Assembly: GCA_009841075.1 (NCBI GenBank)
Contig: VXMP01000021.1
Coordinates: 11,603 to 74,496, forward strand
DNA: 62,894 nucleotides
Direction: 5' to 3'
Source: Acidimicrobiia bacterium
GTDB taxonomy: Bacteria > Actinomycetota > Acidimicrobiia > Spongiisociales > Spongiisociaceae
Shown: one piece after another, positions 1-62,894 of the stretch
Layout of the letters: each line of letters begins with the position of its first letter
How positions within the stretch are numbered: position 1 is the stretch's first letter
Translations under genes and position numbers: made by a program
The notes under the pieces: model-generated
What the model was told of the DNA's origin: nothing
Database searches by the model: none
What the model saw: the letters and a program-made list of their open reading frames with translations, nothing else

Positions 1-105
1 TGGACTGTCCGGTCCCCTGCGTTATAACCTCGGGGCCGGGGTTCTCCCGTAATCCAGACTGGGTGGAGCCTCGATGACCCGCCGTGGGGGGTGTTTGTTT
101 ATGGA

Positions 106-189
106 GCCCGGGTGACGGAATGGTAGACGTGGCGGACTTAAAATCCGTTGTCCTGAAAGGGCGTGTGGGTTCGAGTCCCACCCCGGGCA
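106..189 (+). tRNA. tRNA-Leu (anticodon UAA)
   Basis: Long variable-arm tRNA. The 7-bp acceptor stem GCCCGGG/CCCGGGC (106-112 with 182-188) is followed by discriminator A189. The anticodon loop CTTAAAA carries TAA, and a GGTTCGAGTC-type T arm is present. Length of 84 nt fits a class II leucine tRNA. CCA is not encoded. The CoA-transferase gene starts 64 bp downstream on the same strand. Confidence 0.96.
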
Positions 190-252
190 CTTGGCTTCTT
201 GGGTTTTGCTGAACCGGCGTTCAAAGTCGAACCTCTCGGTTTTTTTAACACG

Positions 253-1389
253 ATGAACGGCCCTCTCTCCGATATCACGGTGGTTGATCTGAGCCGGGTG
301 CTGGCCGGACCTTATGCCACGATGGTTCTCGCCGACCTGGGGGCGCGGGTTATCAAGGTCGAACCCCCGCCCGAAGGTGACGACTCCCGCCGGTTCGGGC
401 CGTTTTGGGAGGGGCGGAGCGTCTACTACGAATCCCTGAACCGGGGTAAGACGACCATGATGCTCGACCTCAAAGACCCGGGCCACCGGCTTGAGTTCGA
501 GCGGCTGCTGGACGAGGCGGATGTTCTGGTCGAAAATTTCCGGCCCGGGACCATGGAGCGTCTCGGATACTCGTGGGATAGTTTGTCGAGCGGCTGGCCC
601 GGACTGATTTACGCCGCGATCAGCGGTTTCGGACAGCGCGGGCCATACGCCGAACGTCCGGCCTATGACCTGGTCGTGCAGGCGATGGGCGGCATCATGA
701 GCCTTACCGGAGAACCGGATGGCGGGCCGGTGAGGGTGGGAACCTCGGTCGGGGATATCACCGCCGGCCTGTTTGCGGTGGTCGGCATACTTGGTGCCCT
801 GCATGACCGGCAACAAACCGGGCGAGGACAGATGGTGGACATCGCCATGCTCGACTGTCAGGTGGCCATCCTCGAAAACGCCATCGCCCGGTATTCGGCC
901 ACCGGGGAAGTACCGGGACCGCTGGGCACCCGCCACCCTTCGATAACCCCTTTCGCCATCTTCAACGCCTCCGACCGGCCGCTGGTGATCGCGGCCGGTA
1001 ACGACGAGCTGTTCCGGCTTTTGTGTGGCACCCTGGGGCGTCCGGGGTGGGCCGATGACCCCCGATTCGTCGACAACGAGACCCGAACCCGGAATGCCGA
1101 TTTGCTCAACAGCAAGATAGAAGGGGTTTTGGGCGGCGAGCCGGCCTCTATATGGTTGGATCGGCTGGAGAGGGCCGGAGTTCCCTGCGGCCCGATCAAC
1201 GACATAGCCGGGGTGATGGCCGACCCGTCGATCCGGGCGAGGAATATGATCGTGGGGGTGGAGCTTTCTGGCGGGCCTAGGCTGGAGATAGCCGGCAACC
1301 CGATCAAGCTGTCGGCCTATGATGATCCGCCGGATCGGAAGGCGTCCTCCGCCCTTGACCTTTCGACCACAGTTAAGGAAGACCCATGA
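253..1389 (+). CDS. CaiB/BaiF family III CoA-transferase
   Basis: A 378-residue protein of family III CoA-transferases, which move CoA between carboxylic acids and acyl-CoAs in the cytoplasm. The N-terminal DLSRVLAGPYATMVLADLG block is the family signature. The conserved catalytic Asp is in YDLVVQAMGG. Length is normal (about 380-400). The open frame runs back through the tRNA, so the ATG at 253 is taken as the start because the family signature begins right after it. A thioesterase gene follows after 28 bp, which suggests joint handling of an acyl-CoA. The substrate cannot be told from sequence. Confidence 0.9.
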   Translation: MNGPLSDITVVDLSRVLAGPYATMVLADLGARVIKVEPPPEGDDSRRFGPFWEGRSVYYESLNRGKTTMMLDLKDPGHRLEFERLLDEADVLVENFRPGTMERLGYSWDSLSSGWPGLIYAAISGFGQRGPYAERPAYDLVVQAMGGIMSLTGEPDGGPVRVGTSVGDITAGLFAVVGILGALHDRQQTGRGQMVDIAMLDCQVAILENAIARYSATGEVPGPLGTRHPSITPFAIFNASDRPLVIAAGNDELFRLLCGTLGRPGWADDPRFVDNETRTRNADLLNSKIEGVLGGEPASIWLDRLERAGVPCGPINDIAGVMADPSIRARNMIVGVELSGGPRLEIAGNPIKLSAYDDPPDRKASSALDLSTTVKEDP

Positions 1390-1417
1390 TTAACCCGCCG
1401 ATACAGGAAACCCGATT

Positions 1418-1852
1418 ATGAACGCACCGGATCCCGTCATATACGAACGCAAGATTCGCTTTTCCGACTGTGATGCGCAGGGCATTGTGTTCAACCCCAA
1501 CTACCTGGTCTACTGGGACGACGCCTTTACCGACTACATCGAGGCGATCGGGTTGCCCTGGGATGAGATGGTGGCCAAGGGGGACGATGTGTTGCTGGCC
1601 CGGGCCGAAATCGATTATCGGAGTTCGGCGCGAATCGGCCAGAGCGTCCAAACCAGGCCCTGGGTGATGAAGATCGGCAACAGCTCGATCACCTTCGGAT
1701 ACCGTACCGTGAACGCCGAAACCGGCCAGGTGCTGGTAGAAGGGCTACAAATCCAGGTGATAGTCGATCACGCCACCCGGCGGCCTAAGCGGGTGCCCGA
1801 CTACATCCGGGAGCTGATCGCCCGGCAAGAAGGATGGGAACAGGCCCCTTAA
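1418..1852 (+). CDS. hot-dog fold acyl-CoA thioesterase (4HBT/YbgC-like)
   Basis: 144 residues, the usual size of the 4-hydroxybenzoyl-CoA thioesterase/YbgC family. The N-terminus holds the family pattern FSDCDAQGIVFNPNYLVYWD, with the active-site Asp in DAQGIVFNPNY. It probably hydrolyses an acyl-CoA in the cytoplasm. It starts 28 bp after the CoA-transferase on the same strand, so the two are likely co-transcribed. The frame opens at ATG 1418. It converges with the tautomerase gene, leaving a 9-bp gap. Confidence 0.88.
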   Translation: MNAPDPVIYERKIRFSDCDAQGIVFNPNYLVYWDDAFTDYIEAIGLPWDEMVAKGDDVLLARAEIDYRSSARIGQSVQTRPWVMKIGNSSITFGYRTVNAETGQVLVEGLQIQVIVDHATRRPKRVPDYIRELIARQEGWEQAP

Positions 1853-1861
1853 AAGTGCGCC

Positions 1862-2080
1862 TTAACCGGCCCGATCGCTGAACAGCGTGCCGCCGGCAGC
1901 CCAGTCATCGGCCCCGATATCGTGGAAAACCACCGTCACCAGATCCTTGGGTGCGCCCTGATGGTGATGGACCACGTTGCGGGCGATGCTGTCGGCTACC
2001 TCGTCGGCCGGCTTCCGCTTGGCCTCCTGCCGGTCCCCTTGCACCAGGTCGTACACGAAATGGATGTGCGCCACCGGCAT
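1862..2080 (-). CDS. 4-oxalocrotonate tautomerase-like small protein
   Basis: A 72-residue protein beginning Met-Pro-Val-Ala-His-Ile. Proline directly after the start is the hallmark of the tautomerase superfamily, where Pro1 becomes the catalytic base after Met removal. The frame extends 16 codons upstream, but an AAGGAAG ribosome-binding sequence sits just before the ATG at 2080 and only this start exposes the proline. Its length matches 4-OT-type monomers, which assemble as oligomers. Last gene of the XRE-unknown-tautomerase run on this strand. Substrate unknown. Confidence 0.75.
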   Translation of the reverse strand: MPVAHIHFVYDLVQGDRQEAKRKPADEVADSIARNVVHHHQGAPKDLVTVVFHDIGADDWAAGGTLFSDRAG

Positions 2081-2158
2081 TGCCGAAACTTCCTTGTCAA
2101 CGAACGCCTGACCCTCCACGATACCCAAAGCGAACCTAGGGTCGCCCGGGTTTGGGGG

Positions 2159-3139
2159 TTAGAAGGAGCCTTCTCGTACCTGGTTGCCGGCGGCCTTGAT
2201 CTTCTTTACCACCTTCGGGTTCACCGGTTCGTTGTCTTCCAGCACGCCCTTGCCCTGCTTGACCATGGTGGCAGCCACGCTGTCGAGTTCCGGCAGCTTG
2301 CCGCCTTCCTCCAACGCCTTCTTATCCGAGTCGTAGTACTCGAACCAGGGGAGCCCGGCCGCCGTGTATTGGCGGGCGGTGGGCGGTTGGGAGGGTGGCT
2401 TGCGGCCGGTGACGTGCTGGTACTGCACGCTGTTGAGGATGTGGACGAAGCATCTGGAGCGGGTGGAGGTATCCCAGGCGTCTATTCCCCGCTCGTCCTC
2501 GTAGATTTCCTGTTGCATCAACCCGCCGGGGGCCAAACCCATGTCAAAATCCATTGATGGGGCCACCATCATGCAGGCCATGACTTCCCTTGTAAAGCGC
2601 CGGTCTTTGTAGAGCTCTTTTTTCAGCGGATAGACCACGATCTGGAGGCCTCCGTGCTCGGCCTCGCCGGTGATCTGTTCCTCTGCGGTGAACCCTTCGC
2701 CGAGGGGCATGGCCACGAATTGGCGGATCAGGCCCTTGCCGGCGAAAAACCCGTCCAGCCAGGGCTGATCGGGAAGGACCATGTAATCCTGGGAGGGCTC
2801 TTGGGATAGGGCGTTGCTCCACGGCTCGCCGTTCACCGCGTTGATCTTGCCCGCCGCTATCTTCACCGCCATCGGATAGTCGGCGGAAAAGGTGATCCAC
2901 ATCGCCTCGGCCTGATACATGGGCAGGAAAACCCCGCCGTGCAGACTCCACTGCTCGGGAACCCGGGCTGCGTAGTCGTCGACATGGTCCAGGGGAAAAT
3001 TACCCAGGCCTGGCGGCAGGGAATAGGAGCGGTTGTCGTCCGGGATGCGCAGGGTCCTTTGGAAGCCGATGCTGCAGACCGCATCGTCGTGCACTTCCGG
3101 GAATCGGAATATCAGCTCGTTATTTTGCAGCTCGATCAA
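2159..3139 (-). CDS. conserved-looking protein of unknown function
   Basis: A 326-residue soluble-looking protein without signal peptide or membrane segments. I cannot assign a characterised family. It is rich in aromatic residues, and blocks such as LPPGLGNFPL, IRQFVAMPLGEGFT and AEHGGLQIVVYPL look conserved rather than random. The C-terminal third is charged and lysine-rich. It lies 54 bp downstream of an XRE regulator and 78 bp upstream of a tautomerase, all on one strand, so the three probably form an operon. An enzyme role alongside the tautomerase is a guess from context only. Confidence 0.7.
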   Translation of the reverse strand: MIELQNNELIFRFPEVHDDAVCSIGFQRTLRIPDDNRSYSLPPGLGNFPLDHVDDYAARVPEQWSLHGGVFLPMYQAEAMWITFSADYPMAVKIAAGKINAVNGEPWSNALSQEPSQDYMVLPDQPWLDGFFAGKGLIRQFVAMPLGEGFTAEEQITGEAEHGGLQIVVYPLKKELYKDRRFTREVMACMMVAPSMDFDMGLAPGGLMQQEIYEDERGIDAWDTSTRSRCFVHILNSVQYQHVTGRKPPSQPPTARQYTAAGLPWFEYYDSDKKALEEGGKLPELDSVAATMVKQGKGVLEDNEPVNPKVVKKIKAAGNQVREGSF

Positions 3140-3193
3140 TTTTGTCCTCCCTTTCCTTTGAAGCCCTTTGTTCGGGTCACCCCGATGGCGGTA

Positions 3194-3544
3194 TCACCAT
3201 TGGCCGTCACGTACCTGACGGGTAATCCGGCGGAGCTCGTCATCGGGCGCTTCCCTTAGCTGACGGATCAGATCCGTAAAGAGCCGGGGACGGTCGAGAA
3301 TGATCGCTCGCAGGTCGCCGGAAATCTTCCCCACCCTGGCCAGCAACAGGTCGGGGTCCTCCCCGAGCTCGACGGCCAGGCGACAGAGGGTTTGTTCCGA
3401 CGGAGGCGGCACCACGTCCCGCTCGATCTTGCTCAGATAGGAAGGCTCGATGCCCACCCGCTGCGCAACCTGGCGCACCGAGAACCGACTGTCCTCGGCC
3501 CGACGCTTCTCCCGGGCCTCTCGAAGGCGGCTTCCTAGTGTCAT
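3194..3544 (-). CDS. XRE-family helix-turn-helix regulator
   Basis: A 116-residue DNA-binding protein. Residues about 5-65 form an XRE/Cro helix-turn-helix, with FSVRQVAQRVGIEPSYLSKIER as the two recognition helices; the C-terminal half is helical. The frame opens 22 codons earlier, but Met at 3544 precedes the HTH directly. No Shine-Dalgarno lies upstream of this ATG; instead there is a -10-like TACTAT, which suggests a leaderless transcript. It heads the operon with the unknown protein and tautomerase and most likely regulates it and itself through the dyad at its 5' edge. Confidence 0.88.
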   Translation of the reverse strand: MTLGSRLREAREKRRAEDSRFSVRQVAQRVGIEPSYLSKIERDVVPPPSEQTLCRLAVELGEDPDLLLARVGKISGDLRAIILDRPRLFTDLIRQLREAPDDELRRITRQVRDGQW

Positions 3545-3562
3545 GTGTAGTACATAGTACAC
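3545..3562 (-). promoter_or_regulatory. probable XRE operator overlapping a -10 box
   Basis: An 18-bp imperfect dyad, GTGTACTATGTACTACAC on the reverse strand, touches the XRE start codon; 14 of 18 positions match its own reverse complement. It also reads as two tandem TGTACTA units. A -10-like TACTAT lies within it, with a -35-like TTGCGT 16 bp upstream. A repressor bound here would block RNA polymerase, fitting autoregulation. The site is seen directly; the function is inferred. Confidence 0.5.
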
Positions 3563-3778
3563 ACTTTTGGCGGCAACGCAAATCGGATCGGCCTTGGCTC
3601 TGTCTACCAACCCTGAGAGAAGGCCCGAATCATAAAGAAATCAAAAATTATAAAAGAAACAAAAGGCTAGCCTTGGGGCCTCAGACCCAGACCAAGAAGA
3701 CCGGAGATTGGCCGCACACAACCCCTTTTCCCCTAGTTTTGGTACGTCACCTCCGGTGCTGGCCGGGCGTGACCGGGC

Positions 3779-4246
3779 GTGAGACTTTGGGGGATACTGC
3801 TTATGCCGCTGGTGGTGGTCTCTGCGGCGCTGCTGGCTACCTGGGAACCCGTTGACCTGGTGCCCGAGGAGGGGGTGGAGGCGACCGTAGAGGCTACTCC
3901 GACATTAAGTAGGTCAACCAGCACGACCACTACGGTGATCACCACCACTACCACCATGGTTGACACCACCACTACCACCTTGGTGCCGGATGAGGTATTT
4001 TCGGCGAATTTGGCCGAGCGGGGGGTTGTGGAGAAGATCTGGATGGCCAGTGTGGGCCGCCGCTGGTGTCGGTGGGTCGCTGACGTGACCGGCCCGGATG
4101 ATCCGGGGTGGCTGCTGGCTGCGACCTGGTTGAGTGATCTAATCCGGGTTTATGACACCACCCAGGAGGTGATGGTGGAGGTGGTAGGGATAGGGATGGT
4201 AGCTTTTTGTCCCGACCATCCGATGGTGTTGGAGGCTCGGCGGTGA
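3779..4246 (+). CDS. exported or membrane-anchored protein with Thr-rich linker
   Basis: A 155-residue protein starting with GTG. An N-terminal hydrophobic segment (about residues 4-22) acts as signal or anchor. It is followed by an acidic stretch and a threonine-rich low-complexity linker (about 45-70), a pattern common in extracytoplasmic actinobacterial proteins. The C-terminal domain has Trp/Cys-containing blocks and ends in VAFCPDHPM, echoing the FCPDHP motif of the SLH-like repeats in the M16 protease at 17.2 kb. Function unknown. Its stop overlaps the next small gene as GTGA, implying translational coupling. Confidence 0.6.
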   Translation: MRLWGILLMPLVVVSAALLATWEPVDLVPEEGVEATVEATPTLSRSTSTTTTVITTTTTMVDTTTTTLVPDEVFSANLAERGVVEKIWMASVGRRWCRWVADVTGPDDPGWLLAATWLSDLIRVYDTTQEVMVEVVGIGMVAFCPDHPMVLEARR

Positions 4247-4383
4247 GGTTTGTTGGTGAGGTGCTGGTCGCCGGGTCGGTGGCGTATACGGTGGCCGTAG
4301 TGCTGGACGGCTGGCTGGGGGTGGTGTTGCCATGGCAGGTATATGTTGCCGCCGGGCTCGGCTGGGGGTTGATGAGGACATAG
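4243..4383 (+). CDS. small hydrophobic membrane protein
   Basis: A 46-residue open frame starting with GTG inside the stop region of the preceding gene (GTGA overlap). Nearly all of it is hydrophobic, with two possible membrane segments (about 5-24 and 26-43) separated by a short turn, ending LGWGLMRT. The overlap argues that it is translated with its neighbour. No family recognised. Confidence 0.45.
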   Translation: MRFVGEVLVAGSVAYTVAVVLDGWLGVVLPWQVYVAAGLGWGLMRT

Positions 4384-4550
4384 GTAGATGGTCGGGTCGC
4401 TGATGGTGGTGCCGTAGTCGGGGTCGGGTCGCCTTTGCGCACCATGTCATCCGGGACTGGCTGGGCAAACAGGAGGCTTAAAGAGGCTCAATCCGGTCGG
4501 GTTGTGTTCGGAAAAAGGCGGAACGGCCTGGCGTTTCCCTCGGTTTGTCT

Positions 4551-4582
4551 TCACTCGTTAAGCGCGTCACTCGTTAAGCGCG
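4551..4582. repeat. perfect 16-bp tandem duplication at the acpS 3' end
   Basis: The unit TCACTCGTTAAGCGCG occurs twice head to tail (4551-4566 and 4567-4582). The second copy encodes the last codons and stop of acpS on the reverse strand; the first lies just beyond the stop. Probably a recent replication-slippage duplication that left the protein unchanged. Confidence 0.9.
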
Positions 4583-4938
4583 ATGGCGAACACCAGGGCC
4601 TGGCGATCGGTGTGGGTTATGGTGACCTCAACCCGGGTGACTTCCAGCTGCTCCGCCCGAGCGGCGGCCGTGCCGGTCAGGAGGACGGTCGGTTTGCCAC
4701 CTCCGGTGATCTCGATATCTCGCCAGCGTATCCGGCGGTATCCGGTACCCAGGGACTTCATTACCGCCTCCTTACCCGCAAACCGGGCGGCATAACGGCG
4801 GGCCGGATGGGCAAAACGCTCCGCATAGGCCTGCTCGTGTTCGGTAAAGCAGCGCCGGGCGAAGCGGGGATAACGCGCCAAGAGACGGGCTACCCGATCA
4901 ATGTCGGCCAGGTCAACACCCAATCCGATAATCTGCAT
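4567..4938 (-). CDS. acpS: holo-[acyl-carrier-protein] synthase
   Basis: A 123-residue AcpS-type phosphopantetheinyl transferase, which moves 4'-phosphopantetheine from CoA to a serine of acyl carrier protein. The N-terminal IGLGVDLADIDRV holds the metal-binding Asp, and RFAGKEAVMKSLGTG carries the conserved Glu-Lys pair. Length is typical of AcpS. It is the last gene of the rplM-rpsI-glmM-glmS-acpS run, 43 bp after glmS. Its final codons are tandemly duplicated beyond the stop. Confidence 0.93.
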   Translation of the reverse strand: MQIIGLGVDLADIDRVARLLARYPRFARRCFTEHEQAYAERFAHPARRYAARFAGKEAVMKSLGTGYRRIRWRDIEITGGGKPTVLLTGTAAARAEQLEVTRVEVTITHTDRQALVFAIALNE

Positions 4939-4981
4939 TGCCCTAAGCCTAGGGAGTGCCGTTTTTCATCGGGGGTTTGCC

Positions 4982-6820
4982 CTATTCGACGGTGACGCTT
5001 TTGGCCAGGTTCCTGGGCTGGTCGATGTCGCGGCCTAGACGGCGGGCGGTGTGGTAGGCCAACAGCTGAAGTGGGATGGCCGCCAGGATCGGAGAAAGCA
5101 GGTGGGCGGTCCTGGGGATTCTTATGACGTGGTCCGATACCGAGCCGATCTCCTGATCGTCCTCGAAGGCCACAGCGATCACCTGGCCTCGGCGGGCCTT
5201 CACTTCCTGGAGTCCGAGCAGTACCTTGCTGTGGACCTGCGGGTTGGTAGCCACCGCCACCACCGGAACCCCGGGGGAAATCAGGGCCAGGGTTCCGTGC
5301 TTAAGTTCGCCGGAGGGCATGGCCTCGGCATGGATGTAGGAAATCTCCTTGAGCTTGAGGGCACCTTCCATGGCGGTGGCATGGTCCAGGCCTCTTCCGA
5401 TGAAATAGACGTTGGGCCATTTGGCCAGCTCCTCGGCCAGACGAACGATTTCGTCCGGGCTTTCCAGAATCCGGGTCGCCTTGCTCGGAAGGCCCCGCAG
5501 CTCGGCCACCAGCTCACCTTCCTCGGCCGGGCTGAGCCGACCACTCCGCCTTCCCATCTCCAGCGCCAGGAGGGTTTCTCCGACCAGCATGGCGATATAG
5601 GCCTTGGTGGAGGCGACCGATATTTCCGGACCGGCCCAGGTGTAGATCACATCGTCGGCCTCCCGGGCCAGGCTTGATCCGACCACGTTGGTCAGCGCCA
5701 GCAGGCGAGAACCATGCTCCCGAGACAGTCGGCCAGCAGCCAGGGTGTCGGCGGTTTCGCCCGACTGGCTGATCGCCAAGGTCAACAGACCCTCTTCGAA
5801 CAGGGGATTACCGTAGCGGAGTTCATGGGCATAGGCCACCTCGCCTGGGATGCCTGCCAGCTGCTCGAACAGGATCCGGCCGACCAAGCCGGCGTGGTAG
5901 GCGGTGCCACAGGCGGTGATCCTGATCCGGTTCACTCCGTCAGGGCTCTGATCCAGCCATCTCAACCCCTCCAAAGCCACCCGTTCGCCGCCATCCGCAC
6001 CGGCCCTGATCCTGGTACCCATGGTTCGGGCGATCACTTCGGGCTGTTCGTGGATTTCCTTTTCCATGAAATGGTCGAAGCCGCCCTTGAAGACGGAATC
6101 GGTCTCCCAGTCAACCGTGAAAGGCTTCTTCTCGATCGGGTTGCCGGAGAAGGTTTCGAATGCGGCCCCGGCCTCGGTGACGGTGACGATCTCGCCGTCC
6201 TCTACCAGCTGGAACCGCTGTGTGTACTTCAGAATGGCCGGGATGTCGGAAGCCAGGAAGGTTTCGTTTTCCCCCAGACCGACCACCAAGGGGCTGGTCA
6301 TGCGGGCGGCTACGATCCGGTCCGGCCGGTGGGCGGTCATTGCCACCAAGGCATAGGCACCTTGGGCCTGACCGATGGCATAACGTACCGCTTCGGTGAG
6401 ATCACCGTCGAAGGCCTCGGCTACCAGATGGGCCAAGACCTCGGTGTCGGTGTCGGAACGAAAGGTGACCCCCCGTAGCTCAAGTTGGTCGCGGAGGGTG
6501 CGAAAGTTTTCCACGATTCCGTTGTGTACCACCACGAAATCGCCAGAGGTGTCGCTGTGGGGATGGGCGTTCCGATCCGAGGGTACCCCGTGGGTGGCCC
6601 AGCGGGTGTGCCCGATGCCGAGGTGTCCGGAAAGGGCGGTCGGATCGACGATTCCTTTGAGTCGGGAGAGCTTGCCTTCCGCCTTGGCGATGGTGATCGA
6701 TCCCGGACGGGCCACGGCCAGGCCGGCGGAGTCGTAGCCTCGATACTCCAGCCGGGTTAGGCCGTGCAAGAGCACCTCAAGGGCCTGGCCCGAACCCACA
6801 TAACCTACGATGCCGCACAT
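4982..6820 (-). CDS. glmS: glutamine-fructose-6-phosphate aminotransferase (isomerising)
   Basis: A 612-residue GlmS, which makes glucosamine-6-phosphate from fructose-6-phosphate and glutamine for peptidoglycan. It begins MCGIVGYVG, so Cys2 becomes the glutaminase nucleophile after Met removal. The glutaminase domain (about 1-230) has HTRWATHG and HNGIVEN; two SIS isomerase domains follow (SQSGETADT near residue 360), and it ends with the family's NLAKSVTVE. The frame opens six codons upstream, but GGAGG lies inside that extension at ribosome-binding distance from 6820. A glmS ribozyme occupies its 5' leader, so glucosamine-6-phosphate probably controls the mRNA. Confidence 0.97.
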   Translation of the reverse strand: MCGIVGYVGSGQALEVLLHGLTRLEYRGYDSAGLAVARPGSITIAKAEGKLSRLKGIVDPTALSGHLGIGHTRWATHGVPSDRNAHPHSDTSGDFVVVHNGIVENFRTLRDQLELRGVTFRSDTDTEVLAHLVAEAFDGDLTEAVRYAIGQAQGAYALVAMTAHRPDRIVAARMTSPLVVGLGENETFLASDIPAILKYTQRFQLVEDGEIVTVTEAGAAFETFSGNPIEKKPFTVDWETDSVFKGGFDHFMEKEIHEQPEVIARTMGTRIRAGADGGERVALEGLRWLDQSPDGVNRIRITACGTAYHAGLVGRILFEQLAGIPGEVAYAHELRYGNPLFEEGLLTLAISQSGETADTLAAGRLSREHGSRLLALTNVVGSSLAREADDVIYTWAGPEISVASTKAYIAMLVGETLLALEMGRRSGRLSPAEEGELVAELRGLPSKATRILESPDEIVRLAEELAKWPNVYFIGRGLDHATAMEGALKLKEISYIHAEAMPSGELKHGTLALISPGVPVVAVATNPQVHSKVLLGLQEVKARRGQVIAVAFEDDQEIGSVSDHVIRIPRTAHLLSPILAAIPLQLLAYHTARRLGRDIDQPRNLAKSVTVE

Positions 6821-7005
6821 CTCTACGCCTCCATCCAAGGGGAAAATTCGCCTGGTCGGACTCCCCTGGTTCGGGCGCAGCGGCCTTCAGTGATCCAGAG
6901 GTTTATCCGTCTTGATCTCCCAATCTCCGGACCGAGGAGTTTGCCTACGCGGGCTCGCCTAGACGTGCGATTTTCGGACACCCGGCTTTTATAGGCCGAA
7001 GCCGA

Positions 7006-7154
7006 TTCCACTCCGGTTCGGTCTTTGTCACCTCGGTTACCCCAGGCTTTTGCTCCGAACCGTCACGACCGTGGAAGAACCGAGAGGGCACCCGCCGAAA
7101 AAACTCGATGCTCCCTCTACCTCGTCACCCCGGAAAAGGTCGGGGTCTGGCGCT
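7006..7154 (-). ncRNA. glmS self-cleaving ribozyme/riboswitch
   Basis: In the 402-bp glmM-glmS gap, the reverse strand carries the conserved glmS ribozyme core in the right order: A|GCGCC cleavage site (cut expected between 7154 and 7153), hairpin P1 ACCCCG/CGGGGT, GACGAGG, ATCGA, then TCGGCGGGTGCCC, with GAGGG and CCCTC able to pair. P3 can form between TTCCAC (7076-7071) and GTGGAA (7011-7006), enclosing P4 CGGTTCGG/CCGAACCG (7062-7055 with 7021-7014). The known Thermoanaerobacter ribozyme shares the same GGCGGGTGCCC block and trailing GGAA. When glucosamine-6-phosphate binds, the RNA cuts itself and the glmS message is degraded. The glmS start lies 185 nt downstream. Confidence 0.92.
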
Positions 7155-7156
7155 TG

Positions 7157-7174
7157 AAAAATCGGTCCACCGAT
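7157..7174 (-). terminator. hairpin with T-run between glmM and the glmS ribozyme
   Basis: On the reverse strand ATCGGT-GG-ACCGAT (7174-7161) is followed by a five-base T run (7161-7157). It ends three bases before the ribozyme cleavage position and 49 bp after the glmM stop. It looks like a short intrinsic terminator or attenuator that would uncouple glmS from the ribosomal operon. The stem is only 6 bp, so leaky termination is likely. Confidence 0.45.
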
Positions 7175-7222
7175 TGGCTTGTTCAGGCCAGTTTAGGAGG
7201 ATGTCCGGCCGACCGAAACTGT

Positions 7223-8575
7223 TTAGGGAAGGTCGCCCAGCTCTTGCCTGACCACTCGGGCTATGCGGTCGGCTATTAGGCAGGCAGCGTCTTTGGTCGG
7301 GGCTTCGACCATCACCCTGACCAGCGGTTCGGTCCCGGATGCTCTCACCAGTACCCTCCCTTGTTCACCGAGTTCGGCTTCGGCATCCCGTACCGCCTTT
7401 TTTACGCCGGGGGCTTGGGACAGGTCTTTGGATCGTACTTCCAGGTTGACCAGCACCTGCGGGAACTCGGTTATCGCCGCCCGCCTCAGATCGCAAAGGG
7501 GTTGTTCGGTCTGGACCATCACCTCCAGAAGCCGGAGGGCGGTTAAAAGGCCGTCGCCGGTGGATCCTCTGTCAAGCTGGATCACATGGCCGGACTGTTC
7601 ACCACCCAGGATGGCACCGTGACTGCGCATCGCTTCCAGAACGTATCGGTCGCCCACCCGGGTCACCACCAGCTCAATGCCGACCTCCTCCATGGACCTG
7701 CGTAGGCCCAGGTTGGACATCACGGTAGTTACCATCCGGTTTCCGACCAGATCTCCTCGGTGGTGGAGATGGCGGGCGATGACGGCCATTATCACATCCC
7801 CGTTGGCCACCCGACCCTCCTCGTCAACGGCTATCAGACGGTCGGCGTCGCCGTCGAAACAAAACCCGATCCGACCCTGGGCCTCGACCTGGGAGGCCAA
7901 GGTTTCGGGCGAGGTTGCGCCACATCGGTGGTTGATGTTGAGGCCGTCCGGGTCGACAAAGAAGGGCTTGACGTCGGCACCGAGCGACTCGAACAGTCGA
8001 GGAGCGACCTGATGGGCGGCCCCGTTGGCGCAATCGAGGGCCAGCTTCATGCCCTCCAGGGAAACGTTGGTCTGGCTACGGAGGATGTCCATATAGATAT
8101 CTCCGGCGTCTTCCAAGACCACCCCGGTTCCGATCTCCGCTCCGGTAGGAGTCCTCCAGGGTGACCCCTCGGCCAGCCGAGCTTCGATCCGCGCCTCCTG
8201 GTCGTCATCCAGCTTGGCACCTTCTGCGTCTAGGAACTTGATCCCGTTATCCGGGGCCGGGTTGTGGGAGGCGGAGATCATCACCCCCAGGTCGGCCCCG
8301 AATCGGTTGACCAAAGCCGACACCGCCCCGACCGGAATAACGCCGGCATCCCTGGTTTCTACCCCGACCGAATGGAATCCGGCTTGCAGCGCCGAGAAGA
8401 GCATCAGACCGGAACGGCGGGTGTCGCGGCCTAGTATCACTACCCCGCCTTCGAACATCTCCCCGACGGCTCGGGCCAGTCCCACCGTCAGATCGACATC
8501 CAGGTCGGCGTTGGCGACCCCTCTTACACCGTCGGTGCCGAAGAGGAGACGTTGAGATGGAGGGTTAACAGGCAA
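7223..8575 (-). CDS. glmM: phosphoglucosamine mutase
   Basis: A roughly 450-residue GlmM, which converts glucosamine-6-phosphate to glucosamine-1-phosphate, the step after GlmS towards UDP-GlcNAc. It has LLFGTDGVRGVAN at the N-terminus, the phosphoserine loop ISASHNPAPDNG (active Ser near residue 100), the metal loop DGDADR and the sugar-binding GEQSGH. The frame extends back into rpsI; the TTG at 8575 gives the family length and a 31-bp gap from rpsI, but the start is uncertain because no strong ribosome-binding site precedes it. Confidence 0.93.
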   Translation of the reverse strand: MPVNPPSQRLLFGTDGVRGVANADLDVDLTVGLARAVGEMFEGGVVILGRDTRRSGLMLFSALQAGFHSVGVETRDAGVIPVGAVSALVNRFGADLGVMISASHNPAPDNGIKFLDAEGAKLDDDQEARIEARLAEGSPWRTPTGAEIGTGVVLEDAGDIYMDILRSQTNVSLEGMKLALDCANGAAHQVAPRLFESLGADVKPFFVDPDGLNINHRCGATSPETLASQVEAQGRIGFCFDGDADRLIAVDEEGRVANGDVIMAVIARHLHHRGDLVGNRMVTTVMSNLGLRRSMEEVGIELVVTRVGDRYVLEAMRSHGAILGGEQSGHVIQLDRGSTGDGLLTALRLLEVMVQTEQPLCDLRRAAITEFPQVLVNLEVRSKDLSQAPGVKKAVRDAEAELGEQGRVLVRASGTEPLVRVMVEAPTKDAACLIADRIARVVRQELGDLP

Positions 8576-8606
8576 GAGAAACCCGCCGACCGGTGTGGGG
8601 AGCCTT

Positions 8607-8999
8607 CTAGCGCTTGGTGTACTGGGGTGCCCGCCGAGCCTTCCGAAGACCGTACTTCTTGCTCTCCACCACTCGGGCGTCACGGGTCAACAGTCCGGCC
8701 TTCTTGAGGTCCTGGCGAAAAGTGGGGTCTATTTCGACCAGACTACGGGCTATCCCGAGTCGGAGTGCATCGGCCTGCCCGTTCTCACCCCCTCCTTCCA
8801 GCTTGGCCACCACGTCATATCGGCCGTCTACCTTGGCGACCTGGAGAGGTTCGATAACCCGCATCCGCCGGGCCATGGTGGGGAAATAATTCTCCAGGGT
8901 GCGCCCGTTGAGGATGAAGGTGCCGGTACCGGAGTAGAGTCGGACCTGGGCGATGGCCTCTTTGCGGCGGCCGGTGGCGTGAGCCAGCATTTTTTTCAT
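8607..8999 (-). CDS. rpsI: 30S ribosomal protein S9
   Basis: A 130-residue S9 of usual bacterial length. It contains ATGRRKEAIAQVRL, GTGTFILNGR and the conserved C-terminus ending in PQYTKR, whose basic tail reaches the decoding region of the small subunit. It starts one base after the rplM stop, the universal rplM-rpsI pairing, so the two are certainly co-transcribed. glmM follows on the same strand. Confidence 0.97.
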   Translation of the reverse strand: MKKMLAHATGRRKEAIAQVRLYSGTGTFILNGRTLENYFPTMARRMRVIEPLQVAKVDGRYDVVAKLEGGGENGQADALRLGIARSLVEIDPTFRQDLKKAGLLTRDARVVESKKYGLRKARRAPQYTKR

Positions 9000-9000
9000 T

Positions 9001-9462
9001 TCAGGAACCCGCCTTCCGGATTTCTAGGTCAAGAACTTCAGGGGACTGGGCCCCATGGGGATGGTCCGGGCCAGCATATACCTTGAGCTTACGAAGCATC
9101 CGCCGCCCTAGTCGGGTCTTGGGAAGCATACCCCGAACCGCCCGTTCGATAACCGCCTCCGGTCGGCGTTTAATGAGGCTGTCGAACGATTCCTCCTTGA
9201 GCCCACCCGGGTAGCCGGAGTGTCGATAATAGATCTTGCTCTGGCTGCCTGCGGAAGATACCGCCACCCGGGCGGCGTTGATTACCACCACAAAGTCGCC
9301 TCCGTCCAGGTGGGGGGCGTAGGTGGGCTTATGCTTTCCGGCCAGGATGGGGGCCAGTCGGGAGGCGAGACGGCCCAGCGGGACATCGGCGGCATCCACC
9401 ACGTACCAGTGGCGGGTGATGTCGGACTGTTTAGGAGAGTAGGTAGTTTGTCGCTGAACCAT
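9001..9462 (-). CDS. rplM: 50S ribosomal protein L13
   Basis: A 153-residue L13. Family blocks: WYVVDAADVPLGRLAS, LAGKHKPTYAPHLDGGDFVVVINA, YRHSGYPGGLK and GMLPKTRLGRRMLRKLKVY. A short N-terminal extension with a Lys/Gln-rich stretch precedes the core. It heads the rplM-rpsI-glmM run; truA lies 195 bp upstream on the same strand, with room for a separate promoter. Confidence 0.97.
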   Translation of the reverse strand: MVQRQTTYSPKQSDITRHWYVVDAADVPLGRLASRLAPILAGKHKPTYAPHLDGGDFVVVINAARVAVSSAGSQSKIYYRHSGYPGGLKEESFDSLIKRRPEAVIERAVRGMLPKTRLGRRMLRKLKVYAGPDHPHGAQSPEVLDLEIRKAGS

Positions 9463-9545
9463 TTATTACGCTCGTTTGTCGGGTGGGTGCTTCGGGTTAG
9501 GGCATAATCGGGCCGCGCGGTCGGAACAATAAACGCGGTCTGGTG

Positions 9546-9648
9546 CACTTACAGGTCCGAACCATGCCCGTCAAAACCCGGGTCACGCTTGAGGGGACCG
9601 GGGATGGGCGGCCGGTTGATTCTAGCCTTTCATTATCTTATTTGCCAA
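9546..9648 (-). promoter_or_regulatory. candidate promoters upstream of rplM
   Basis: The 195-bp truA-rplM gap has two promoter-like pairs on the reverse strand: TTGGCA (9648-9643), 18 bp, TAGAAT (9624-9619); and TTGACG (9574-9569), 17 bp, TAAGTG (9551-9546). Either could drive the ribosomal-protein/glm operon. The first has the better -10. I see no known ribosomal leader motif. Confidence 0.35.
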
Positions 9649-9657
9649 GAGTAGTTA

Positions 9658-10413
9658 TTAAGGCTCCCACGGACCGAATCCGTAGTCCACCTGCCAGAGG
9701 ATCAACCCGTGCGGTGGTGCCGCTCCCCTGGCCTGATTACGGTCTTGGGCAGCGAGGACATCCGGGGTGGAGTGCGGGTCGACCCTTCCCCGGCCTACCT
9801 CCACGGTGTAGGCGACTATCGACCGGACCATCTGATGACAGAAGGCGGCAGCGGTGATCTCCATCATCAACAGGTGATCGGATTGAGGGATCCACTCGGC
9901 GGATTGGACGGTACGCACCGTGGAGGCACCCGGTCTGCGCCTGCAGAAAGAGGCGAAATCGTGCTCGCCTACCAGGTATTGGAGCGCCTGATTCATGCCG
10001 AAAAGATCGAGTGGATGGGGCACATGCCAGGAATATCCCCTTTGAAGCGGGTCGGGGAACGGGCGGTTGAGAACCGTATAGCGATAGGTGCGCCGCCGGG
10101 CGGAGAACCGTGCCGAAAAGCCCTCCGACACCTCCGCCGCCTCGTAGACCACAATCTCGGGGGCGAGGAGTTTGGTGAGGGATCGGGTTAGCCGCTCGGA
10201 GCGGATCGGCTCGGAGGTAGTGAATGAAACCACTTGATGTCGGGCGTGAACCCCGGCATCCGTCCGGCCTGCCACCACCGTATCGAGTGGTACTCCGATA
10301 ATCCGTTCCAAAGCCTTTTCCAGATCGCCTTGAACGGTGCGGAGCCGGGGTTGGCGAGCGTAGCCATGGAATCCTGATCCGTCGTAGGAAAGGTCAAGGC
10401 GGTAGGTGGGCAA
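9658..10413 (-). CDS. truA: tRNA pseudouridine(38-40) synthase
   Basis: A 251-residue TruA, which isomerises uridines 38-40 in tRNA anticodon stems. The catalytic Asp is in AGRTDAGVHA (near residue 52). Other family blocks: LSYDGSGFHGYARQP, FSARFSARRRTYRY and FCHQMVRSIV. Normal length. It stands upstream of rplM on the same strand, as in many actinobacteria, where it often accompanies the ribosomal operon. Confidence 0.95.
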   Translation of the reverse strand: MPTYRLDLSYDGSGFHGYARQPRLRTVQGDLEKALERIIGVPLDTVVAGRTDAGVHARHQVVSFTTSEPIRSERLTRSLTKLLAPEIVVYEAAEVSEGFSARFSARRRTYRYTVLNRPFPDPLQRGYSWHVPHPLDLFGMNQALQYLVGEHDFASFCRRRPGASTVRTVQSAEWIPQSDHLLMMEITAAAFCHQMVRSIVAYTVEVGRGRVDPHSTPDVLAAQDRNQARGAAPPHGLILWQVDYGFGPWEP

Positions 10414-10435
10414 GAGGCCGGATTTTCCCGGGTGC

Positions 10436-10915
10436 TTAAAACAAGATTATGGAGAGATACCAACCCAGCAGGCCGGCAGCGGCGGCAAAACTGTTCTCCG
10501 GATGCTCCAGATCGAACTGGGAGAGAGCCACGATCCGAAGGGCCAGGAAAAGCCAAACCGCGGTTATGAACAGGGCGAGCACCCACCATGAGGTGACCTG
10601 AGGGGTGAAAACCAGGGGCAGGAAGGCGACGTTGGCGAATCCGACCATGCGGAAAGTGGTGCGTGGATTCCCGTAGCGTTTGAAAATGTAGACCGACACC
10701 CCCCAAATGGCACCGGTTACCAGGGCGGCTCGCAGCAGGCCGGCGAGGATCGCAAAGCCGACACCCAGCAACGAAATGTCCCAGATGCGCGGGAGGGCAC
10801 CCACCAGGGCGATCACCACTACCGCATTGCCGGTGGCGTAATTGTCGAAGACCAGACTCCGGTAGAAGGACCGGTCTATGCGACCGGCCAGAATCATCTG
10901 GTTGAGCAGGTTCAT
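10436..10915 (-). CDS. Yip1-like polytopic membrane protein
   Basis: About 159 residues with four or five hydrophobic segments (roughly 28-50, 54-80, 90-110, 112-135 and the extreme C-terminus). The organisation, a short cytosolic N-terminus with LAGRIDRSFYRSL followed by membrane helices, resembles YIP1-domain proteins, but the match is only by pattern. ATG 10915 is preceded by GAAGGTGG, which favours it over a GTG two codons upstream. It lies 22 bp upstream of truA on the same strand. Function unknown. Confidence 0.6.
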   Translation of the reverse strand: MNLLNQMILAGRIDRSFYRSLVFDNYATGNAVVVIALVGALPRIWDISLLGVGFAILAGLLRAALVTGAIWGVSVYIFKRYGNPRTTFRMVGFANVAFLPLVFTPQVTSWWVLALFITAVWLFLALRIVALSQFDLEHPENSFAAAAGLLGWYLSIILF

Positions 10916-11017
10916 AACCACCTTCGGGATAGTTCGGAGGTGCGATCCACGCCGATATTAGAGGTGGCCCGGGTCATTTCCCTCCACATTGGATGTCCCG
11001 TCCTCCAAAGGCTACTT

Positions 11018-12244
11018 CTAGGAGGGTCGGGGTTCTCGCCGATACTCGGTGGCCAGCCAGATAGCAGTCAAACACCCCAAACCGGCCAGGACAATAGCCG
11101 GGATACGGAAGGTGCCGGCCTGGTCGATCCACCAACCGGTCAGGATTACCGCACCGGTAGCGAAGAAGGCGGCACCGGTTAGACCTCCCGAGACGGCCCG
11201 TAACGCCAAGGCGGGTTCCGTGATGCGCTGTCCGGCCAAGTGCCCCAGCAGACCCCAGGTGGGATAGTTGAAAAGTCCGAATCCGATCGCCGCCGCCAGG
11301 AGACCACCATACGACCAGTTGATGGCGAAAAAGGTGAGCGTGGTGGTGTAGGTGAGGGCGATCACCCCGATCACCAGGACCGGAGAGGCCCGATCCGACC
11401 ATAAACCGGCTAGAACCGCAGTCACCAACCCCACCGAAGACGCCACCCACCAGAGCACGGCCATCGCCAAGGCCGACCCCATGAACTCTTCTTCGGCGGT
11501 GGCCGACATATAGCTGATAAAGGGGAACCCGGTCACCCCTAACGCCACCGAAACCAGCATGACCGTCCGACCGGCCCGAAGCGACCAAGCCTCTCGCCAG
11601 GCCCGAGGCCGCCCCGAACTACTACCGGCACCGGAGATGGTACCTCCGGGGAGGACCACTATCGCCGCCAATGCCGCCAAAACGGCCACGGCGGAAGCAA
11701 TGAAGAACGCCCACCTCCACTGCCCCGGCTCGGCAAAAAGCAGGACGAACAGGCCGTTGACCCCTCCCCCCGCGCCGGCACCGGCACCTGCCACCGACAT
11801 GACCCGTCCGTGTGAGGAAGGCTCGACCACCGAGGCTATCAACCGGACCGAAACTGCCCAGCTGATCGGTGAAACCAGGCTGATAATCGCCACGCAGCCT
11901 GCCAAGGCCGGTGCCGAATCTACCCAAACGATCACCAGGAACCCGGCTGCACCCACCGCCAGTGAGGCCAGAAGGATCGCCTGTAACGGGAAGCGATCTA
12001 TAACCTTTACCCCGATCGCCGCCCCTAGTCCGTAGGCCATCAGACCGGAGGCCACCGCCAGTCCGAGCACCCCGTAGCCGGATTCCAACTGCTCCGCTAT
12101 TCGAGGGAGAAAGGCCGGTACCAAACCATTTCCAAAACCGTGGGTGACCATGATCACCACGCAGAAAAGGACGGCCACCCGGCCGGATCCGACCCGTTTT
12201 AGATGAGCAGGAGAAGTGCCGGAGCCGGTCTCTGTTCCGGTCAA
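11018..12244 (-). CDS. MFS transporter
   Basis: A 408-residue major facilitator superfamily permease with about 12 hydrophobic helices and a charged loop near the middle. The first helix begins VAVLFCVVIMVTHGFGNG. Its TTG start at 12244 is the base immediately after the stop of the formate dehydrogenase iron-sulfur subunit gene, so it is probably translated with that operon. Substrate cannot be read from sequence; context suggests a small anion such as formate or a related acid, but that is a guess. Confidence 0.8.
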   Translation of the reverse strand: MTGTETGSGTSPAHLKRVGSGRVAVLFCVVIMVTHGFGNGLVPAFLPRIAEQLESGYGVLGLAVASGLMAYGLGAAIGVKVIDRFPLQAILLASLAVGAAGFLVIVWVDSAPALAGCVAIISLVSPISWAVSVRLIASVVEPSSHGRVMSVAGAGAGAGGGVNGLFVLLFAEPGQWRWAFFIASAVAVLAALAAIVVLPGGTISGAGSSSGRPRAWREAWSLRAGRTVMLVSVALGVTGFPFISYMSATAEEEFMGSALAMAVLWWVASSVGLVTAVLAGLWSDRASPVLVIGVIALTYTTTLTFFAINWSYGGLLAAAIGFGLFNYPTWGLLGHLAGQRITEPALALRAVSGGLTGAAFFATGAVILTGWWIDQAGTFRIPAIVLAGLGCLTAIWLATEYRREPRPS

Positions 12245-13216
12245 CTAGCCCGACGAATCCCGGTCTGGAACCCGGGCCCTTCTTAAGACCTGGTCGATAG
12301 GGGTAACGGCCAGATCACCGAGTTCCTGAACGTATTCATAGCCGAACCGGCCTTTGATGCAGAGATGGCCGGAGGTAACCGAGTGGTCCATAGGCGAGGT
12401 GACCTTGACGATCCGGTTGTCCTGGACGTGGAGATCCAGGTTGCATCCCACCCCGCAGTAGGAACAAATCGTCCGGGTTACGGTCTGGTCGTCCTCATCC
12501 CACATTCCGGCCAGACGTAACTCGTGCTCGCTGCGGAACATGAGCGCTCCGGTCGGGCACACCCCTATACAGTTGCCGCAGAAAACACAGGCCGAGTCGG
12601 TGAGGCCGGTGTCGAACTCGGTGGAGATGCGGGCGTCGAAACCGCGACCCGCCACGGCGATGGCGAAGGTGTTCTGGGCATCTTCGCCGCAGGCTTCCAC
12701 ACACTTGTAGCAGAGGATGCAACGGGAGTAGTCCCGAATATACAGCTCGTTGTCGACTTTGACCGGCTGGTGAACCGTCTCAGCCGTGCTCCCGTCGCCG
12801 AGATGGTGGTGGCCGGCTACCCGCTGATCCCGGTCTTCGACCGGATCGGCCTGGGGACCGTAGCGGTCGGGATCGCAACCGTAGCGAACCATCCAGTCCA
12901 CCGTTTCTTCGTCCACCAGACTCAGGTCTACGGAAGAGGCCAAAAATTCGTAGACCATCTTGCGAGAATGCCGTACCCGTTCGCTGTCGGTGTTCACCTC
13001 CATGCCCTCTTCTACCGGACGACTACAGGAGGGCACCAGGGTTCGGTTGCCCGGTACCTCCACCACGCACACCCGACATACGTTTACCGGGGTCAGGTTG
13101 TCCAGATAGCAGAGGGTGGGCTGGTCTTTTCCCAGTACACGGCAGGCGTCGAGGATGGTGGCACCAACCGGAACGGACACCTCGGTTCCGTCAACAGCCA
13201 GGGTGATGTCAGCCAC
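12245..13216 (-). CDS. formate dehydrogenase iron-sulfur subunit (detached N-terminal half of the alpha chain)
   Basis: About 323 residues from a GTG at 13216 that overlaps the NuoEF-like gene by 8 bp. Domains: a [2Fe-2S] ferredoxin domain (about 1-80, Cys in TLCYLDN, VCRVC); two [4Fe-4S] motifs CILCYKCVEAC and CVFCGNCIGVC (about 170-230); and the molybdopterin-oxidoreductase [4Fe-4S] domain CSYCGVGC followed by GHLCIKGRFGYEYV (about 250-300). This is the N-terminal architecture of NAD-linked FdhA/NuoG, ending exactly where the catalytic domain normally begins. The His-Cys3 cluster site usual between the first two regions seems lost. It should relay electrons between the Mo site and the diaphorase. 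Confidence 0.85.
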   Translation of the reverse strand: MADITLAVDGTEVSVPVGATILDACRVLGKDQPTLCYLDNLTPVNVCRVCVVEVPGNRTLVPSCSRPVEEGMEVNTDSERVRHSRKMVYEFLASSVDLSLVDEETVDWMVRYGCDPDRYGPQADPVEDRDQRVAGHHHLGDGSTAETVHQPVKVDNELYIRDYSRCILCYKCVEACGEDAQNTFAIAVAGRGFDARISTEFDTGLTDSACVFCGNCIGVCPTGALMFRSEHELRLAGMWDEDDQTVTRTICSYCGVGCNLDLHVQDNRIVKVTSPMDHSVTSGHLCIKGRFGYEYVQELGDLAVTPIDQVLRRARVPDRDSSG

Positions 13217-14990
13217 GCGAGCCCTCCAACAGTCCCAGGTCGATGACCGATCGGATGGCCGTAGATGCCGTGTGTCCCAGTCCACAGATGGAGGCGTCGA
13301 TCATCACCTGCGCTATGTCCTCAAACAGCTCATCCTCCCAGGGCAATCCTCCGCAGTGACGAGCCAACAGCTCCTCCTGGCGGACGGTTCCCACCCTACA
13401 GGGTACACACTGACCACAGGATTCGTCCCGGAAAAAGCGGGCGATCCGCTGGGAAAGGTCGGCAAAGTCGGTGCGGTCGTCGAACACCATCACCACGCCC
13501 GAACCCAGGGTGGCCTTCCGGTCTTGGGCACCTTCGAACGTCAGAGGCATGTCCAGGTAATCCTCCCCTACGAACAAACCGGCCGCACCTCCAAGCATTA
13601 TCGCCCCGATAGACCCGCTGCCGGTTACTCCCCCGGCCAAATCGACCAGCTCGTCCAGGGTGATCCCGAACTCCACCTCATAGACGCCGGGGGTCGCCAC
13701 CGCGCCGGACAGGCAGAAGAGCTTGGGGCCGGTGGACTGAGTGGTCCCGATGGCGGCGAAGGCATCTCCACCTTCCAAGACTATTTCTGGGACGTTGATC
13801 AGGGTTTCTACGTTGTTGATCACCGTCGGACGGCCGAACAATCCCGCCTGGGTGGGGAAGGGGGGTTTGTTGCGGGGCTCCCCCCGATGACCTTCGATGG
13901 AGTTCATCAGGGCGGTTTCCTCGCCGCATATATACGCTCCCCCTCCGCGGCGGATCTCGATGTCGAACGATTTGCCCGACCCGTCCACATCATCGCCGAG
14001 AAGTCCCGACTCCCGGGTCTGTTCGATGGCGTTTTCGAGGAGGGATTGGGCGAAAGGATATTCGGCGCGGATATAGAGATATCCCAGCTCGGCACCTATC
14101 GCCAGTCCGGCGATGGTCATCGACTCGATCAGGGCAAAGGGATCGCCCTCCATTATCACCCGGTCTTTGAAGGTGCCCGGCTCGGACTCGTCGGCGTTGC
14201 AGATCAGATAGCGGAGGGTGACCGAAGAGCGGGCGACCGCCTCCCATTTGATCCCCATCGGAAAGGCCGCGCCTCCTCGTCCCCGCAGGTTGGAGGCTTT
14301 GATCTCCGACAAAACCTGATCGGCACCCAGGTCGATGGCTTTGGTCAGGGCGCGATATCCTCCGGCGCGGCGGTAATCCTCCAGCGAGGTGGGGTCCACC
14401 CGACCGATCCGCTTCAACAGGCGCAAAGCAGGGTCGCCGGCTTGAGGGACGGTAGCCGGAACCTCCTCGGGTTTGCCCCCTTCCAAAACCTTGATCACCT
14501 GGTCGGTGTCGGTGACCACCGCCACGCAGTCGGCCTCTCCGGCCCGCTGGTAGAAGACGGCCGGTGCCTGATCGCACTGGCCCAGACAGGGGCTGGGGTG
14601 AACGTCTGATCGCCCCTCCAGGTCGGAGAGTATTTTGTTGCCACCCTGGTTGCGACAGGCCACGTCGTCGCAGATATGAGCTACCCGGGCCGGCCTCTCC
14701 TCCAGCGACAACAAGGCGTAGAAACCGGCCACCCCGTAGGCTTCGGCCGGCGGGACCAGCAGGCGTTGGCAGATATAGTTGAGCGCCCCGGCACTAACCC
14801 AACCGATGGCGTCGTTAACCGCATGGAGGGTGGGGAGAATATGCTGCCTCCTGTCTTGGGAGGCCCGAAAGCCGCCCTCGGCCAGAACCGCATCCTCGGG
14901 CCTTTCCTCCCCGCCTTCCCAAGCCGATTGAGGAAGCCCTAAATGCCCGTCGACCGCGGCACGCTCCGCAGCGGTAGGCAGAGCCGACAT
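13209..14990 (-). CDS. NAD-reducing NuoE-NuoF fusion subunit of formate dehydrogenase
   Basis: A 593-residue diaphorase. Residues about 40-160 are NuoE-like with a [2Fe-2S] site (CDDVAC, then CLGQC). The remainder is NuoF-like with the FMN/NAD motifs NLRGRGGAAFPMG and GAYICGEETALMNSIEG and the [4Fe-4S] motif ESCGQCVPC near residue 515. Such fusions (FdhB/HoxF type) pass formate-derived electrons to NAD+ in the cytoplasm. It sits between the catalytic subunit gene (42 bp upstream) and the iron-sulfur subunit gene (8-bp overlap), so the three make one enzyme. Confidence 0.93.
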   Translation of the reverse strand: MSALPTAAERAAVDGHLGLPQSAWEGGEERPEDAVLAEGGFRASQDRRQHILPTLHAVNDAIGWVSAGALNYICQRLLVPPAEAYGVAGFYALLSLEERPARVAHICDDVACRNQGGNKILSDLEGRSDVHPSPCLGQCDQAPAVFYQRAGEADCVAVVTDTDQVIKVLEGGKPEEVPATVPQAGDPALRLLKRIGRVDPTSLEDYRRAGGYRALTKAIDLGADQVLSEIKASNLRGRGGAAFPMGIKWEAVARSSVTLRYLICNADESEPGTFKDRVIMEGDPFALIESMTIAGLAIGAELGYLYIRAEYPFAQSLLENAIEQTRESGLLGDDVDGSGKSFDIEIRRGGGAYICGEETALMNSIEGHRGEPRNKPPFPTQAGLFGRPTVINNVETLINVPEIVLEGGDAFAAIGTTQSTGPKLFCLSGAVATPGVYEVEFGITLDELVDLAGGVTGSGSIGAIMLGGAAGLFVGEDYLDMPLTFEGAQDRKATLGSGVVMVFDDRTDFADLSQRIARFFRDESCGQCVPCRVGTVRQEELLARHCGGLPWEDELFEDIAQVMIDASICGLGHTASTAIRSVIDLGLLEGSRG

Positions 14991-15032
14991 AAGGCGTAGG
15001 TCGATGGTGCTTGCTCCTCTGTCCTACCGACT

Positions 15033-16925
15033 CTATCCGACCGGCTCGATCCGCACCGCGGTGGCCTTGAACTCGGCGGTGCCCGATTTGGGGTCCCAGG
15101 CGTCGATGGTGAGCAGGTTCACGTCTACCTCGTCGGGATCGTGGACGGACATGAAAGCCAGGCCGGGACGGAGCGACCGATCGAACCTGACCGGTGCTTT
15201 AAGGGATCCGCGCCGCGAGACAACCCGTACCGTCTCGCCTTCGGCCACCCCGAGGGTATGGGCGTCCGAGGGCGCTACTTCGAGGGCGACGGCGGTTCTG
15301 AGCGGGGATGAGTAGCCCCCGGACTGGACCCCGGTGTTATAGGAGTCAAGCCGGCGACCGGTGGTAAGGCGGATCGGAAAATCCTCGCTGAGTTCGTCCA
15401 CCGGTGGGGCCCAGGGGGTGGAGAAGAAGGGGGCCGGGTGGCGCGGCAAGGGGTCGTCCCAGAGATCACCGTGCAGGAACAGGGTTCCGGGATGTTCTTC
15501 GTCGTAACACGGCCACTGCAGGCCGCCCTCCTCGGCGAGCCGACGGTATGACATCCCGGCGTGGTTGGGGGACAGGCTGCGCAGCTCATCCCATACCTCT
15601 TCGGCGGTCGGGTATCCCCATCCCCTACCCATCCGTTCGGCCAGGCCTGAAATTATCGCCAGATCATCTCGGGCATCTCCCGGGGGGTCAAGCGCCTTGC
15701 GGACCCGCTGGACCCGCCGCTCGGAAGAGGTAACCGTGCCGTCCGTCTCGGCCCAACCGGCCGCCGCCGGGAACACCACGTCGGCCAGCTCGGCCGTCTT
15801 GGTCATGAGTATGTCCTGCACCACCAGAAACTCCAGCCCGCGGAGGAGATGACGGGCGTGGTCGGAGCGAGCCTCGGACTGGGCGGGGTTCTCGCCGATC
15901 ACGTAAAGTGCGGTTATCTCGCCGGTCTCCATCGCCTCCAGCATCAGCGACAGATGCTTGCCGGCCTGGTAGGGAACCGGGTGGCCCCAGAGGGCTTCGA
16001 ACTTGCCCCTGGAAACCGGGTCCTCGACTTCTTGGAAGCCAGGCAGACGGTTGGGAAGCGCGCCCATGTCGCCGCCGCCCTGGACGTTGTTCTGGCCGCG
16101 GATCGGAACCAATCCCGAACCGTAGCGACCCACGTGGCCGGTCAGGAGGGCCAGGTTGATGAGGGCCAAGACGTTGTCGGTGGCGTTGTGGTGCTCGGTG
16201 ATGCCCAGCGTCCAGCAGATCTGGGCCTGGTCGGCGGCGGCAAAGTCGTGGGCCAGGCGGCGGATCACTTCGGCGGGGAGACCGGTAATTTCGCTGCCCC
16301 TCTGCAGGGTCCAGGGCTCTACCGACTCGGCATACGCATCAAAACCCCTCGTGGCGTGACGGATGAAATCCTCGTGGTGCAGACCGGCCGTGATTATCTC
16401 CCTGGCGACGGTGTTGGCCAGGGCGATGTCCGAGCCCACCTCCAGTCCGAGCCAGGTATCGGCCCACATCGCCGAGGTGGTACGACGCGGGTCAATGGCA
16501 TACAGCTTGGCACCGTTACGGACCCCCTTCATTAGGTGATGGAAGAAGATCGGATGAGCCTCCCGGGCATTGGAACCCCAGAGCAGGATCACATCCGTGG
16601 TCTCGATCTCCTGGTAGGAACAGGTCCCGCCTCCTACTCCGAACACTGCCGCCAGACCGGCGACCGAAGGAGCGTGTCAGGTGCGGTTACACGAATCTAT
16701 ATTGTTCGACTCCATGACCAGGCGGGCGAACTTCTGGGCCAAAAAGTTCATCTCGTTGGTCGCTTTCGAGCACGAGAACATGCCGTAGGAGGTACCGGTG
16801 TGGCGGCTAAGCCCCTCTGCGGCCCGGTCCAGTGCCTCGTCCCAGGTGGCCGGAACCAACTCGCCGTTATGCCGAACATAGGGGGTCGTCAAACGAGGAC
16901 GGGTTTTTCGTGGCAATTCCATCAC
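15033..16925 (-). CDS. formate dehydrogenase catalytic subunit, selenoprotein (in-frame UGA = Sec83)
   Basis: Read through one UGA at 16679-16677, this is a 630-residue Mo/W-bisPGD oxidoreductase. The UGA follows SCNRT and precedes HAPSVAGLAAVFG, the place where formate dehydrogenases have selenocysteine or cysteine bound to the metal, followed by the essential His. Later blocks fit FdhA, including ILLWGSNAREAHPI, IDPRRT and GITEHHNATDN, with a C-terminal dinucleotide-binding domain. The usual N-terminal [4Fe-4S] domain is missing: the protein begins directly at RLTTPYVRHNGELVPATWDEAL. That domain is encoded at 12245-13216. It oxidises formate to CO2 and needs selABCD elsewhere in the genome. 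A standard gene caller would split it in two. Confidence 0.93.
16637..16679 (-). promoter_or_regulatory. bacterial SECIS element for Sec83
   Basis: Starting at the UGA on the reverse strand, exactly 18 nt separate UGA from an apical GGUCU loop closed by CGCC/GGCG (16662-16650). Escherichia coli fdhF has the same GGUCU loop with the same 18-nt distance. A lower stem can form with CUCC/GGAG. This is the expected binding site for SelB. Confidence 0.85.
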
Positions 16926-17159
16926 CTCCCTTCCGGCCGAATATTCGGAATCGGTATCCGAACGACGCCAAGGGTAAAGATTAACCGTTTGAAAACCCGA
17001 CCGGTTGCGGCGGCTACTCCTCGATGTCCACCAAAGCCGATCAACCTCACTATCCTATTGGCCGACATAACCCACCATCCCGTTCGGTGGGTTGAGAGAA
17101 TAATCTTGCGCCGCGATTCGATATTCGGTCCGGTAAGTCCGAGAAGCAAAGAGTGAATA
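16926..17159. promoter_or_regulatory. divergent promoter region between fdh and the M16 protease
   Basis: 234 bp between divergently read genes. It has a perfect 12-bp palindrome CCGAATATTCGG (16937-16948) close to the fdh start and a GGAGGTGAT ribosome-binding sequence for fdh (16919-16927 on the reverse strand). On the forward side there is an 8-bp stem AACCCACC/GGTGGGTT with a 9-nt loop (17069-17093). The palindrome is a candidate operator for the formate dehydrogenase operon. No clear -35/-10 pair was identified. Confidence 0.4.
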
Positions 17160-20100
17160 GTGAAACATAGGTTTTTTGTACAAGAAAGATTTTCGGCCCG
17201 GTCCTCCGCCACCTTTAACGAAGGGTTTTCCTCCGCAGGGAGGCGGGTCGGAACCGGCCTGCTGATGCTCCTGGCCTCGATATTGCTGTTCGTCTTGTTC
17301 CTCTCCATCGGGTCTGCGGAGGCGGAAGACGGCATATATGACGATGTGGAAGTCACCAAGTGGTTCGCCTCTTCGGTAGAAACGCTCGGACTCACCTCGA
17401 TCACCGAAGGAACCGAATGCGCCGGCAACGCTTTTTGTCCGTTTGAGCTGCTCACCAGGCATGCACTGTCGGTTTGGCTGGGGCGGGCACTGATAGGAGG
17501 GGAGCCCACCCCGAGTGGTTCCGTAAGGTTCGCCGACGTCCCGTCCGGCCATCCTTGGGCCGCTCATATCGACCGGATCGTCGAGCTGGGCTTCCTACAG
17601 GAATGCTCGGACGATCCGATGATGTTCTGCCCCGACCATCCCATCAAAAGATCCGACATCGCCGAGATAATGGTGGAAGCCTTCGGCCTACCGGAAGCGC
17701 CCGAGGCAGGAATCGGCGACATTGCAGATACGGCCAATCCGGACGCAATCAATGCCCTGGTAGGGGCGGGGATTTCTATCGGGTGTTACCAAGAACCCCT
17801 TTTGTTCTGTCCGAACGATTATGTGACCAGGGCCCAAATGGCTGGTATGTTGGCCCGGGCCATCCACCTGGTACCCCGGGCAGGAGGGCCTTCGCCCTAT
17901 CTCGCCATTGACCCCGATCTGCACACCGGACAGCTGGAAAACGGTCTCACCTATTACGTTCGTAGCAACGACAACCCCGGCCAGAGCGTCTCGATCCGAC
18001 TGGTGGTTAGGGCCGGATCGGTCAATGAACCCGAACCGCATCAAGGCATAGCCCACTTCCTGGAACACGTCCTGTTTGAAGGGACGGAAGACTATCCGAC
18101 CGGTCTGCTGTTGAGCGATACTATCCGTGACCTGGGTGCCGAACTCGGCCCCGACCTGAACGCCTGGGTGAATTACAACCAGACGGTCTACACGCTGACC
18201 ATCGCCGCCGATCAACCCGAAAAGGTTTCCACCGCCCTACACGTTCTGTCGCAGATGGCTCATGCCGCTCAGATTCATCCTCGGGTGGTAGTCCACGAGC
18301 GGGGGGTGGTTATAGACGAGCTCCGTCTGGCGACTCGGACCTGGACCGGCCACATCTCTTCGGAGTTCGACCGTATCTATACCGAAGGCACGCCTTATGA
18401 GGGTTACGACCCGATCGGAACCGAAAGCGCCATCGAGTCGCTCACGTCCGAGGAGCTGCGGGACTTCTACGAGACCTGGTATGTGCCTTCGAATATGGCC
18501 ATCGTGGTGGTAGGCGATATGCCCGCCGACGAGATGCTGGGGATGGTGGAGCAGCACTTCGGGCCGATTCCGGCGGGCGAGAGGCCGCAGTTCTCCCTTC
18601 CCGACATTACGCCGCACTACCGGCCTTCCTACCACGTAGTCACCCATGAGGAACAGGGTTACGACTATATTTCGCTCGATTTTCAGCTGCCGTCCCGGGT
18701 ATACGGACAGGTAGACAATCAGCGCCGAGCTCTGACCGCCCAGCTGATCAGGCTGATGGTGGCGAACATTCTCGACGACGCCTACTACCGCGGCGAACTA
18801 CTCCAGGTGGACCGTCCCACCTTCCAGGCCTTCAGCCATGCGCAGGGGCTGAACTACCTGGGGACCAACTGGCAGGGGGATAACCTGTCCGCCGCCACTA
18901 CCGCCTACATGTCTGTTTTGAAGACCATCGAAAAGCATGGGTTCTCGGAAAGCCATCTGAACCGGGCTGTGGAAGCGCTGAAAACCTCTCTTGAGTCTCG
19001 GCTGGAGAGTGCGGCCACGAGAAACAATGGGCCTTACGCCCAAGAATACGGACGGCATTTCCTGTCCGGCGGCGACCTGGGCACGGCGCAGGACCGTTAT
19101 GACCAGGCCCTGGCCCTTCTGGAGACCATCACCCCGGGTGAGCTGACCGCTAGATATCGGTGGATAATGAAAACCAGCGGCCCGGTGGTGATAGCGGTCG
19201 GGTCGTCTCCGGATTCTCTCCCCACGACTGACGAGCTGGCCGAGGCGGTAGCAGCCGCCAAGCCCTCAGCTGAACCTCCTCACGAGGAGGCACCCATCGA
19301 AGAGCTGATGTCTGCACCGGATCCGGTAGAGCCGACAGCAGAGGGCACGCTCGACCTTCTGGAAGGAAGCTACGAGTGGGAGTTTGATAACGGTGCCAAG
19401 GTAACCTTCGTTCCCTCGGATATTGCCCAAGGAACCGTCAATATGTCGGCCAGATCCTTGGGCGGGTGGTCGCAACTTCCGGTCGGATCGGCCGCCCTGG
19501 CTAATACGGCTGTCGAGGCGGTGCTACGCAGCGGGTTCGGCGACAACTCCAAAGCCCAGATCAACCGGTTCCTGAGCGACAACACCGCCTCTTTGGGCGC
19601 ATTTATAAGAGAAAGAGAGGAGGGGTTCAGCGGCTCTTCCTCCCCAGAAGACCTGGAAACCTTGTTCCAGTTGGTTCACCTGCTGGTAACCGCTCCCCGG
19701 GTGGACGAGGCGGCGTTCGGCCAAGCCCGTAACGAGGCGGTTATACGTACCTCTTTATCCGAGGTTAACCCGGCCTGGCAGGCCTATCTGGCCTATCTGG
19801 ATGCCCGGTACGGCCTTGAATCGCACCGACCGGTAGTTACCTGGGAGCAGCTGGCTTCGATGACGGCGGAGGGCTTGGAGGATCTGTACCGAAGCCGCCT
19901 TGGTGATGTGGACGACATGGCGCTGGTGGTGGTGGGGGATGTTGACCTGGCCGAGGTGGAGCGGTTGGCCCGTCATTACATAGGCACCCTCCCCTCCGGT
20001 GAATCCGACACCTTCACCGACCTTCATCGGCCCTTCCCGACCGGGGTTACCAGGCGAGAGGTGCCGGTGGCCGAAGACGCGAGTGCGGTATTGGAGATAT

Positions 20101-20621
20101 CGCACGAGGCGGCCGTTCCCACCACTCCGGCCAACCGGGTTAATGCCGATGTGCTCGAAGTGATCCTGAACGATCAGCTGTTCAACCAGATCCGTGAGAA
20201 GCTGGGTGCCTCCTATGTAGCCGGAATCAACATCTATTCCGGCTTCGCCCCGGCGCAGACCATCTTTTCGGATGTGACCGTCACGGCCGAGGTCGGACAG
20301 CTGGAAGAGGTGCACTACCGGACCCTGGCCCTGTTGGCCAATATTGCGAACAGCGGTCCGGGTGCCGAGGAGCTGCGCCGGGCGGTAGCCATTGTCAGGG
20401 CCAACTACGATCGGATAACAAACGGTACCTACCTTGGGGTGATGGGCCAACGACTGTACCTGGAGGAGGAGAATCTACTCACCCCCGAGCGTTCGTTGGA
20501 GGAGCTGGAGAGGGTAACCCCGGCCTCGGTCCGATCCCTGGCGGAAGCCCTTTATAGCAACGGAAATTGGATTGAGATCATCCGAACACCCACCGGAAGC
20601 TACACCACCCCGGAAGGCTAA
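17160..20621 (+). CDS. exported M16 zinc metalloprotease with N-terminal SLH-like repeats
   Basis: A 1153-residue protein from a GTG start. A basic N-terminus and hydrophobic segment (about 33-55) give a signal or anchor. Three SLH-like repeats (about 60-240) each carry a Cys-Pro motif (AFCPFELLTR, MFCPDHPIKR, LFCPNDYVTR), suggesting disulfides and cell-wall attachment. Two consecutive M16 units follow. The first has the inverted zinc motif HFLEH near residue 299 with a distal Glu in ERGVVIDE about 80 residues later; the second lacks HxxEH, as in two-domain M16 enzymes. A short acidic linker (about 705-725) joins them. Probably degrades peptides outside the membrane. Confidence 0.88.
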   Translation: MKHRFFVQERFSARSSATFNEGFSSAGRRVGTGLLMLLASILLFVLFLSIGSAEAEDGIYDDVEVTKWFASSVETLGLTSITEGTECAGNAFCPFELLTRHALSVWLGRALIGGEPTPSGSVRFADVPSGHPWAAHIDRIVELGFLQECSDDPMMFCPDHPIKRSDIAEIMVEAFGLPEAPEAGIGDIADTANPDAINALVGAGISIGCYQEPLLFCPNDYVTRAQMAGMLARAIHLVPRAGGPSPYLAIDPDLHTGQLENGLTYYVRSNDNPGQSVSIRLVVRAGSVNEPEPHQGIAHFLEHVLFEGTEDYPTGLLLSDTIRDLGAELGPDLNAWVNYNQTVYTLTIAADQPEKVSTALHVLSQMAHAAQIHPRVVVHERGVVIDELRLATRTWTGHISSEFDRIYTEGTPYEGYDPIGTESAIESLTSEELRDFYETWYVPSNMAIVVVGDMPADEMLGMVEQHFGPIPAGERPQFSLPDITPHYRPSYHVVTHEEQGYDYISLDFQLPSRVYGQVDNQRRALTAQLIRLMVANILDDAYYRGELLQVDRPTFQAFSHAQGLNYLGTNWQGDNLSAATTAYMSVLKTIEKHGFSESHLNRAVEALKTSLESRLESAATRNNGPYAQEYGRHFLSGGDLGTAQDRYDQALALLETITPGELTARYRWIMKTSGPVVIAVGSSPDSLPTTDELAEAVAAAKPSAEPPHEEAPIEELMSAPDPVEPTAEGTLDLLEGSYEWEFDNGAKVTFVPSDIAQGTVNMSARSLGGWSQLPVGSAALANTAVEAVLRSGFGDNSKAQINRFLSDNTASLGAFIREREEGFSGSSSPEDLETLFQLVHLLVTAPRVDEAAFGQARNEAVIRTSLSEVNPAWQAYLAYLDARYGLESHRPVVTWEQLASMTAEGLEDLYRSRLGDVDDMALVVVGDVDLAEVERLARHYIGTLPSGESDTFTDLHRPFPTGVTRREVPVAEDASAVLEISHEAAVPTTPANRVNADVLEVILNDQLFNQIREKLGASYVAGINIYSGFAPAQTIFSDVTVTAEVGQLEEVHYRTLALLANIANSGPGAEELRRAVAIVRANYDRITNGTYLGVMGQRLYLEEENLLTPERSLEELERVTPASVRSLAEALYSNGNWIEIIRTPTGSYTTPEG

Positions 20622-20645
20622 AACGCCTACCTCGCCTGTGCCCGA

Positions 20646-21995
20646 CTAACCGGTGGGAGAAACCAGCCTTCCTCGGTTCTGATCGATCACCTGACCCCGG
20701 TCGAATATGGTCGCACCGCGGCATAAGGTGGTCACCACCCGTCCCTTCAGGCTCATTCCGTCGTAGGCCAGGGCACTCCCGCCGGAACGGGCCAAGAACT
20801 CGGAGGTGCGGACGATACGGTCGGCCTCCGGGTCGATCAACACCAGATCGGCCTCCGAACCGGGCGATATGGTGCCCTTTCTCGGGTAGATCCCGTACAA
20901 CCGGGCCGGGTTGGCGGTCATCACCTCCACCGCCAACTCCAACGGGATTTTTCCGGTTAGACCGGCGTCGATCATGGAGGGGACCAGCATCTCCAGGGAA
21001 GGTATGCCCTGTCCGGCGCTTGCAAAATCGGCGGCCGCCTTCTCCTCAGGTGTGAAGGGGGCATGATCGGAGGCCACCACCGACAGCGAGCCGTCCCGGA
21101 GCGCCTCCCATAGATAGGCTACGTCCTCGGCGGGCCGGATAGGAGGGCCTACTTTTACGAAATTGCCGAACTTGGGGATGGCCGACTCGTCCAACAGCAG
21201 GTAATGGGGACAGGACTCGGCGGAAAGGTCAACTCCTAAGCTTTGGGCCGCCTTCACCTCCTCCATAGCCAGACGGGAGGTGATATGCACGATATGGGCT
21301 GACAGATCCAGGTCTCTGGCGATGGTGGCGACCAGACCTACCGCCGCCGCCTCTACCATTGGCGGTCGGGACGGATTACCGAACCGATCGGTTTCGTTAC
21401 GGAACAGCTCGAGGAACTGCTGGCTTTCGGCGTGCACGGCGCATCTCAGGCCGGTAGCTCCCACCGCACGAAGGCATTCGTAGATCTGTTCCGGTGCACC
21501 GGCCCACAGGCCTTCGAACTCCACCATCCGCTCGGGAGGAGGCCGGTGGGTGAAAAGTTTGAAGCCGATCGACCCGCATTCGGCCATCGCCTCCGCCCGG
21601 GCCGGGTCGGTAAAGCCGGCCCCCGAGTAGAGGGCGAAGTCCACCAGACTTTCCGACTCGGCGATCGACCGGCGGAGTTGGAAGGCCTCCGGAGTGCTAC
21701 AGGGTGGGTTGGAGATGGGCATCTCGAACAGGGTGGTCACCCCTGAGGCAGCAGCCGCCCTGGAGTCGCTCTCGAAGGTAGCCCGCTCCGGATTGCTGGG
21801 AGCCCGGCAATGAAAATGGGCGTCGATCGCCCCGGGTATAACCAAATGTCCGGTGGCGTCGATCTCGTCGCGGGCCGGACCCAAACCTCCGGGCGAGACG
21901 ACCTCGGAGATGATTTCCCCCTCGACTCCGACGTCGGCGGGGCGGAAGTGGCCGTCGCTTACTACCACACCGCCGACGATCCTGAGGTCAAGCAT
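20646..21995 (-). CDS. cyclic amidohydrolase (dihydroorotase/hydantoinase/allantoinase-like)
   Basis: A 449-residue metal-dependent amidohydrolase. Metal ligands are visible in order: DAHFH, the carboxylated Lys region GFKLFTH, AVHAES, IVHITS and the catalytic Asp in SDHAPFT. This pattern fits enzymes that open cyclic ureides or imides such as hydantoins, dihydropyrimidines or allantoin. The shift away from the DxHxH-R pyrimidine pattern and the catabolic context argue against biosynthetic PyrC. Last gene of the long reverse-strand operon and a natural partner for the nitrilase-type amidase at 30951-31805. Confidence 0.85.
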   Translation of the reverse strand: MLDLRIVGGVVVSDGHFRPADVGVEGEIISEVVSPGGLGPARDEIDATGHLVIPGAIDAHFHCRAPSNPERATFESDSRAAAASGVTTLFEMPISNPPCSTPEAFQLRRSIAESESLVDFALYSGAGFTDPARAEAMAECGSIGFKLFTHRPPPERMVEFEGLWAGAPEQIYECLRAVGATGLRCAVHAESQQFLELFRNETDRFGNPSRPPMVEAAAVGLVATIARDLDLSAHIVHITSRLAMEEVKAAQSLGVDLSAESCPHYLLLDESAIPKFGNFVKVGPPIRPAEDVAYLWEALRDGSLSVVASDHAPFTPEEKAAADFASAGQGIPSLEMLVPSMIDAGLTGKIPLELAVEVMTANPARLYGIYPRKGTISPGSEADLVLIDPEADRIVRTSEFLARSGGSALAYDGMSLKGRVVTTLCRGATIFDRGQVIDQNRGRLVSPTG

Positions 21996-22083
21996 CTATA
22001 CCGGGGCTTTCGAGTCGCCGAATACCTGGTTCAAAATGTCTATGTATCCGAAAGAGGTCGGTTTATACGGGGTTCGCCGGCTT

Positions 22084-23328
22084 TCAGGCCCGACGATATC
22101 CGATTTCCGGGCCCGGGCCCCACCGGGTACCGAGACCTTCCAGATCCCTTCCGGTCTGGGTGTAGCCGCCTTCGGAGGAGAAGGCCATCTGGCCCCGCAC
22201 GAACACCCGCTTAACGTCCTTCATAGCATCAAGGGAGGCCAGCGGATCGCCGCCCACCGCCACCACATCGGCGGTTCTGCCTACCTCCAGGGTGCCGAGC
22301 TGGTCTTCCAGACCTAACAGCTTGATACCCCGGCGGGTGATCGAGTTCAGAGCGTCCAGATTGTCCGGGCAGACCCCGATCTCCACCATGAACTTAAGCT
22401 CTTCGGCGATGGCATAGTGCGGCACCACCGGGCTACCGGCGTCGGTGCCGAACACGATCGGAATCCCTGCCCGGGCGGCGGCTACGTTACCGGCGAAACG
22501 GCTCTTTTCGGCCATCTGGTCCTTACGGCGCTCCACGTCAGATACGGTCATACCGAAGTCCAAACCGAACTTGACCTGCTGCACCAAAGGCGAAAAGGTG
22601 GTGACAATGGGTACGCCCTTTTCGACCAACAGCTCGATGGTCTTCGGGGTCATCGAACCGCCGTGCTCCACGCAGTCCACCCCGGCCTGTACCACCCGAT
22701 AGATGGCCTCGTCGAAGGTGGCGTGGGCGGTCACCATCATCCCGTTCTGGTGGGCCTCTTCGACCATCGCCCGAAGCTCGTCCATGGTGAACTGGACCTC
22801 TTCGTGTGATCCCATGATCTTGATCCAGGTGGCACCGGCCTTGAACTGTTCGCGGATCGCCTTGCGAACCCCGTAGATGCCGTCGGCTTCCCGGCAGCAC
22901 CACCAGGTGTGTCCGCCGGTGGTGCAGATGGCCCTACCGTTGGGGAACAGCCGGATCCAGGGTGCCCAACCGTTGTCTATGGCGGTCTTGGCGTCGATGT
23001 TGGCGTTGTTCATGCCTAGGTCGCGGATGGTGGTCACCCCGGCCGACAAATGGCGATGGACGTTCATCACCGCCTTCATAGCGTTGACGGCCGGAGACTC
23101 GTTGGCCTGAATCTCCAGGTCATGGGTTCCGTCCCATCCCAGGTGAACATGACAGTTCACCAGGCCGGGCAGCAGGTACATCCCGGAAACATCTACCACC
23201 TTGTCGCCGTTCTGGGAGGAGGCGGTGCCCAAGGAGGCGATCTGCTCGCCTTCGATTACCAGGTCCTGTTGGGTGGAGGGTCCGCCGTCAAGGTTGACTA
23301 CCACTCCGCCTTTGAGAATCGTTCGCAC
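22084..23328 (-). CDS. metal-dependent amidohydrolase (imidazolonepropionase/prolidase-like)
   Basis: A 414-residue amidohydrolase superfamily member. Metal-site motifs: NCHVHLGWD, WIKIMGSH (bridging Lys), TAHATF, CVEHGG and FGTDAGSPV. The C-terminus returns to the small beta-domain (LEVGRTADVVAVGGDPL). Related enzymes cleave amide bonds in dipeptides or small ring compounds; the exact substrate is unclear. It lies 88 bp upstream of the hydantoinase-like gene and 26 bp downstream of the TIM-barrel gene, in the same operon. Confidence 0.85.
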   Translation of the reverse strand: MRTILKGGVVVNLDGGPSTQQDLVIEGEQIASLGTASSQNGDKVVDVSGMYLLPGLVNCHVHLGWDGTHDLEIQANESPAVNAMKAVMNVHRHLSAGVTTIRDLGMNNANIDAKTAIDNGWAPWIRLFPNGRAICTTGGHTWWCCREADGIYGVRKAIREQFKAGATWIKIMGSHEEVQFTMDELRAMVEEAHQNGMMVTAHATFDEAIYRVVQAGVDCVEHGGSMTPKTIELLVEKGVPIVTTFSPLVQQVKFGLDFGMTVSDVERRKDQMAEKSRFAGNVAAARAGIPIVFGTDAGSPVVPHYAIAEELKFMVEIGVCPDNLDALNSITRRGIKLLGLEDQLGTLEVGRTADVVAVGGDPLASLDAMKDVKRVFVRGQMAFSSEGGYTQTGRDLEGLGTRWGPGPEIGYRRA

Positions 23329-23354
23329 GGGTTTGGTTCCTTTCTTGAGTTCGA

Positions 23355-24737
23355 TCAGATTTTCCCCAGCCGACGCAGGGCATCACCTACGGCAGCCAGA
23401 TTAGGAAGGGTCAGTTCAGAGTAGTTTCGGGAGATCATCACCCCTTCCGCTCCCCCGTCGAAGGAGGCTTCCACCATCGCTTCTACGTCGGGTGGGGTGA
23501 TATCACGGGCCACGGTCTCCACCCCTAGGCCGATGCCCGGGTAGACCGCCACCTCGGGGCCGACCGCCTCGACATAGCGTCTGGTGAAATCGGCCAGATA
23601 GCGGGGGCTGAAACCGGCCGGGGGAAGGTCTTCGAAGGCCGCCTCGTCCAGGCCCAAGATCTTGTAGAGGATAGGAGTCCATTCGGACGGGGAGGCGTCG
23701 CCCAGCACCGTCTGGCACAGGTTTTCGACGAACTTGGTGAAGCGGGCACCGGCGGGGGCGTTGTAGAACACCGGCTTGAGCCAGTCGGCGTAGAGCTTGT
23801 ACTCGGCCGGGTCGTGGGCGGCCCGCAGCAGCGGGTTGAAGGTGTTGATCATCTGCCAAATCCCCAGACCGACCTGATAATGGTCGCCAAAGAAGCGAAC
23901 CAGACCCGAAATCTCCTGGTAAAGGTTCTTGTGGCCGTCCCACCACAGCTTCTGCCATTGCGACACCTCGGGATATTCGAACAGGTGGCGGAGGAAGGTG
24001 ATCAGCTTCCCGTCCGGGGGCTGGTAACCGGCCCGTACCGCCGTCAGATATTCGTGTATCCGCCGGTACCCTTCGGCGGCCCGACCGGTGTCGATGTTCC
24101 GGCGATGACCTTCGGATCGGCAGTGGACACAGAAGCAGGTGGGTACCTCGTTGCTGACGATCATCGAGGAGAGGGGATCCTCTCGCTCGATACCCCACAT
24201 AATGCCGGCCAGATCGTATTCGTTGAGCCAGTTGTCGATCACCCCGAACCACCAGTTCCGATAGTCGGGGTTGTAAAGGCAGGGCCGGGCGGTTTTCCGT
24301 CCCCAAGGGTCAACCTCCATAACCTGGACGAAGCCGGGCTGCCAGAGGGGCTTAGGGTTGATGTGGGAGGTCTCGCAGTAGTAGGGGAACACTTCGATTC
24401 CCCGCTCCCGGGCGGCCGGGATCACATCACCCAGAATGTCCCAGCCCTGATATAGGGGGTCGGGGGCGGTGAAGTCCTTGATGGTGGTGCCGTGGTAGTA
24501 CTTGGGGTCCGGCGGGAAGAAGGCCCCTCCCTGCAGATGGTCGGGTGCCTGGCCGCCATGGTCGGGAAAGTCGTTGCTTCCGGAGCGTCCGGCGTTGCCC
24601 CGGGCCCACGACAGGGCAGATATGAAGATGGCGTTTACCCCGGCCTTTTCTACGAAGATGTCCAGAGTCTCTTCGATGCCTTCGTCGATGAAGCTGATGC
24701 CTCCGACCTGCATGCCGACGAAGGTTTGGTCGCTCAT
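23355..24737 (-). CDS. putative TIM-barrel, glycoside-hydrolase-like protein
   Basis: A 460-residue soluble protein. Blocks such as VNAIFISALSWARG, ERGIEVFPYY and YDLAGIMWGIEREDPLS resemble the strand-loop repeats of hypothetical glycosyl-hydrolase-like barrels, with acidic residues at strand ends. A CFCVHC motif (about residue 205) may bind metal. No signal peptide, so it acts in the cytoplasm. Its ATG overlaps the stop of the dehydrogenase gene by one base, so it is translationally coupled. The true reaction is unknown. Confidence 0.55.
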   Translation of the reverse strand: MSDQTFVGMQVGGISFIDEGIEETLDIFVEKAGVNAIFISALSWARGNAGRSGSNDFPDHGGQAPDHLQGGAFFPPDPKYYHGTTIKDFTAPDPLYQGWDILGDVIPAARERGIEVFPYYCETSHINPKPLWQPGFVQVMEVDPWGRKTARPCLYNPDYRNWWFGVIDNWLNEYDLAGIMWGIEREDPLSSMIVSNEVPTCFCVHCRSEGHRRNIDTGRAAEGYRRIHEYLTAVRAGYQPPDGKLITFLRHLFEYPEVSQWQKLWWDGHKNLYQEISGLVRFFGDHYQVGLGIWQMINTFNPLLRAAHDPAEYKLYADWLKPVFYNAPAGARFTKFVENLCQTVLGDASPSEWTPILYKILGLDEAAFEDLPPAGFSPRYLADFTRRYVEAVGPEVAVYPGIGLGVETVARDITPPDVEAMVEASFDGGAEGVMISRNYSELTLPNLAAVGDALRRLGKI

Positions 24738-25711
24738 CAGGCTGCACCGTTTCGGCGGCGGATCACCCTTCCGGCCGAACCCATCTCCAAGGCCACCGTG
24801 TCGCCGGCGGGGGTTCCGGCGGTATGGGGGGTCATCAACAGGTTAGGGGTGCTACGGAGGGGGCTGTCCGGCAGGATCGGTTCCCACCAGAACACATCCA
24901 GGGCGGCACCGGCCAGATGCCCGCTGTGGAGCGCCGCCATCAGGGCATCCTCGTCGACCAACCTGCCCCGGGCGGTGTTGACGAAGAACGACCCTTCGGG
25001 CATGAGGGCGAACTCACGGGCACCCATCATCTTTTCGGTCTCTGGGGTGAACTTGTTGTGGAGGGAGACACAGTGCGACTCCGCCAGCAGCTCGTCGAAG
25101 GGAAGGTAGCGGATACCCAGCTCGGCCTCCTCCTCGGGTGAGAACCGGGTGCGCTTGTAGTAGACGACATCCACTCCGAACGCCACCAGCATCCGGGCGG
25201 CCGCGCTGCCGATCTGACCCACGCCCACCAAGCCCACCGTCTTGCCCAGCACCGCCTCGAACAGATCCAGGCCCACCCAGTTGTAGGAGTAGTTGAGCTG
25301 GTCGGTGACGAACGGTTCCATTCCGTCCACTATCACTCCGTCCATGAGCCGCCGCTGGGCGGTGGGAAGCCGCTTGAAGAGCGCCAGGATGAACATCACG
25401 GTGTGCTCCGCCACGCTGATCGGGCCGGGGGATAAGACGGCTTCGGTCCATACTCCCATCGAGTCGCAGACCTCATCGGAGACGGAGGCACCACCCGAGT
25501 CGATTAGCACTACCCCCTTTAGGGAGGAAAGTGCGGCCAGGCGGTCTTCTTCGATACTGTCCTGCCGAAGAACCAGGTAGTCGGCCTGTCCTATGGTCCC
25601 GGCACCGAGGGCGTTGGTTAGCACCATTGCACCGTCTGGAAGGGCTTTTTGGAGGGCGTCTACCTGGGCGGAGGTGAACTCCTCGATGAGGGCTACCTTC
25701 GGAGCGCTCAT
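24737..25711 (-). CDS. D-isomer-specific 2-hydroxyacid dehydrogenase
   Basis: A 324-residue NAD(P)-dependent dehydrogenase that interconverts 2-keto and 2-hydroxy acids. The Rossmann motif VGLVGVGQIGSAAARML lies near residue 150. Catalytic Arg is in NTARGRLVDEDAL and catalytic His in MTPHTAGTPAGD. The open frame runs much further upstream in a frame shadowing the aminotransferase gene, but ATG 25711 overlaps that gene's stop as ATGA and gives the family length. Likely reduces the keto acid produced by the upstream aminotransferase. Confidence 0.9.
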   Translation of the reverse strand: MSAPKVALIEEFTSAQVDALQKALPDGAMVLTNALGAGTIGQADYLVLRQDSIEEDRLAALSSLKGVVLIDSGGASVSDEVCDSMGVWTEAVLSPGPISVAEHTVMFILALFKRLPTAQRRLMDGVIVDGMEPFVTDQLNYSYNWVGLDLFEAVLGKTVGLVGVGQIGSAAARMLVAFGVDVVYYKRTRFSPEEEAELGIRYLPFDELLAESHCVSLHNKFTPETEKMMGAREFALMPEGSFFVNTARGRLVDEDALMAALHSGHLAGAALDVFWWEPILPDSPLRSTPNLLMTPHTAGTPAGDTVALEMGSAGRVIRRRNGAA

Positions 25712-26904
25712 CGGCCACTCCGGCAGTCGTTCCAGAGCCGCCCGAATCGTTCCAGCGCCTCGGCCAGCTGGTCCCGTGGGGCCAGATAGGAGATGCGGAT
25801 GTAATGTTTGGCACCTTCGGCGAAAATGTTGCCCGGGGAAAAGAGAATCCCGTATTCGACCGCCCGATCGGCGAATTCGACCGCATCCATGCCCGAACCG
25901 GACACGTTGGCGAAGAAGTAGAAGCCTCCCTTTGGCTCGCCGTAGGTTACCCCCAGGTTGTCGAAGGTCTCCCGCATCATCGACCGGCGAATGTGGTATT
26001 CCTCCATCATTTCGGCCATGAACTCCTGCGGCCCTTCCAGCGCGGCCAGGGCGGCGTGCTGGGAGGGAAGCGAGGTGGAGATGCTGAGCGAGTGGCGGGG
26101 CTCGGTGGCGGCCAAGATGTAGTCGGCCGGGCCCGCCATATATCCCACTCGGAAGCCGGTCATGCTGTAGGCCTTGGAAAACCCGTTGATGGTGATGGTC
26201 CGCTCCCACATGTCCGGCAGGGTGGCGAAGGAGACGTGCTCGAACCCGTCGTACACCACCTTCTCGTACAGCTCGTCGGAGATCACGACCAGACCGGGAT
26301 GGGCGCGAACCACCTCGGCGATTTCTTCCAGGGTTTCGGCGTTGATCACCCCGGCGGTGGGATTGTTGGGCGTAACCAGCACCAGCAGCTTGGTGCGTTC
26401 GGTTATGGCCGCATCTATGGCTTCCGGCTTGAGCTCAAAATCTTCCTCTTCCACGGTGGGTACGTAGACGATGTGTCCACCCGCCATGGTGATGTTGGCC
26501 GGATAGGCCATGTAATGAGGGGTGGCCAGCAGAACTTCGTCGCCTGGGTCCAGCATGGTCTGGAGGCTCACCGCCATCGACTCCTGCGCACCGGCGGTAA
26601 CAATAATCTCGGAGGCGGCGTCGTATTCCAGGTTGTTGTCTTCCTTGAACTTACGGGCGATCGCCTCCCGTAATTCGATCATCCCTCCGGGCGGGGTGTA
26701 GCCGACGTGGCCGGTATCCAGACAACGCTTGGCCGCCTCGATAATGTGGCGGGGGGTGGGAATGTCGGGCTCTCCCCTGACCAGTCGGATGATGTCGTCA
26801 CGACCTTCCACCTTGCGCATGATCTTGAAATAGGGCGACTCATGGCCGCCTCGGATCCGCAGGGTACGTTCCGCCAACCTTTTTCTTAGTGTGCTCTGGC
26901 TCAT
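25708..26904 (-). CDS. PLP-dependent class I/II aminotransferase
   Basis: A 398-residue aspartate-aminotransferase-fold enzyme. The PLP lysine lies in NGFSKAYSMTGFRVGY, and VTPNNPTAGV and ISDELYEKVVYDG complete the cofactor site. GYTPPGGMIELREAIA is typical of the AAT I gamma group. It probably deaminates an amino acid to a 2-keto acid used by the overlapping 2-hydroxyacid dehydrogenase. It lies 74 bp downstream of the epimerase gene, in the operon starting at 29204. Confidence 0.92.
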   Translation of the reverse strand: MSQSTLRKRLAERTLRIRGGHESPYFKIMRKVEGRDDIIRLVRGEPDIPTPRHIIEAAKRCLDTGHVGYTPPGGMIELREAIARKFKEDNNLEYDAASEIIVTAGAQESMAVSLQTMLDPGDEVLLATPHYMAYPANITMAGGHIVYVPTVEEEDFELKPEAIDAAITERTKLLVLVTPNNPTAGVINAETLEEIAEVVRAHPGLVVISDELYEKVVYDGFEHVSFATLPDMWERTITINGFSKAYSMTGFRVGYMAGPADYILAATEPRHSLSISTSLPSQHAALAALEGPQEFMAEMMEEYHIRRSMMRETFDNLGVTYGEPKGGFYFFANVSGSGMDAVEFADRAVEYGILFSPGNIFAEGAKHYIRISYLAPRDQLAEALERFGRLWNDCRSGR

Positions 26905-26978
26905 CGGGACTCCATCTTCTTCGATCTATCTCTATCTGGGAGCTAACGGGTTTTTCTTGGGGGGTCTTTGGTTCCTGG

Positions 26979-27911
26979 TCAGCCGCCCAACTCGGCGTAA
27001 CGGCGCATGCCCTCTTCTATACCGATCGGGTTCCAACCCAACTCGGCACGGGCTTTATCGCAGGATATGGTGGTAGCCCGATCGGGGGTGGCATCCACCA
27101 GCATTTCGGCATCGTCGTCCACCACCACCCCGAAGGCGGAAACGGCCGCATTAAGTACGTCGCTGAACGGGATGGGGTCGCCGGAGGAGAAGGCGAAGGC
27201 CCGGCTGTTCATCTCGCCCGAGAAGAAACGGTGGGCACCTTCGGCAACATCGTCCACGAACACCCAGTCGCAGCGGTCTTCCATCCCGATCACCCGGACC
27301 GGTTTACCGTCCAGGGCGGCATCGGCCAGCTGCTTGGCCTGGGTGACGAATGGGCGGGTGTCACGGAACTCCTCGGCCGGACCGTACATGGAGGTGGGAC
27401 GGATGGCACCGGCGTCGAACCCGAACATGTCGGAGTAGCGGAACAGCATTATCTCGGCGGCGAGTTTGGCCGACCCGTAGAGGGAGAAGCCCCCGTCGGC
27501 GTCGGCCTCCATGAGAGTTTCCTCCTCGAACTGGTTGTAGACCCCGGCAGAAGAGATGAACAGAAACTTGTCGAGGCCGTTCAGTCGGGCGAATTCCAGG
27601 GCGTTCAGGGTTCCGGTGAGGTTGACCCTGACCAGACTGGTGGGGTTCTCCTTGGCCTCCTGGATGCTGGGGGTGAGGGCGGCGGCGTGGACGATGCCGT
27701 CTACCGGTCCGGTCAGGTCGGTTGACCAGGCCTCCGGGTCGCCCACATCAAGCACCACATAGTCCACCTTGTCGGCGGGGGTGTCCGATCTGGGGACGAA
27801 CCGGTCGGGCGGAAGGATGTCCGCCGCTACTACCTGTTCGCCGCCTCGGGCGAAAGCCCGCACCAGGGCCCGGCCGAAGAACCCGGCCGCGCCGGTAATC
27901 AATACTCGCAT
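26979..27911 (-). CDS. NAD-dependent epimerase/dehydratase (extended SDR)
   Basis: A 310-residue extended short-chain dehydrogenase. The N-terminal ITGAAGFFGRALVRAFA is the nucleotide-binding TGxxGxxG motif. DYVVLDVGD and the Ser-Tyr-Lys region around ISSAGVYN, with YGSAKLAAE carrying the YxxxK pair, complete the active site. Members act on nucleotide sugars or on sugar acids in catabolism; here the catabolic operon favours oxidation or epimerisation of a small polyol or sugar acid. The stop lies 74 bp before the aminotransferase start. Confidence 0.88.
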   Translation of the reverse strand: MRVLITGAAGFFGRALVRAFARGGEQVVAADILPPDRFVPRSDTPADKVDYVVLDVGDPEAWSTDLTGPVDGIVHAAALTPSIQEAKENPTSLVRVNLTGTLNALEFARLNGLDKFLFISSAGVYNQFEEETLMEADADGGFSLYGSAKLAAEIMLFRYSDMFGFDAGAIRPTSMYGPAEEFRDTRPFVTQAKQLADAALDGKPVRVIGMEDRCDWVFVDDVAEGAHRFFSGEMNSRAFAFSSGDPIPFSDVLNAAVSAFGVVVDDDAEMLVDATPDRATTISCDKARAELGWNPIGIEEGMRRYAELGG

Positions 27912-28037
27912 CTGGATTGTCTATTCCCTTCTCCGGCGCTTTTGCACCGGCTTATTCGATTCGATGAGGACTCAATCGGGCCTTTCTGTTCTGATGGCCC
28001 GTGCTTAGGGGGTTGATCGACAAGCGGAGTAGGTGAT

Positions 28038-29204
28038 CTAGGCGTCCAGGACTATCCACTCATCGCTCTGGTCGACCATGCGGGTGCCGCCGTCGGGACC
28101 GACCAGAACGTTGTCGGCGATGCTGATACCGCCCAGCCGAGCCCCGGTTTCGGCATCCGAGAAGCCTCCGATGGCGGGGTGAAGGTTGATCATCATGTTC
28201 TCTTCCATGATCCTGGGCATGCCCGGCACCCAGGGCGGCTCCAGCGAGTCGATCCCGATACCGTGGGCGGTGTAGGAGTTGGAGTCCCGGGCGTCGTATC
28301 CGTACTTGTCATACACCCGGTCGCGGGCGTGGAGAACGGTGTCGGAATGCTCGCCTGCCTTCATAGCCTGCACACAAGCCTCGAAGCTCTCCACCCGCAT
28401 CTCCCAGAAGGCTTTCTGCTCGTCATTGGGAGGTTTGAAGCTGTACACCCGCCGAACCTCCACCCAGTAGCCGAGCGGACCGCCCCATTCCAGGTCGATC
28501 ACCATCACGTCGTCCTCTTCGATCACCCCTCGGGTGCCGGGGGCGAAGCAGCTGAACGGTGCCCTGCCCATCAGGGCGATACCTTCCATGCAGCCCAGCT
28601 GGCGGGCCAGGCGATGGGCTTCCGAAAGAACGTCTACTTCCTGGACACCGGGACGTATCTCGGCCTCCAGGGCGTTGAAAACCCGACGCATGATGTTGCC
28701 GGTTTCGATGGTGGAGTCGATCTCTTCTTGGCTTTTGATGGCCCGTACATCGTCGAAAAGGTCGGTGGCGTCCATCCAGTTGGCGTTGGGGAGGGCGGAT
28801 TTCATGCTGTTGTAGTCGGCTACCGAAGTGATATCGGCCAGTCCGACTATCCCGATGTTGCCGGTGGCGAGGCCGTGGTCGGAGAGGATGGCCCCGATCT
28901 CGGTGCCCGCATCGTCCGGCTGGCGATAGTCGTTCAGCCACATTCCCTGCATGGCGTATCCGGTACCCCATAGCGGATCGACTACAAAAGAGGCCTCGCC
29001 TTTCAGGGGGAGCACCACAAAGCCCCGTCCCGCCCACTGGAAGATGTCGCTCACGTACTGAACCCGACCCCGGACGAACTCGTCGCCTCGGCTACAGATA
29101 ACGAAGGCGTCCATACCGGCACCGGCCATCGCCTCCCGGAGCACTTCGTAGCGGCGGGCGCGTTCGGCGTCCGAGGTGATGTGGGTTACGGGAACGTGTG
29201 TCAT
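28038..29204 (-). CDS. M24 pita-bread-fold protein, creatinase-like, with altered metal ligands
   Basis: A 388-residue M24 family protein with an N-terminal creatinase-like domain (about 1-150) and a pita-bread catalytic domain. Ordinary M24 peptidases use two Asp, one His and two Glu for a metal pair. Here the aligned positions read Asp237, Glu249 (GYWVEVRR), His314 (TAHGIG), His342 (NLHPAI) and Ala363 (SIADNVLV). Loss of these ligands is the situation in metal-free members such as creatinase. So a hydrolase of a small guanidino, amidino or cyclic amino compound is more likely than an aminopeptidase. First gene of the long catabolic operon. Confidence 0.8.
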   Translation of the reverse strand: MTHVPVTHITSDAERARRYEVLREAMAGAGMDAFVICSRGDEFVRGRVQYVSDIFQWAGRGFVVLPLKGEASFVVDPLWGTGYAMQGMWLNDYRQPDDAGTEIGAILSDHGLATGNIGIVGLADITSVADYNSMKSALPNANWMDATDLFDDVRAIKSQEEIDSTIETGNIMRRVFNALEAEIRPGVQEVDVLSEAHRLARQLGCMEGIALMGRAPFSCFAPGTRGVIEEDDVMVIDLEWGGPLGYWVEVRRVYSFKPPNDEQKAFWEMRVESFEACVQAMKAGEHSDTVLHARDRVYDKYGYDARDSNSYTAHGIGIDSLEPPWVPGMPRIMEENMMINLHPAIGGFSDAETGARLGGISIADNVLVGPDGGTRMVDQSDEWIVLDA

Positions 29205-29346
29205 ATATCAGGGCCTTTCCATGAGGACGCGAATAACCACCGAAATACTAGTCGGCAGATAAGCCGGGGGGTGAGGGACAGATTTATTCTGTCGTTTAAA
29301 AAACCGCCACTCTCCGTCCTCTACGTACCATGATGGGGCGATTATC

Positions 29347-29381
29347 CTTGAATATCGTACGCGACGCGTAAGATATTCAAG
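29347..29381. promoter_or_regulatory. 35-bp near-perfect palindrome upstream of the catabolic operon
   Basis: Two 17-bp arms around a central A (29364), with 16 of 17 pairs matching. The outer arms are CTTGAATATC and GATATTCAAG, and the inner arms TACGCG and CGCGTA. It lies 143 bp upstream of the M24 start in an AT-rich gap. No T-run follows on either strand, so it is not a simple terminator; an operator for a dimeric or tetrameric regulator is more likely. Confidence 0.6.
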
Positions 29382-29387
29382 AAAGTA

Positions 29388-29413
29388 GTTACAAAAAAAG
29401 TAATTTTTGTCAC
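29388..29413. promoter_or_regulatory. second inverted repeat in the same gap
   Basis: GTTACAAAAA (29388-29397) and TTTTTGTCAC (29404-29413) pair with one mismatch around a 6-bp spacer. It begins 7 bp after the 35-bp palindrome. The very low GC content and the proximity suggest a joint regulatory site or an AT-rich promoter element. Confidence 0.4.
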
Positions 29414-29460
29414 ATTGGTTTGCCACATTGGGGCCGTGGTAACCGACCAACTCTGGCCTG

Positions 29461-29979
29461 TCAGCCGCAGATGTCGAAGGTGGCCATGGTGTAGCTCAAC
29501 AGGGTGTAATACCCGACCAGGACGCTGATCTCCAGGATCGCTTCCTGATCCAATTCGGTCCGGGCCCGCTCGAAAGTGGCTGCCGACAGGGACGAAGAGG
29601 TACACAACTCCCCGATCAGGTCTATCAAAGCCGACTCCTTGGCAGTCAGTTGGGCCGCTTCGATCCCTTCCAGATGGTCCAGCACCTCCTGGCGAACTCC
29701 TTCTCTAAGAGCGATTTCCACGTGGGTGTCCCATACATACCGGCATTCGGTCATCTGTCCGGTGGACAGGATGGCCAACTCCCGCACGTCGCCGTCCAAG
29801 CCCGACTCATAGCGCACCACATGGCCGAGCCTGGCTAGGTGTTCCGCCTGTTTAGGGGCGTGCAACAGCACTCCGAAGGGACGGACCAGAAACCCCCGAC
29901 TATTCACTATCCAGTCGAAAAGCCGGGTCTGTGCCGGGCTTAGTCCTTCCTTGTTCTCGATCAGGTCGATCCGGGCCAT
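29461..29979 (-). CDS. carboxymuconolactone decarboxylase/AhpD-like protein
   Basis: A 172-residue helical protein resembling the CMD/AhpD family: RELAILSTGQMTECRYVWDTHVEIALREGV aligns with the family core, where the usual CxxC is reduced to a single Cys (TECRYVWDTH). A redox CxxC role is therefore unlikely; decarboxylase-like or other chemistry is possible. ATG 29979 is chosen because GGAGG lies just upstream; the frame is open for another 87 codons. It precedes the M24 operon on the same strand but is separated from it by 256 bp containing palindromes. Confidence 0.78.
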   Translation of the reverse strand: MARIDLIENKEGLSPAQTRLFDWIVNSRGFLVRPFGVLLHAPKQAEHLARLGHVVRYESGLDGDVRELAILSTGQMTECRYVWDTHVEIALREGVRQEVLDHLEGIEAAQLTAKESALIDLIGELCTSSSLSAATFERARTELDQEAILEISVLVGYYTLLSYTMATFDICG

Positions 29980-30109
29980 CTCCCTACCTCCATAAACCAA
30001 TTTGCGAATCCCCATTAAACCAGGAGGGTCCCGAACCGGAGCCGGTTGCCGCCACCAAAGGTGGATTACAATCGCACAAGGGAATCTAAAAGAGAGCCGG
30101 TAGAAGACA

Positions 30110-30958
30110 ATGGCCGACCAACCGGAACGAATCCGTATTTTCAGAGACGACCCGCGGGCACCCGAGCTCCTAATCGTTGAGCGGGGAGGCCGGGCCTGGG
30201 TGGTGGTCTGGCCTGGTTTAGGGGCACGGCTTCGTTCCATCCATCATATTTCTTTGGAACCGAGCGGTAAGACCGTCGAGCTCGAACATCCCAACGAAGC
30301 CGTCTATTACACCATGTCGGGAGGGGCAGAAGCCTGGGATGGTTCCTTCGACCGGAGGATGGATTTGCCGTCCGGAGCGATGGCCCATGTCGGGCCCGAC
30401 ACCCGATACGGGTTCACTGCCGGCTCGGAGGGGGCGGAGATAATCGGAGGGCCCTGCCCGAGCGATGATCGTCTTTACGCCCATCTGGAATATAAGCGTC
30501 CGGTCGGTCCCGAGCCTGAAAATCCGGGTGGTCGGTTGGCGGCGCGGGGGGTGCGGGTCTTCTACCGGAACCAACCCACCGCCATTGTGCCGATGATCGC
30601 CAAGGACGCCCGCCTGATCGTATGGGCCGGCGTGGGGGCCTACACCGCCAACATGAACTATGTGGACATGCAGGCCGGGGAGCGCAATAAGGATCACGTA
30701 CACGTCGAGTCGGAGGACACTATCTACATCCTGGACGGCATGGGCAGCATCGAGGACCTCACCAACGGCACCCGCCTGGAGTTCGAAGCCGGCGATGTGG
30801 TGCACGTCCCGGTGGGGGTCTGGCACGCCGTCTCCGGGGATCGGGACGATCATGTCGAAAGCGTGGGAGGGCCCTGTCCGGCCGACTGGAATATGCTGGC
30901 GGCGGCGGGGCTGATGCCGCACGGCCCGTTGGGTATTAAGGAGCACCAGGATGGTTAA
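30110..30958 (+). CDS. double-cupin (bicupin) protein
   Basis: A 282-residue protein with two beta-barrel cupin halves. The first half (about 35-125) has HPNEAVYYTMSG, and the second (about 185-275) has the metal pattern HVHVESEDTIYILDG followed by GDVVHVPVGVWH. The second cupin keeps the His/Glu ligands, so it probably binds iron or manganese and may be a dioxygenase or isomerase. It is divergent from the AhpD-like gene (130-bp gap) and overlaps the nitrilase-type gene by 8 bp, so the two are translated together. Confidence 0.83.
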   Translation: MADQPERIRIFRDDPRAPELLIVERGGRAWVVVWPGLGARLRSIHHISLEPSGKTVELEHPNEAVYYTMSGGAEAWDGSFDRRMDLPSGAMAHVGPDTRYGFTAGSEGAEIIGGPCPSDDRLYAHLEYKRPVGPEPENPGGRLAARGVRVFYRNQPTAIVPMIAKDARLIVWAGVGAYTANMNYVDMQAGERNKDHVHVESEDTIYILDGMGSIEDLTNGTRLEFEAGDVVHVPVGVWHAVSGDRDDHVESVGGPCPADWNMLAAAGLMPHGPLGIKEHQDG

Positions 30959-31805
30959 CCAGGTTTCGATAGGGTTGGTTCAGATCGGGGGCGAGCCGCT
31001 CGCAGTGGAGGAGAACCGTGATCTTACGGTGGGCTGGACCACCCAAGCCTTCGACAAGGGGGCAGACATCGTGGTGCTGCCGGAGATGATCGTCCACGGA
31101 TACGCCTTCGACTGGCGGGCGCTGGCCGAATCTGCCGAACCGGTGGACGGCCCCACGGTCAAGCAATGGACCGCCCTGGCCGCCGAAGCCAACGGGTATG
31201 TGGTGGGGGGTTTCTGCGAGCGAGACGGGGAATCCCTTTACAACTCGGCGGTAGCGGTGGGACCGGACGGGGTGATCCTCCACTACCGGAAGACCCATCT
31301 CTTCGCCAACGAGAAGATCGTCTTCCACGATGGCGACCTCGGCTTCCCGGTGGCCCACACCCGCTTCGGCACCATCGGCCTGTGTGTCTGTTATGACCTG
31401 CGCTTCGTGGAGGTGGTGCGCCTGATGGCCTTGAAAGGGGCCGACCTGATCTGCGTCCCCACCGCCTGGCTGCCCGGTTATGACCAGGAACGCTGGGATG
31501 AGGACGGCATGTGCCCGCAAGGTCGGGGGGCGGTACTCCAGGCCAACCTTTCTCAGGTTTATATAGCCTGCGCCTCTCAGGCGGGCCGTCATGGGCAGTT
31601 CGACTTTCTCGGATCCTCGATTCTGGTGGACCCTTACGGAAAGCTGGCTGCCGGGCCCTTGCCGGGTTCCGAGGATGCGATAAGCGTCACCGAAGTCGAC
31701 CTGGGGGCGGCCAAACGGGCTCAGGTACGCGGGGAGCTGATCGCCCCCCGTGCCGACCGCCGTACCGATCTCTACGGACTCTGGGAGAACGGTCAAAAAT
31801 ACTGA
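30951..31805 (+). CDS. carbon-nitrogen hydrolase (nitrilase superfamily amidase)
   Basis: A 284-residue nitrilase-superfamily enzyme with the catalytic triad visible: Glu in VLPEMIVHG, Lys in HYRKTHLF and Cys in GLCVCYDLRF. Length fits N-carbamoyl amino-acid amidohydrolases, omega-amidases and N-carbamoylputrescine amidases. Together with the hydantoinase-like enzyme it could hydrolyse an N-carbamoyl amino acid; this is inference from neighbourhood. It is translated with the bicupin through an 8-bp overlap. Confidence 0.9.
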   Translation: MVNQVSIGLVQIGGEPLAVEENRDLTVGWTTQAFDKGADIVVLPEMIVHGYAFDWRALAESAEPVDGPTVKQWTALAAEANGYVVGGFCERDGESLYNSAVAVGPDGVILHYRKTHLFANEKIVFHDGDLGFPVAHTRFGTIGLCVCYDLRFVEVVRLMALKGADLICVPTAWLPGYDQERWDEDGMCPQGRGAVLQANLSQVYIACASQAGRHGQFDFLGSSILVDPYGKLAAGPLPGSEDAISVTEVDLGAAKRAQVRGELIAPRADRRTDLYGLWENGQKY

Positions 31806-31844
31806 TCGGACCGATCCACGCAGCGAATGGGGGGTGATCCCAGA

Positions 31845-32042
31845 CTACTGTGACTTGTCGGACGGAGTGGCGAGCCTCTCGAGCCGAGCGGCGTTGATGT
31901 AGTCGCGCAATACGATCTTGCCGGTATCCACGTCACCGGACAGAAGACACTCGACCCCCTCCTTCAACAACCCTTCTCGGAAGTCTTGGTCATGCCGGGC
32001 ACGGGCTTGTACTGTTGCCCTGAAGTCTTTGGTTAGAGCCAT
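31845..32042 (-). pseudogene. truncated addiction-module antitoxin
   Basis: About 65 residues: MALTKDFRATVQARARHDQ, then FREGLLKEGVECLLSGD and KIVLRDYINA. This matches the N-terminal dimerisation region of HigA-like putative addiction-module antidotes. Such proteins continue with a helix-turn-helix of 30 or more residues; here the frame ends soon after the INA motif, so the DNA-binding part is missing. No toxin gene lies beside it. Either a remnant or a short orphan. It is convergent with the nitrilase gene. Confidence 0.6.
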
Positions 32043-32169
32043 GGTCATTACCATACCCACCCAGGTAGCACCAATTTCTGGTGGATTTTGAGGAGGGCTA
32101 AGACGAAGTGATCAAAGACTCCACATCACAATTGAACCGGAGAATCCGTATCGCCGGCGGTTTCTGCTG

Positions 32170-35100
32170 ATGGGTGTTCTACCCGATTTTGTGGTCTTTG
32201 ATCTGGAGACCAATGCCGACTCACCGGACCGGACTCAACACCAGATCATCCAGATCGGGGCGGTGCGTGCCGGACCGGAGGGGGTGGTTGATCGCTTTGA
32301 GACGCTGGTTCGACCCACCAGAAAAGTGGCCGACCATATCACCGAGCTCACCGGACTCGAGGACGCGGACCTGGCCCGTGCTCCCAAGCTCCGAGAGGCT
32401 CTTGGGGATTTCTTCGCCTGGTTGAGGGCCCAAAATGTGGACTCTCCGCTTCCGCTTATCGCCCACAACGGGTTCGGCTACGACTTCGTGGTTTTGGACG
32501 CTGCCGCGGACGCCGTCGGGGTACGGATTCCGGACGGACCACGTCTGGACTCCCTGGAGCCGGCCCACCTGGTCTATGCCCGGGCGGGTGCCGAGATCAA
32601 GGGTGCCGACGGCCGCGTCCCCCCGCCAGGTCGCTCGGTCGATGACTTGGCCAAGCGGTATGGGTTAATCGACCTGGATCGGGAGCGGCATGACGCCCTG
32701 GAAGATTCCGAGCTGACCTATAAGATCGTGATGAGGCTGCTGGAAAAGCTTTCGGCACCCACCGCCGCCCGTCAACTGCAATGCCGGATACTCGGCCAGG
32801 CCGGTCATCCTTGGGCGGAGTTTGTCCCCGTCCCCGACCACCGGCCGGAACTCAATTCGGTGGTCCCCACTCCCCCACCCGATCCTCCGGTCCGAGACCT
32901 GACCGGGCGTTTAGACGCCGACCAGGTGGTGGGGAAATTCCGAGAGGGCGGGGCGTTGATGACCGACGGCCGCACCCCCCGACCCCAGCAGATCGAGATG
33001 GCCGGTCAGGTCATTAAGGCGCTGAACCAGCCGGATTCCCGTACCCTTATCGAGGCACCGACCGGTACCGGAAAGACCCTCGCCTACCTGGTTCCCGCCA
33101 TAGAAATAGCTCAGGCATCGGGCAGGAAGGCGTTGATAACCCCCCACACCCGGGTACTGCAGGACCAGATTCTCGGCTCCTTGGAAGACCTGGAGTCGGT
33201 GTTGCCACCCTTCCGAAAGGTGGTGGTCAAGGGCAAGCAGAACTACCTCAGCCTGAACGCCCTGGAAGCGGAGCTGATTAGCTGGTCGGAAGAGGACCAG
33301 ACCGGACCGGACCAACAAAAAGTGGGAATGGCCCTGGCGATCCTGTGCGGCTGGGTGGCGGAAACCCCCAGCGGGGACTGGGCGGACCTTCGCACTACCG
33401 CGTTGGATAGCCGGCTGGAAGCGCTACGTTTCTTCCGGTGGAAGCTACGGGTGGAGTTTCCACCCGGTCCGTCCCGCACCGAACTGGACGATCTCGATTT
33501 CTATCGTCGGGCTCGCCAGGGTCTCAAAGAGGCCGATGTAGCCGTGCTCAACCATGCCCTGCTGGCGACCGACCCCGGCCTCGGCTCGGATTTCAACCTG
33601 ATCATCGACGAGGCCCACGACCTGGAGGATTCGGCGACCGCGGCAGCTACCAAAGCCACCGGCAGCCAACAGGTAGCGTGGATTTGTAGGGCGATCTGGG
33701 ATGAACGTTCCCGCCGCGGGCTGGTAGCCAGGCTGGCCTCGGCCACCGGCTTCGGTCTAGCTGACGAAAAGCTAACCGAGATCCGGTCTCAGACCCAACG
33801 GTTCGAAACGGCGATCCGGCAGTTCGGTGAGCAGCTTGTGGAGTATGTTCGGGACCGAACCGGCACCCTTCAGGAAGATGCCGCCCGCTATGGCACTTCC
33901 TATCGGATCCGCCGGGGAGTCGATACCGGTAACCCCCGCTACCAACCGGTCATAGAGGCTTGCCACAATCTTAAGCACCGACGCGGCAAGCTGGTAGACG
34001 CCCTGGACGACTTCACCCTTCCGGACCAGCTGCAGGGGCGCTATCGGCGGGATGATCTGGAAGACGAGCTGTACCGACTAAACCGAGATCTGTCCCACAC
34101 CGTCCAACTAATAGACGCGGTGGTATGGGCAGCGGAGCAACTGGCCCTCTTCGACGAAGAAGAGGATTTCGCCGAGATGTCGGATTGGATCAACATCGCC
34201 GAAATCTCCTACCAGGTCCGGCCGACCAGGACACCTTCCGGTGATGACGAACCACCCCCGAACGGCACCTGGGAGTGGGGGATGCGCCGAGTCCCCCTAT
34301 CGGTGACCGGGATGCTGGCCGGACTGTGGCTGCAAAGCCACGCCACCATCCTCACCTCCGCCACCCTCCGTAGCGGCGACAGCTTCGACTATCTAATCAA
34401 ACGGCTCGGGGTAGGTGACGCCCAAACCAAGCTGCTGGATTCACCGTTCGAACGCCTATCCGAACAGCACCTGCTGATTCTCACCGACTATCTGCCCGCT
34501 CCTCGGGGAAGCCTGATGGACCGTTTCACCGAGGTCGAATCCGGCGAAATCCCCCGGTTATGCGTGGTGGCAGGCGGCGGGGCGATGGCATTGATGACCG
34601 CTCGGATCCGGCTCGAACACGTCCGTGACCATGCCCGGCCTCACCTCACCAAACTAGGGCTGAAACTGCTCGCTCAAGGGGATTCTTCTTCCCGCGCCCT
34701 GGTGGAGCAGATGAAACGGGAGCCATCCTCTTCCCTGCTCGGACTGCGCTCGTTCTGGGAGGGGGTGGACATTCCCGGCGAGGCCCTGCGGTTGCTGATA
34801 ATCGAGAAGGTCCCGTTCGATGCGATGGGCGACCCGGTTCCGGCCGCCCGCATGGACCTGATCGAAAGACAGGGAGAGGATCCGTTCGCCCGCTACATGG
34901 TCCCGAGAGCCGCCATCGCCTTCGCCCAGGGGGTGGGACGCCTGATCCGAACCGCGGAGGATCGGGGGGTAACCGTGGTCCTCGACAACCGGCTCCGCCG
35001 TCCGGTCGCCTATCGAGACGTTCTCCTGGATCATCTGTCCGGGCCCCCTCAAAAGGTGCATGGCAACTCACCGGATCAGACCTACCAGGAGATAGCCCGG

Positions 35101-37311
35101 CATCTGGGCATCCAATTCAACGAGGAGTTGAGGCAGCGGGTCGAACAGATACCCGCCCCGACCAGGCTTTCTTCGGGCACCCTCGAGGTGGACTCGGATG
35201 TCGAGTTGACCGATGAGGTAATCGCCGAGCATCTGGAGACGGCCCGGGAATGGCTCGGCTTCAAAGAGTGGCGGCCCTTCCAGCAGGAGATCATGAAAAG
35301 CTTTATCAGGGGTGAGGACGTGGTGGCGGTTCTCCCCACCGGATCGGGGAAGTCGGTCACCTTCCAGGTCCCGGCCCTGCTCTCGCCGGGGGTGACCTTG
35401 GTGATCTCGCCCCTGGTGGCGCTGATGAGGGATCAGGTCGACAACCTGCGCGCCCAGGGAATCAGCGAAGCCGCCGCCATCTACTCGGGTATCGGACAGG
35501 CCGAGCAGCGGGACATCCTCCGAGCGGCCGCGGCCGGCCATATCAAGCTCCTCTATGTCAGTCCGGAACGGTTGTGGAGTCCGGCCTTTCGGTCATGGCT
35601 GAGCAAGGTTGATGTGCAGCGGATCGCTATCGACGAAGCCCATTGCATTTCGATGTGGGGCCACTCTTTTCGGCCCGAATACGCCCTGATTCCCGAGGCG
35701 GTCGCCGAGGCTACCTCCTCCCGACGGCTTCCCACCTTGGCCGCCACCGCCACCGCCACCCCCCGGGTCCTGGAGGACGTGGGCAGGCTGCTTGAACTGC
35801 CGGATCCCACCATAATGGTCGGCTCGGCCAACCGGCCCGAGATCCGCTACTACGTGGAGCGATGCACCAAACTTTCCGACCGTGACCTTCGGGTGGTGCA
35901 GGTCTTGGAGGCCTTCCGCCGCCGGAGCGCCATCGTCTACGTGCCGACCCGCAACGACACCGGACGGCTGGCCTCGCTGCTCCGCATGTACGGACATCGG
36001 GTGCGTCCCTATAACGGTGCCATGGAGAGTAACGAACGCGGCCACACCGAAGACGCCTTCCGCCATGGTGAGATCGATGTGGTGGTGGCCACCAAGGCCT
36101 TCGGGCTGGGCATCGACAAGCCCGACATCGCCCTGATCGTGCACTTGGAGATGCCCGCCTCGATCGAGGAGTACCTGCAGGAAACCGGCCGGGCCGCCCG
36201 GGGGGCGAATGACGGCACCGGACCGGAGTACGGGACTGCCGTGCTGATGGTCACCCCGAATGACTGCCGTATTCATAAGCATTTCGTCAAGAACGCCGTG
36301 CCTGATGAAGCAGAAATCCATTCGGCGTTCAACGAGCTGGAAGCAGGACTGAACTACATTGACCCATGGGAGGGGACCGAATCGAACTTCGGGTCAGGCG
36401 GGTTCTACGGGGAGAAGGATCACACCAGGTCACTGGCCCTGCACTACCTGCATCGGGTGGGCGCGGTGAGGCGACAACCAGACTTCGTTATGAGAGGCCG
36501 GGTGAACATAACCTCCGACACCTGGGAACGATTCGATAACTACCGGCGCTCTAATCCCCTTAATGGTCAGGCCGAACGCATCCTCAGGTACGCCGAAGAA
36601 GTGGGCGGAGATTACGGATGGAGCTCCTGGAGGCACGCCCTCGGTTTGAGTCCGGTCGAGATCGAACGGGTGCTTTTCGAACTACAGAGGGAGGACATCT
36701 GCGACTTTACCGCCTGGAGGTTTGGATGGGTGTTCGAGAAAACGGAGGAGGCCGATTTGGATGGTCTGGCTCTGCGCTCCCTTTTGGAGGGACAGCAGGA
36801 AATTACCGCCCGCCGAGCCGATCAGGCCCGGGCACTGGCCCACAATCGGCCCTCCTGCCGACGCCGTGAGATGCTCCTTTATCTCGACGACAGCCAGGTG
36901 GACTTCAACCGGTGTGGGGGTTGTGACGCCTGCACCCCCGATCTACCCCGACCCTGGCAGGATTCTCACATCACCCAAGACCAGATCCGCCAGGTCGTTG
37001 AGGAGGAGGCTGACAAGACCATCCTGATCCTGGTCGATTCAGTGGAAGGGGGCCAATACTCCCGCAACAATCTGGTTCGAACCTTGCGAGGCCTCGCCAC
37101 CCAGGGGCCCTACTCCCTGCCGGATCGGTTGAGACTTAATCAATGCTTCGAGCAGCTCTCGATGATGACGGCCGACCAGGTCGAGGAACGGATCGCCCAA
37201 CTGATAGCAGACGGAACGCTGGAGTCGGTCTGCCCCGAGGGCCGCAGCTACGAGACCCTTCGGCTGACCGAGGAGGGCCGTACCCTGGTAAAAGGACGCT
37301 ACACCCGCTGA
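32170..37311 (+). CDS. exonuclease-DinG-RecQ triple fusion helicase
   Basis: A 1713-residue protein combining three machines. Residues about 1-195 are a DEDDh 3'-5' exonuclease (FDLETN, HNGFGYDF, RHDALEDSELT). About 270-940 are a DinG/XPD-like helicase (Walker A APTGTGKT near 296, DEAH as IIDEAHDLED), but the iron-sulfur cysteines of DinG are absent: the usual site reads KGKQNYLSLN. About 1020-1600 are a RecQ helicase (LPTGSGKS near 1055, IDEAHCISMWGHSFRPEY) with its zinc module (Cys...RCGGCDAC near 1585), and a winged-helix-like tail ends the protein. A UvrD-like gene follows after 24 bp. DNA repair or anti-phage defence are both plausible. Confidence 0.9.
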   Translation: MGVLPDFVVFDLETNADSPDRTQHQIIQIGAVRAGPEGVVDRFETLVRPTRKVADHITELTGLEDADLARAPKLREALGDFFAWLRAQNVDSPLPLIAHNGFGYDFVVLDAAADAVGVRIPDGPRLDSLEPAHLVYARAGAEIKGADGRVPPPGRSVDDLAKRYGLIDLDRERHDALEDSELTYKIVMRLLEKLSAPTAARQLQCRILGQAGHPWAEFVPVPDHRPELNSVVPTPPPDPPVRDLTGRLDADQVVGKFREGGALMTDGRTPRPQQIEMAGQVIKALNQPDSRTLIEAPTGTGKTLAYLVPAIEIAQASGRKALITPHTRVLQDQILGSLEDLESVLPPFRKVVVKGKQNYLSLNALEAELISWSEEDQTGPDQQKVGMALAILCGWVAETPSGDWADLRTTALDSRLEALRFFRWKLRVEFPPGPSRTELDDLDFYRRARQGLKEADVAVLNHALLATDPGLGSDFNLIIDEAHDLEDSATAAATKATGSQQVAWICRAIWDERSRRGLVARLASATGFGLADEKLTEIRSQTQRFETAIRQFGEQLVEYVRDRTGTLQEDAARYGTSYRIRRGVDTGNPRYQPVIEACHNLKHRRGKLVDALDDFTLPDQLQGRYRRDDLEDELYRLNRDLSHTVQLIDAVVWAAEQLALFDEEEDFAEMSDWINIAEISYQVRPTRTPSGDDEPPPNGTWEWGMRRVPLSVTGMLAGLWLQSHATILTSATLRSGDSFDYLIKRLGVGDAQTKLLDSPFERLSEQHLLILTDYLPAPRGSLMDRFTEVESGEIPRLCVVAGGGAMALMTARIRLEHVRDHARPHLTKLGLKLLAQGDSSSRALVEQMKREPSSSLLGLRSFWEGVDIPGEALRLLIIEKVPFDAMGDPVPAARMDLIERQGEDPFARYMVPRAAIAFAQGVGRLIRTAEDRGVTVVLDNRLRRPVAYRDVLLDHLSGPPQKVHGNSPDQTYQEIARHLGIQFNEELRQRVEQIPAPTRLSSGTLEVDSDVELTDEVIAEHLETAREWLGFKEWRPFQQEIMKSFIRGEDVVAVLPTGSGKSVTFQVPALLSPGVTLVISPLVALMRDQVDNLRAQGISEAAAIYSGIGQAEQRDILRAAAAGHIKLLYVSPERLWSPAFRSWLSKVDVQRIAIDEAHCISMWGHSFRPEYALIPEAVAEATSSRRLPTLAATATATPRVLEDVGRLLELPDPTIMVGSANRPEIRYYVERCTKLSDRDLRVVQVLEAFRRRSAIVYVPTRNDTGRLASLLRMYGHRVRPYNGAMESNERGHTEDAFRHGEIDVVVATKAFGLGIDKPDIALIVHLEMPASIEEYLQETGRAARGANDGTGPEYGTAVLMVTPNDCRIHKHFVKNAVPDEAEIHSAFNELEAGLNYIDPWEGTESNFGSGGFYGEKDHTRSLALHYLHRVGAVRRQPDFVMRGRVNITSDTWERFDNYRRSNPLNGQAERILRYAEEVGGDYGWSSWRHALGLSPVEIERVLFELQREDICDFTAWRFGWVFEKTEEADLDGLALRSLLEGQQEITARRADQARALAHNRPSCRRREMLLYLDDSQVDFNRCGGCDACTPDLPRPWQDSHITQDQIRQVVEEEADKTILILVDSVEGGQYSRNNLVRTLRGLATQGPYSLPDRLRLNQCFEQLSMMTADQVEERIAQLIADGTLESVCPEGRSYETLRLTEEGRTLVKGRYTR

Positions 37312-37335
37312 TCTTATCGGTATGATTTAACGCCG

Positions 37336-39171
37336 ATGGCGTTCCTGATCCCCAAGAACATCCCCACCCGATCAGGGGTACCCAACCGGCTCCGTCAGGT
37401 GGCCCGATCGCTGCGCGACTTCATGCCGGATGAAGCCACGGTGTGGTTGAGGAACACCGGCCGAGAAGAACCCCCCTATCTGCTGGTACTGGATCCTTCC
37501 GCCGGAATAGCCCTGATGGAAACCCCGGTGATCCGTCAATCCCAAAGCAAGCGGACCTGGTTCGGAAAAGGCCGTCCGGCCGATCAACAAAAGCTGTTGA
37601 TACGAAAAGACGTGGCCGACCTGGCCAGAAACCTGGAGTCCAAAATCGACCCAAACCGGATACCTTCCCTGCCCGTCCGGCATGTAGTGGCCCTTCCCGG
37701 TCACGACGAACCACCACCGGAGGTCGAGGGTTTGGGAAATGGGGTCGACCTGTTGTTAAGATCCGACCTGGCCGACCGTGGTCTACCGCTCGCCATGCGG
37801 AGAATCTTCGGCCTCCGGAGAGAAGGATCGTTAAACGACCGTGAGCAGCAGCTGGTCCGGGCGGCCATCAATCCCCGGGTGGTGATCAACCTGAAGCTGG
37901 AAGGGTCGGAAGCCGAACAAGCGGTGAAGATCCCGCTCTTCCATGAACCGGAGATTGCCCCCGAGGACATCATCCGGGTGATGGATCGCAAACAGGAACG
38001 CCTGGCGGAGCACATGGGATGGGGCTATCGGATGCTGCGGGGCGTGGCGGGCAGCGGAAAGACCCTGGTCCTTACCCATCGGGCCCGTTTTCTGCGGGAG
38101 CGATTTCCCAACTATCGGATCCTGGTGCTGTGCTACAACCGTGTCCTGGCCAACGGCCTGCGCGGCATGATCGGGAAAAGTAACGGCACCAAGGTAATCC
38201 ACATCGACAGCCTGGCCTTTGAGCTGGCGGGCAAGAAACCCTCCGGCAACACCTTTCCCGATTTTCCCCGGTTGAGACTAAAAGCGATCGAGGCTGCCGA
38301 ACGGCTGCCTGATTCCCGCCGTTATGACGTGGTATTGGTGGATGAGGCGCAGGACTTCGACCATGGTGGGCTGGGGCTCGCCTACCACATGCTGAAGAAG
38401 AACCGCCGTAACCTGAGTGCTAGCCAACAGGATTTGACCTCCGCCGGTGCCGGGCACCTGGTCTTGGCGCTGGACTCGGCCCAGAACCTCTATCAGCGGC
38501 GCAGCATGACCTGGAATCCGCCCAACATCACCGCCCAAGGCCGCACCGAGATCTTCCGCAGCAACTATCGCAACACCCGCCAGATTCTCGACCTGGCCTG
38601 GAAGTTCCTGGCCGGAAAAGACTTCGGCACCTCCAAACGAGCCAACGCCGAGGACGAAGGCGCGTTGATCCCACCCGAAGCCGGATACCGGGACGGCCCT
38701 CCGCCCAAGGTGCTGGCCTGCGGGGATCTTCGTGGGGAGGCGAGGACTATCGCTCGGGAGGTAAATCGGCTCCTCAAGGAGGGAGTCCAAATCGGGGATA
38801 TCGCCATTTTGTACGGCACCCGTGATCTACAGGAGAAGCTATATCACGAGCTAGCTCGACGGCAGGGGCTCCCCTACTTCCACATCCAGCACAAGGACAA
38901 GAAGGAACCTCAAGACCGCCGCGACACCGCCCTCCAGAAAAACTACCATCTCCGTGTTTCCACCATCCAAGGAATCAAAGGCCTGGAGTTCAGCCGGGTG
39001 CTGATCGGAGGCGTCAACCAGGCCCGAGCCCATGATATCCCCGAAGAAGAACAGGTTGAAGCCGTAAAGCGCCTGGTCTATGTGGGTATGACCAGAGCAA
39101 TGGACGAGCTGATGATCACCTATTCCGGCCCCGGTAAAATCGGCCCAGCCCTGACCGAGGCGTCTACCTAA
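37336..39171 (+). CDS. UvrD/Rep-like superfamily 1 helicase with N-terminal unknown domain
   Basis: 611 residues. The first 200 form an unrecognised, possibly nuclease-related (NERD-like) domain. Then Walker A GVAGSGKTLVL (about 236), VLVDEAQDF (about 333), the SF1 motif IQGIKGLEF (about 541) and VYVGMTRAMDEL (about 580) define a UvrD/Rep-type helicase of short form. It begins 24 bp after the exonuclease-DinG-RecQ gene. The gap contains TATGAT, a possible -10 box, so it may also have its own leaderless promoter. The pair looks like one functional unit. Confidence 0.85.
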   Translation: MAFLIPKNIPTRSGVPNRLRQVARSLRDFMPDEATVWLRNTGREEPPYLLVLDPSAGIALMETPVIRQSQSKRTWFGKGRPADQQKLLIRKDVADLARNLESKIDPNRIPSLPVRHVVALPGHDEPPPEVEGLGNGVDLLLRSDLADRGLPLAMRRIFGLRREGSLNDREQQLVRAAINPRVVINLKLEGSEAEQAVKIPLFHEPEIAPEDIIRVMDRKQERLAEHMGWGYRMLRGVAGSGKTLVLTHRARFLRERFPNYRILVLCYNRVLANGLRGMIGKSNGTKVIHIDSLAFELAGKKPSGNTFPDFPRLRLKAIEAAERLPDSRRYDVVLVDEAQDFDHGGLGLAYHMLKKNRRNLSASQQDLTSAGAGHLVLALDSAQNLYQRRSMTWNPPNITAQGRTEIFRSNYRNTRQILDLAWKFLAGKDFGTSKRANAEDEGALIPPEAGYRDGPPPKVLACGDLRGEARTIAREVNRLLKEGVQIGDIAILYGTRDLQEKLYHELARRQGLPYFHIQHKDKKEPQDRRDTALQKNYHLRVSTIQGIKGLEFSRVLIGGVNQARAHDIPEEEQVEAVKRLVYVGMTRAMDELMITYSGPGKIGPALTEAST

Positions 39172-39184
39172 TCCGCTTTGAACC

Positions 39185-39823
39185 CTATCCTGGGCGAGGA
39201 CCGATTATTGCCCATCTTCCCGCACTCGTCCCATCTTCCCGCACTCGTCCCATCTTCCCGCACTGGGCCCAGCGGAAACAGGTGACCAGGTGGTCGTTCA
39301 CCATTCCGGTGGCCTGCATGAAGGCGTAACAAATAGTGGGGCCGACGAAGCGGAACCCGCGCCGCCTAAGCTCCTTGCTCATCGCCTGGGATATAGGTGT
39401 TGACGCAGGCAGATTCTCCAATCTTCGCCAGGTGTTGTGGATGGTCTTGCCGCCGGTGAAGCTCCAAAGGAAATCTCCGAGCCCACCTCCGGACTCCCGC
39501 ATTTCCAGCCAGGCCCGGGCGTTACCGATGGCAGCTTGGATCTTGAGTCGATTCCGCACTATTCCTTCGTCGGTCAGGAGCTCGGCGATCTTCTCTTCGT
39601 CGTAGCCGACCATGCGCTCGGGATCGAATCCGTCGAACGCCCGCCGGTAGCCAGGGCGCTTTTTGAGGATCGTGTACCAGCTCAAACCGGCTTGGGCACC
39701 TTCCAGCACCAACATTTCGAAGAGTGGGCGATCGTCATGGACCGGAACCCCCCACTCTTCGTCGTGATAGGAGATGTAAAGGGGATCGTCGTTGACCCAG
39801 GTGCAGCGTACCTTTTCCATCAA
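39185..39823 (-). CDS. tag: DNA-3-methyladenine glycosylase I
   Basis: A 212-residue Tag protein, which excises 3-methyladenine from alkylated DNA. Zinc ligands are present: Cys near residue 7 (RCTWVN), His in YHDEEWG, and the C-terminal His/Cys pair in NDHLVTCFRW. The catalytic region EGAQAGLSWYTILKKRPGYRRAFDGFD is intact. The family usually ends near residue 190. Here about 20 extra residues are encoded by a 19-bp tandem repeat, read in three successive frames, so the tail is probably non-functional. It is convergent with the UvrD-like gene. Confidence 0.93.
   Translation of the reverse strand: MMEKVRCTWVNDDPLYISYHDEEWGVPVHDDRPLFEMLVLEGAQAGLSWYTILKKRPGYRRAFDGFDPERMVGYDEEKIAELLTDEGIVRNRLKIQAAIGNARAWLEMRESGGGLGDFLWSFTGGKTIHNTWRRLENLPASTPISQAMSKELRRRGFRFVGPTICYAFMQATGMVNDHLVTCFRWAQCGKMGRVREDGTSAGRWAIIGPRPG
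39211..39264. repeat. 2.8 copies of a 19-bp tandem repeat in the tag 3' end
   Basis: The unit CCCATCTTCCCGCACTCGT occurs at 39211-39229 and 39230-39248, with a partial third copy at 39249-39264. Copies are identical. Because 19 is not a multiple of three, each copy is read in a different frame of tag. Copy-number change would alter the C-terminal length and the stop position. Confidence 0.95.
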
Positions 39824-39896
39824 AATCCTTTTACCGGTTGTAACGAGCCCGAGGTACTTATGATATTCTCAGCCCCTATGAGCGGTCCGAAGACAT

Positions 39897-40799
39897 ATGC
39901 CCATGATTGACCTGAGCGAACGGATTGCCGGAGGCCTGCTGGGGGTAGCCGCCGGGGATGCTCTCGGGGCCACCCTGGAGTTCATGAGGCCCAATGAGAT
40001 ACGCGACAAACATGGGGTCCATCGCGAGATCATAGGCGGAGGAACCTTCGGTTGGCGGCCCGGCCAGGGAACCGACGACACCGACCTGACCTGGGCGGTG
40101 CTGGCCTCCTACCTCGACGGCCCCTACACCCTGGATCGGGTGGCTGCAAACATGCTCGACTGGTATCACACCCCTCCCCGCGACATCGGAGGCACCACCA
40201 ATATTGCCTTAGGTCGCCTGGAAGAGTCGGGCGACCCGCACGCCTGCGGGAGGACCGGGGAGTACTCCAACGGAAACGGCTCGTTGATGAGATGCATCCC
40301 CACCACCCTGGCCAGATCCGATGCCGAGGTGCGTAGAGCCGAGCTGATCGAGATATCCGCCATCACCCATGCCCATCGCCGGTCCATCGACAGCTGCGTG
40401 GCCTATGGCGAGATGATCAACGCCCTCCTGGAAGGTGCCGATCCCTCCGAAGCCATCGCCGCCGCCCAGGCCCTTGACCTCCGTCCCCTGGTCCGAGAGG
40501 CGCTTGAGGTTGACCCTTCCGAACCCGTGGAAGACCTGTCCACCTCGGCCTATGTCATCGACTCCCTTAAATGCGCCGTCTGGGCCCTTCAGCAGGATGA
40601 CACGTTCGAGGAAACCCTCGTGGCCCTGGTCAACCGGGGACGGGACGCCGACACCACCGGTGCCGTAGCCGGAGGGCTGCTCGGCGTTTGGCATGGAGTC
40701 GGGGCTATCCCCTCCCGCTGGCTGGAAACCCTTGAATACCGCCCCCGCTTCCAAGCCGCCGTCCCCACCCTCGTCGCCCTTCGAAGGGAAGCCCCCTAA
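39897..40799 (+). CDS. ADP-ribosylglycohydrolase (DraG/ARH family)
   Basis: A 300-residue ADP-ribosyl-hydrolase. The binuclear metal site motifs are present: GTDDTDLTW near residue 60, GNGSLMR near 123, and NRGRDADTTGAVAGGLLG near 245. N-terminal GLLGVAAGDALGATLEF is typical. It removes ADP-ribose from protein, nucleic acid or small molecules in the cytoplasm. Divergent from tag with a 73-bp gap and convergent with the DUF4143 ATPase. No ADP-ribosyltransferase is encoded nearby, although a truncated RES gene lies at 53.9 kb. Confidence 0.92.
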   Translation: MPMIDLSERIAGGLLGVAAGDALGATLEFMRPNEIRDKHGVHREIIGGGTFGWRPGQGTDDTDLTWAVLASYLDGPYTLDRVAANMLDWYHTPPRDIGGTTNIALGRLEESGDPHACGRTGEYSNGNGSLMRCIPTTLARSDAEVRRAELIEISAITHAHRRSIDSCVAYGEMINALLEGADPSEAIAAAQALDLRPLVREALEVDPSEPVEDLSTSAYVIDSLKCAVWALQQDDTFEETLVALVNRGRDADTTGAVAGGLLGVWHGVGAIPSRWLETLEYRPRFQAAVPTLVALRREAP

Positions 40800-40837
40800 C
40801 CACCGGAGGCTCGGCCTGATACCGATCATTACATCCC

Positions 40838-42061
40838 TCAGCTCCAGATAGCGCTTATCGGGACGGCTTGAACGTGGTCGGTTAATTGGTAAACCGCCGG
40901 GCCGGTGTGTAGGAGTACGCCTGCCAGGAACCGGTCGCCCAGCCGGTCGCGGAGCCAGTTGAGATGGCGGGCGTGTCTGGAATACGGTGCGCTGTGGGCC
41001 TTGATCTCGATCGCGACTATCCCCCGCACCCCCAGGTCGGCGATGAGGTCTACCTCGTGACGACCGTCTCCATCCCGGAGATGATGCAGCTGTGGACGAT
41101 GCGGATCAACGGAGACTTCGGCCCTAAGTTGGTTGATAACGAAGGTTTCGATAAGACGGCCCAGCAGGTCGCCGTCGCTCATAACCAGAGCGGCATCCGC
41201 TCCTACCGCCGCCCCCCATAGGCCGGTGTCGGCAAGGTAGCGCTTCGGTGCTCGGGTCAAACGCTTCAGCCCATTGCTGCTCCAGGCGGGCAGCTCCGCT
41301 ATGGCACCAAGGTCGCCGAGCAGTCGGGTGTAGGCCTGGGCGGTGCGCCGGTCGATCTCCGCTGCCTGGCAGAGTGTCGTGTCGGTGGCAACACCTGCCG
41401 AGTTAAGGGCATATACACCGAAGAATTTTCTGAGACGGGTGGTGTCGAGGCCCTTGCCACGTCTCGGTTGGCCCTGGGCGAGCCGCTCCACATAATCAGC
41501 CAGCCACTGTCTACCAACCCGGTCAGGCAATTGCACGGCCGGTTCGGGAAAGCCGCCCCGCAAAGCCATTTCAACGTATCCGCGCAGATCAGGAGTTTCT
41601 GCGGGAGCCTCTATAACCTCGCCGCCGAGGATCCTGTCCAGGAAAGGCCTTCCTTTATATGAGATCCGCTCGCGAACCGCTAAAGGATGCATAGGCACTC
41701 TTATCAGTCGGCCTGTACCCGGCCACAGCGCCGGATCGGCATCCGAGTAGACCGAGCCGGTCAAAATGAACCTCCCGGAGCGGCGTTCTGCATCAACGGC
41801 CCGCTTAACGGCACCTAGCACCTCCGGGCACTCCTGCCACTCGTCCAATAGCACCGGCTCGGGGCGGTCTCTCAAGGCGGCATCGGGATCGGCACGGAAC
41901 GGTACCGCCTCCCTCTGGCGGTCAAGCCTCACGACACTTGCTGCATGCCGGAGCGCGGTAGTTGTCTTACCTGCCGCCCTCGCTCCGGTGATCATCACCG
42001 CAGGAGCCGAAGACAGAATCTCTCTTATCCAAGGGTCCACCAGGCGGGTAAGGTAACGCAT
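40838..42061 (-). CDS. AAA ATPase with C-terminal DUF4143 domain
   Basis: A 407-residue protein with N-terminal P-loop ATPase (MITGARAAGKTTT, Walker B VLLDEWQECP, sensor ILTGSVYS) and a DUF4143 domain in the second half containing LRDGDGRHEVDLIAD and VAIEIKA, a PD-(D/E)xK-like arrangement. The family is common in genomes, often mobile or linked to defence and toxin loci, and its function is not settled. Three 23-bp repeats lie directly upstream. A distant relative lies at 56843-58126. Confidence 0.88.
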   Translation of the reverse strand: MRYLTRLVDPWIREILSSAPAVMITGARAAGKTTTALRHAASVVRLDRQREAVPFRADPDAALRDRPEPVLLDEWQECPEVLGAVKRAVDAERRSGRFILTGSVYSDADPALWPGTGRLIRVPMHPLAVRERISYKGRPFLDRILGGEVIEAPAETPDLRGYVEMALRGGFPEPAVQLPDRVGRQWLADYVERLAQGQPRRGKGLDTTRLRKFFGVYALNSAGVATDTTLCQAAEIDRRTAQAYTRLLGDLGAIAELPAWSSNGLKRLTRAPKRYLADTGLWGAAVGADAALVMSDGDLLGRLIETFVINQLRAEVSVDPHRPQLHHLRDGDGRHEVDLIADLGVRGIVAIEIKAHSAPYSRHARHLNWLRDRLGDRFLAGVLLHTGPAVYQLTDHVQAVPISAIWS

Positions 42062-42083
42062 ATCTTTGGCATACTACCACTTC

Positions 42084-42136
42084 TGCGCATTTGATTATGT
42101 CCACTTTGCGCATGGAATTATGTACGTTTTGCGCAT
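42084..42136. repeat. three TGCGCAT repeats at exact 23-bp period upstream of the DUF4143 ATPase
   Basis: TGCGCAT occurs at 42084, 42107 and 42130. The first two full 23-bp units agree at 17 of 23 positions and share ATTATGT in the middle. On the gene's strand each unit offers CATAAT, a -10-like box. This iteron-like array begins 23 bp before the ATPase start codon and is probably its promoter and operator. Confidence 0.75.
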
Positions 42137-42151
42137 CCTGATCGGAGGGAT

Positions 42152-42568
42152 TTAAATGGGTCTCCAGGATCGGATGGTTTCCACCTCTATCACTATCGCC
42201 GGTCCGGGGGGTGGCTGATCTACATATATCGGGTATTTCTCGGCCAGAAGAAGTAGGGCCGAGGTTCGGGCCGGGCCGCTTTCTACGATTCGGGCCTTCC
42301 CGTCCAGCCGGATCCACCAGAGTCGCTCCCAGTCATCGTGGTAGTGGTCCACCAGCACCGATACCCGGGGATTGGATTCGATGTTTCGGATCCGCTTGAG
42401 CCGATGGGTGGTCTTGGGCTTGGCGTCAACGGCGGTATAGATCATTCCGTCCTGGAAGGCGAAGACGATCGGTACGAGATGTACCTGCCCTTTTTCGTCG
42501 ACCGTTCCCAAGGTGGCGGATCGGGCCTCGCCGAGCAGCCGTTGGACTGTTTCCGGTGGGATCGACAT
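42152..42568 (-). CDS. F420-type pyridoxamine-phosphate-oxidase-fold protein
   Basis: A 138-residue split-barrel flavin/deazaflavin protein. LGTVDEKGQVHLVPIVFAF, then LKRIRNIESNPRVSVLVDHY and DDWERLWWIRLDG match the actinobacterial F420-binding PPOX group rather than PdxH. It probably reduces a small molecule using F420H2. The cofactor assignment is from motif resemblance. Divergent from the methyltransferase gene; 90 bp of repeats separate its end from the ATPase start. Confidence 0.82.
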   Translation of the reverse strand: MSIPPETVQRLLGEARSATLGTVDEKGQVHLVPIVFAFQDGMIYTAVDAKPKTTHRLKRIRNIESNPRVSVLVDHYHDDWERLWWIRLDGKARIVESGPARTSALLLLAEKYPIYVDQPPPGPAIVIEVETIRSWRPI

Positions 42569-42610
42569 CAGGGGGTTTCTCCGGGTGACGGAATCGGGTT
42601 TATAGACAGT

Positions 42611-42644
42611 TTGACATATTCGGGTTACATCCTCTTGCTATACG
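42611..42644 (+). promoter_or_regulatory. candidate promoter of the methyltransferase-nif3 operon
   Basis: A perfect -35 TTGACA (42611-42616) stands before an AT-rich TTGCTATACG region. TTGCTA (18-bp spacer) or the overlapping TATACG (22-bp spacer, too long) are the -10 candidates. It lies in the 120-bp gap between the divergent PPOX and methyltransferase genes, and transcription would start shortly before the proposed start codon. Confidence 0.4.
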
Positions 42645-42688
42645 ACTATCGTTACACTCCCAGTGTCCTGACAAAAGGTGAGGAAGGT

Positions 42689-43399
42689 TTGCCCGAAAAT
42701 TTTCTGTGGAAGGGTCGTTTCGGCCCGATGAACCTACTTATATCCGACACTACCTTTCGTCCTTCCACGATCACGACCTTGATCGCCAAGGAGCTGCGCA
42801 TCGACCAGGGCGAGGTGGCGATAGACGTGGGATGCGGATCAGGGGTGCTGGCGATCATCGCCGCCAAACTAGGTGCCAAGCATGTTCACGCCATCGACAA
42901 GAGCCCGGATGTGATCGAGGTGGGCCGGGCCAACGCAGAGAAGAACGATGTGGCGGATCGGATCACCTTCTACCAGGGCGACCTGTTTGAGCCGCTTGAC
43001 GAGAACCTGCAAGCGGACGTGATCATCGGAGACGTGTCCGGCATTCCCGATACCTTGGCGGACGAAAGCGGATGGTTCCCCACCAAAGGCGGCGGCGGAT
43101 CCCGGGGCAGCGAACTTCCCATCCGGATGCTGGAGGAAGCCAGGCGACGACTCAGCTCCGGCGGACGGCTGTTCCTTCCCACCGGGTCACTACAGGACGA
43201 ATCTTCCATTATCGACGCCGCCCGGCGCCTCTACACCCGGGTCAGAAAGCTCACCGAGCGGGCCATACCCCTTCCGAACAAGCTGGCCTCCAGCCAGGTC
43301 CTGTCGGAGCTGGTGGAGCGAGGAGTGGTTCGGATCAGCACCCGAGGCTCACGGTCGCTCTGGGAAGCCCGGGTGTGGGAGGTCTCCGGCCTATCCTGA
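42689..43399 (+). CDS. SAM-dependent methyltransferase (PrmA/HemK-like fold)
   Basis: About 236 residues of Rossmann-type methyltransferase: motif I AIDVGCGSGVLAIIAAKLGA, acidic strand end HAIDKSPDVIEV, and ITFYQGDLFEPL before a GDVSGIPDT region in place of a usual NPPY. The target is unknown. The start is uncertain: TTG 42689 follows GAGGAAGG closely, while ATG 42728 has a weaker site. The open frame extends to 42338 but there overlaps the divergent gene. It precedes nif3 by 67 bp. Confidence 0.78.
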   Translation: MPENFLWKGRFGPMNLLISDTTFRPSTITTLIAKELRIDQGEVAIDVGCGSGVLAIIAAKLGAKHVHAIDKSPDVIEVGRANAEKNDVADRITFYQGDLFEPLDENLQADVIIGDVSGIPDTLADESGWFPTKGGGGSRGSELPIRMLEEARRRLSSGGRLFLPTGSLQDESSIIDAARRLYTRVRKLTERAIPLPNKLASSQVLSELVERGVVRISTRGSRSLWEARVWEVSGLS

Positions 43400-43466
43400 G
43401 CTGCCGGATTTCACTTGAAGATACCCCGAAGAAACAGCCCATTTCCGGCGCGGTGATCCTCTAGGA

Positions 43467-44264
43467 ATGTCCCTCACGGTCGCCGAGATCCTGAAACTGA
43501 TCGACCAGCGAGCGCCGTTCGCCTCGGCGGCGGAATGGGACGCAGTGGGTCTCCAAATCGGCGATCCCTACCGGCCGGTATCGAAGGTAGCGGTAGTCCA
43601 CGAAATCACCGAACGGGTGGTGAAAGAGGTAATAGCAGCCGAAGCTGATCTGGTGGTCACCTACCACCCGCTGGTATTTGAGCCCTTACGTTCGGTAATC
43701 GCCGGACCAGGCCAGAAGGGTCGAGCCTTTGCCCTTTTGGAGGCGAGGATTGCGGTGGTGGCGGTGCACACCAACTGGGATACCGCCCCCGGCGGAACAT
43801 CGGATTCGCTGGCCGCCGCGTTGGATATCCGCTCTACCGACCCATTCGCCTCGGCCACAACCGGCTCGGGAGAGACCCAATGGTTCGGCCGGTGCGGTCG
43901 GTTCGGCGGCACGGTAGGAGATCTGGTGGATTTGGTTAGGCAGCGGCTAGGTAACCGTGTCAGGGTGTCGGAGCCCCAGGAAGATCGGGTTCTAGGACGG
44001 GTGGCGGTGCTGCCTGGAGCAGGCGGTTCGTACTCCCAGGAGGCTCTTTTGGCCGGAGCGGACGCCTATGTCACCGGAGATGTGGCCCACCATCAGGCCC
44101 GCCTGCTCGCCGACAACGGGGTGGTGGTAGTAGATGCCGGACATACCCCCACCGAACGCCCCGGCATAAAGGCGCTAGGTTCTTTTATGGCCGAAATCTC
44201 GGGCGAGGTTATCGATCTGGTCGGTGTAGACGACGATCCTTGGGAGTGGGAATGGAAGGGATAG
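43467..44264 (+). CDS. Nif3-like dinuclear metal protein (DUF34)
   Basis: A 265-residue NIF3 family protein, sometimes labelled GTP cyclohydrolase 1 type 2. Metal-binding His residues appear in VVTYHPLVFE, AVHTNWD and, near the C-terminus, GDVAHHQAR and DAGHTPTE. AEWDAVGLQIGD near the start is the family signature. Biochemical role unresolved; a metal-related or metallochaperone role has been proposed for the family. It overlaps the zinc-ribbon gene by 13 bp, a very common actinobacterial pairing. Confidence 0.92.
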   Translation: MSLTVAEILKLIDQRAPFASAAEWDAVGLQIGDPYRPVSKVAVVHEITERVVKEVIAAEADLVVTYHPLVFEPLRSVIAGPGQKGRAFALLEARIAVVAVHTNWDTAPGGTSDSLAAALDIRSTDPFASATTGSGETQWFGRCGRFGGTVGDLVDLVRQRLGNRVRVSEPQEDRVLGRVAVLPGAGGSYSQEALLAGADAYVTGDVAHHQARLLADNGVVVVDAGHTPTERPGIKALGSFMAEISGEVIDLVGVDDDPWEWEWKG

Positions 44265-44962
44265 CAGTCTTTTCGAACCTGCTGGAATTGCAGCAGATCG
44301 ACTCGAAAATCGATCGGCTGGTCGAGGACCGTCGCACCCTACCCGAATTGCTCGAACACCATCAGGCCGCCACCGCTGCCCAAGAAGCCCAAACCGCCCA
44401 CTCGGAGGCGGCCGCCCGGCTGCATGAAGTCGACCGCGCCATGACCCGGATCGACGACGAGCTGGCCATCACAGAGCAAAAGCACCGAGCGCAGGAAAGG
44501 CGACTTTTCGCCGGGGGGATGACGGCGCGGGAAGCCGACCATTTGCGTATGGAGGTGCGGCAGCTCGGCAACCAAGTCTCGGAGATGGAAGACGAGATGC
44601 TGGGGTTGTTGGAGCAGCGGGACCTGCTCGACGAGCAGGAAGGGTCGGCCCAAGAGAAGGCCTCGGCCGCCCGAAAAGAGGAGCAACGCCTAGCCGGCCT
44701 GGTGACCAGGCTGTTGGCCGATATAGACGCCGGCCTATCCCATTTTCGACAACAGAGGGCAGACGCCGTTGAGGAAGTGGAACCCGGCCTGCTCAGACGC
44801 TATCAAAACCTGCGGGAGCGCCGGGGCGGGGTGGTGGTAGGCGAGCTGGACGGACGGATCTGTGGGGTCTGTCATCTGCAGATGTCGGTGGCCGAACACG
44901 AAGAGGTAATCCAAGAGGCCGTTCCCCAGTGCATCCACTGCGCCGCCATCCTCTGCCTCTAA
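44252..44962 (+). CDS. coiled-coil C4 zinc-ribbon protein
   Basis: A 236-residue protein with a long helical coiled-coil (about 10-180, rich in Glu, Arg, Gln and Leu) and a C-terminal zinc ribbon (CGVCHLQM ... CIHCAAIL). This matches the CT398/DUF164-type family. ATG 44252, inside the end of nif3, fits the family start; an earlier GTG in frame would only add four residues. Some members affect flagellar or nucleic-acid processes, but function here is unknown. Likely co-translated with nif3. Confidence 0.88.
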   Translation: MEGIAVFSNLLELQQIDSKIDRLVEDRRTLPELLEHHQAATAAQEAQTAHSEAAARLHEVDRAMTRIDDELAITEQKHRAQERRLFAGGMTAREADHLRMEVRQLGNQVSEMEDEMLGLLEQRDLLDEQEGSAQEKASAARKEEQRLAGLVTRLLADIDAGLSHFRQQRADAVEEVEPGLLRRYQNLRERRGGVVVGELDGRICGVCHLQMSVAEHEEVIQEAVPQCIHCAAILCL

Positions 44963-44995
44963 CTGTCGGGACCAGGTTTTCGTTCGGGTTCTTCG

Positions 44996-45496
44996 ATGCT
45001 TTTCTGGCACCTGGGCGGAGCGATAGCCGTCTTTCGCATTGTGTTCAAGGACCCGTCCGCCGATATACGATTTCTGGCATCGGGAGCCTTGCTGCCCGAC
45101 CTCTTCGAGCTGGTAGTGGGAGGGATGGCAACCTCCGGAACCTCGTACCTGATCCGGTTTCTAGGCCATTCCCTGCTCTTCTGCCTGGCGATTCTGATCG
45201 GCACCCTGGTATTCACCCGCCGTCCCACGCCCGCCAGAAGGAGGGGGGCTTTGTTGGTGGTAGGGGTGATACTGCATCTGGTGTTCGACCTGTTCTGGAT
45301 CAGGCCGGGTCTGCTGTTCTGGCCGCTGTTGGGGTGGGAACCAAACCCTCCGGTGACAGACTGGGCGATTTCCATCGGGTCGGTCGGCGGTGAGCTGGTC
45401 GGATTGATCTATTTGACCTGGTTGGCGTACAAAGCCCGACTGGGAAATGCAGAAAACCTCCGTACCCTCCTGAAACAGGGCCGACTCCATGCCTAG
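44996..45496 (+). CDS. membrane-bound metal-dependent hydrolase-like protein
   Basis: A 166-residue protein with four or so membrane helices. A metal-ligand-like set is spread along it (Asp in SGALLPDLFE, His in RFLGHSLLF, His and Asp in LHLVFDLFW), reminiscent of YdjM/DUF457 inner-membrane putative hydrolases. Substrate unknown. It follows the zinc-ribbon gene by 33 bp on the same strand and is probably the last gene of that operon. Confidence 0.65.
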   Translation: MLFWHLGGAIAVFRIVFKDPSADIRFLASGALLPDLFELVVGGMATSGTSYLIRFLGHSLLFCLAILIGTLVFTRRPTPARRRGALLVVGVILHLVFDLFWIRPGLLFWPLLGWEPNPPVTDWAISIGSVGGELVGLIYLTWLAYKARLGNAENLRTLLKQGRLHA

Positions 45497-45614
45497 CCCT
45501 CGCAACACTTGAAACCACTAATTGTGGGCGGATTTGGTTGACCCTCTCAAAATTTTTTGAAATACATCTTGTTATCGGGGTTTTTTGTCCTACACGACTT
45601 ATAAAATTGTTCCT

Positions 45615-48600
45615 ATGAATAAAACAGATCACACCGAAACCGGCCTCACGGATCATTCCGGGCTTTACGAAACCATCAACTTCCACGGCGAAGACCCCAT
45701 TCGCGCCGCCGAAGGCAACCCCCAAGGAGGCCGGACCAAAGCCGGGGCAATCAGTAATTCGTGGGTAGGCTGGGGATCACCCGACCAGGATAGGCCCTTG
45801 CCCCAACCATCTATCAACCCTGATGAGCATCTGGCAATGTGCCGTAAGTACGCCCGGCGCATATTGGACCGTTACCAAGTAGGGGAAAAGGAGGCCGAAA
45901 CCCGTTCCGCCATAAGAGACTTCCTGGTTTCCACCGGGATGGTAAATGCTTCTGAGGTGAGGGAGGAATACCCACCTTCTAAAAGCGCCGGTGGACAAGC
46001 CGTGGACCTGGTGGCCGGAGAGTCCTTTTTTGAGATCAAGGTAAGGATCAGCGCCCTCGACGGCTTCCAGCCGCACCCCGACCATGTGGGCCAGCTGGAC
46101 GGGTATTTGAAGGAATCAGAGCTGGAAGGGCGGGTTCGTACCGGAATACTTACCGACGGCAAGTATTGGTTGCTCCGCAAACCGGGTATGAGTGGCATCA
46201 GGACGGAGGCACCCTACGGATTCGAGTTGGAAAACCCGAATCAAGGATTGGCTCTGTTCGAATGGCTTCGTGAACAAATTGTTACTTCGCCCGACCCTTA
46301 CCCACCTACCTCGGATGAAATCCTTCGCCATTTCGGCCCGAACACCATCCCCTATCAAACAGACATCGACGGACTAACCGAAGTCTACAAGACCTACGCC
46401 GACGATCCGACAGTGAAGGTAAAGCGTCGGCTATGGGAAGACCTTCTCAAAGCCGCGTTAGGTGAGATAGAGGACACCCCCGAAGGCCTGGACCGTCTGT
46501 TCGTGCGTCATACCTACCTCGGAGCAACGATCAGCATGATCCTCCAGGCCTCCTTCGGAATACCGATAGAAGAATTGGCGGCAAATAACCCGACCGACCT
46601 TTTGGCAGGGAGGCAATTCCGTCAATCCACCCTGGTGGTGGGGGTTATCGAATCCGATTTTTTCGGATGGCCCGGCGAATCGGAAGAGGGCAGGCTTTGG
46701 TTGAGACGGCTTGCGGACCGAGTAGCGGGGTTTGATTGGGAAAACCCGCCCGGAGATGTGGCGTCGGTGCTTTACCAAACGGTGATCCCGCCGGAAGAGC
46801 GCGCCAAGTTGGGTGAGTACTACACCCCCGACTGGCTGGCCAGAGAAATGGTACGCGAGCTGGTGGATGATCCCCTTGGCCAAACCGTCCTCGACCCGGC
46901 CTGCGGTTCAGGGGCGTTTCTCGCTCAAGCGATCTCCCATTTCACTGAGTCGGCGCGTACGGCCCAAATCGAGGCTCCTCAAGCATTGGACAAGCTCACC
47001 GGTGCGGTAATAGGAATCGATATACACCCGGCGGCGGTGCATCTCGCCCGAGCCGCCTGGGTGCTGGCGGCCAAGTCTCTGATCCAAGAGGCCCGCGAGC
47101 AAGGCCATAGTGGGTCGATTACCGTACCCGTATATTTGGGCGACTCCTTGCAGCTCCTGTATCGCAGCGACGACCTGTTCGCAGAACACTCTGTGACCAT
47201 CGACGTTGGTAACGAATCAAACACCCAATTGGTTTTCCCACGACGAATCGTCGAGCAAGCCGACCGGTTCGACCAGCTGATGACCAAGATAGCCGACACA
47301 GTAGAACACGGCTACGACCCCACCGCCGCACTAGGCAACATCACCGACCCGTCCGAGCGAGACACCCTGGTCGACACCATCCAAGCCATGCAGCACCTGC
47401 ACTCAGAAGGTCGTAACCATATTTGGGCTTACTACACCCGCAACCTGGTCCGCCCGGTGGCTATAGCCAACCGCAAGGTGGACGTGATCCTGGGTAATCC
47501 ACCCTGGATCGCCTACAACAAGACAGTGAGCACCCTCCGTAGCGAATTGAGAAGGTTAAGCCAAGACCAGTACGGAATTTGGAAGGGCGGACATTACGCG
47601 ACTCATCAGGATGTGGCCGGCCTCTTTTACGCTCGCAGCGTGGACCTCTATCTGAAACCGGATGGGGTGATTGGCATGGTCATGCCCCATAACACCCTTA
47701 TGGGCGGCCAATACGAAAAATGGCGAACCGGGCGATGGAAAGGGCCCGGTCAGACAATTCGGGTCGACTTTTCCGATAGAAATTGGTGGGATCTGGAACC
47801 ACTGGAGCCCAACACCTTTTTCCCCATCCCGGCCTGCGTTGTATTCGCCCGATTTGAAGGCTACTCCGGCGATAGGGCCAGTGCGCTCTCTCAAAAGGTA
47901 ACGCGCTGGACCGGACCCGCCGGCTCGGATGACATCTACCGATTCACAATAACTTTGCCACTCCTCTCTGATAAGGAGTCCCCCTATAAGAAACTTTCTC
48001 GTCAAGGTGCCACCATCACCCCTAGGCGACTGTTCTTTGTTGACGAAGTTCCCAACCCCACTATTCTCCCTGCCCCCGAAGTTATCACGGTCAGACCCCG
48101 CTACAGCCCCTACGACAGGCCACCTTGGAACACCCTTGACCTAACCACAATAACCAACCGGCCCTACGAAAGATCACACCTCTTCGACGTCTACCTGGGC
48201 GAATCCGTCGCCCCTTACATTTTGTTAGAACCCCTTCAAGCATTATTGCCGGTGAAACAGATCAAATACACCATCCCCGCCAAGGACGACGGGGTGGGAG
48301 GAATAGATATGGTGGATCTGAAATCCGCTATGCGGAGAAGGTGGGAAGCCATCAGCCATATCTGGGACGAAAACAAAACCGCCGCCAACCGGTTGAACCT
48401 GTTGCAACAGTTGGACTACTACGGCAAACTGTCCGCCCAACTGGAATGGATGCGCCAACCCGGCGGCCGGCCCATCCGGATCGTTTATACCACCTCCGGC
48501 TTCCCAACGGCGGCAATGGTCGAAAACGAGGCGGCGGTCATAGACACAAGCCTTTATTGGATCAAATGCACAGATAATTATGAAGGCTATTATTTATTAA

Positions 48601-48920
48601 GTATAATAAACAGCAAAATTTTATTGGAGCTTGTCAAATGGCTAATGCCCAAAGGGCAGTTTGGGGCTCGACACCTACACAAGCACCTCTGGAAACTACC
48701 CATCCCAAAATACAGCCCTGACCACCCTCTCCACCGCCAGATTTCAGAAGCGGGGCGGGCCGCAGCGGTTGGGGTTGCTCAGCAGATGACCCGACTCCGT
48801 GAAGAAAGGGAGCAGGTTTCGATGACCATCGCCCGCCAGGAAATACGTGGATGGCTGACCACTTCCCGTGAAGGCCTGACCGTGGAAGAGCTGGTCGAGG
48901 AACTCTTAGTCGCCGGGTAG
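45615..48920 (+). CDS. single-chain restriction-modification-like nuclease/N6-adenine methyltransferase
   Basis: About 1101 residues. The N-terminal part (about 70-190) has a PD-(D/E)xK-like nuclease core with VDLVAG and FFEIKV. The central methyltransferase has motif I VLDPACGSGAFLAQA and motif IV ILGNPPWIAY (N6-adenine type); the C-terminal part (about 750-1090) looks like target recognition. This is the layout of type IIG or BREX PglX-like enzymes. No BREX partners are present, so a stand-alone enzyme is more likely. ATG 45615 is preferred to the TTG at 45585. The upstream region and the recognition part have AT-rich patches (near 48590), consistent with transfer. Confidence 0.85.
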   Translation: MNKTDHTETGLTDHSGLYETINFHGEDPIRAAEGNPQGGRTKAGAISNSWVGWGSPDQDRPLPQPSINPDEHLAMCRKYARRILDRYQVGEKEAETRSAIRDFLVSTGMVNASEVREEYPPSKSAGGQAVDLVAGESFFEIKVRISALDGFQPHPDHVGQLDGYLKESELEGRVRTGILTDGKYWLLRKPGMSGIRTEAPYGFELENPNQGLALFEWLREQIVTSPDPYPPTSDEILRHFGPNTIPYQTDIDGLTEVYKTYADDPTVKVKRRLWEDLLKAALGEIEDTPEGLDRLFVRHTYLGATISMILQASFGIPIEELAANNPTDLLAGRQFRQSTLVVGVIESDFFGWPGESEEGRLWLRRLADRVAGFDWENPPGDVASVLYQTVIPPEERAKLGEYYTPDWLAREMVRELVDDPLGQTVLDPACGSGAFLAQAISHFTESARTAQIEAPQALDKLTGAVIGIDIHPAAVHLARAAWVLAAKSLIQEAREQGHSGSITVPVYLGDSLQLLYRSDDLFAEHSVTIDVGNESNTQLVFPRRIVEQADRFDQLMTKIADTVEHGYDPTAALGNITDPSERDTLVDTIQAMQHLHSEGRNHIWAYYTRNLVRPVAIANRKVDVILGNPPWIAYNKTVSTLRSELRRLSQDQYGIWKGGHYATHQDVAGLFYARSVDLYLKPDGVIGMVMPHNTLMGGQYEKWRTGRWKGPGQTIRVDFSDRNWWDLEPLEPNTFFPIPACVVFARFEGYSGDRASALSQKVTRWTGPAGSDDIYRFTITLPLLSDKESPYKKLSRQGATITPRRLFFVDEVPNPTILPAPEVITVRPRYSPYDRPPWNTLDLTTITNRPYERSHLFDVYLGESVAPYILLEPLQALLPVKQIKYTIPAKDDGVGGIDMVDLKSAMRRRWEAISHIWDENKTAANRLNLLQQLDYYGKLSAQLEWMRQPGGRPIRIVYTTSGFPTAAMVENEAAVIDTSLYWIKCTDNYEGYYLLSIINSKILLELVKWLMPKGQFGARHLHKHLWKLPIPKYSPDHPLHRQISEAGRAAAVGVAQQMTRLREEREQVSMTIARQEIRGWLTTSREGLTVEELVEELLVAG

Positions 48921-48979
48921 CGGCAACCGGGTTTTCACGTTGTAAGGGTCTGATTACCGGTTGAGAACAGAGCGGTTTT

Positions 48980-49225
48980 CTTACCCCCTTACCTGATGAG
49001 GCGGTTGCGCAGACTCCGGTTGAGCCCCGTCACTCGGCCCGTCTGCTTAGGGCCAGGGACCTGACCGACCGGACGGTTCTGGATCTTCCCGACCTGTTGG
49101 GGCCCTACGACCTGGTGGTGGTCAACGAGACCAAGGTACGGGCGGCTCGTCTCCACGGTCGCCGAGAGCCCACCGGTGGACGGGTCGAGTTGTTGTTGCT
49201 GGAACGGGTCGGGGAACGCCGGCAG
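48980..49225 (+). pseudogene. queA: queA N-terminal fragment
   Basis: About 80 codons in frame from 48980 read as the QueA N-terminus: LPDEAVAQTPVEPR, then LPDLLGPYDLVVVNETKVRAARLHGR and GGRVELLLLER. QueA (S-adenosylmethionine:tRNA ribosyltransferase-isomerase, about 340 residues) normally continues through PTAGLHFT and later motifs, none of which are found. No start codon precedes the fragment in frame. It is a broken relic, so queuosine synthesis is either lost or served by another copy. Confidence 0.75.
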
Positions 49226-49530
49226 CTTGGCACGTCCCGCCCGCCGTCTCCGACCTCGAATGGGACTTCTATAAGAACAATGGCTCCGATCTGGTACGGA
49301 TCAACGTCAGTCCCTCCGAACATCCGGTCTACGACACCAAGGGCGATCAGGAGATCTTTGGCACCGCACCCCGGTGGGCACTATTTCGGTCACCGACCGT
49401 AGGGAACTGGAAAGAATCATCGCCGGACGCCGGTGACATCCGGTCCGCCTGCCTGACCTCGCTCTGGAGGAGCAAACCCTCTTCTGTGGAGTGGGCTTCT
49501 GCCGTAAGCCTTCCACATGGGTCGCTATAG
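49213..49530 (+). other. patchwork of coding-like fragments
   Basis: After the queA relic the frame shifts. One frame reads AWHVPPAVSDLEWDFYKNNG, then SDLVRINVSPSEHPVYDTKG (to about 49420). Another reads TISVTDRRELERIIAGRR and stops, and a third reads LEEQTLFCGVGFCRKPSTW (to about 49515). These stretches look like decayed protein sequence rather than random DNA, but I cannot name their families. The segment ends where the cobalamin riboswitch begins. Confidence 0.45.
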
Positions 49531-49534
49531 TGTT

Positions 49535-49660
49535 TATTGGTCCGGGTTGACAGCCGGATGCTATGGAGACCAGCGAAGTCCGGTGCGAGTCCGGCGCTGT
49601 CCCGCAACTGTCAAGCCTCACCACCGGTGAGGACGAGCCAGGTCGCCTGATCCATGGTCA
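49535..49660 (+). ncRNA. cobalamin (B12) riboswitch
   Basis: The conserved core is clear: GCCGG, then AGTCCGGTGCGAGTCCGGCG followed by CTGTCCCGCAACTGT, and a B12 box GAGCCAGGTCGCCTG near 49635-49649. This RNA binds adenosylcobalamin-type ligands and shuts down the genes behind it. Those are a B12-type importer and a cobalamin adenosyltransferase, as expected. Confidence 0.95.
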
Positions 49661-49733
49661 CGTATCAGCTCTCGGAGGAAGGGTTGCTCGTGTTGGGTTT
49701 CCCGATTTTGAAGAACCCTGACCGATCTCTCTT

Positions 49734-49760
49734 CATCCTCCCTAAAGCATTAGGAGGATG
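49734..49760 (+). promoter_or_regulatory. Shine-Dalgarno-sequestering hairpin of the B12 riboswitch
   Basis: CATCCTCCCTAA pairs with TTAGGAGGATG around a 4-nt AGCA loop, with one bulged C. The right arm contains AGGAGG (49752-49757), the ribosome-binding site of the gene starting at 49763. No T-run follows. This indicates translational control: ligand binding would free the hairpin to hide the ribosome site. Confidence 0.75.
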
Positions 49761-49762
49761 TC

Positions 49763-50845
49763 ATGCGACGACTAAAAGGATCGTTGCTGCTTGTAATGGT
49801 GCTGCTCATAGCGGCTGCCTGCGGAGAGGATTCGTCCTCTGGCCTGCCTGAGGGGACCCAGCCGACCACCGACCAGGTTTCTACCACTACCACCGTTCCC
49901 GCCACCACGACCGAAGTAACCACCCCCACAACTGCCCCTACCACAACCACGGTGGCCCCCACTACCACTACAGAAGCCACCACAACTACTACCACATCCC
50001 CAACAACCACTACCACCACCGAAGTGGCGGCGTTTCCGGTTACGGTGGCCGGGGTTGAGATACCCGGTCGGCCGGAAGCGATCGTGTCGCTGTCCCCTAC
50101 CGCCACCGAGATGCTGTATGGGGTGGGTGCGGGAGCCCAGGTGGTTGCGGTGGATGATTTTTCCAACTATCCGCCCGAAGCGCCGATGACCGACCTGAGC
50201 GGGTTTCGTCCTAACCTGGAGGCCATAGCCGAATACAGTCCGGATTTGGTGGTCATGTCGGGCAACCCCGACGAGATCGTCTCCGGCTTGGAGGCGCTGG
50301 GGATTCCCACCTTGGTCCATAGCGCCGCCCTGAGCCTGGAGGATGCCTACCAGCAGATGCGGCAGGTGGGTGCCGCCACGGGCCACTCTGAAGAGGCCGA
50401 GGCGCTGGTTACCTCCCTGCAGGAAGAGATCACCGAGATGGTCTCCCGATACGAGGATATCGGCCAGGGCTTGACGTTCTACCATGAGATTTCCAACGAC
50501 TTCTTCTCCGCCACGTCCGGTACCTTCATCGGGGCCGTATACGGGTTGTTCGGCCTGGAAAACATTGCCGACGCCGCCGATCCCGACGGTTTCGGATACC
50601 CGCAACTATCTGCGGAGTACATCCTTGAATCCGACCCGGACCTCATCTTCTACGGCTGCGCGGTCTGGTGCGGCACCACCGCCGAGTCGATAGCGGAAAG
50701 GCCAGGATGGAACGAACTCAGCGCAGTGGGTAATGGACTCCTTTTTGAGGTGGACGACGACCTGTCCAGCCGATGGGGTCCCAGGCTGATCGAGTTTGTG
50801 AGGATTATCAGCCACACCCTGGAGCAGGTAACCAACCAAGGCTGA
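49763..50845 (+). CDS. btuF: cobalamin-type ABC transporter substrate-binding lipoprotein
   Basis: A 360-residue lipoprotein. The lipobox is LIAAAC, with the lipidated Cys at about residue 20. A long Thr-rich linker (about 35-90) then leads to a periplasmic-binding fold of class III (VSLSPTATEMLYGVGAGAQVVAVDD, DLVVMSGNPDEIVSGLEALG). It should capture a corrinoid outside the membrane and pass it to the permease. It stands first behind the B12 riboswitch, 4 bp before btuC. The gene symbol is given from context; siderophore-binding relatives share the fold. Confidence 0.88.
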   Translation: MRRLKGSLLLVMVLLIAAACGEDSSSGLPEGTQPTTDQVSTTTTVPATTTEVTTPTTAPTTTTVAPTTTTEATTTTTTSPTTTTTTEVAAFPVTVAGVEIPGRPEAIVSLSPTATEMLYGVGAGAQVVAVDDFSNYPPEAPMTDLSGFRPNLEAIAEYSPDLVVMSGNPDEIVSGLEALGIPTLVHSAALSLEDAYQQMRQVGAATGHSEEAEALVTSLQEEITEMVSRYEDIGQGLTFYHEISNDFFSATSGTFIGAVYGLFGLENIADAADPDGFGYPQLSAEYILESDPDLIFYGCAVWCGTTAESIAERPGWNELSAVGNGLLFEVDDDLSSRWGPRLIEFVRIISHTLEQVTNQG

Positions 50846-50849
50846 ACCA

Positions 50850-51890
50850 ATGTCCGAAGCTACCCCCCGTCTGGCCCCGGTGCGGATGCGCCGGGGCTGG
50901 CTCTCCGCCATGCTGGCCATTCTGGTGGTGGCCATGGTGAGCGGGATCACCGTCGGTCCGGCCGATATCGGCCCGGGAGAGGTCTTCCAGGAATTGTTCG
51001 CCGGGGTGTTCGGGCGACCCTCGGAACTTTCTGCCATCCAGCAGGCCATCATCTGGGAAATCCGGCTCCCTCGAGTGGTGCTAGGCGGACTGGTGGGAGG
51101 ATTGTTATCGGTGGCTGGTGCCGCCTACCAGGGGGTGTTCCGAAATCCTCTGGCCGATCCCTATCTGCTCGGGGTAGCCGCCGGAGGAGGGCTGGGTGCC
51201 ACGGTGGCGATCGCCCTCCTGCCTGGTGCCGGTAACACATGGTTGCCGATCGCGGCGTTCGGCGGGGCTCTGGGGGCGGTGCTTCTGACCTATGCGGTGG
51301 GGCGTTCGCTGGGGGGCCGGAGTGCGGTTTCGCTGATTCTCGCCGGTGTGGCGGTTGCCACCTTCTTCACCGCCGTGCAGACCTACATCCTGCAGCGCAA
51401 TGCGGAAACCATTCGCCAGGTCTACTCCTGGATTCTGGGTTTGCTGGCCACCACCGGATGGCAGGAGGTGGTGGTTGTTATGCCCTATGCGGTGATCTGT
51501 GGGACCGGGTTGATTCTGCTTCGGCGATTGATGGATGTCATGGCCGTGGGCGACGAAGAAGCCACCAGTCTGGGGATATCGGCCGTCCAGGTAAGGGCAA
51601 CGGTGGTGGTGTTGGCGACGCTGGCGACGGCTGCGGCGGTGGCGGTTAGCGGGTTGATCGGCTTCGTCGGCATTGTGATCCCCCATACCGTTCGGCTACT
51701 GGTGGGGACGAGCTATCGCTCCCTGATCCCGCTTTCGGTGGTGGCCGGGGCCGCCTTTCTGATCCTCGCCGACCTGGTTGCCCGCACCATAGCCAGCCCG
51801 GCCGAGCTGCCAATCGGGGTGATAACAGCCTTTGTGGGGGCACCGTTTTTCCTCTTGGTACTGCGGACCAGTAGGAGGTTCATGTCGTGA
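50850..51890 (+). CDS. btuC: FecCD/BtuC-type ABC transporter permease
   Basis: A 346-residue polytopic permease of the FecCD/BtuC type with about 10 helices. Typical blocks: LRLPRVVLG-like IRLPRVVLGGLVGG, GAAYQGVFRNPLADPYLLGV, and VGIVIPHTVRLLVG near the ATPase-coupling loop. It forms the membrane channel for corrinoid uptake. The B12 riboswitch and neighbours argue for cobalamin over iron-siderophore. btuD overlaps its end by 4 bp. Confidence 0.92.
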   Translation: MSEATPRLAPVRMRRGWLSAMLAILVVAMVSGITVGPADIGPGEVFQELFAGVFGRPSELSAIQQAIIWEIRLPRVVLGGLVGGLLSVAGAAYQGVFRNPLADPYLLGVAAGGGLGATVAIALLPGAGNTWLPIAAFGGALGAVLLTYAVGRSLGGRSAVSLILAGVAVATFFTAVQTYILQRNAETIRQVYSWILGLLATTGWQEVVVVMPYAVICGTGLILLRRLMDVMAVGDEEATSLGISAVQVRATVVVLATLATAAAVAVSGLIGFVGIVIPHTVRLLVGTSYRSLIPLSVVAGAAFLILADLVARTIASPAELPIGVITAFVGAPFFLLVLRTSRRFMS

Positions 51891-52666
51891 GCGTGACTAC
51901 GGACGGGCTGTCGGTGTCCTACGGGGCAGACTCGGTGGCGGTCCACGAACTTTCCCTGCGGGTCGAAACCGGAGAGTGGCTGGGCCTGCTGGGTCCCAAC
52001 GGGGCCGGTAAATCCACCATGCTCAAGGCCCTGGCCGGGTTGGTTAAACACACCGGGGCTATCTATTTGTCGGATATCGAAGCCGCCACTATGCGAGGTC
52101 CCGAGCGGGCACGGCTGGTGGCCTTCGTTCCTCAAGAACCGGTCATGCCGTCCGGTATGAGCGTGGCCGAGTATGTTCTGCTGGGCCGCACCCCGCACCT
52201 GCCTTTCCTGGGGTCGGAGGGGAAGGGGGACTTGGAGGTGGCCGCCACCGCTTTGGATCTGCTCAACCTGACCAATTTCTCCCAACGGCCGGTCGGAACC
52301 CTCAGCGGCGGCGAGCGGCGGCGGGTGGTGTTGGGAAGGGCGATCGCCCAGGAGGCCGATATCTTGTTGCTGGATGAACCCACCTCGGCTCTGGATATCG
52401 GCCAAAGCCAAAGTGCCTTGGAACTCATCTGCTATCTACGGAAGGAGCGGGAGATGACTGTAATAACCGCCATGCACGATTTGACCCTGGTGGGTCAGTT
52501 CGCCGACCGATTGCTGCTGATGTCCGGCGGTCGTTCGGTGGCAGACGGGCCGCCGGAAAAGGTTCTGACGGCCGACTTCATACGAGACCTGTACCAAGCC
52601 GACGTGGAGGTGGTGGCCGCTAACGGCGGGTTGGCGGTTCTCCCGACCCGAAGGGATCAGCGATGA
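51887..52666 (+). CDS. btuD: ABC transporter ATP-binding protein for corrinoid import
   Basis: A 259-residue ATPase of the FepC/BtuD group. Walker A LLGPNGAGKSTML, signature TLSGGERRRVVLGRA, Walker B ILLLDEPTSALD and the H-loop TAMHDLTLVGQFADR are all intact. It powers the btuC permease from the cytoplasmic side. GTG start at 51887 overlaps btuC by 4 bp, and cobO begins 4 bp before its end. Confidence 0.93.
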   Translation: MSVTTDGLSVSYGADSVAVHELSLRVETGEWLGLLGPNGAGKSTMLKALAGLVKHTGAIYLSDIEAATMRGPERARLVAFVPQEPVMPSGMSVAEYVLLGRTPHLPFLGSEGKGDLEVAATALDLLNLTNFSQRPVGTLSGGERRRVVLGRAIAQEADILLLDEPTSALDIGQSQSALELICYLRKEREMTVITAMHDLTLVGQFADRLLLMSGGRSVADGPPEKVLTADFIRDLYQADVEVVAANGGLAVLPTRRDQR

Positions 52667-53232
52667 CCGAACAGGCCCCCCGCACCGAGGACCCTCGCCG
52701 CCCCGAAACCAGGAGAGCGTCTTCGCTGGTCTTGGTGAATACCGGAGACGGGAAAGGTAAGAGCACTGCTGCCATGGGTATGGTGATGCGTTCGGTGGCT
52801 CGGGGCTGGAAGGTGGCGGTAGTTCAGTTCATCAAGTCCGGCCAGTGGAAGGTGGGCGAAGAAAAGGCCGGACGTTTACTAGGGGTGGACTGGGATGTGG
52901 GAGGTGACGGGTTTTCCTGGGACAGCGAAGACCTGGAACGCTCCGCCGAGCTAAACCGAGGGGTTTGGCAGATAGCCAGACAGCGTATCGAGGAAGGAGT
53001 GCACCGTCTGGTGGTTCTGGACGAGATCACCTATCCGATCAACTGGGGTTGGATAGACGAGCAGGAGGTGGTGGACGCCATCGCCGACCGTCCCCCTGAC
53101 GTGAACGTGGTGATCACCGGACGTGACGCCCCGGCCCGCCTGATCGAGATAGCCGATACCGTCACCGAGATGGTGATGGTCAAGCATGCCTATGAAAGCG
53201 GGATCCGGGCCATGCGAGGGATAGACTTCTAA
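52663..53232 (+). CDS. cobO: corrinoid adenosyltransferase (CobO/BtuR family)
   Basis: A 189-residue CobO/BtuR/CobA protein, which adds the adenosyl ligand to Co(I) corrinoids. P-loop VNTGDGKGKSTAAMGM near residue 27, then VVQFIKSGQWKVGEE, VLDEITYPINWGW and GRDAPARLIEIADTVTEM are family blocks. An N-terminal extension of about 22 residues is charged and variable. It ends the riboswitch-controlled operon, turning imported corrinoid into coenzyme B12. Confidence 0.95.
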   Translation: MTEQAPRTEDPRRPETRRASSLVLVNTGDGKGKSTAAMGMVMRSVARGWKVAVVQFIKSGQWKVGEEKAGRLLGVDWDVGGDGFSWDSEDLERSAELNRGVWQIARQRIEEGVHRLVVLDEITYPINWGWIDEQEVVDAIADRPPDVNVVITGRDAPARLIEIADTVTEMVMVKHAYESGIRAMRGIDF

Positions 53233-53332
53233 CCCTCCAATCCGTAGCCCACCGCTGGTTTTCTTCGGACTTATGGCTGCACATTGCCTATCCACAGGTT
53301 TAGGCTTAACGACCTACTCGATCAGTAACTCG

Positions 53333-53421
53333 GGAGGGATGGCCGAGCGGACGAAGGCGTCGGTTTTGAAAACCGGTAGGCCCGGTAACGGGTCTCGTGG
53401 GTTCGAATCCCACTCCCTCCG
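53333..53421 (+). tRNA. tRNA-Ser (anticodon UGA)
   Basis: An 89-nt class II tRNA. Acceptor GGAGGGA (53333-53339) pairs with TCCCTCC (53414-53420), discriminator G53421. The anticodon loop TTTGAAA carries TGA, and there is a long variable arm and a GTTCGAATC T loop. It is not selenocysteine tRNA, which would have anticodon UCA and a longer acceptor. A decayed island begins directly downstream. Confidence 0.96.
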
Positions 53422-53448
53422 CCCGAAAAACACTCATGGAGAGTAATC

Positions 53449-53858
53449 GTGAACGAGGCATCAGACTCATCTCTCCGAATCCGGACATCCAAGGTCGGGC
53501 TCGATGATGAACGCCTCGAGAGGTTCTTGAGCGAGCTCGGCATCCGCGAGGGCAGCGACGACGTGACCCTGTTCTCCTATTTGTTGGAAGCTTTGGGACC
53601 CAGCGATGCGCGTCTGTGGACGCGGCTGCCTCTTTCGCCGCCTGCCACAACGCGTTGAAGGGGCAAGAAGACAGGCCGAGGGGTTTCCTTGGTCTACTGA
53701 CCCTGCGTTGCGAATCGGCCAGGGAGCTTGGTGTCGAACCTCGACAAGTGTTCGACTCCCTAGAGCGGATAGTGACGAACAGCGCCCTACTGGAGGGCGA
53801 AGCGATCCAGACGATCTGGCGGCGGCAGCCCCAGCGATTGGTCGAGCCTTTGGGATAG
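53449..53858 (+). pseudogene. frameshifted unknown gene next to a RES-domain fragment
   Basis: Two overlapping frames read as one protein with a shift near 53616-53658: the first (GTG 53449) gives SKVGLDDERLERFLSELGI, and the second continues FAACHNALKGQEDRPRGFLG, then VEPRQVFDSLERIVTNSALL. The join occurs around a repeated DARLW/DAAA region. Either a true frameshift or two coupled small genes. Family not recognised. Confidence 0.5.
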
Positions 53859-53865
53859 AGACAGG

Positions 53866-54138
53866 TTGTCTCCCAATCAAGCGGCCCCTCAGCGTTTCGA
53901 CGGCGCGCCCGAGCCCTTTTTGCCGGCGGCCGGGACCCGCCTGACGAGAGTGCATAGCGCCAAGTTCGGCGTTACGGAGTTCAATCCGAACGTAGCCGTG
54001 CGCCACCTGAGGGGAGGCCGGTTCGACGCGACACCGGGGGATGAATACTCCTTTCTCTACCCCGCCGATGACGACCGAACAGCGGTCTCCGAAGATGGCA
54101 ACTCGTTGATGGCCCCTTATACTCCGAGAGTGCCCTGA
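53866..54138 (+). pseudogene. truncated RES-domain toxin-like gene
   Basis: About 90 residues. RVHSAKFGVTEFNPN, GGRFDATPGDEYSFLYPADD and RTAVSE match the N-terminal half of RES domains, which in Xre-RES modules degrade NAD+ and act as toxins. RES proteins are about 150 or more residues and need a later conserved Ser/Glu region. Here the frame ends right after AVSE, so it is a broken copy. The frameshifted gene upstream could be its former partner. Confidence 0.55.
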
Positions 54139-54185
54139 CTGTGGTTGGCGGGGTGCGCTAACGAATGAGTCTACGGAGACGGAGT

Positions 54186-56627
54186 ATGCGGGTTCGTTGC
54201 GGGCGGTGTGGCTCCGAATTCGAGGTAGTGGGTCCGGGTCTTCACAGGTGTTCGGCATGTGACGTGACTAACAAGGTCCGCGCCGTCAGTCCGGCGGATC
54301 GTAGTTTCGGTGGTGCGGACGACTCATTTGCATTCCCTGGAAGGCCTCGGGAGATGCTCCGGCAGGCAAGGCTGCTCTTGTCGAGGTGCAAGTATTTGTT
54401 GAATGTTCCACGGACTGCGGAAAGGAGCGCCAGGTCTGCCTATGAGGCGGAGTTGGAACGCGGCGTGTTGGAGCGGCTGGAGCTAATGCCGGTTGATGCG
54501 TTGAAGGAGGTGTCCACCAAGGACGGGCTTAGGTTAGGGGCGATCAAGTCGGCTGGGTTTCGCAGGGTGGCTGACGTTCTTGCGTCCAGCCGGTCACAGC
54601 TTCTTTTGATACGGGGGGTGGGATCCATTACGGCGGATGAAGTTATCAGGGCTGCCCAACGGGTCGAAGAGAATATCCGAAGGACTACGAGGGTCCGTTT
54701 CGATGTTGAGCGTCGGCCGGTAACCCAAGCCGATCTTCTGTCGAAGCTGGCACAGTTGGCGGAGGGGAGGGGGTATGTCGATCTTATGCGGACCCGGTTG
54801 GAGAGGCTGGTTCAGGCCATCGGCTCCGACCTAGAGGCTGCCCACCTTACGAAAGCAGGGCCTATTCGCCGGTTTTTTGCCGGCCCAAGTCGTAGGGCCG
54901 AAGCGGCGGCAGCCTACGACCGGTTGGCCGCACTGTTGCGGGATCCAGACACGGTTTCTCTTATCTCGGAAGTCGCCGCGGTGGAGAAGCGGCTCTCCGC
55001 TCCGCGTGTAAGAACCCAGCGGGTTTGGGATGATTTCATGGCAGATCCCGTTTTCTACAACGGTCTTCTGGCCGATGTTGGAGGGCTGGGTCCCGACGTT
55101 GATGTGTCTCAGGGTTTCCTTCCACAAGATATCGTCAAACGGATCAGGGAGTTCCACCTCGACACCAGCCTGCTGAAGGCGACATTGCGCGTTTATCAGA
55201 CGTTCGGCGCGAAGTTTGCGCTGGTCCAGAAGAGGGCCATCCTGGGTGACGAGATGGGCTTAGGCAAGACCATCGAGGCCCTCGCTGCCTTGTGCCATCT
55301 CCGGTCACGCCATGCCCAGCATTTTCTGGTTGTCTGCCCGGCTGCCGTTCTGTTTAACTGGGAAGACGAGATCGATAGGCATTCACTACTCAAGCCCGTC
55401 TGGCGTCTACACGGCCCGCAGAGGGACTGCCGTAACCGAGAATGGGTACGCGAGGGAGGTGTCGCAATTACCACGTTCGACACCCTCCGCCGCCTCCAAC
55501 CCAATGAGACTCGGATCGCGGCCGTCGTTGTGGATGAAGCCCACTACGTGAAGAATCCGACCGCGCTACGCACCAAAGCTGTTCTGTCCTGGCTCAAACT
55601 GGCCGAACACACTTTGCTGATGAGTGGCACGCCTATGTTGAACCGCGTTGAAGAGTTCCGCACTCTGGTCAATCACATCCAACCCGAACTCGCCTCCGAG
55701 ATACGCGCAACCGATACAATCGCGGGTGCCGAGGCGTTCCGTAGCAAGGTCGCACCCGTCTACCTGCGCCGGAACCAGACCGATGTGCTGGACGAACTCC
55801 CAGAAAAGATCGAAACCGCCAGTTGGGTAATCCTCGACGGGCCTGCAGCAGACGTATACCGTCAGGCCGTTGCCAACCGCAACTTCATGGAGATGCGACG
55901 GGCCGCCTTCCTCACTCCTAAGCCATTTGACTCACCCAAACTCCGCCGCCTCCTCCAAATAGTCGAAGAAGCCGCCGACAACAACCGCAAGGTCGTCGTC
56001 TTCTCGTTCTTCCTCGAGGTGATCCAGCGGATCCGCACAGCGGTAGAGCGGATCCATACAGCGGTTGGCCCTCTCCAGGTGGGTTCCATCACGGGAAGCT
56101 GCTCGCCTGCCCGCAGGAAAGAAATCGTCGAATGGTTCACGACAACACCGGGACCGGCCGTCCTCGTGAATCAGATCCAAGCCGGCGGTGAGGGTCTCAA
56201 CCTACAGGCCGCATCGGTCGTCATCTTGGCGGAACCACAATGGAAACCCGCCACCGAAGACCAGGCAATCGCACGAGTTTACCGCATGGGTCAAGTCCAC
56301 CCCGTCCAGGTACATCGGCTACTCACCGAAAACAGTGTCGACGAACACATGCTGAGAATTCTCGCTCGAAAGTCAGCCCTCATCGCAAAATACCTCCCCA
56401 GCAAGATGAAGGAAGCCGCCCCTGAAGCCACCGACACCACCGACGAAGACCCCGAAAATAAGGTCTCCAGGAAGAAGCTAGAGGACCAAATCATTGAAAA
56501 GGAGAGAACCCGACTAGGACTCGATCACTCAGACGACATTAATATGGACACCCCTCAGGCGACATTTATATGCGGTTTTCCCGTTGGGCTAAATCAGGGG
56601 TGCTGCAGAAAGCGTTCGAGCGTCTAG
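54186..56627 (+). CDS. SNF2-family DNA-dependent ATPase with zinc-ribbon N-terminus
   Basis: About 813 residues. An N-terminal zinc ribbon (CGRCGSEF...CSAC) is followed by a helical region with a helix-hairpin-helix-like LLLIRGVGSITADEVI. The SNF2 helicase core follows: LGDEMGLGKTIEALAAL, VVDEAHYVKNPTALRTK and the C-lobe QIQAGGEGLNLQAAS and QAIARVYRMGQ. ATG 54186 has GGAG just upstream and begins the zinc ribbon cleanly; an ATG seven codons earlier lacks a site. The last 30 or so residues run into a transposase relic, so the native C-terminus may be lost. Defence or remodelling role unclear. Confidence 0.83.
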   Translation: MRVRCGRCGSEFEVVGPGLHRCSACDVTNKVRAVSPADRSFGGADDSFAFPGRPREMLRQARLLLSRCKYLLNVPRTAERSARSAYEAELERGVLERLELMPVDALKEVSTKDGLRLGAIKSAGFRRVADVLASSRSQLLLIRGVGSITADEVIRAAQRVEENIRRTTRVRFDVERRPVTQADLLSKLAQLAEGRGYVDLMRTRLERLVQAIGSDLEAAHLTKAGPIRRFFAGPSRRAEAAAAYDRLAALLRDPDTVSLISEVAAVEKRLSAPRVRTQRVWDDFMADPVFYNGLLADVGGLGPDVDVSQGFLPQDIVKRIREFHLDTSLLKATLRVYQTFGAKFALVQKRAILGDEMGLGKTIEALAALCHLRSRHAQHFLVVCPAAVLFNWEDEIDRHSLLKPVWRLHGPQRDCRNREWVREGGVAITTFDTLRRLQPNETRIAAVVVDEAHYVKNPTALRTKAVLSWLKLAEHTLLMSGTPMLNRVEEFRTLVNHIQPELASEIRATDTIAGAEAFRSKVAPVYLRRNQTDVLDELPEKIETASWVILDGPAADVYRQAVANRNFMEMRRAAFLTPKPFDSPKLRRLLQIVEEAADNNRKVVVFSFFLEVIQRIRTAVERIHTAVGPLQVGSITGSCSPARRKEIVEWFTTTPGPAVLVNQIQAGGEGLNLQAASVVILAEPQWKPATEDQAIARVYRMGQVHPVQVHRLLTENSVDEHMLRILARKSALIAKYLPSKMKEAAPEATDTTDEDPENKVSRKKLEDQIIEKERTRLGLDHSDDINMDTPQATFICGFPVGLNQGCCRKRSSV

Positions 56628-56803
56628 CCCAAGAACACCTTTACGCCCCTCTGTGCTGGGGTTTGGATTCCACCAGCGTTAAAGTCCATCCAGACGGGTG
56701 TGGTGCTCTCGTTGGGTTGTGGATGGCATACGGTCAACGGAAAGGGGGCACGGTGCAGAAGCGTTGCTGGAAGCAGACACGGATCGGGTGTGGGCGTTGG
56801 TAA
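56570..56803 (+). mobile_element. IS5-like transposase remnant
   Basis: The frame reads MRFSRWAKSGVLQKAFERL, then LDSTSVKVHPDGCGALVG, the region around the first catalytic Asp of IS5-type DDE transposases. The usual continuation (GKSRGG-like and the rest of the DDE domain) degenerates within 20 residues. No terminal inverted repeats were found. It overlaps the SNF2 3' end in another frame, suggesting insertion there followed by decay. Confidence 0.65.
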
Positions 56804-56842
56804 AAACGGGGTCACGCAGGTAGGGCGTGGGACGGGTTCGGT

Positions 56843-58126
56843 TCAGATTTCCCATAGGTAGGAGATGGGCAGCGCTACCAGGCGATGTCCTAGGCGCAGC
56901 GGCAGCGATCCGGCGTAGAGGACGATGCCGAGTTCGAATCTGTCGCCGATGGTGTCGCGGAACCATCCTAGGGTTCTGGCTTTCGCGCCGTGGGCTTTCA
57001 TAGCGGAGGTGACCTCGAAGCAGAGGAGCTTGCCGGTGGGTAGGCGAACGATGAGATCGATTTCGCGTCCTCTACGGTCCCGAAAGTGATGCAACGTGGC
57101 ACCTGTGTCGGCGAACGAAACCTGTTTGCGAACCTCGACAGCGGCGAATGTCTCGTGCAGGGGACCGCGCATCGGCTCTAGGGGATCCACGAGCGCGTCA
57201 GCGGTGAGTCCGAGCAGGGCCGCTGCCATTCCGGTGTCGGCCATGTGTACCTTGGCTCTGCGCTTGACACGGGTAGCAGCGCTCGTGGCCCAGGCCGGCA
57301 GCGACATCGTGAGGTACACCATCTCCAGGTACGACACATAGTCCGCGGTCGTCTGTGGACTGCCGAACGCGGTATCGCGATGCACATCAGCGATCACCAA
57401 CTCGCCGGAGGTACGCGCCGCCAATGCTTTCGCGACCCGCGACAACTCGTTGATCCGTCGCGCTCCCGAGATCTCCTGAATGTCACGCGCCACGATTGAG
57501 GTAAGCAGCGAACGCAAAAGAGCAGAACGCCGGCCCGCTTCAATTCTGAACACCTCGGGATAACCGCCCGCACAAATACGCTCCACATAAGAGCGGCGCG
57601 ACACCAAAGAGGCAGGCATACCGAGCAGCGGCTCATACCAATCCCCGCCTCCGGCGGAGGCCACATTCTTGACAAGCCAAGCCACCAAACCCTGCGACTC
57701 CAGTCCGCCCGCCTCGGCTTGGGAGAACGGTGCCAACTCGATCAGACCCATACGTCCCGCGAGCGACTCGCTGAGAGTAGGCACCGTAAGCAGGTTCGTC
57801 GAACCGGTCAACAGAAACGAGCCCGGCTCGGGCGCTTCGTCGACAGCTAGCTTCACCGCCCGCACCAGATCGTCGCCGCCCCGCTGCACCTCGTCGATCA
57901 CCACAGGTCGCGGCCGGCCCGCAACGAATCCGACCGGATCCGCCACCGCCGCCCGGAAAACGTCGGGATCGTCCAAACTCAGATAGACACCACCGTTAGT
58001 AACCTGCCGAGCCAGCGTCGTCTTTCCCGCCTGCCTCGGCCCCACCAAAGCCACCACCCGAAAGGTCTCCAAAAAGGAGCGAAGCGTCGGCTCAACACGC
58101 CGCTCAACAAGACCAACAAAAGTCAT
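56843..58126 (-). CDS. AAA ATPase with C-terminal DUF4143 domain (second copy)
   Basis: A 427-residue protein with Walker A LVGPRQAGKTTLARQV, Walker B VVIDEVQRGG, sensor LLTGSTNLL and a C-terminal DUF4143/nuclease-like region (HHFRDRRGREIDLIV, LCFEVTSAMKAHG). It resembles the protein at 40838-42061 in architecture but differs clearly in sequence, so it is a distant paralogue, not a recent duplicate. It lacks the 23-bp repeats upstream. It converges on the transposase relic and closes the island next to tRNA-Ser. Confidence 0.88.
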   Translation of the reverse strand: MTFVGLVERRVEPTLRSFLETFRVVALVGPRQAGKTTLARQVTNGGVYLSLDDPDVFRAAVADPVGFVAGRPRPVVIDEVQRGGDDLVRAVKLAVDEAPEPGSFLLTGSTNLLTVPTLSESLAGRMGLIELAPFSQAEAGGLESQGLVAWLVKNVASAGGGDWYEPLLGMPASLVSRRSYVERICAGGYPEVFRIEAGRRSALLRSLLTSIVARDIQEISGARRINELSRVAKALAARTSGELVIADVHRDTAFGSPQTTADYVSYLEMVYLTMSLPAWATSAATRVKRRAKVHMADTGMAAALLGLTADALVDPLEPMRGPLHETFAAVEVRKQVSFADTGATLHHFRDRRGREIDLIVRLPTGKLLCFEVTSAMKAHGAKARTLGWFRDTIGDRFELGIVLYAGSLPLRLGHRLVALPISYLWEI

Positions 58127-58256
58127 CGGACTACTCTACCAACCTGCTACCGGATAAAACGCCTAGAAACTAATAGACTATTCGCCGACCATCCAGTAGC
58201 ATGATCGCCGCCATCCACGGACCGTTGGGGTACCTCTGATTGGATACGCGGATTTA

Positions 58257-59087
58257 CTATCGGTAGGAGTCGGCCTCAGAGGCTTGGGCGGGCGGTTCCC
58301 TATCCAACAAGCGCAGCAGCTCTGCCCCCGTCTCACTGAACCAGTCGAACAGGATCCGAATGTCTGTTCCGACGCAGAAATGTTTAACGCCCAGGTCCAG
58401 GTAACGTTCCATGCCTGTCCGGTCTTTTAGTTCGGCTCTGGGGGCGATACCCATCCTTAGGGCCGTCGCTATGACGTGTTCTTCGGCTTCCTTTACCCGG
58501 GGATGGTCGAGTTGGCCGGCCAGTCCCAGGCTCATGGCGTAGTCTGCCGGGCCGAACTGGACCATATCCACACCCTTTACCGACAACAGATCCTCCAGGT
58601 TTTCCACCGCCGCATCCTTCTCGATCATTATGGCCACCACCGCCTGATCCAGGGCCTCCACAAAAGCCGGGGTTCCGGCCTCCAAGACCAGCCTCACGTC
58701 ACGACGCAACCCTACCCCGTGGCGTCCCCCCGAGCCGGGGCTCTCGGCCCGTACCGCCCGGACGCATTCTTCCACGTCAGCCACGGTCCTGGGGTCGGAG
58801 AAAAGCAGGTTCTGGATGCCCGATCCCAGCGCCCGTACCGCCAGATAGGTACGGGGTTCCTGTTCGATCTTCATCATCGCCGACATATGGTCGAACAACT
58901 CGACTGAGCGACCCAGGTTGTCGAGAGCGTAAAGATCGTAAGGCCCGTACTCGGCTACGAACTCCACATAGTCGAACATCCCGGACAATCCGACCAGCTC
59001 CACCACCGAGGGCCAGGAACCCACCAGATGGGTGCCCAGGCTGGGCTGATCTGCATCCAGCAGCTCTCGTAGCCGATTAGGTCGCAC
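58257..59087 (-). CDS. HpcH/HpaI aldolase-family protein
   Basis: A 276-residue class II aldolase of the HpcH/HpaI/citrate-lyase family, which cleaves or forms 4-hydroxy-2-oxo acids with a divalent metal. Blocks: GTHLVGSWPSVVELVGLSGMF, IMIEKDAAVENLEDLL (metal Glu), GVDMVQFGPADYAMSLGLAG (metal Asp). Typical length. It is separated from tRNA-Ser(GCU) by 94 bp and stands alone. It could act on keto acids from the 20-32 kb catabolic cluster, but nothing in the sequence ties them together. Confidence 0.9.
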   Translation of the reverse strand: MRPNRLRELLDADQPSLGTHLVGSWPSVVELVGLSGMFDYVEFVAEYGPYDLYALDNLGRSVELFDHMSAMMKIEQEPRTYLAVRALGSGIQNLLFSDPRTVADVEECVRAVRAESPGSGGRHGVGLRRDVRLVLEAGTPAFVEALDQAVVAIMIEKDAAVENLEDLLSVKGVDMVQFGPADYAMSLGLAGQLDHPRVKEAEEHVIATALRMGIAPRAELKDRTGMERYLDLGVKHFCVGTDIRILFDWFSETGAELLRLLDREPPAQASEADSYR

Positions 59088-59180
59088 AGGCTACCTCCGT
59101 AGGGTTAAAGGGGCTTATATAAAGGGGTTCGGGTGTCTTTGTCGGGACACGAATCGCCCGTGGCTCGGGCAAAAATTCTT

Positions 59181-59271
<91 letters not shown>

Positions 59272-59458
59272 CGGGTTTGATATCGCCCGATCCCTGCTCG
59301 GGTCGGGGTGATACCCAAGGAGAATATTACCCCGCCGCCCGTCCCACCGGCACCAGGAAGCCGAGTACCTTTGCTCCCCCTACCTTCCCCACCCGACTAA
59401 CATGACCTGCGAACCTGGCTTATAGAGTTCGCTCCTGGTGCCGAGATCCAAACCGCCT

Positions 59459-59532
59459 GCGGCCGTAGCTCAAATGGACAGAGCGTCTGACTACGGATCA
59501 GAAGGTTGGGGGTTCGAGTCCTCCCGGCCGCG
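59459..59532 (+). tRNA. tRNA-Arg (anticodon ACG)
   Basis: A 74-nt tRNA. Acceptor GCGGCCG (59459-59465) pairs with CGGCCGC (59525-59531), discriminator G59532. Anticodon loop CTACGGA carries ACG, read as inosine-CG after deamination. T loop TTCGAGT. CCA is not encoded. Confidence 0.96.
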
Positions 59533-59536
59533 CCGA

Positions 59537-59567
59537 GCCCGGGCTCCAAAAAGGACCGGGCCGTTTT
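59537..59567 (+). terminator. terminator after tRNA-Arg
   Basis: GCCCGG (59537-59542) pairs with CCGGGC (59556-59561), enclosing a 13-nt loop, and is followed by CGTTTT. A GC-rich stem with a T-run fits an intrinsic terminator for the tRNA. The str promoter begins immediately after. Confidence 0.55.
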
Positions 59568-59570
59568 CGG

Positions 59571-59600
59571 TTGACGATTGCGCACAGGATCCTCTATAAT
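59571..59600 (+). promoter_or_regulatory. near-consensus sigma-70-type promoter of the str operon
   Basis: TTGACG (59571-59576), 18-bp spacer, then a perfect TATAAT (59595-59600). It stands 252 bp before rpsL and is the best promoter match in the window. It should drive rpsL-rpsG-fusA-tuf. Confidence 0.85.
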
Positions 59601-59851
59601 GGCCGATGTGCAAGCGCACGTCCATATACCCGTGTCCTGACGGGCTACCGGTGTGACCTCATACCGGATATAAGCCCAAGTCCGGATTCATGGGGCCAGC
59701 ACAATCAAATTAGGTAGGCTAAGACCAGACCCTCCTTCGGCGTCTTGTCTGCGCGTGCCGGTAGTACGGATAGGGATGCTTCCCCAAGGTCGCTTCCCCT
59801 GAGTTGAAATAGCGAGCGACCTTACGGTTTCTTGCTCCTAGGAGTGAAATT
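59601..59851 (+). promoter_or_regulatory. long structured leader of the rpsL operon
   Basis: About 245 nt of untranslated leader. It includes an 8-bp perfect stem AAGGTCGC/GCGACCTT (59786-59793 with 59816-59823) with a 22-nt loop just before the rpsL ribosome-binding site TAGGAG, and a smaller AAGAC/GTCTT stem (59721-59746). No open frame of note. It may bind a ribosomal protein for feedback control; no known RNA family recognised. Confidence 0.45.
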
Positions 59852-60223
59852 TTGCCCACCATTCAGCAGCTGGTGCGCCAAGGCCGAAAGCCCAAGGCGC
59901 GCAAGGAAAAGACCCCGGGTCTGGTCGGGTCGCCCCAGCGACGCGGGGTATGCACGCGGGTTTACACCATCACTCCCAAGAAGCCCAACTCCGCCATGCG
60001 CAAGGTATGCCGGGTCCGTCTGACCTCCGGCATCGAAGTCACCGCCTACATTCCCGGCGAAGGCCATAACCTCCAAGAGCACTCCATCGTCCTGGTCAGG
60101 GGAGGCCGGGTAAAGGACCTCCCGGGAGTGCGCTACAAGGTTATCCGAGGCACCCTGGACGCAGCCGGAGTTGAAGAGCGTCGGCAGGCCCGATCCCGCT
60201 ACGGGACCAAGAAAGGTCGGTAG
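59852..60223 (+). CDS. rpsL: 30S ribosomal protein S12
   Basis: A 123-residue S12 from a TTG start, preceded by TAGGAG at ribosome-binding distance. Conserved blocks: [31 protein letters not shown] around the streptomycin-region lysine, [33 protein letters not shown]. The Lys in TPKKPNSAM and the Lys of RVKDLPG are wild type, so no classic resistance substitution is visible. First gene of the str operon; rpsG follows after 3 bp. Confidence 0.97.
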
Positions 60224-60226
60224 GCG

Positions 60227-60694
60227 ATGAGACGAGCCCCGGCCGAAAAGCGCACCATCGATCCGGATCCCGTGTTTCGGGATGTCCTGGTCAGCCAGAT
60301 CATCAACCAGGTTCTGCTCAAAGGGAAGAAGGAAAAGGCCCGCAAGATCGTCTATCAGGCCTTGGAGATCGTTTCCAGACGAAGCGGGCAGGATTCGCTG
60401 ACCGTGCTGAAAAGAGCCATCGACAACCTTCGTCCCCAGGTCGAGGTACGCTCCCGCCGGGTGGGAGGTAGCTCATATCAGGTACCGGTTGACGTACGAC
60501 CCCGCCGGGCCTCCACCCTGGCGGTGCGTTGGTTGGTCGGTTTCGCCCGCCGGAGAAGAGAGCACACCATGGCCCAACGGTTGGCCAACGAGATTCTGGA
60601 CGCATCCAACCACACCGGCTTGGCCGTTAAACGCAAGGAAGACCTCCACAAGATGGCGGAATCCAACAAGGCTTTCGCCCATTACCGCTGGTAA
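60227..60694 (+). CDS. rpsG: 30S ribosomal protein S7
   Basis: A 155-residue S7 of standard bacterial length. Blocks: [38 protein letters not shown], written here only in part as [17 protein letters not shown], then [20 protein letters not shown] and the C-terminal [15 protein letters not shown]. It nucleates assembly of the small-subunit head. It sits 3 bp after rpsL and 37 bp before fusA. Confidence 0.97.
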
Positions 60695-60731
60695 ACGAGG
60701 ACAGAGACGATCGGTAGCGAGAGAAGAAGTC

Positions 60732-62840
60732 ATGAACAACCCCAATGCGTTGGTCCGTTTACGCCAGTACCCGTTAAGCCGTACGCGCAATATCGGGATC
60801 ATGGCGCATATCGACGCGGGCAAGACCACCCTCACCGAGCGCATCCTTTATTACACGGGCCGTACCTACAAGCTGGGCGAAGTCCACGAGGGGGCGGCGG
60901 TCATGGATTGGATGGAGCAGGAACAGGAGCGGGGGATCACCATCACCTCCGCCGCCACCACCTGCAAATGGCATGAGCATGGGATCAACATCATCGACAC
61001 GCCCGGCCATGTTGATTTCACCGTGGAGGTGGAGCGTTCCCTAAGGGTTTTGGACGGCGCGGTGGCGGTTTTCGACGCAGTGGCCGGAGTGGAGCCCCAA
61101 TCCGAGACGGTCTGGCGTCAGGCCGACCGCTACGGCGTACCCCGCATCTGTTTCGTCAACAAGATGGATCGGGTGGGGGCGGACTTCTATATGGCGGTCA
61201 AGTCGATCGAAGAGCGCCTCGGGGCCGTGCCCTTGGTTATGCAGATCCCGATCGGGGAGGAAGGCGACTTCGCCGGGGTGATAGATCTGGTCGAGATGGA
61301 AGCCCACCTGTGGTCCGGAGACGACGGCCGCACCTGGACGACCGGTCCCATCCCTTCCGAATATGCCGAAATAGCCGAGGAATATCGGGGCACGATGCTG
61401 GAAAGCCTGGCCGACATCGACGAGAAGCTCATGGAAAAGTATCTGGAGGACGTCGTTATATCTCCGGGCGAGATAACCAGCGCGGTGCGGACCGGAACCC
61501 TGCAACACCTCTTCACGCCGGTGTTCTGTGGCACCGCCTTTCGTAACAAAGGAGTGCAGCTTTTGCTGGATGCAGTGGTGGATTATTTGCCCAGTCCGGC
61601 CGATCTTCCGGCTGTGCAAGGATTTCTCCCCGGAACCGACACCATCGTCTCCCGTCTTCCCGAAGATAACGAGCCCTTTTCGGCCCTGGTCTTCAAGATC
61701 GTCAGCGACCCCCACGTCGGCAAGCTCACCTACTTTCGGGTTTATTCGGGCAAGGCTTCCAAGGGAACCAAACTGGAGAACAGCACCAAGGGCCGTAAGG
61801 AGCGGCTCGGGCGCCTGCTAAGAATGCACGCCAACCATCGCGAAGATCGGGAGGATGTCTTTACCGGAGACATTGTGGCGGCGGTCGGCTTGAAACACAC
61901 CGCTACCGGAGACACCCTCACCGCCGTCGGGCATCCCATATCGCTGGAGGCCATGACCTTCCCGGCACCGGTTATCTCGGTGGCTATTGAGCCGAAGTCC
62001 AAGGCCGAACAGGAAAAACTGACCGAATCCCTGAGCCGGCTGGCGGAGGAAGACCCCACCTTCCTGGTGCGGACGGATCCCGAGACCGGCCAGCGCATTA
62101 TTTCCGGGATGGGCGAGCTCCACCTGGACATTCTGGTTGATCGTCTGCTCCGGGAGTTCGGGGTGGACGCCAACGTGGGCCGTCCCCAGGTGGCCTATCG
62201 GGAGACCATCAAAGGCCCGGTAGCCGGGGTAGAGGTGCGCTATATCAAGCAAACCGGAGGCCGAGGGCAGTTTGCGGTGGTGAAGATCGATCTGGAACCC
62301 ACCGGGCCTGGTGGCGGATACGAGTTCGTCGATGAGATCAAAGGCGGCGCGGTCCCCCGCGAGTACATACCCTCGGTTAACGCCGGAATAGAAGGGGCAC
62401 TGGAGCAGGGCGTGCTGTCGGGCTATCCTCTGGTGGACGTGCGGGCTCGGCTGGTAGACGGCCAGACCCACGACATCGATTCTTCCGAGATGGCCTTTCG
62501 CATTGCCGGTTCAATGGCATTGCAGAAAGCAGCCCGACTGGCCAAGGTAAAGCTGCTTGAACCTCTGATGGAGGTGGAAGTGGTGACCCCCGAGGAGTAT
62601 CTGGGTGAGGTGATGGGCGACCTGTCATCGCGTCGGGGCCAAATCGAGGAGACCAACCAGCGAGGTAACGCCCGGGTGGTAATGGCCCGGGCTCCCTTGT
62701 CGGAGATGTTCGGTTACGTAACCCGCCTCCGATCCAATACTCAGGGGCGTGCTACCTCGACCATGAAGTTCCATTCCTATGGAGACGTACCGGAAAACAT
62801 TGCCCGCCAGATAATCGGCGCGGCACGTGGAGAAAACTAG
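60732..62840 (+). CDS. fusA: elongation factor G
   Basis: A 702-residue translocase GTPase. G1 [11 protein letters not shown] near residue 20, switch and G3 [17 protein letters not shown]4 [12 protein letters not shown]. Domains II-V follow in order, including [14 protein letters not shown] in domain III and the C-terminal [19 protein letters not shown]. The frame is open back into rpsG, but ATG 60732 begins the conserved sequence and the length matches the family. Moves tRNA-mRNA by one codon using GTP. Confidence 0.97.
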
Positions 62841-62855
62841 TAAAGGAGTTTGGTT

Positions 62856-62894
62856 GTGGTTAAGGAGCGTTTTGTTCGGGTGAAGCCTCATTTG
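62856..62894 (+). CDS. tuf: elongation factor Tu, first 13 codons (runs off the window)
   Basis: GTG at 62856 is preceded by AAAGGAG and followed by codons reading VKERFVRVKPHL, which match the EF-Tu N-terminus (A-K-E-K-F-x-R-x-K-P-H-x). It lies 15 bp after fusA, the usual str operon position. The remainder is outside the window. Confidence 0.85.
   Translation, partial: MVKERFVRVKPHL

Follow-up and report, generated by a model that had tools for sequence, protein, structure and literature searches.

The minus strand of the window, by which we mean the whole 62,894-nucleotide stretch of an Acidimicrobiia genome analysed here (contig VXMP01000021.1, positions 11,603 to 74,496), carries a genuine, full copy of the well-known glmS ribozyme. 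Such RNAs cut the message that bears them once amino sugar for the cell wall is plentiful; the copy here is an ordinary one for its family, and its host is less familiar. The account that we hold, taken as a whole, with high confidence is that this ribozyme belongs to the lineage of its order, that it would cleave its message in response to GlcN6P and expose it to decay by RNase J, and that behind it a Firmicutes-type gene has most likely taken the place of the original glmS.

The first-pass annotation had put a glmS ribozyme at 7006-7154, and scoring the region with the Rfam glmS model RF00234 by cmscan, the check that it had proposed, gave a full-length match (model positions 1-167/167) at 87.9 bits (E 6.3e-19 for the window), well over the gathering score of 37 bits. 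Even the limits are exact, 7154 being A-1, 7153 G1 and 7006 the final base of the P3.1 tail, and each of the core pieces that had been listed is there, namely AGCGCC at the cleavage site, P1, GACGAGG, ATCGA and GGCGG, along with P3 and P4. Further elements are P2, P2.1, P2.2, P4.1 with its GUAA tetraloop, and a six-base-pair P3.1 pseudoknot (Table 1). Between 6780 and 7230 no Rfam family other than glmS matched, even at E up to 1, and the ribozyme is present in the host genome as a single copy, sited between glmM and glmS.

How well is the structure kept among relatives? We aligned 44 related sequences and counted pairs for the structure including its pseudoknots. Across these relatives 92.1% of the cells are paired; in shuffles the figure is 77%, and with slid partners it does not exceed 48%. 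Of the 44 pairs of the structure, 28 show changes on both sides. The invariant columns include AGCGCC, GACGAGG, ATCGA and TCGGCGG; P2.1, P2.2 and the cleavage-site residues do not vary, and the outer helices, P3.1 included, covary. P3.1 is absent from the Rfam match as displayed, yet it is present, and five of its six pairs have changed on both sides in the relatives; a longest-helix swap test is weak for this pseudoknot (5.07 versus 4.47), and the aligned pair count was therefore used instead. The cleavage position is placed by homology with characterised ribozymes (PMC7125110), in which P2.1 forms the active site and cofactor pocket (PMC7125110, PMC11602151), and the roles of IL4 and the tetraloop are taken from PMC11602151. 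What assigns the element to the family is its RF00234 score, the double pseudoknot of P2, P2.1 and P2.2, the P3/P3.1 pairing, the P4 internal loop and GNRA tetraloop, and its location in the 5' leader of glmS.

Table 1. Ribozyme elements and neighbouring genes, in window positions
Feature	Positions	Strand	Evidence or remark
glmS ribozyme, whole Rfam match	7005..7165	-	cmscan, RF00234
Predicted cleavage site, A-1 (7154) / G1 (7153)	7153..7154	-	AGCGCC invariant in 44/44; position by homology
P2.2: 7152-7149 and 7147 with 7097-7093, A6 bulge at 7148	7093..7152	-	five pairs intact, invariant in 44/44
P1 hairpin: 7146-7141 with 7132-7127	7127..7146	-	96.2% of cells paired; 5/6 pairs covary
P2.1: 7124-7122 (CGA of GACGAGG) with 7108-7106 (UCG of AUCGA)	7106..7124	-	invariant in 44/44
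P2: 7118-7113 with 7088-7083	7083..7118	-	88.6% paired; 4/6 pairs changed on both sides
P3: 7082-7078 with 7070-7066	7066..7082	-	94.4% of cells paired
P3.1 pseudoknot: loop UUCCAC 7076-7071 with tail GUGGAA 7011-7006	7006..7076	-	six Watson-Crick pairs
P4: 7061-7055 with 7021-7015	7015..7061	-	all seven pairs covary
P4.1: 7046-7041 with 7036-7031, one G.G mismatch	within P4	-	all six pairs covary
GUAA tetraloop	7040-7037	-	caps P4.1
IL4 adenines	7051-7048, plus ACAAA 7028-7024	-	within P4
Leader, ribozyme to glmS start, 184 nt	6821..7004	-	second RNA family not found
glmS, glutamine--fructose-6-phosphate transaminase, 612 aa, Firmicutes-type	4982..6820	-	TIGR01135, 757 bits; trees
acpS, holo-ACP synthase	4567..4938	-	TIGR00516 and TIGR00556 above cut-off
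glmM, phosphoglucosamine mutase, order-specific type	7223..8551, start approximate	-	TIGR01455, 510 bits; tree
rpsI (8607-8999) and rplM (9001-9462), upstream, same direction	8607..9462	-	ORF list; named from recognised sequence

On the minus strand the order is rplM-rpsI-glmM-ribozyme-glmS-acpS, and the gene downstream of the ribozyme, on the same strand, is by its TIGR01135 score the glmS gene that the annotation had said it would be. The leader between ribozyme and glmS is 145-235 nt in the window's family, f1; among the order's other families, where measured, it is usually 49-102 nt. Aligned with one another, the long f1 leaders reveal no clearly conserved structure, Rfam has no match for them, and a scan near the ribozyme for a sigma-70-like promoter or a terminator found none.

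What would the ribozyme do in this organism? Its double pseudoknot would fold during transcription, and GlcN6P, the end product of GlmS, would bind beside the scissile bond and serve as the cleavage cofactor, with excess GlcN6P driving cleavage between A-1 and G1. The downstream glmS fragment, carrying a 5'-OH, would then be degraded by RNase J, and GlmS synthesis would drop with the upstream glmM message spared; because the ribozyme sits between the two genes, any cut in a transcript spanning both would reduce GlmS without touching glmM. RNase J1 is the enzyme that degrades the cleaved glmS message with its 5'-OH end in B. subtilis (PMC3997798), and an RNase J gene lies elsewhere in the host genome (473.8 bits, cut-off 400), so that the usual decay route is available here. 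The sequence, structure, covariation, gene context, conservation and presence of RNase J are what was observed, and from these we infer, soundly in our judgement, the cleavage, its ligand and the decay route, that is, a GlcN6P-triggered feedback in the window organism.

The host genome comprises 2.30 Mb in 90 contigs and is 96% complete, with a contamination estimate of 0.93%. The first-pass view of it as actinobacterial is borne out by four WhiB genes, a family matched among 14 control genomes solely in Corynebacterium glutamicum, and the WhiB genes together with the GTDB class placement make the host a member of the Actinomycetota, class Acidimicrobiia. As general knowledge, surprise at a glmS ribozyme in an actinobacterium was fair; the Actinomycetota are usually discussed without such feedback. 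The rarity that the annotation implied did not survive a survey. The ribozyme is found in 37 of the 40 closest genomes and in all nine of the same genus, where the gene order is likewise the same. A sample of the class, 296 genomes counted from a table, held 95 genomes within the window's order and 201 outside it; the ribozyme is in 89 of the former and 39 of the latter, and 34 of those 39 belong to one family, f82, with genomes of roughly 1 Mb, which is probably Actinomarina. Across the phylum it is present in 75 of 396 sampled Actinomycetota species, probably including Rubrobacter xylanophilus. Covariance-model searches found it in a Coriobacteriia MAG (L068, 99.6 bits) and did not find it in Glycomyces. 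The glmS ribozyme is thus a normal, routine feature of the window's order, and because it also recurs across the Actinomycetota, its presence here is less of a surprise than had been rated. GlcN6P feedback by RNA cleavage would be standard in whole lineages of the phylum.

The same distribution offers a map of where the ribozyme has been retained and where lost, the class members without it having either a GlmS-like protein about twice as long or a glmS abutting glmM. Most of the ribozyme-less members tested encode a GlmS-like protein that is about 1,130-1,200 aa long (L178-L186, e.g. L180, G150). It combines GATase_6 and SIS domains, falls below the NCBI glmS cut-off, is lengthened by a long insert close to the N-terminus and by an extension at the C-terminus, and is the one full-length candidate for GlmS that those genomes yielded. 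Three ribozyme-less members have a canonical GlmS, and there glmS lies close behind glmM. In the window's own family, G011 (L194 / L161) has lost the ribozyme and keeps the glmM-glmS-acpS order and a glmM-glmS spacer of several hundred nucleotides. G035 has a further match of only 26.3 bits, which is attributed to chance; it lies in an unrelated peptidase-dapB region and is absent from cmscan at E 0.01. A loose ribozyme motif search gave many false matches and was dropped, covariance models taking its place.

What history accounts for the ribozyme and the gene that it precedes? The GlmS of the window is 52-53% identical to its best Firmicutes matches and 42-46% identical to that of f3, a family of its own order. 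In GlmS trees families f1, f2, f7 and f8, together with f82, fall with Firmicutes; f3 groups with other Actinomycetota. By GlmS identity f5 joins the f1/f2/f7/f8 group, and f4 and f6 join f3. The order therefore holds five families with Firmicutes-type GlmS, the window's included, and three with the actinobacterial type, and a GlmS tree constrained to keep the order together is rejected (dlnL 116, p 3e-61). The GlmM tree, built like the GlmS and ribozyme comparisons mostly from MAG sequences, unites the order in a single clade with 100/100 support and rejects a grouping of the window group with Firmicutes (p 1.4e-4). AcpS is 67-78% identical across the two GlmS groups in most families where it was found, and 60% in one, and in every case where the three genes were all found, glmS of either type lies between glmM and acpS. 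For the ribozyme tree the alignment has only 160 columns and was made with a model derived from sequences of the order itself; a single clade for the order is not rejected by this tree (p 0.42), and grouping the window group with Firmicutes is rejected (p 0.0065). Because the history of GlmS conflicts with those of GlmM, AcpS and the ribozyme, replacement in place is the simplest account: in this order, as we somewhat favour from these sequence comparisons, a Firmicutes-type coding sequence would have taken the place of glmS while the order's own ribozyme, glmM and acpS stayed, a portable regulator outliving its gene. If this is true, a metabolite-sensing ribozyme has survived the replacement of its target gene, and the order offers a case in which this can be tested. 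Sliding identity hinted at a chimeric GlmS with an internal breakpoint. Trees of the two halves did not require one; the N-terminal half does not reject a single clade for the order (p 0.06), and the C-terminal half does (p 5e-7).

One might think instead that the ribozyme and glmS arrived jointly from a Firmicutes donor, the whole regulated unit being foreign, since the window-type GlmS groups with Firmicutes and most of the Firmicutes relatives found also have a glmS ribozyme. We already regard this as unlikely. Aligned pairwise, each of the 16 window-type ribozymes scores higher with those of f3, one of the order's other families, than with any Firmicutes ribozyme, the ribozyme tree refuses the grouping that a common donor calls for, and the flanking glmM and acpS are native. 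Slightly more doubtful is a history without transfer, in which an ancient duplication of glmS and differential loss gave the two GlmS types; that two sharply distinct types occupy one locus would suit it, but both canonical types occur together in no tested genome, and the window-type GlmS nests among Firmicutes.

The remaining alternatives would do away with the function or with the host, and fare worse. The G.G mismatch in P4.1, three G-U pairs in P3 and the loss of the ribozyme from the related G011 could be read as signs of a decayed, inactive relic, a reading that we consider very improbable: every core residue is intact, the nine genomes of the same genus (9/9) all retain the ribozyme, and the mismatch recurs across the genus. 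A Firmicutes contig binned by error into an actinobacterial MAG would explain why GlmS by itself looks Firmicutes-like; this is refuted in practice by nine congeners that share the gene order and the ribozyme, by the place of GlmM with the order at full support, and by the low contamination estimate. Replacement of glmS in place behind a native ribozyme is the reading that we carry forward.

In most respects the RNA is that of the known systems. It shares with the ribozymes of B. subtilis, B. anthracis and Thermoanaerobacter tengcongensis the cleavage site, P1, P2, P2.1, P2.2, P3, P3.1, P4 and P4.1, as well as the GNRA loop, the adenine-rich IL4 and the site before glmS; presumably glmM adjoins glmS in B. 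subtilis also. Unlike these, the host of the window is an uncultured Acidimicrobiia member, GC-richer and with a longer leader (184 nt), and its genus has the conserved P4.1 mismatch. Other Actinomycetota, the probable Rubrobacter, the Coriobacteriia MAG and the probable Actinomarina among them, have the same RNA, usually directly before glmS, but their GlmS is mostly of the actinobacterial type, whereas that of the window is of the Firmicutes type.

A variant arrangement occurs in f41, an AT-rich actinobacterial family with genomes of 1.0-1.4 Mb. In G073 (L191, 12-5512) the order is glmM-ribozyme-glnA-glmS-acpS, and ribozyme-glnA-glmS is found in G215 (L199) too. Such an order would place glnA, whose glutamine synthetase makes a substrate of GlmS, under the same GlcN6P control. 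The f41 ribozymes (L191 in G073, L192 in G096, L199 in G215 and L200 in G425) score 50-62 bits and have two extra hairpins in their core, before an intact ATCGA, with pair 5-53 of P2.2 altered. Another glmS ribozyme, at 3175-3440 of L196 (G432), scores 62.9 bits, and its loop following ATCG is enlarged by an insert of about 66 nt.

Elsewhere in the window, a cobalamin riboswitch (49526-49664, plus strand; 33.8 bits, cut-off 31.5) precedes an apparent periplasmic binding protein/permease/ATPase set (49763-52666), and looks like part of an ordinary B12 uptake system.

Follow-up and report, generated by a model that had tools for sequence, protein, structure and literature searches.

What does a cell gain from a gene that joins an exonuclease and two helicases in one chain and is followed directly by a gene for a third helicase? 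The two genes (A and B) lie in a stretch of 62,894 nucleotides (the window; contig VXMP01000021.1, assembly GCA_009841075.1), the host of which is an acidimicrobiian. No description of an exonuclease-DinG-RecQ triple fusion was found in the literature searched. The features of the pair are as follows, with the basis of each assignment in brackets.

32170..37311, + strand: gene A, 1713 aa, fusion of a DEDDh exonuclease, a DinG-like helicase and RecQ with its zinc module (ORF, Pfam, NCBIfam, active sites)
32191..32727, + strand: DEDDh 3'-5' exonuclease (RNase_T), A residues 8-186; D11, E13, D105, H174 and D179 intact (Pfam, active sites)
32974..35031, + strand: DinG-like SF2 helicase, A residues 269-954; Walker A K302, DEAH 480-483, without the Fe-S cysteine set (Pfam, NCBIfam, active sites)
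35272..36201, + strand: RecQ helicase core, A residues 1035-1344; Walker A K1061, DEAH 1155-1158 (Pfam, NCBIfam, active sites)
36790..36936, + strand: RecQ zinc-binding module, A residues 1541-1589; C1563, C1582, C1585 and C1588 (Pfam, active sites)
37015..37299, + strand: weak RQC (winged-helix) match, A residues 1616-1710, under the Pfam cut-off (20.3 bits vs cut-off 23)
37312..37335, + strand: gap of 24 nt between the stop of A and the start of B (measured)
37336..39171, + strand: gene B, 611 aa, compact SF1A UvrD-like helicase with an N-terminal pseudo-NERD domain (ORF, Pfam, structure comparison)
37336..37890, + strand: NERD-like PD-(D/E)XK fold, B residues 1-185; catalytic Asp replaced by Y48 and Lys by P64 (hhalign, residue counts, fold)
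37990..39129, + strand: UvrD-type motor core, B residues 219-598; K242, D336, E337, R412 and R587 (Pfam, structure comparison, residue counts)

Domain architecture and active sites

A preliminary description had placed both ORFs at these coordinates, on the same strand and 24 nt apart, and had read A as a DEDDh exonuclease, a DinG-like helicase without Fe-S cysteines and a RecQ with zinc module; the ORF, Pfam, NCBIfam and residue evidence agree with this. Pfam matches in A were RNase_T (8-186), DinG-type Helicase_C_2 (796-954), DEAD (1035-1203), Helicase_C (1244-1344) and RecQ_Zn_bind (1541-1589), the last at 25.3 bits, just over the cut-off of 25. With 311.5 bits against TIGR00614 recQ_fam (cut-off 219.8) and its zinc cysteines, the C-terminal part of A belongs to the RecQ family. 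The match to TIGR01407 (ExoDinG) reached 322.5 bits, below the curated NCBIfam cut-off of 547.7, and the N-terminal part is therefore called an ExoDinG-like module rather than filed as ExoDinG, although a complete DEDDh catalytic set is fused to the DinG motor in 18/18 copies. The DpdF model was matched by the RecQ part only, at 219.5 bits (cut-off 550), which does not make A a Dpd component. Active-site counts for A cover 18 of its 22 copies, leaving out the broken or partial L056, L216, L066 and L068, and the comparison row for ExoDinG alone covers two of five loci. Across the 18 intact Acidimicrobiia copies, D11/E13/D105/H174/D179, two Walker A lysines, two DEAH boxes and four zinc cysteines were invariant. 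The insert between motifs I and II of the DinG part holds 0-3 cysteines per intact copy, and hence no Fe-S site is assigned to A.

Gene B was matched by Pfam UvrD_C and UvrD-helicase, and UvrD and Schlafen helicases were among the matches listed in the structure comparison, so that the earlier assignment of a UvrD/Rep-like partner stands. Its N-terminus, previously called unknown, is NERD-like, both by hhalign (probability 98.6%, E 6.5e-16, 179 columns) and by fold, the top structure matches of the isolated domain being PD-(D/E)XK nucleases (Z from 8.8 down to about 7, rmsd 3.6-4.1). In 19/19 sequences (18 of the 22 pair copies plus L067, with L052, L063, L068 and L069 left out) the catalytic D position is Y/H/F and the K position P/L/A; with Asp and Lys lost, the domain looks nuclease-dead. 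Judged by residue conservation, the pair is shown to keep a predicted exonuclease site as well as the ATPase sites of its two SF2 motors and of its SF1 motor.

A and B form a conserved unit

Co-occurrence of the two genes, proposed earlier as a check, was borne out: B lies directly behind A in 13/13 copies found through A, the contig of a 14th (G647) ending before the position of B. Among 395 genomes of the class, all 12 with the fusion also have B, which occurs in 3/383 others. In total, 22 distinct copies of the pair were collected, records present in two collections (L059/L054, L062/L216, L068/L203) being counted once, and the gap between A and B was measured in 21 of the 22. The number of copies, together with a dN/dS of 0.17-0.27 in A and in B, makes the pair more than a chance arrangement. 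A and B are one conserved, exchangeable two-gene DNA-processing cassette. Neither a LexA-like box (pattern search of nine upstream stretches) nor an upstream sigma-70-type promoter was found, in searches that say little for this phylum.

Exchange and loss within Acidimicrobiia

The pair is present in 5/10 congeners. Sites occupied by 7.4 kb in G002 are empty in G006, G007 and G008 (85-86 bp), and the G002 insert contains A and B, with no integrase or replication gene. Between G001 and G004, rpoB is 99% identical and A only 49%; the G004 copy is 84% (A) and 87% (B) identical to the second copy of G013, which belongs to another genus. A flanking gene on the contig that carries the G004 cassette is 90% identical to its counterpart in G001 and 71% to that in G013; since this gene belongs to the genus, contamination was ruled out as the source of the odd G004 variant. 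The G004 cassette is surrounded by 496-bp direct repeats, relics and frame-broken copies of the pair were seen, and three copies (G011, G331, G176) lie on contigs of at least 2 Mb. The pair sits in one shared region in G001, G002 and G005; overall, its positions differ between copies. The comparisons show a pair that is swapped and lost as a unit, horizontally exchanged and patchy.

G001, G004 and G005 have no DinG apart from the fusion and no other RecQ that passes the family cut-off. Among the five congeners without it, four have no RecQ over the cut-off and three have no substitute DinG, weak partial matches being present in the other two. RecQ and DinG are thus not core in the genus, and neither the fusion nor RecQ is essential, as half of the genus does without the one and four of those five genomes without the other. 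Separate PDDEXK_1 genes of AdnAB size are present in genomes of the family, and the pair is therefore not a replacement for end resection.

Related fusions on Deinococcota plasmids

Exo-DinG-RecQ fusions with the same order, annotated 'RecQ family ATP-dependent DNA helicase', were found on plasmids of Thermus, Meiothermus, Allomeiothermus and Deinococcus. They share with A the domain order (Pfam on two) and the catalytic residues (6/6), and differ in having four Fe-S-type cysteines (C-x63..68-C-x3-C-x5-C) in the DinG part in all six examined; the Thermaceae fusions also differ in having three conserved downstream genes in place of B. Genes of the cas or cmr type occur in 2/6 opened Thermaceae/Deinococcus plasmid regions. 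Two trees gave a common origin of the Acidimicrobiia and Deinococcota fusions p-AU values of 0.078 and 0.175, at which it is neither supported nor rejected; the DinG tree comprised 34 of 36 rows, L056 and L223 (under 561 aa) being dropped.

Genomic neighbourhood

An ADP-ribosylglycohydrolase, a DUF4143 ATPase and a type IIG-like nuclease-methylase are neighbours in the window, as described before; the supposed antitoxin relic (31845-32060, minus strand) gave just weak, unrelated matches. The defence-flavoured setting drawn from these neighbours was not supported: genes flanking the pair are mostly metabolic, and the PADLOC scan of the flanks resembles that of control loci. At E<=1e-10, 60 families (families counted, not proteins) were matched among 130 flanking proteins and 48 among 114 control proteins (114 of 130 listed), with no clear excess of defence genes in the flanks. 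Modules of A and B themselves match many PADLOC models, through shared motor domains only. Against a phage-borne system, no fusion was found among 56 viral-contig loci with a match to A, all of which fall inside A residues 181-986, and 0/37 phage records cover 80% of A or carry the pair. Of the earlier proposal of a DNA-processing or defence system, a conserved, patchy, exchanged unit with intact exonuclease, SF2 and SF1 sites is supported, and the defence island is not.

Comparison with known systems

RecBCD and AdnAB are SF1 machines with a RecB-type nuclease, and they combine opposite-polarity motors with a nuclease, as A-B is predicted to do. Gabija (GajA-GajB) resembles A-B as a two-gene unit of a nuclease protein and a UvrD-like helicase. 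GajA is an OLD-type ATPase-nuclease; no GajA-type gene adjoins B, the gene before B being A in 22 copies, and matches of B to GajB models are weak (best 59 bits, PADLOC), which sets the pair apart from Gabija. The best PADLOC match of B was C3a187 (NERD-UvrD helicase; 150.5 bits over residues 166-595). NERD-UvrD helicases, including E. coli and cyanobacterial plasmid proteins, share with B an N-terminal NERD-like domain and an SF1 core, but the six NERD helicases compared retain the Asp and Lys that B lacks, and the plasmid proteins stand without A.

ExoDinG proteins such as S. aureus DinG have, like A, an N-terminal DEDDh exonuclease and a DinG-like helicase without an Fe-S cluster, whereas A also carries a complete RecQ, zinc module included, and has a UvrD-like gene as its constant companion. 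Hna is reported to be an anti-phage system in which a single 845-aa protein couples a DinG-like helicase with a ssDNA exonuclease, a C-terminal PD-(D/E)XK nuclease (PMC13381803). A likewise couples a DinG-like SF2 helicase without Fe-S to a predicted 3'-5' ssDNA exonuclease; in contrast to Hna, its nuclease is an N-terminal DEDDh (RNase_T) domain, its C-terminus is RecQ and two genes are involved, so that it is not an Hna.

Proposed function and alternatives

The A-B cassette is favoured, unproven as it is, to be an anti-phage or anti-plasmid nuclease-helicase module, at a probability of about 0.5. In A, the DinG part would supply a 5'-3' motor, the RecQ part a 3'-5' motor and the N-terminal domain a 3'-5' ssDNA exonuclease, all within one chain; with opposite polarities, the two motors could travel the same way along opposite strands, like RecB and RecD, and the exonuclease would degrade the 3'-ended strand. 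B, putatively a pared-down UvrD whose DNA-binding domain is nuclease-dead, may enter at an end, a gap or a fork and pass the DNA on to A. Linear or replicating DNA of an invader would in this way be unwound and degraded before it circularises or replicates, and self DNA might be spared through a host AdnAB-like machine or, in line with proposals for Gabija and Hna, through an inhibitory state.

Counted for defence were the linkage of A and B, turnover, empty sites, swaps, relics, selection on both genes, and as precedents Hna and Gabija, the latter coupling nuclease with helicase (PMC12407980); the plasmid fusions with cas or cmr genes nearby in 2/6 regions were also counted. Counted against it were the flanks, the absence of the pair from the viral and phage collections, the region shared by G001, G002 and G005, as expected of an old resident, and a repair role of S. 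aureus Exo-DinG. That role, reported for damage by mitomycin C (PMC12345164), speaks for an accessory DNA-repair module, which would clear interstrand crosslinks, blocked 3' ends and stalled forks and, being niche-dependent, would be gained and lost; the ExoDinG part would make and trim 3' tails, and RecQ and B would unwind the fork. A gene for TagI (3-methyladenine glycosylase) adjoins B in the window, L065, L066 and L071 have a homologue ~2-4 kb after B, and in one genus of the order an ExoDinG that lacks RecQ is resident, with flanks in common; these observations were counted in favour of repair. For the remaining copies, however, no TagI homologue was found in the flanks retrieved, and very rapid turnover at 99-100% rpoB identity with swapping of divergent variants would be unusual for repair genes. 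Accessory repair fits the evidence nearly as well as defence, and we consider it possible, if the less probable of the two.

That the pair is instead a fitness part of a mobile element, serving plasmid or integrative element maintenance or the processing of incoming ssDNA rather than host defence, is unlikely: the relatives on Thermaceae and Deinococcus plasmids and the repeats around the G004 cassette point that way, but the G002 insert brings no integrase or replication gene and the copies on long contigs argue against it. Still far less probable is a housekeeping RecQ/DinG repair protein, fused by chance and syntenic in its clade. Its position as only RecQ and DinG in three genomes would suit that role, which was nevertheless rejected on the empty sites, the congeners that lack fusion and RecQ, and the differing positions; the preliminary description had named a sole, universally syntenic RecQ/DinG as the finding that would point to housekeeping.

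More tentatively than defence as such, the pair may be an undescribed RecBCD-like, dual-polarity SF2 anti-invader machine with a nuclease-dead NERD-UvrD loader, traded among actinobacteria, with an Fe-S version accompanied by other partners on Thermus/Deinococcus plasmids; Exo-DinG-RecQ would then be the core effector of several immune systems. If so, opposite-polarity unwinding and degradation, known from RecBCD-type SF1 complexes, would have arisen a second time, here from SF2 modules joined in one polypeptide, as part of a compact pair of two genes and 7 kb, and ExoDinG would acquire an immune context.

Architecture of the two genes

The pair comprises two genes on the same strand, separated by 24 nt:
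32170-37311, plus strand: gene A, ATG start at 32170, 1713 codons, Exo-DinG-RecQ fusion
37336-39171, plus strand: gene B, ATG start at 37336, 611 codons, UvrD-like helicase

Pfam and NCBIfam models place a DEDDh exonuclease at residues 8-186 of A, the end of a DinG-type helicase near residue 954, the start of the RecQ core near residue 1024 and a zinc module at 1541-1589. Among solved structures, the DinG part came closest to the DinG proteins 8zef and 6fwr, and the RecQ part to a RecQ helicase (1oyw). In the intact copies of A (18/18), every DEDDh residue, the two Walker lysines and DEAH boxes, the motif VI arginines and the zinc cysteines are invariant. The DinG insert of these copies contains 0-3 cysteines, so the claim of the preliminary description that this part lacks an iron-sulfur cluster stands.

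B was modelled with AlphaFold2 from 19 sequences (mean pLDDT 78.9), and residues 177-611 matched UvrD (4c2t_B; Z 32.6, rmsd 3.2, 371 residues aligned). Since this core spans about 430 residues versus about 645 in UvrD chains, most 1B/2B insertions appear to be absent. The first 190 residues, previously called an unknown domain, were modelled in isolation (pLDDT 79.7) and matched PD-(D/E)XK nucleases, namely Can2 (8bao_A; Z 8.8, rmsd 3.8, 130 aligned) and EndoMS, McrC and N.BspD6I (Z 7-7.7), at scores close to the limit of informative Z. A firmer match (probability 98.6, E 6.5e-16) came from comparing profiles with NERD domains taken from six NERD-helicases, and identified the domain as NERD-like. 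Of the 19 B sequences, 13 keep E at the NERD Glu position; in all 19 the aspartate position is Y, H or F and the lysine position P, L or A, so that B seems to carry a dead NERD nuclease ahead of a complete SF1 motor.

Distribution and linkage

The full pair is present in 5/10 genomes of the genus, including the genome of origin (2.3 Mb assembly, completeness 96%), and elsewhere in the family in G010, G011 and G013, the last with two copies. Among 395 genomes of the class, A was matched at E<=1e-100 in 16, comprising 12 with the RecQ part (a contig-end fragment in G311 and a frame-broken copy in G332 included) and four, all of one genus, with an exonuclease-DinG protein (ExoDinG) that lacks RecQ and is about 1000 aa long. 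The suspected co-occurrence of the two genes was borne out: B (E<=1e-30) was found in 15/395, namely all 12 fusion genomes, G371 (a relic of both genes, with 66 residues of A and 228 of B), G322 (fragmentary, on a contig of 3.9 kb) and G061 (a divergent B-like gene, no A nearby). Relatedness among the genomes makes the Fisher value for this association (1.8e-20) an overstatement. A phylum-wide sample of 396 genomes, overlapping that of the class, gave matches to A at E<=1e-90 only in the genome of origin and in G647, where a fragment of A reaches the contig end. Scanning named genomes with B added nine pairs, labelled Acidimicrobiia, Acidimicrobiaceae, Candidatus Poriferisocius or just 'bacterium'; distinct pair copies total 22. 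B-like genes without A, at <=34% identity, were found in an Ectothiorhodospiraceae bin (L067), cyanobacteria and E. coli plasmids.

At L067 (337-4860), the B-type helicase has another partner: 3 nt separate its gene from a preceding AAA_11/AAA_12 helicase gene, whose product carries a zinc ribbon of topoisomerase type and scores best against MkoA in PADLOC. G176 has a further NERD-UvrD gene back to back with A-B; this one (L215, 13811-15532) is divergent and has kept its NERD residues. ExoDinG loci without RecQ in genus g34 (L210, L211, L213 and L217) have their gene neighbourhood in common; in G281 ExoDinG appears twice, within 20-kb stretches that are identical to each other and may have been duplicated during assembly.

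Relatives in Deinococcota

Among 345 plasmid records matched by A, coverage of A stayed below 80% throughout; the top relatives (six examined) measure 1650-1760 aa. Like A, these Deinococcota fusions have the order RNase_T - DinG - RecQ - zinc (Pfam, two proteins) and keep all catalytic residues (6/6); unlike A, they carry four cysteines spaced C-x63..68-C-x3-C-x5-C, a set that might ligate an Fe-S cluster. On the five Thermaceae plasmids (L219, L265, L266, L267 and L268) the fusion is followed by three conserved genes for uncharacterised proteins of about 250-327, 157-188 and 502-526 aa; none of the proteins scanned reached the cut-off of a Pfam family. On a Deinococcus plasmid, a UvrD-like gene precedes the fusion and an uncharacterised 886-aa gene follows it. 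Trees placed the Acidimicrobiia fusions together (SH-aLRT 98 for the RecQ part, 54 for the DinG part), and are compatible both with a common origin of the Acidimicrobiia and Deinococcota fusions and with separate ones.

Exchange, loss and selection

Across congeners G001, G004 and G007 rpoB is 99-100% identical; G001 and G004 carry different pair variants (A 49% identical), and G007 has none. A of G004 is 84% identical over 1214 shared codons to the second copy of G013 (B 87%), a genome of another genus (rpoB 87%). Contaminant origin of the G004 contig was ruled out because the dehydrogenase flanking its pair is of the genus type (90% identity to G001 and G007, 81-85% to six other congeners, 71% to G013). 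Mapping pair presence on an rpoB tree with 14 genomes of the family requires a minimum of five changes. In G002, a 7.4 kb insert carrying A and B separates a DEAD-box helicase gene from the gene after it; the corresponding gap in G006, G007 and G008 is 85-86 bp. The G004 cassette lies between 496-bp repeats (98% identity) overlapping the end of a dctP gene. A is disrupted by a frameshift or an internal or partial deletion in 3/22 copies (L056, L216 and L066), possibly through sequencing error, and intact A and B are under purifying selection (dN/dS 0.17-0.27, 12 comparisons).

Genomic setting and other end-processing genes

The pair is flanked in the window by genes for a carbon-nitrogen hydrolase and a 3-methyladenine glycosylase. 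Of the neighbours cited earlier as defence-flavoured, an ADP-ribosylglycohydrolase, a DUF4143 ATPase and a nuclease-methylase are present, the last 6 kb off:
45585-48920: type IIG-like restriction-methyltransferase, scoring 213 bits against a PADLOC IIG model

At 39211-39271, a 19-bp unit is repeated three times head-to-tail within the 3' part of this glycosylase (TagI-like) gene, next to B. Other copies neighbour amidohydrolase, dehydrogenase, transporter, UvrA, IS110-type transposase and Fic protein genes, or a set of GmrSD, HipA and a macro-domain protein. PADLOC families numbered 60 among 130 flanking proteins versus 48 among 114 control proteins, alike in kind and number, which speaks against a strong defence-island signal.

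The preliminary description called for a check of canonical dinG and recQ genes elsewhere in the genome. Outside the fusion, RecQ exceeded the family cut-off in 3/10 congeners (G000, G002 and G007), and no second strong DinG was found in any of the ten. PDDEXK_1 genes occur in 15/15 family genomes, mostly as two adjacent frames of about 1000-1200 aa, the size of AdnAB. The pair is thus an addition to the core end-processing machine and no replacement for it.

The genome of origin also carries a three-gene helicase operon on contig C2 (L250, 4803-15326, minus strand), encoding UvrD-like (763 aa), DruE-like (1721 aa) and DpdE-like (954 aa; 813 bits, DpdE model) proteins, a likely separate defence locus. 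G002 encodes a 1815-aa RecQ-like and UvrD-like fusion (L251, 6010-11457), another joining of the same two motor types.

Proposed mechanism and role

RecQ and UvrD move 3'-5'. Among the open-access PMC papers found by searching, no title or listed abstract described an Exo-DinG-RecQ fusion or the A-B pair, and RecQ does not come up in the text of a review on DinG (PMC11981726). SaDinG is described as having 3'-5' exonuclease and 5'-3' helicase activity and as being inhibited by ATP (PMC12345164); Hna is likewise described as inhibited by ATP and released by phage SSB (PMC13381803). If these polarities, activities and controls apply to A-B by analogy, A would unite a 5'-3' motor, a 3'-5' motor and a nuclease in a single chain, which suggests a RecBCD-like engine built from SF2 modules; the task of B would be to load the substrate or to clear it, and a switch on the SaDinG/Hna model may exist. 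The A-B pair is real, coherent and mobile, and is probably functional; as a candidate role, defence is likelier than accessory repair.
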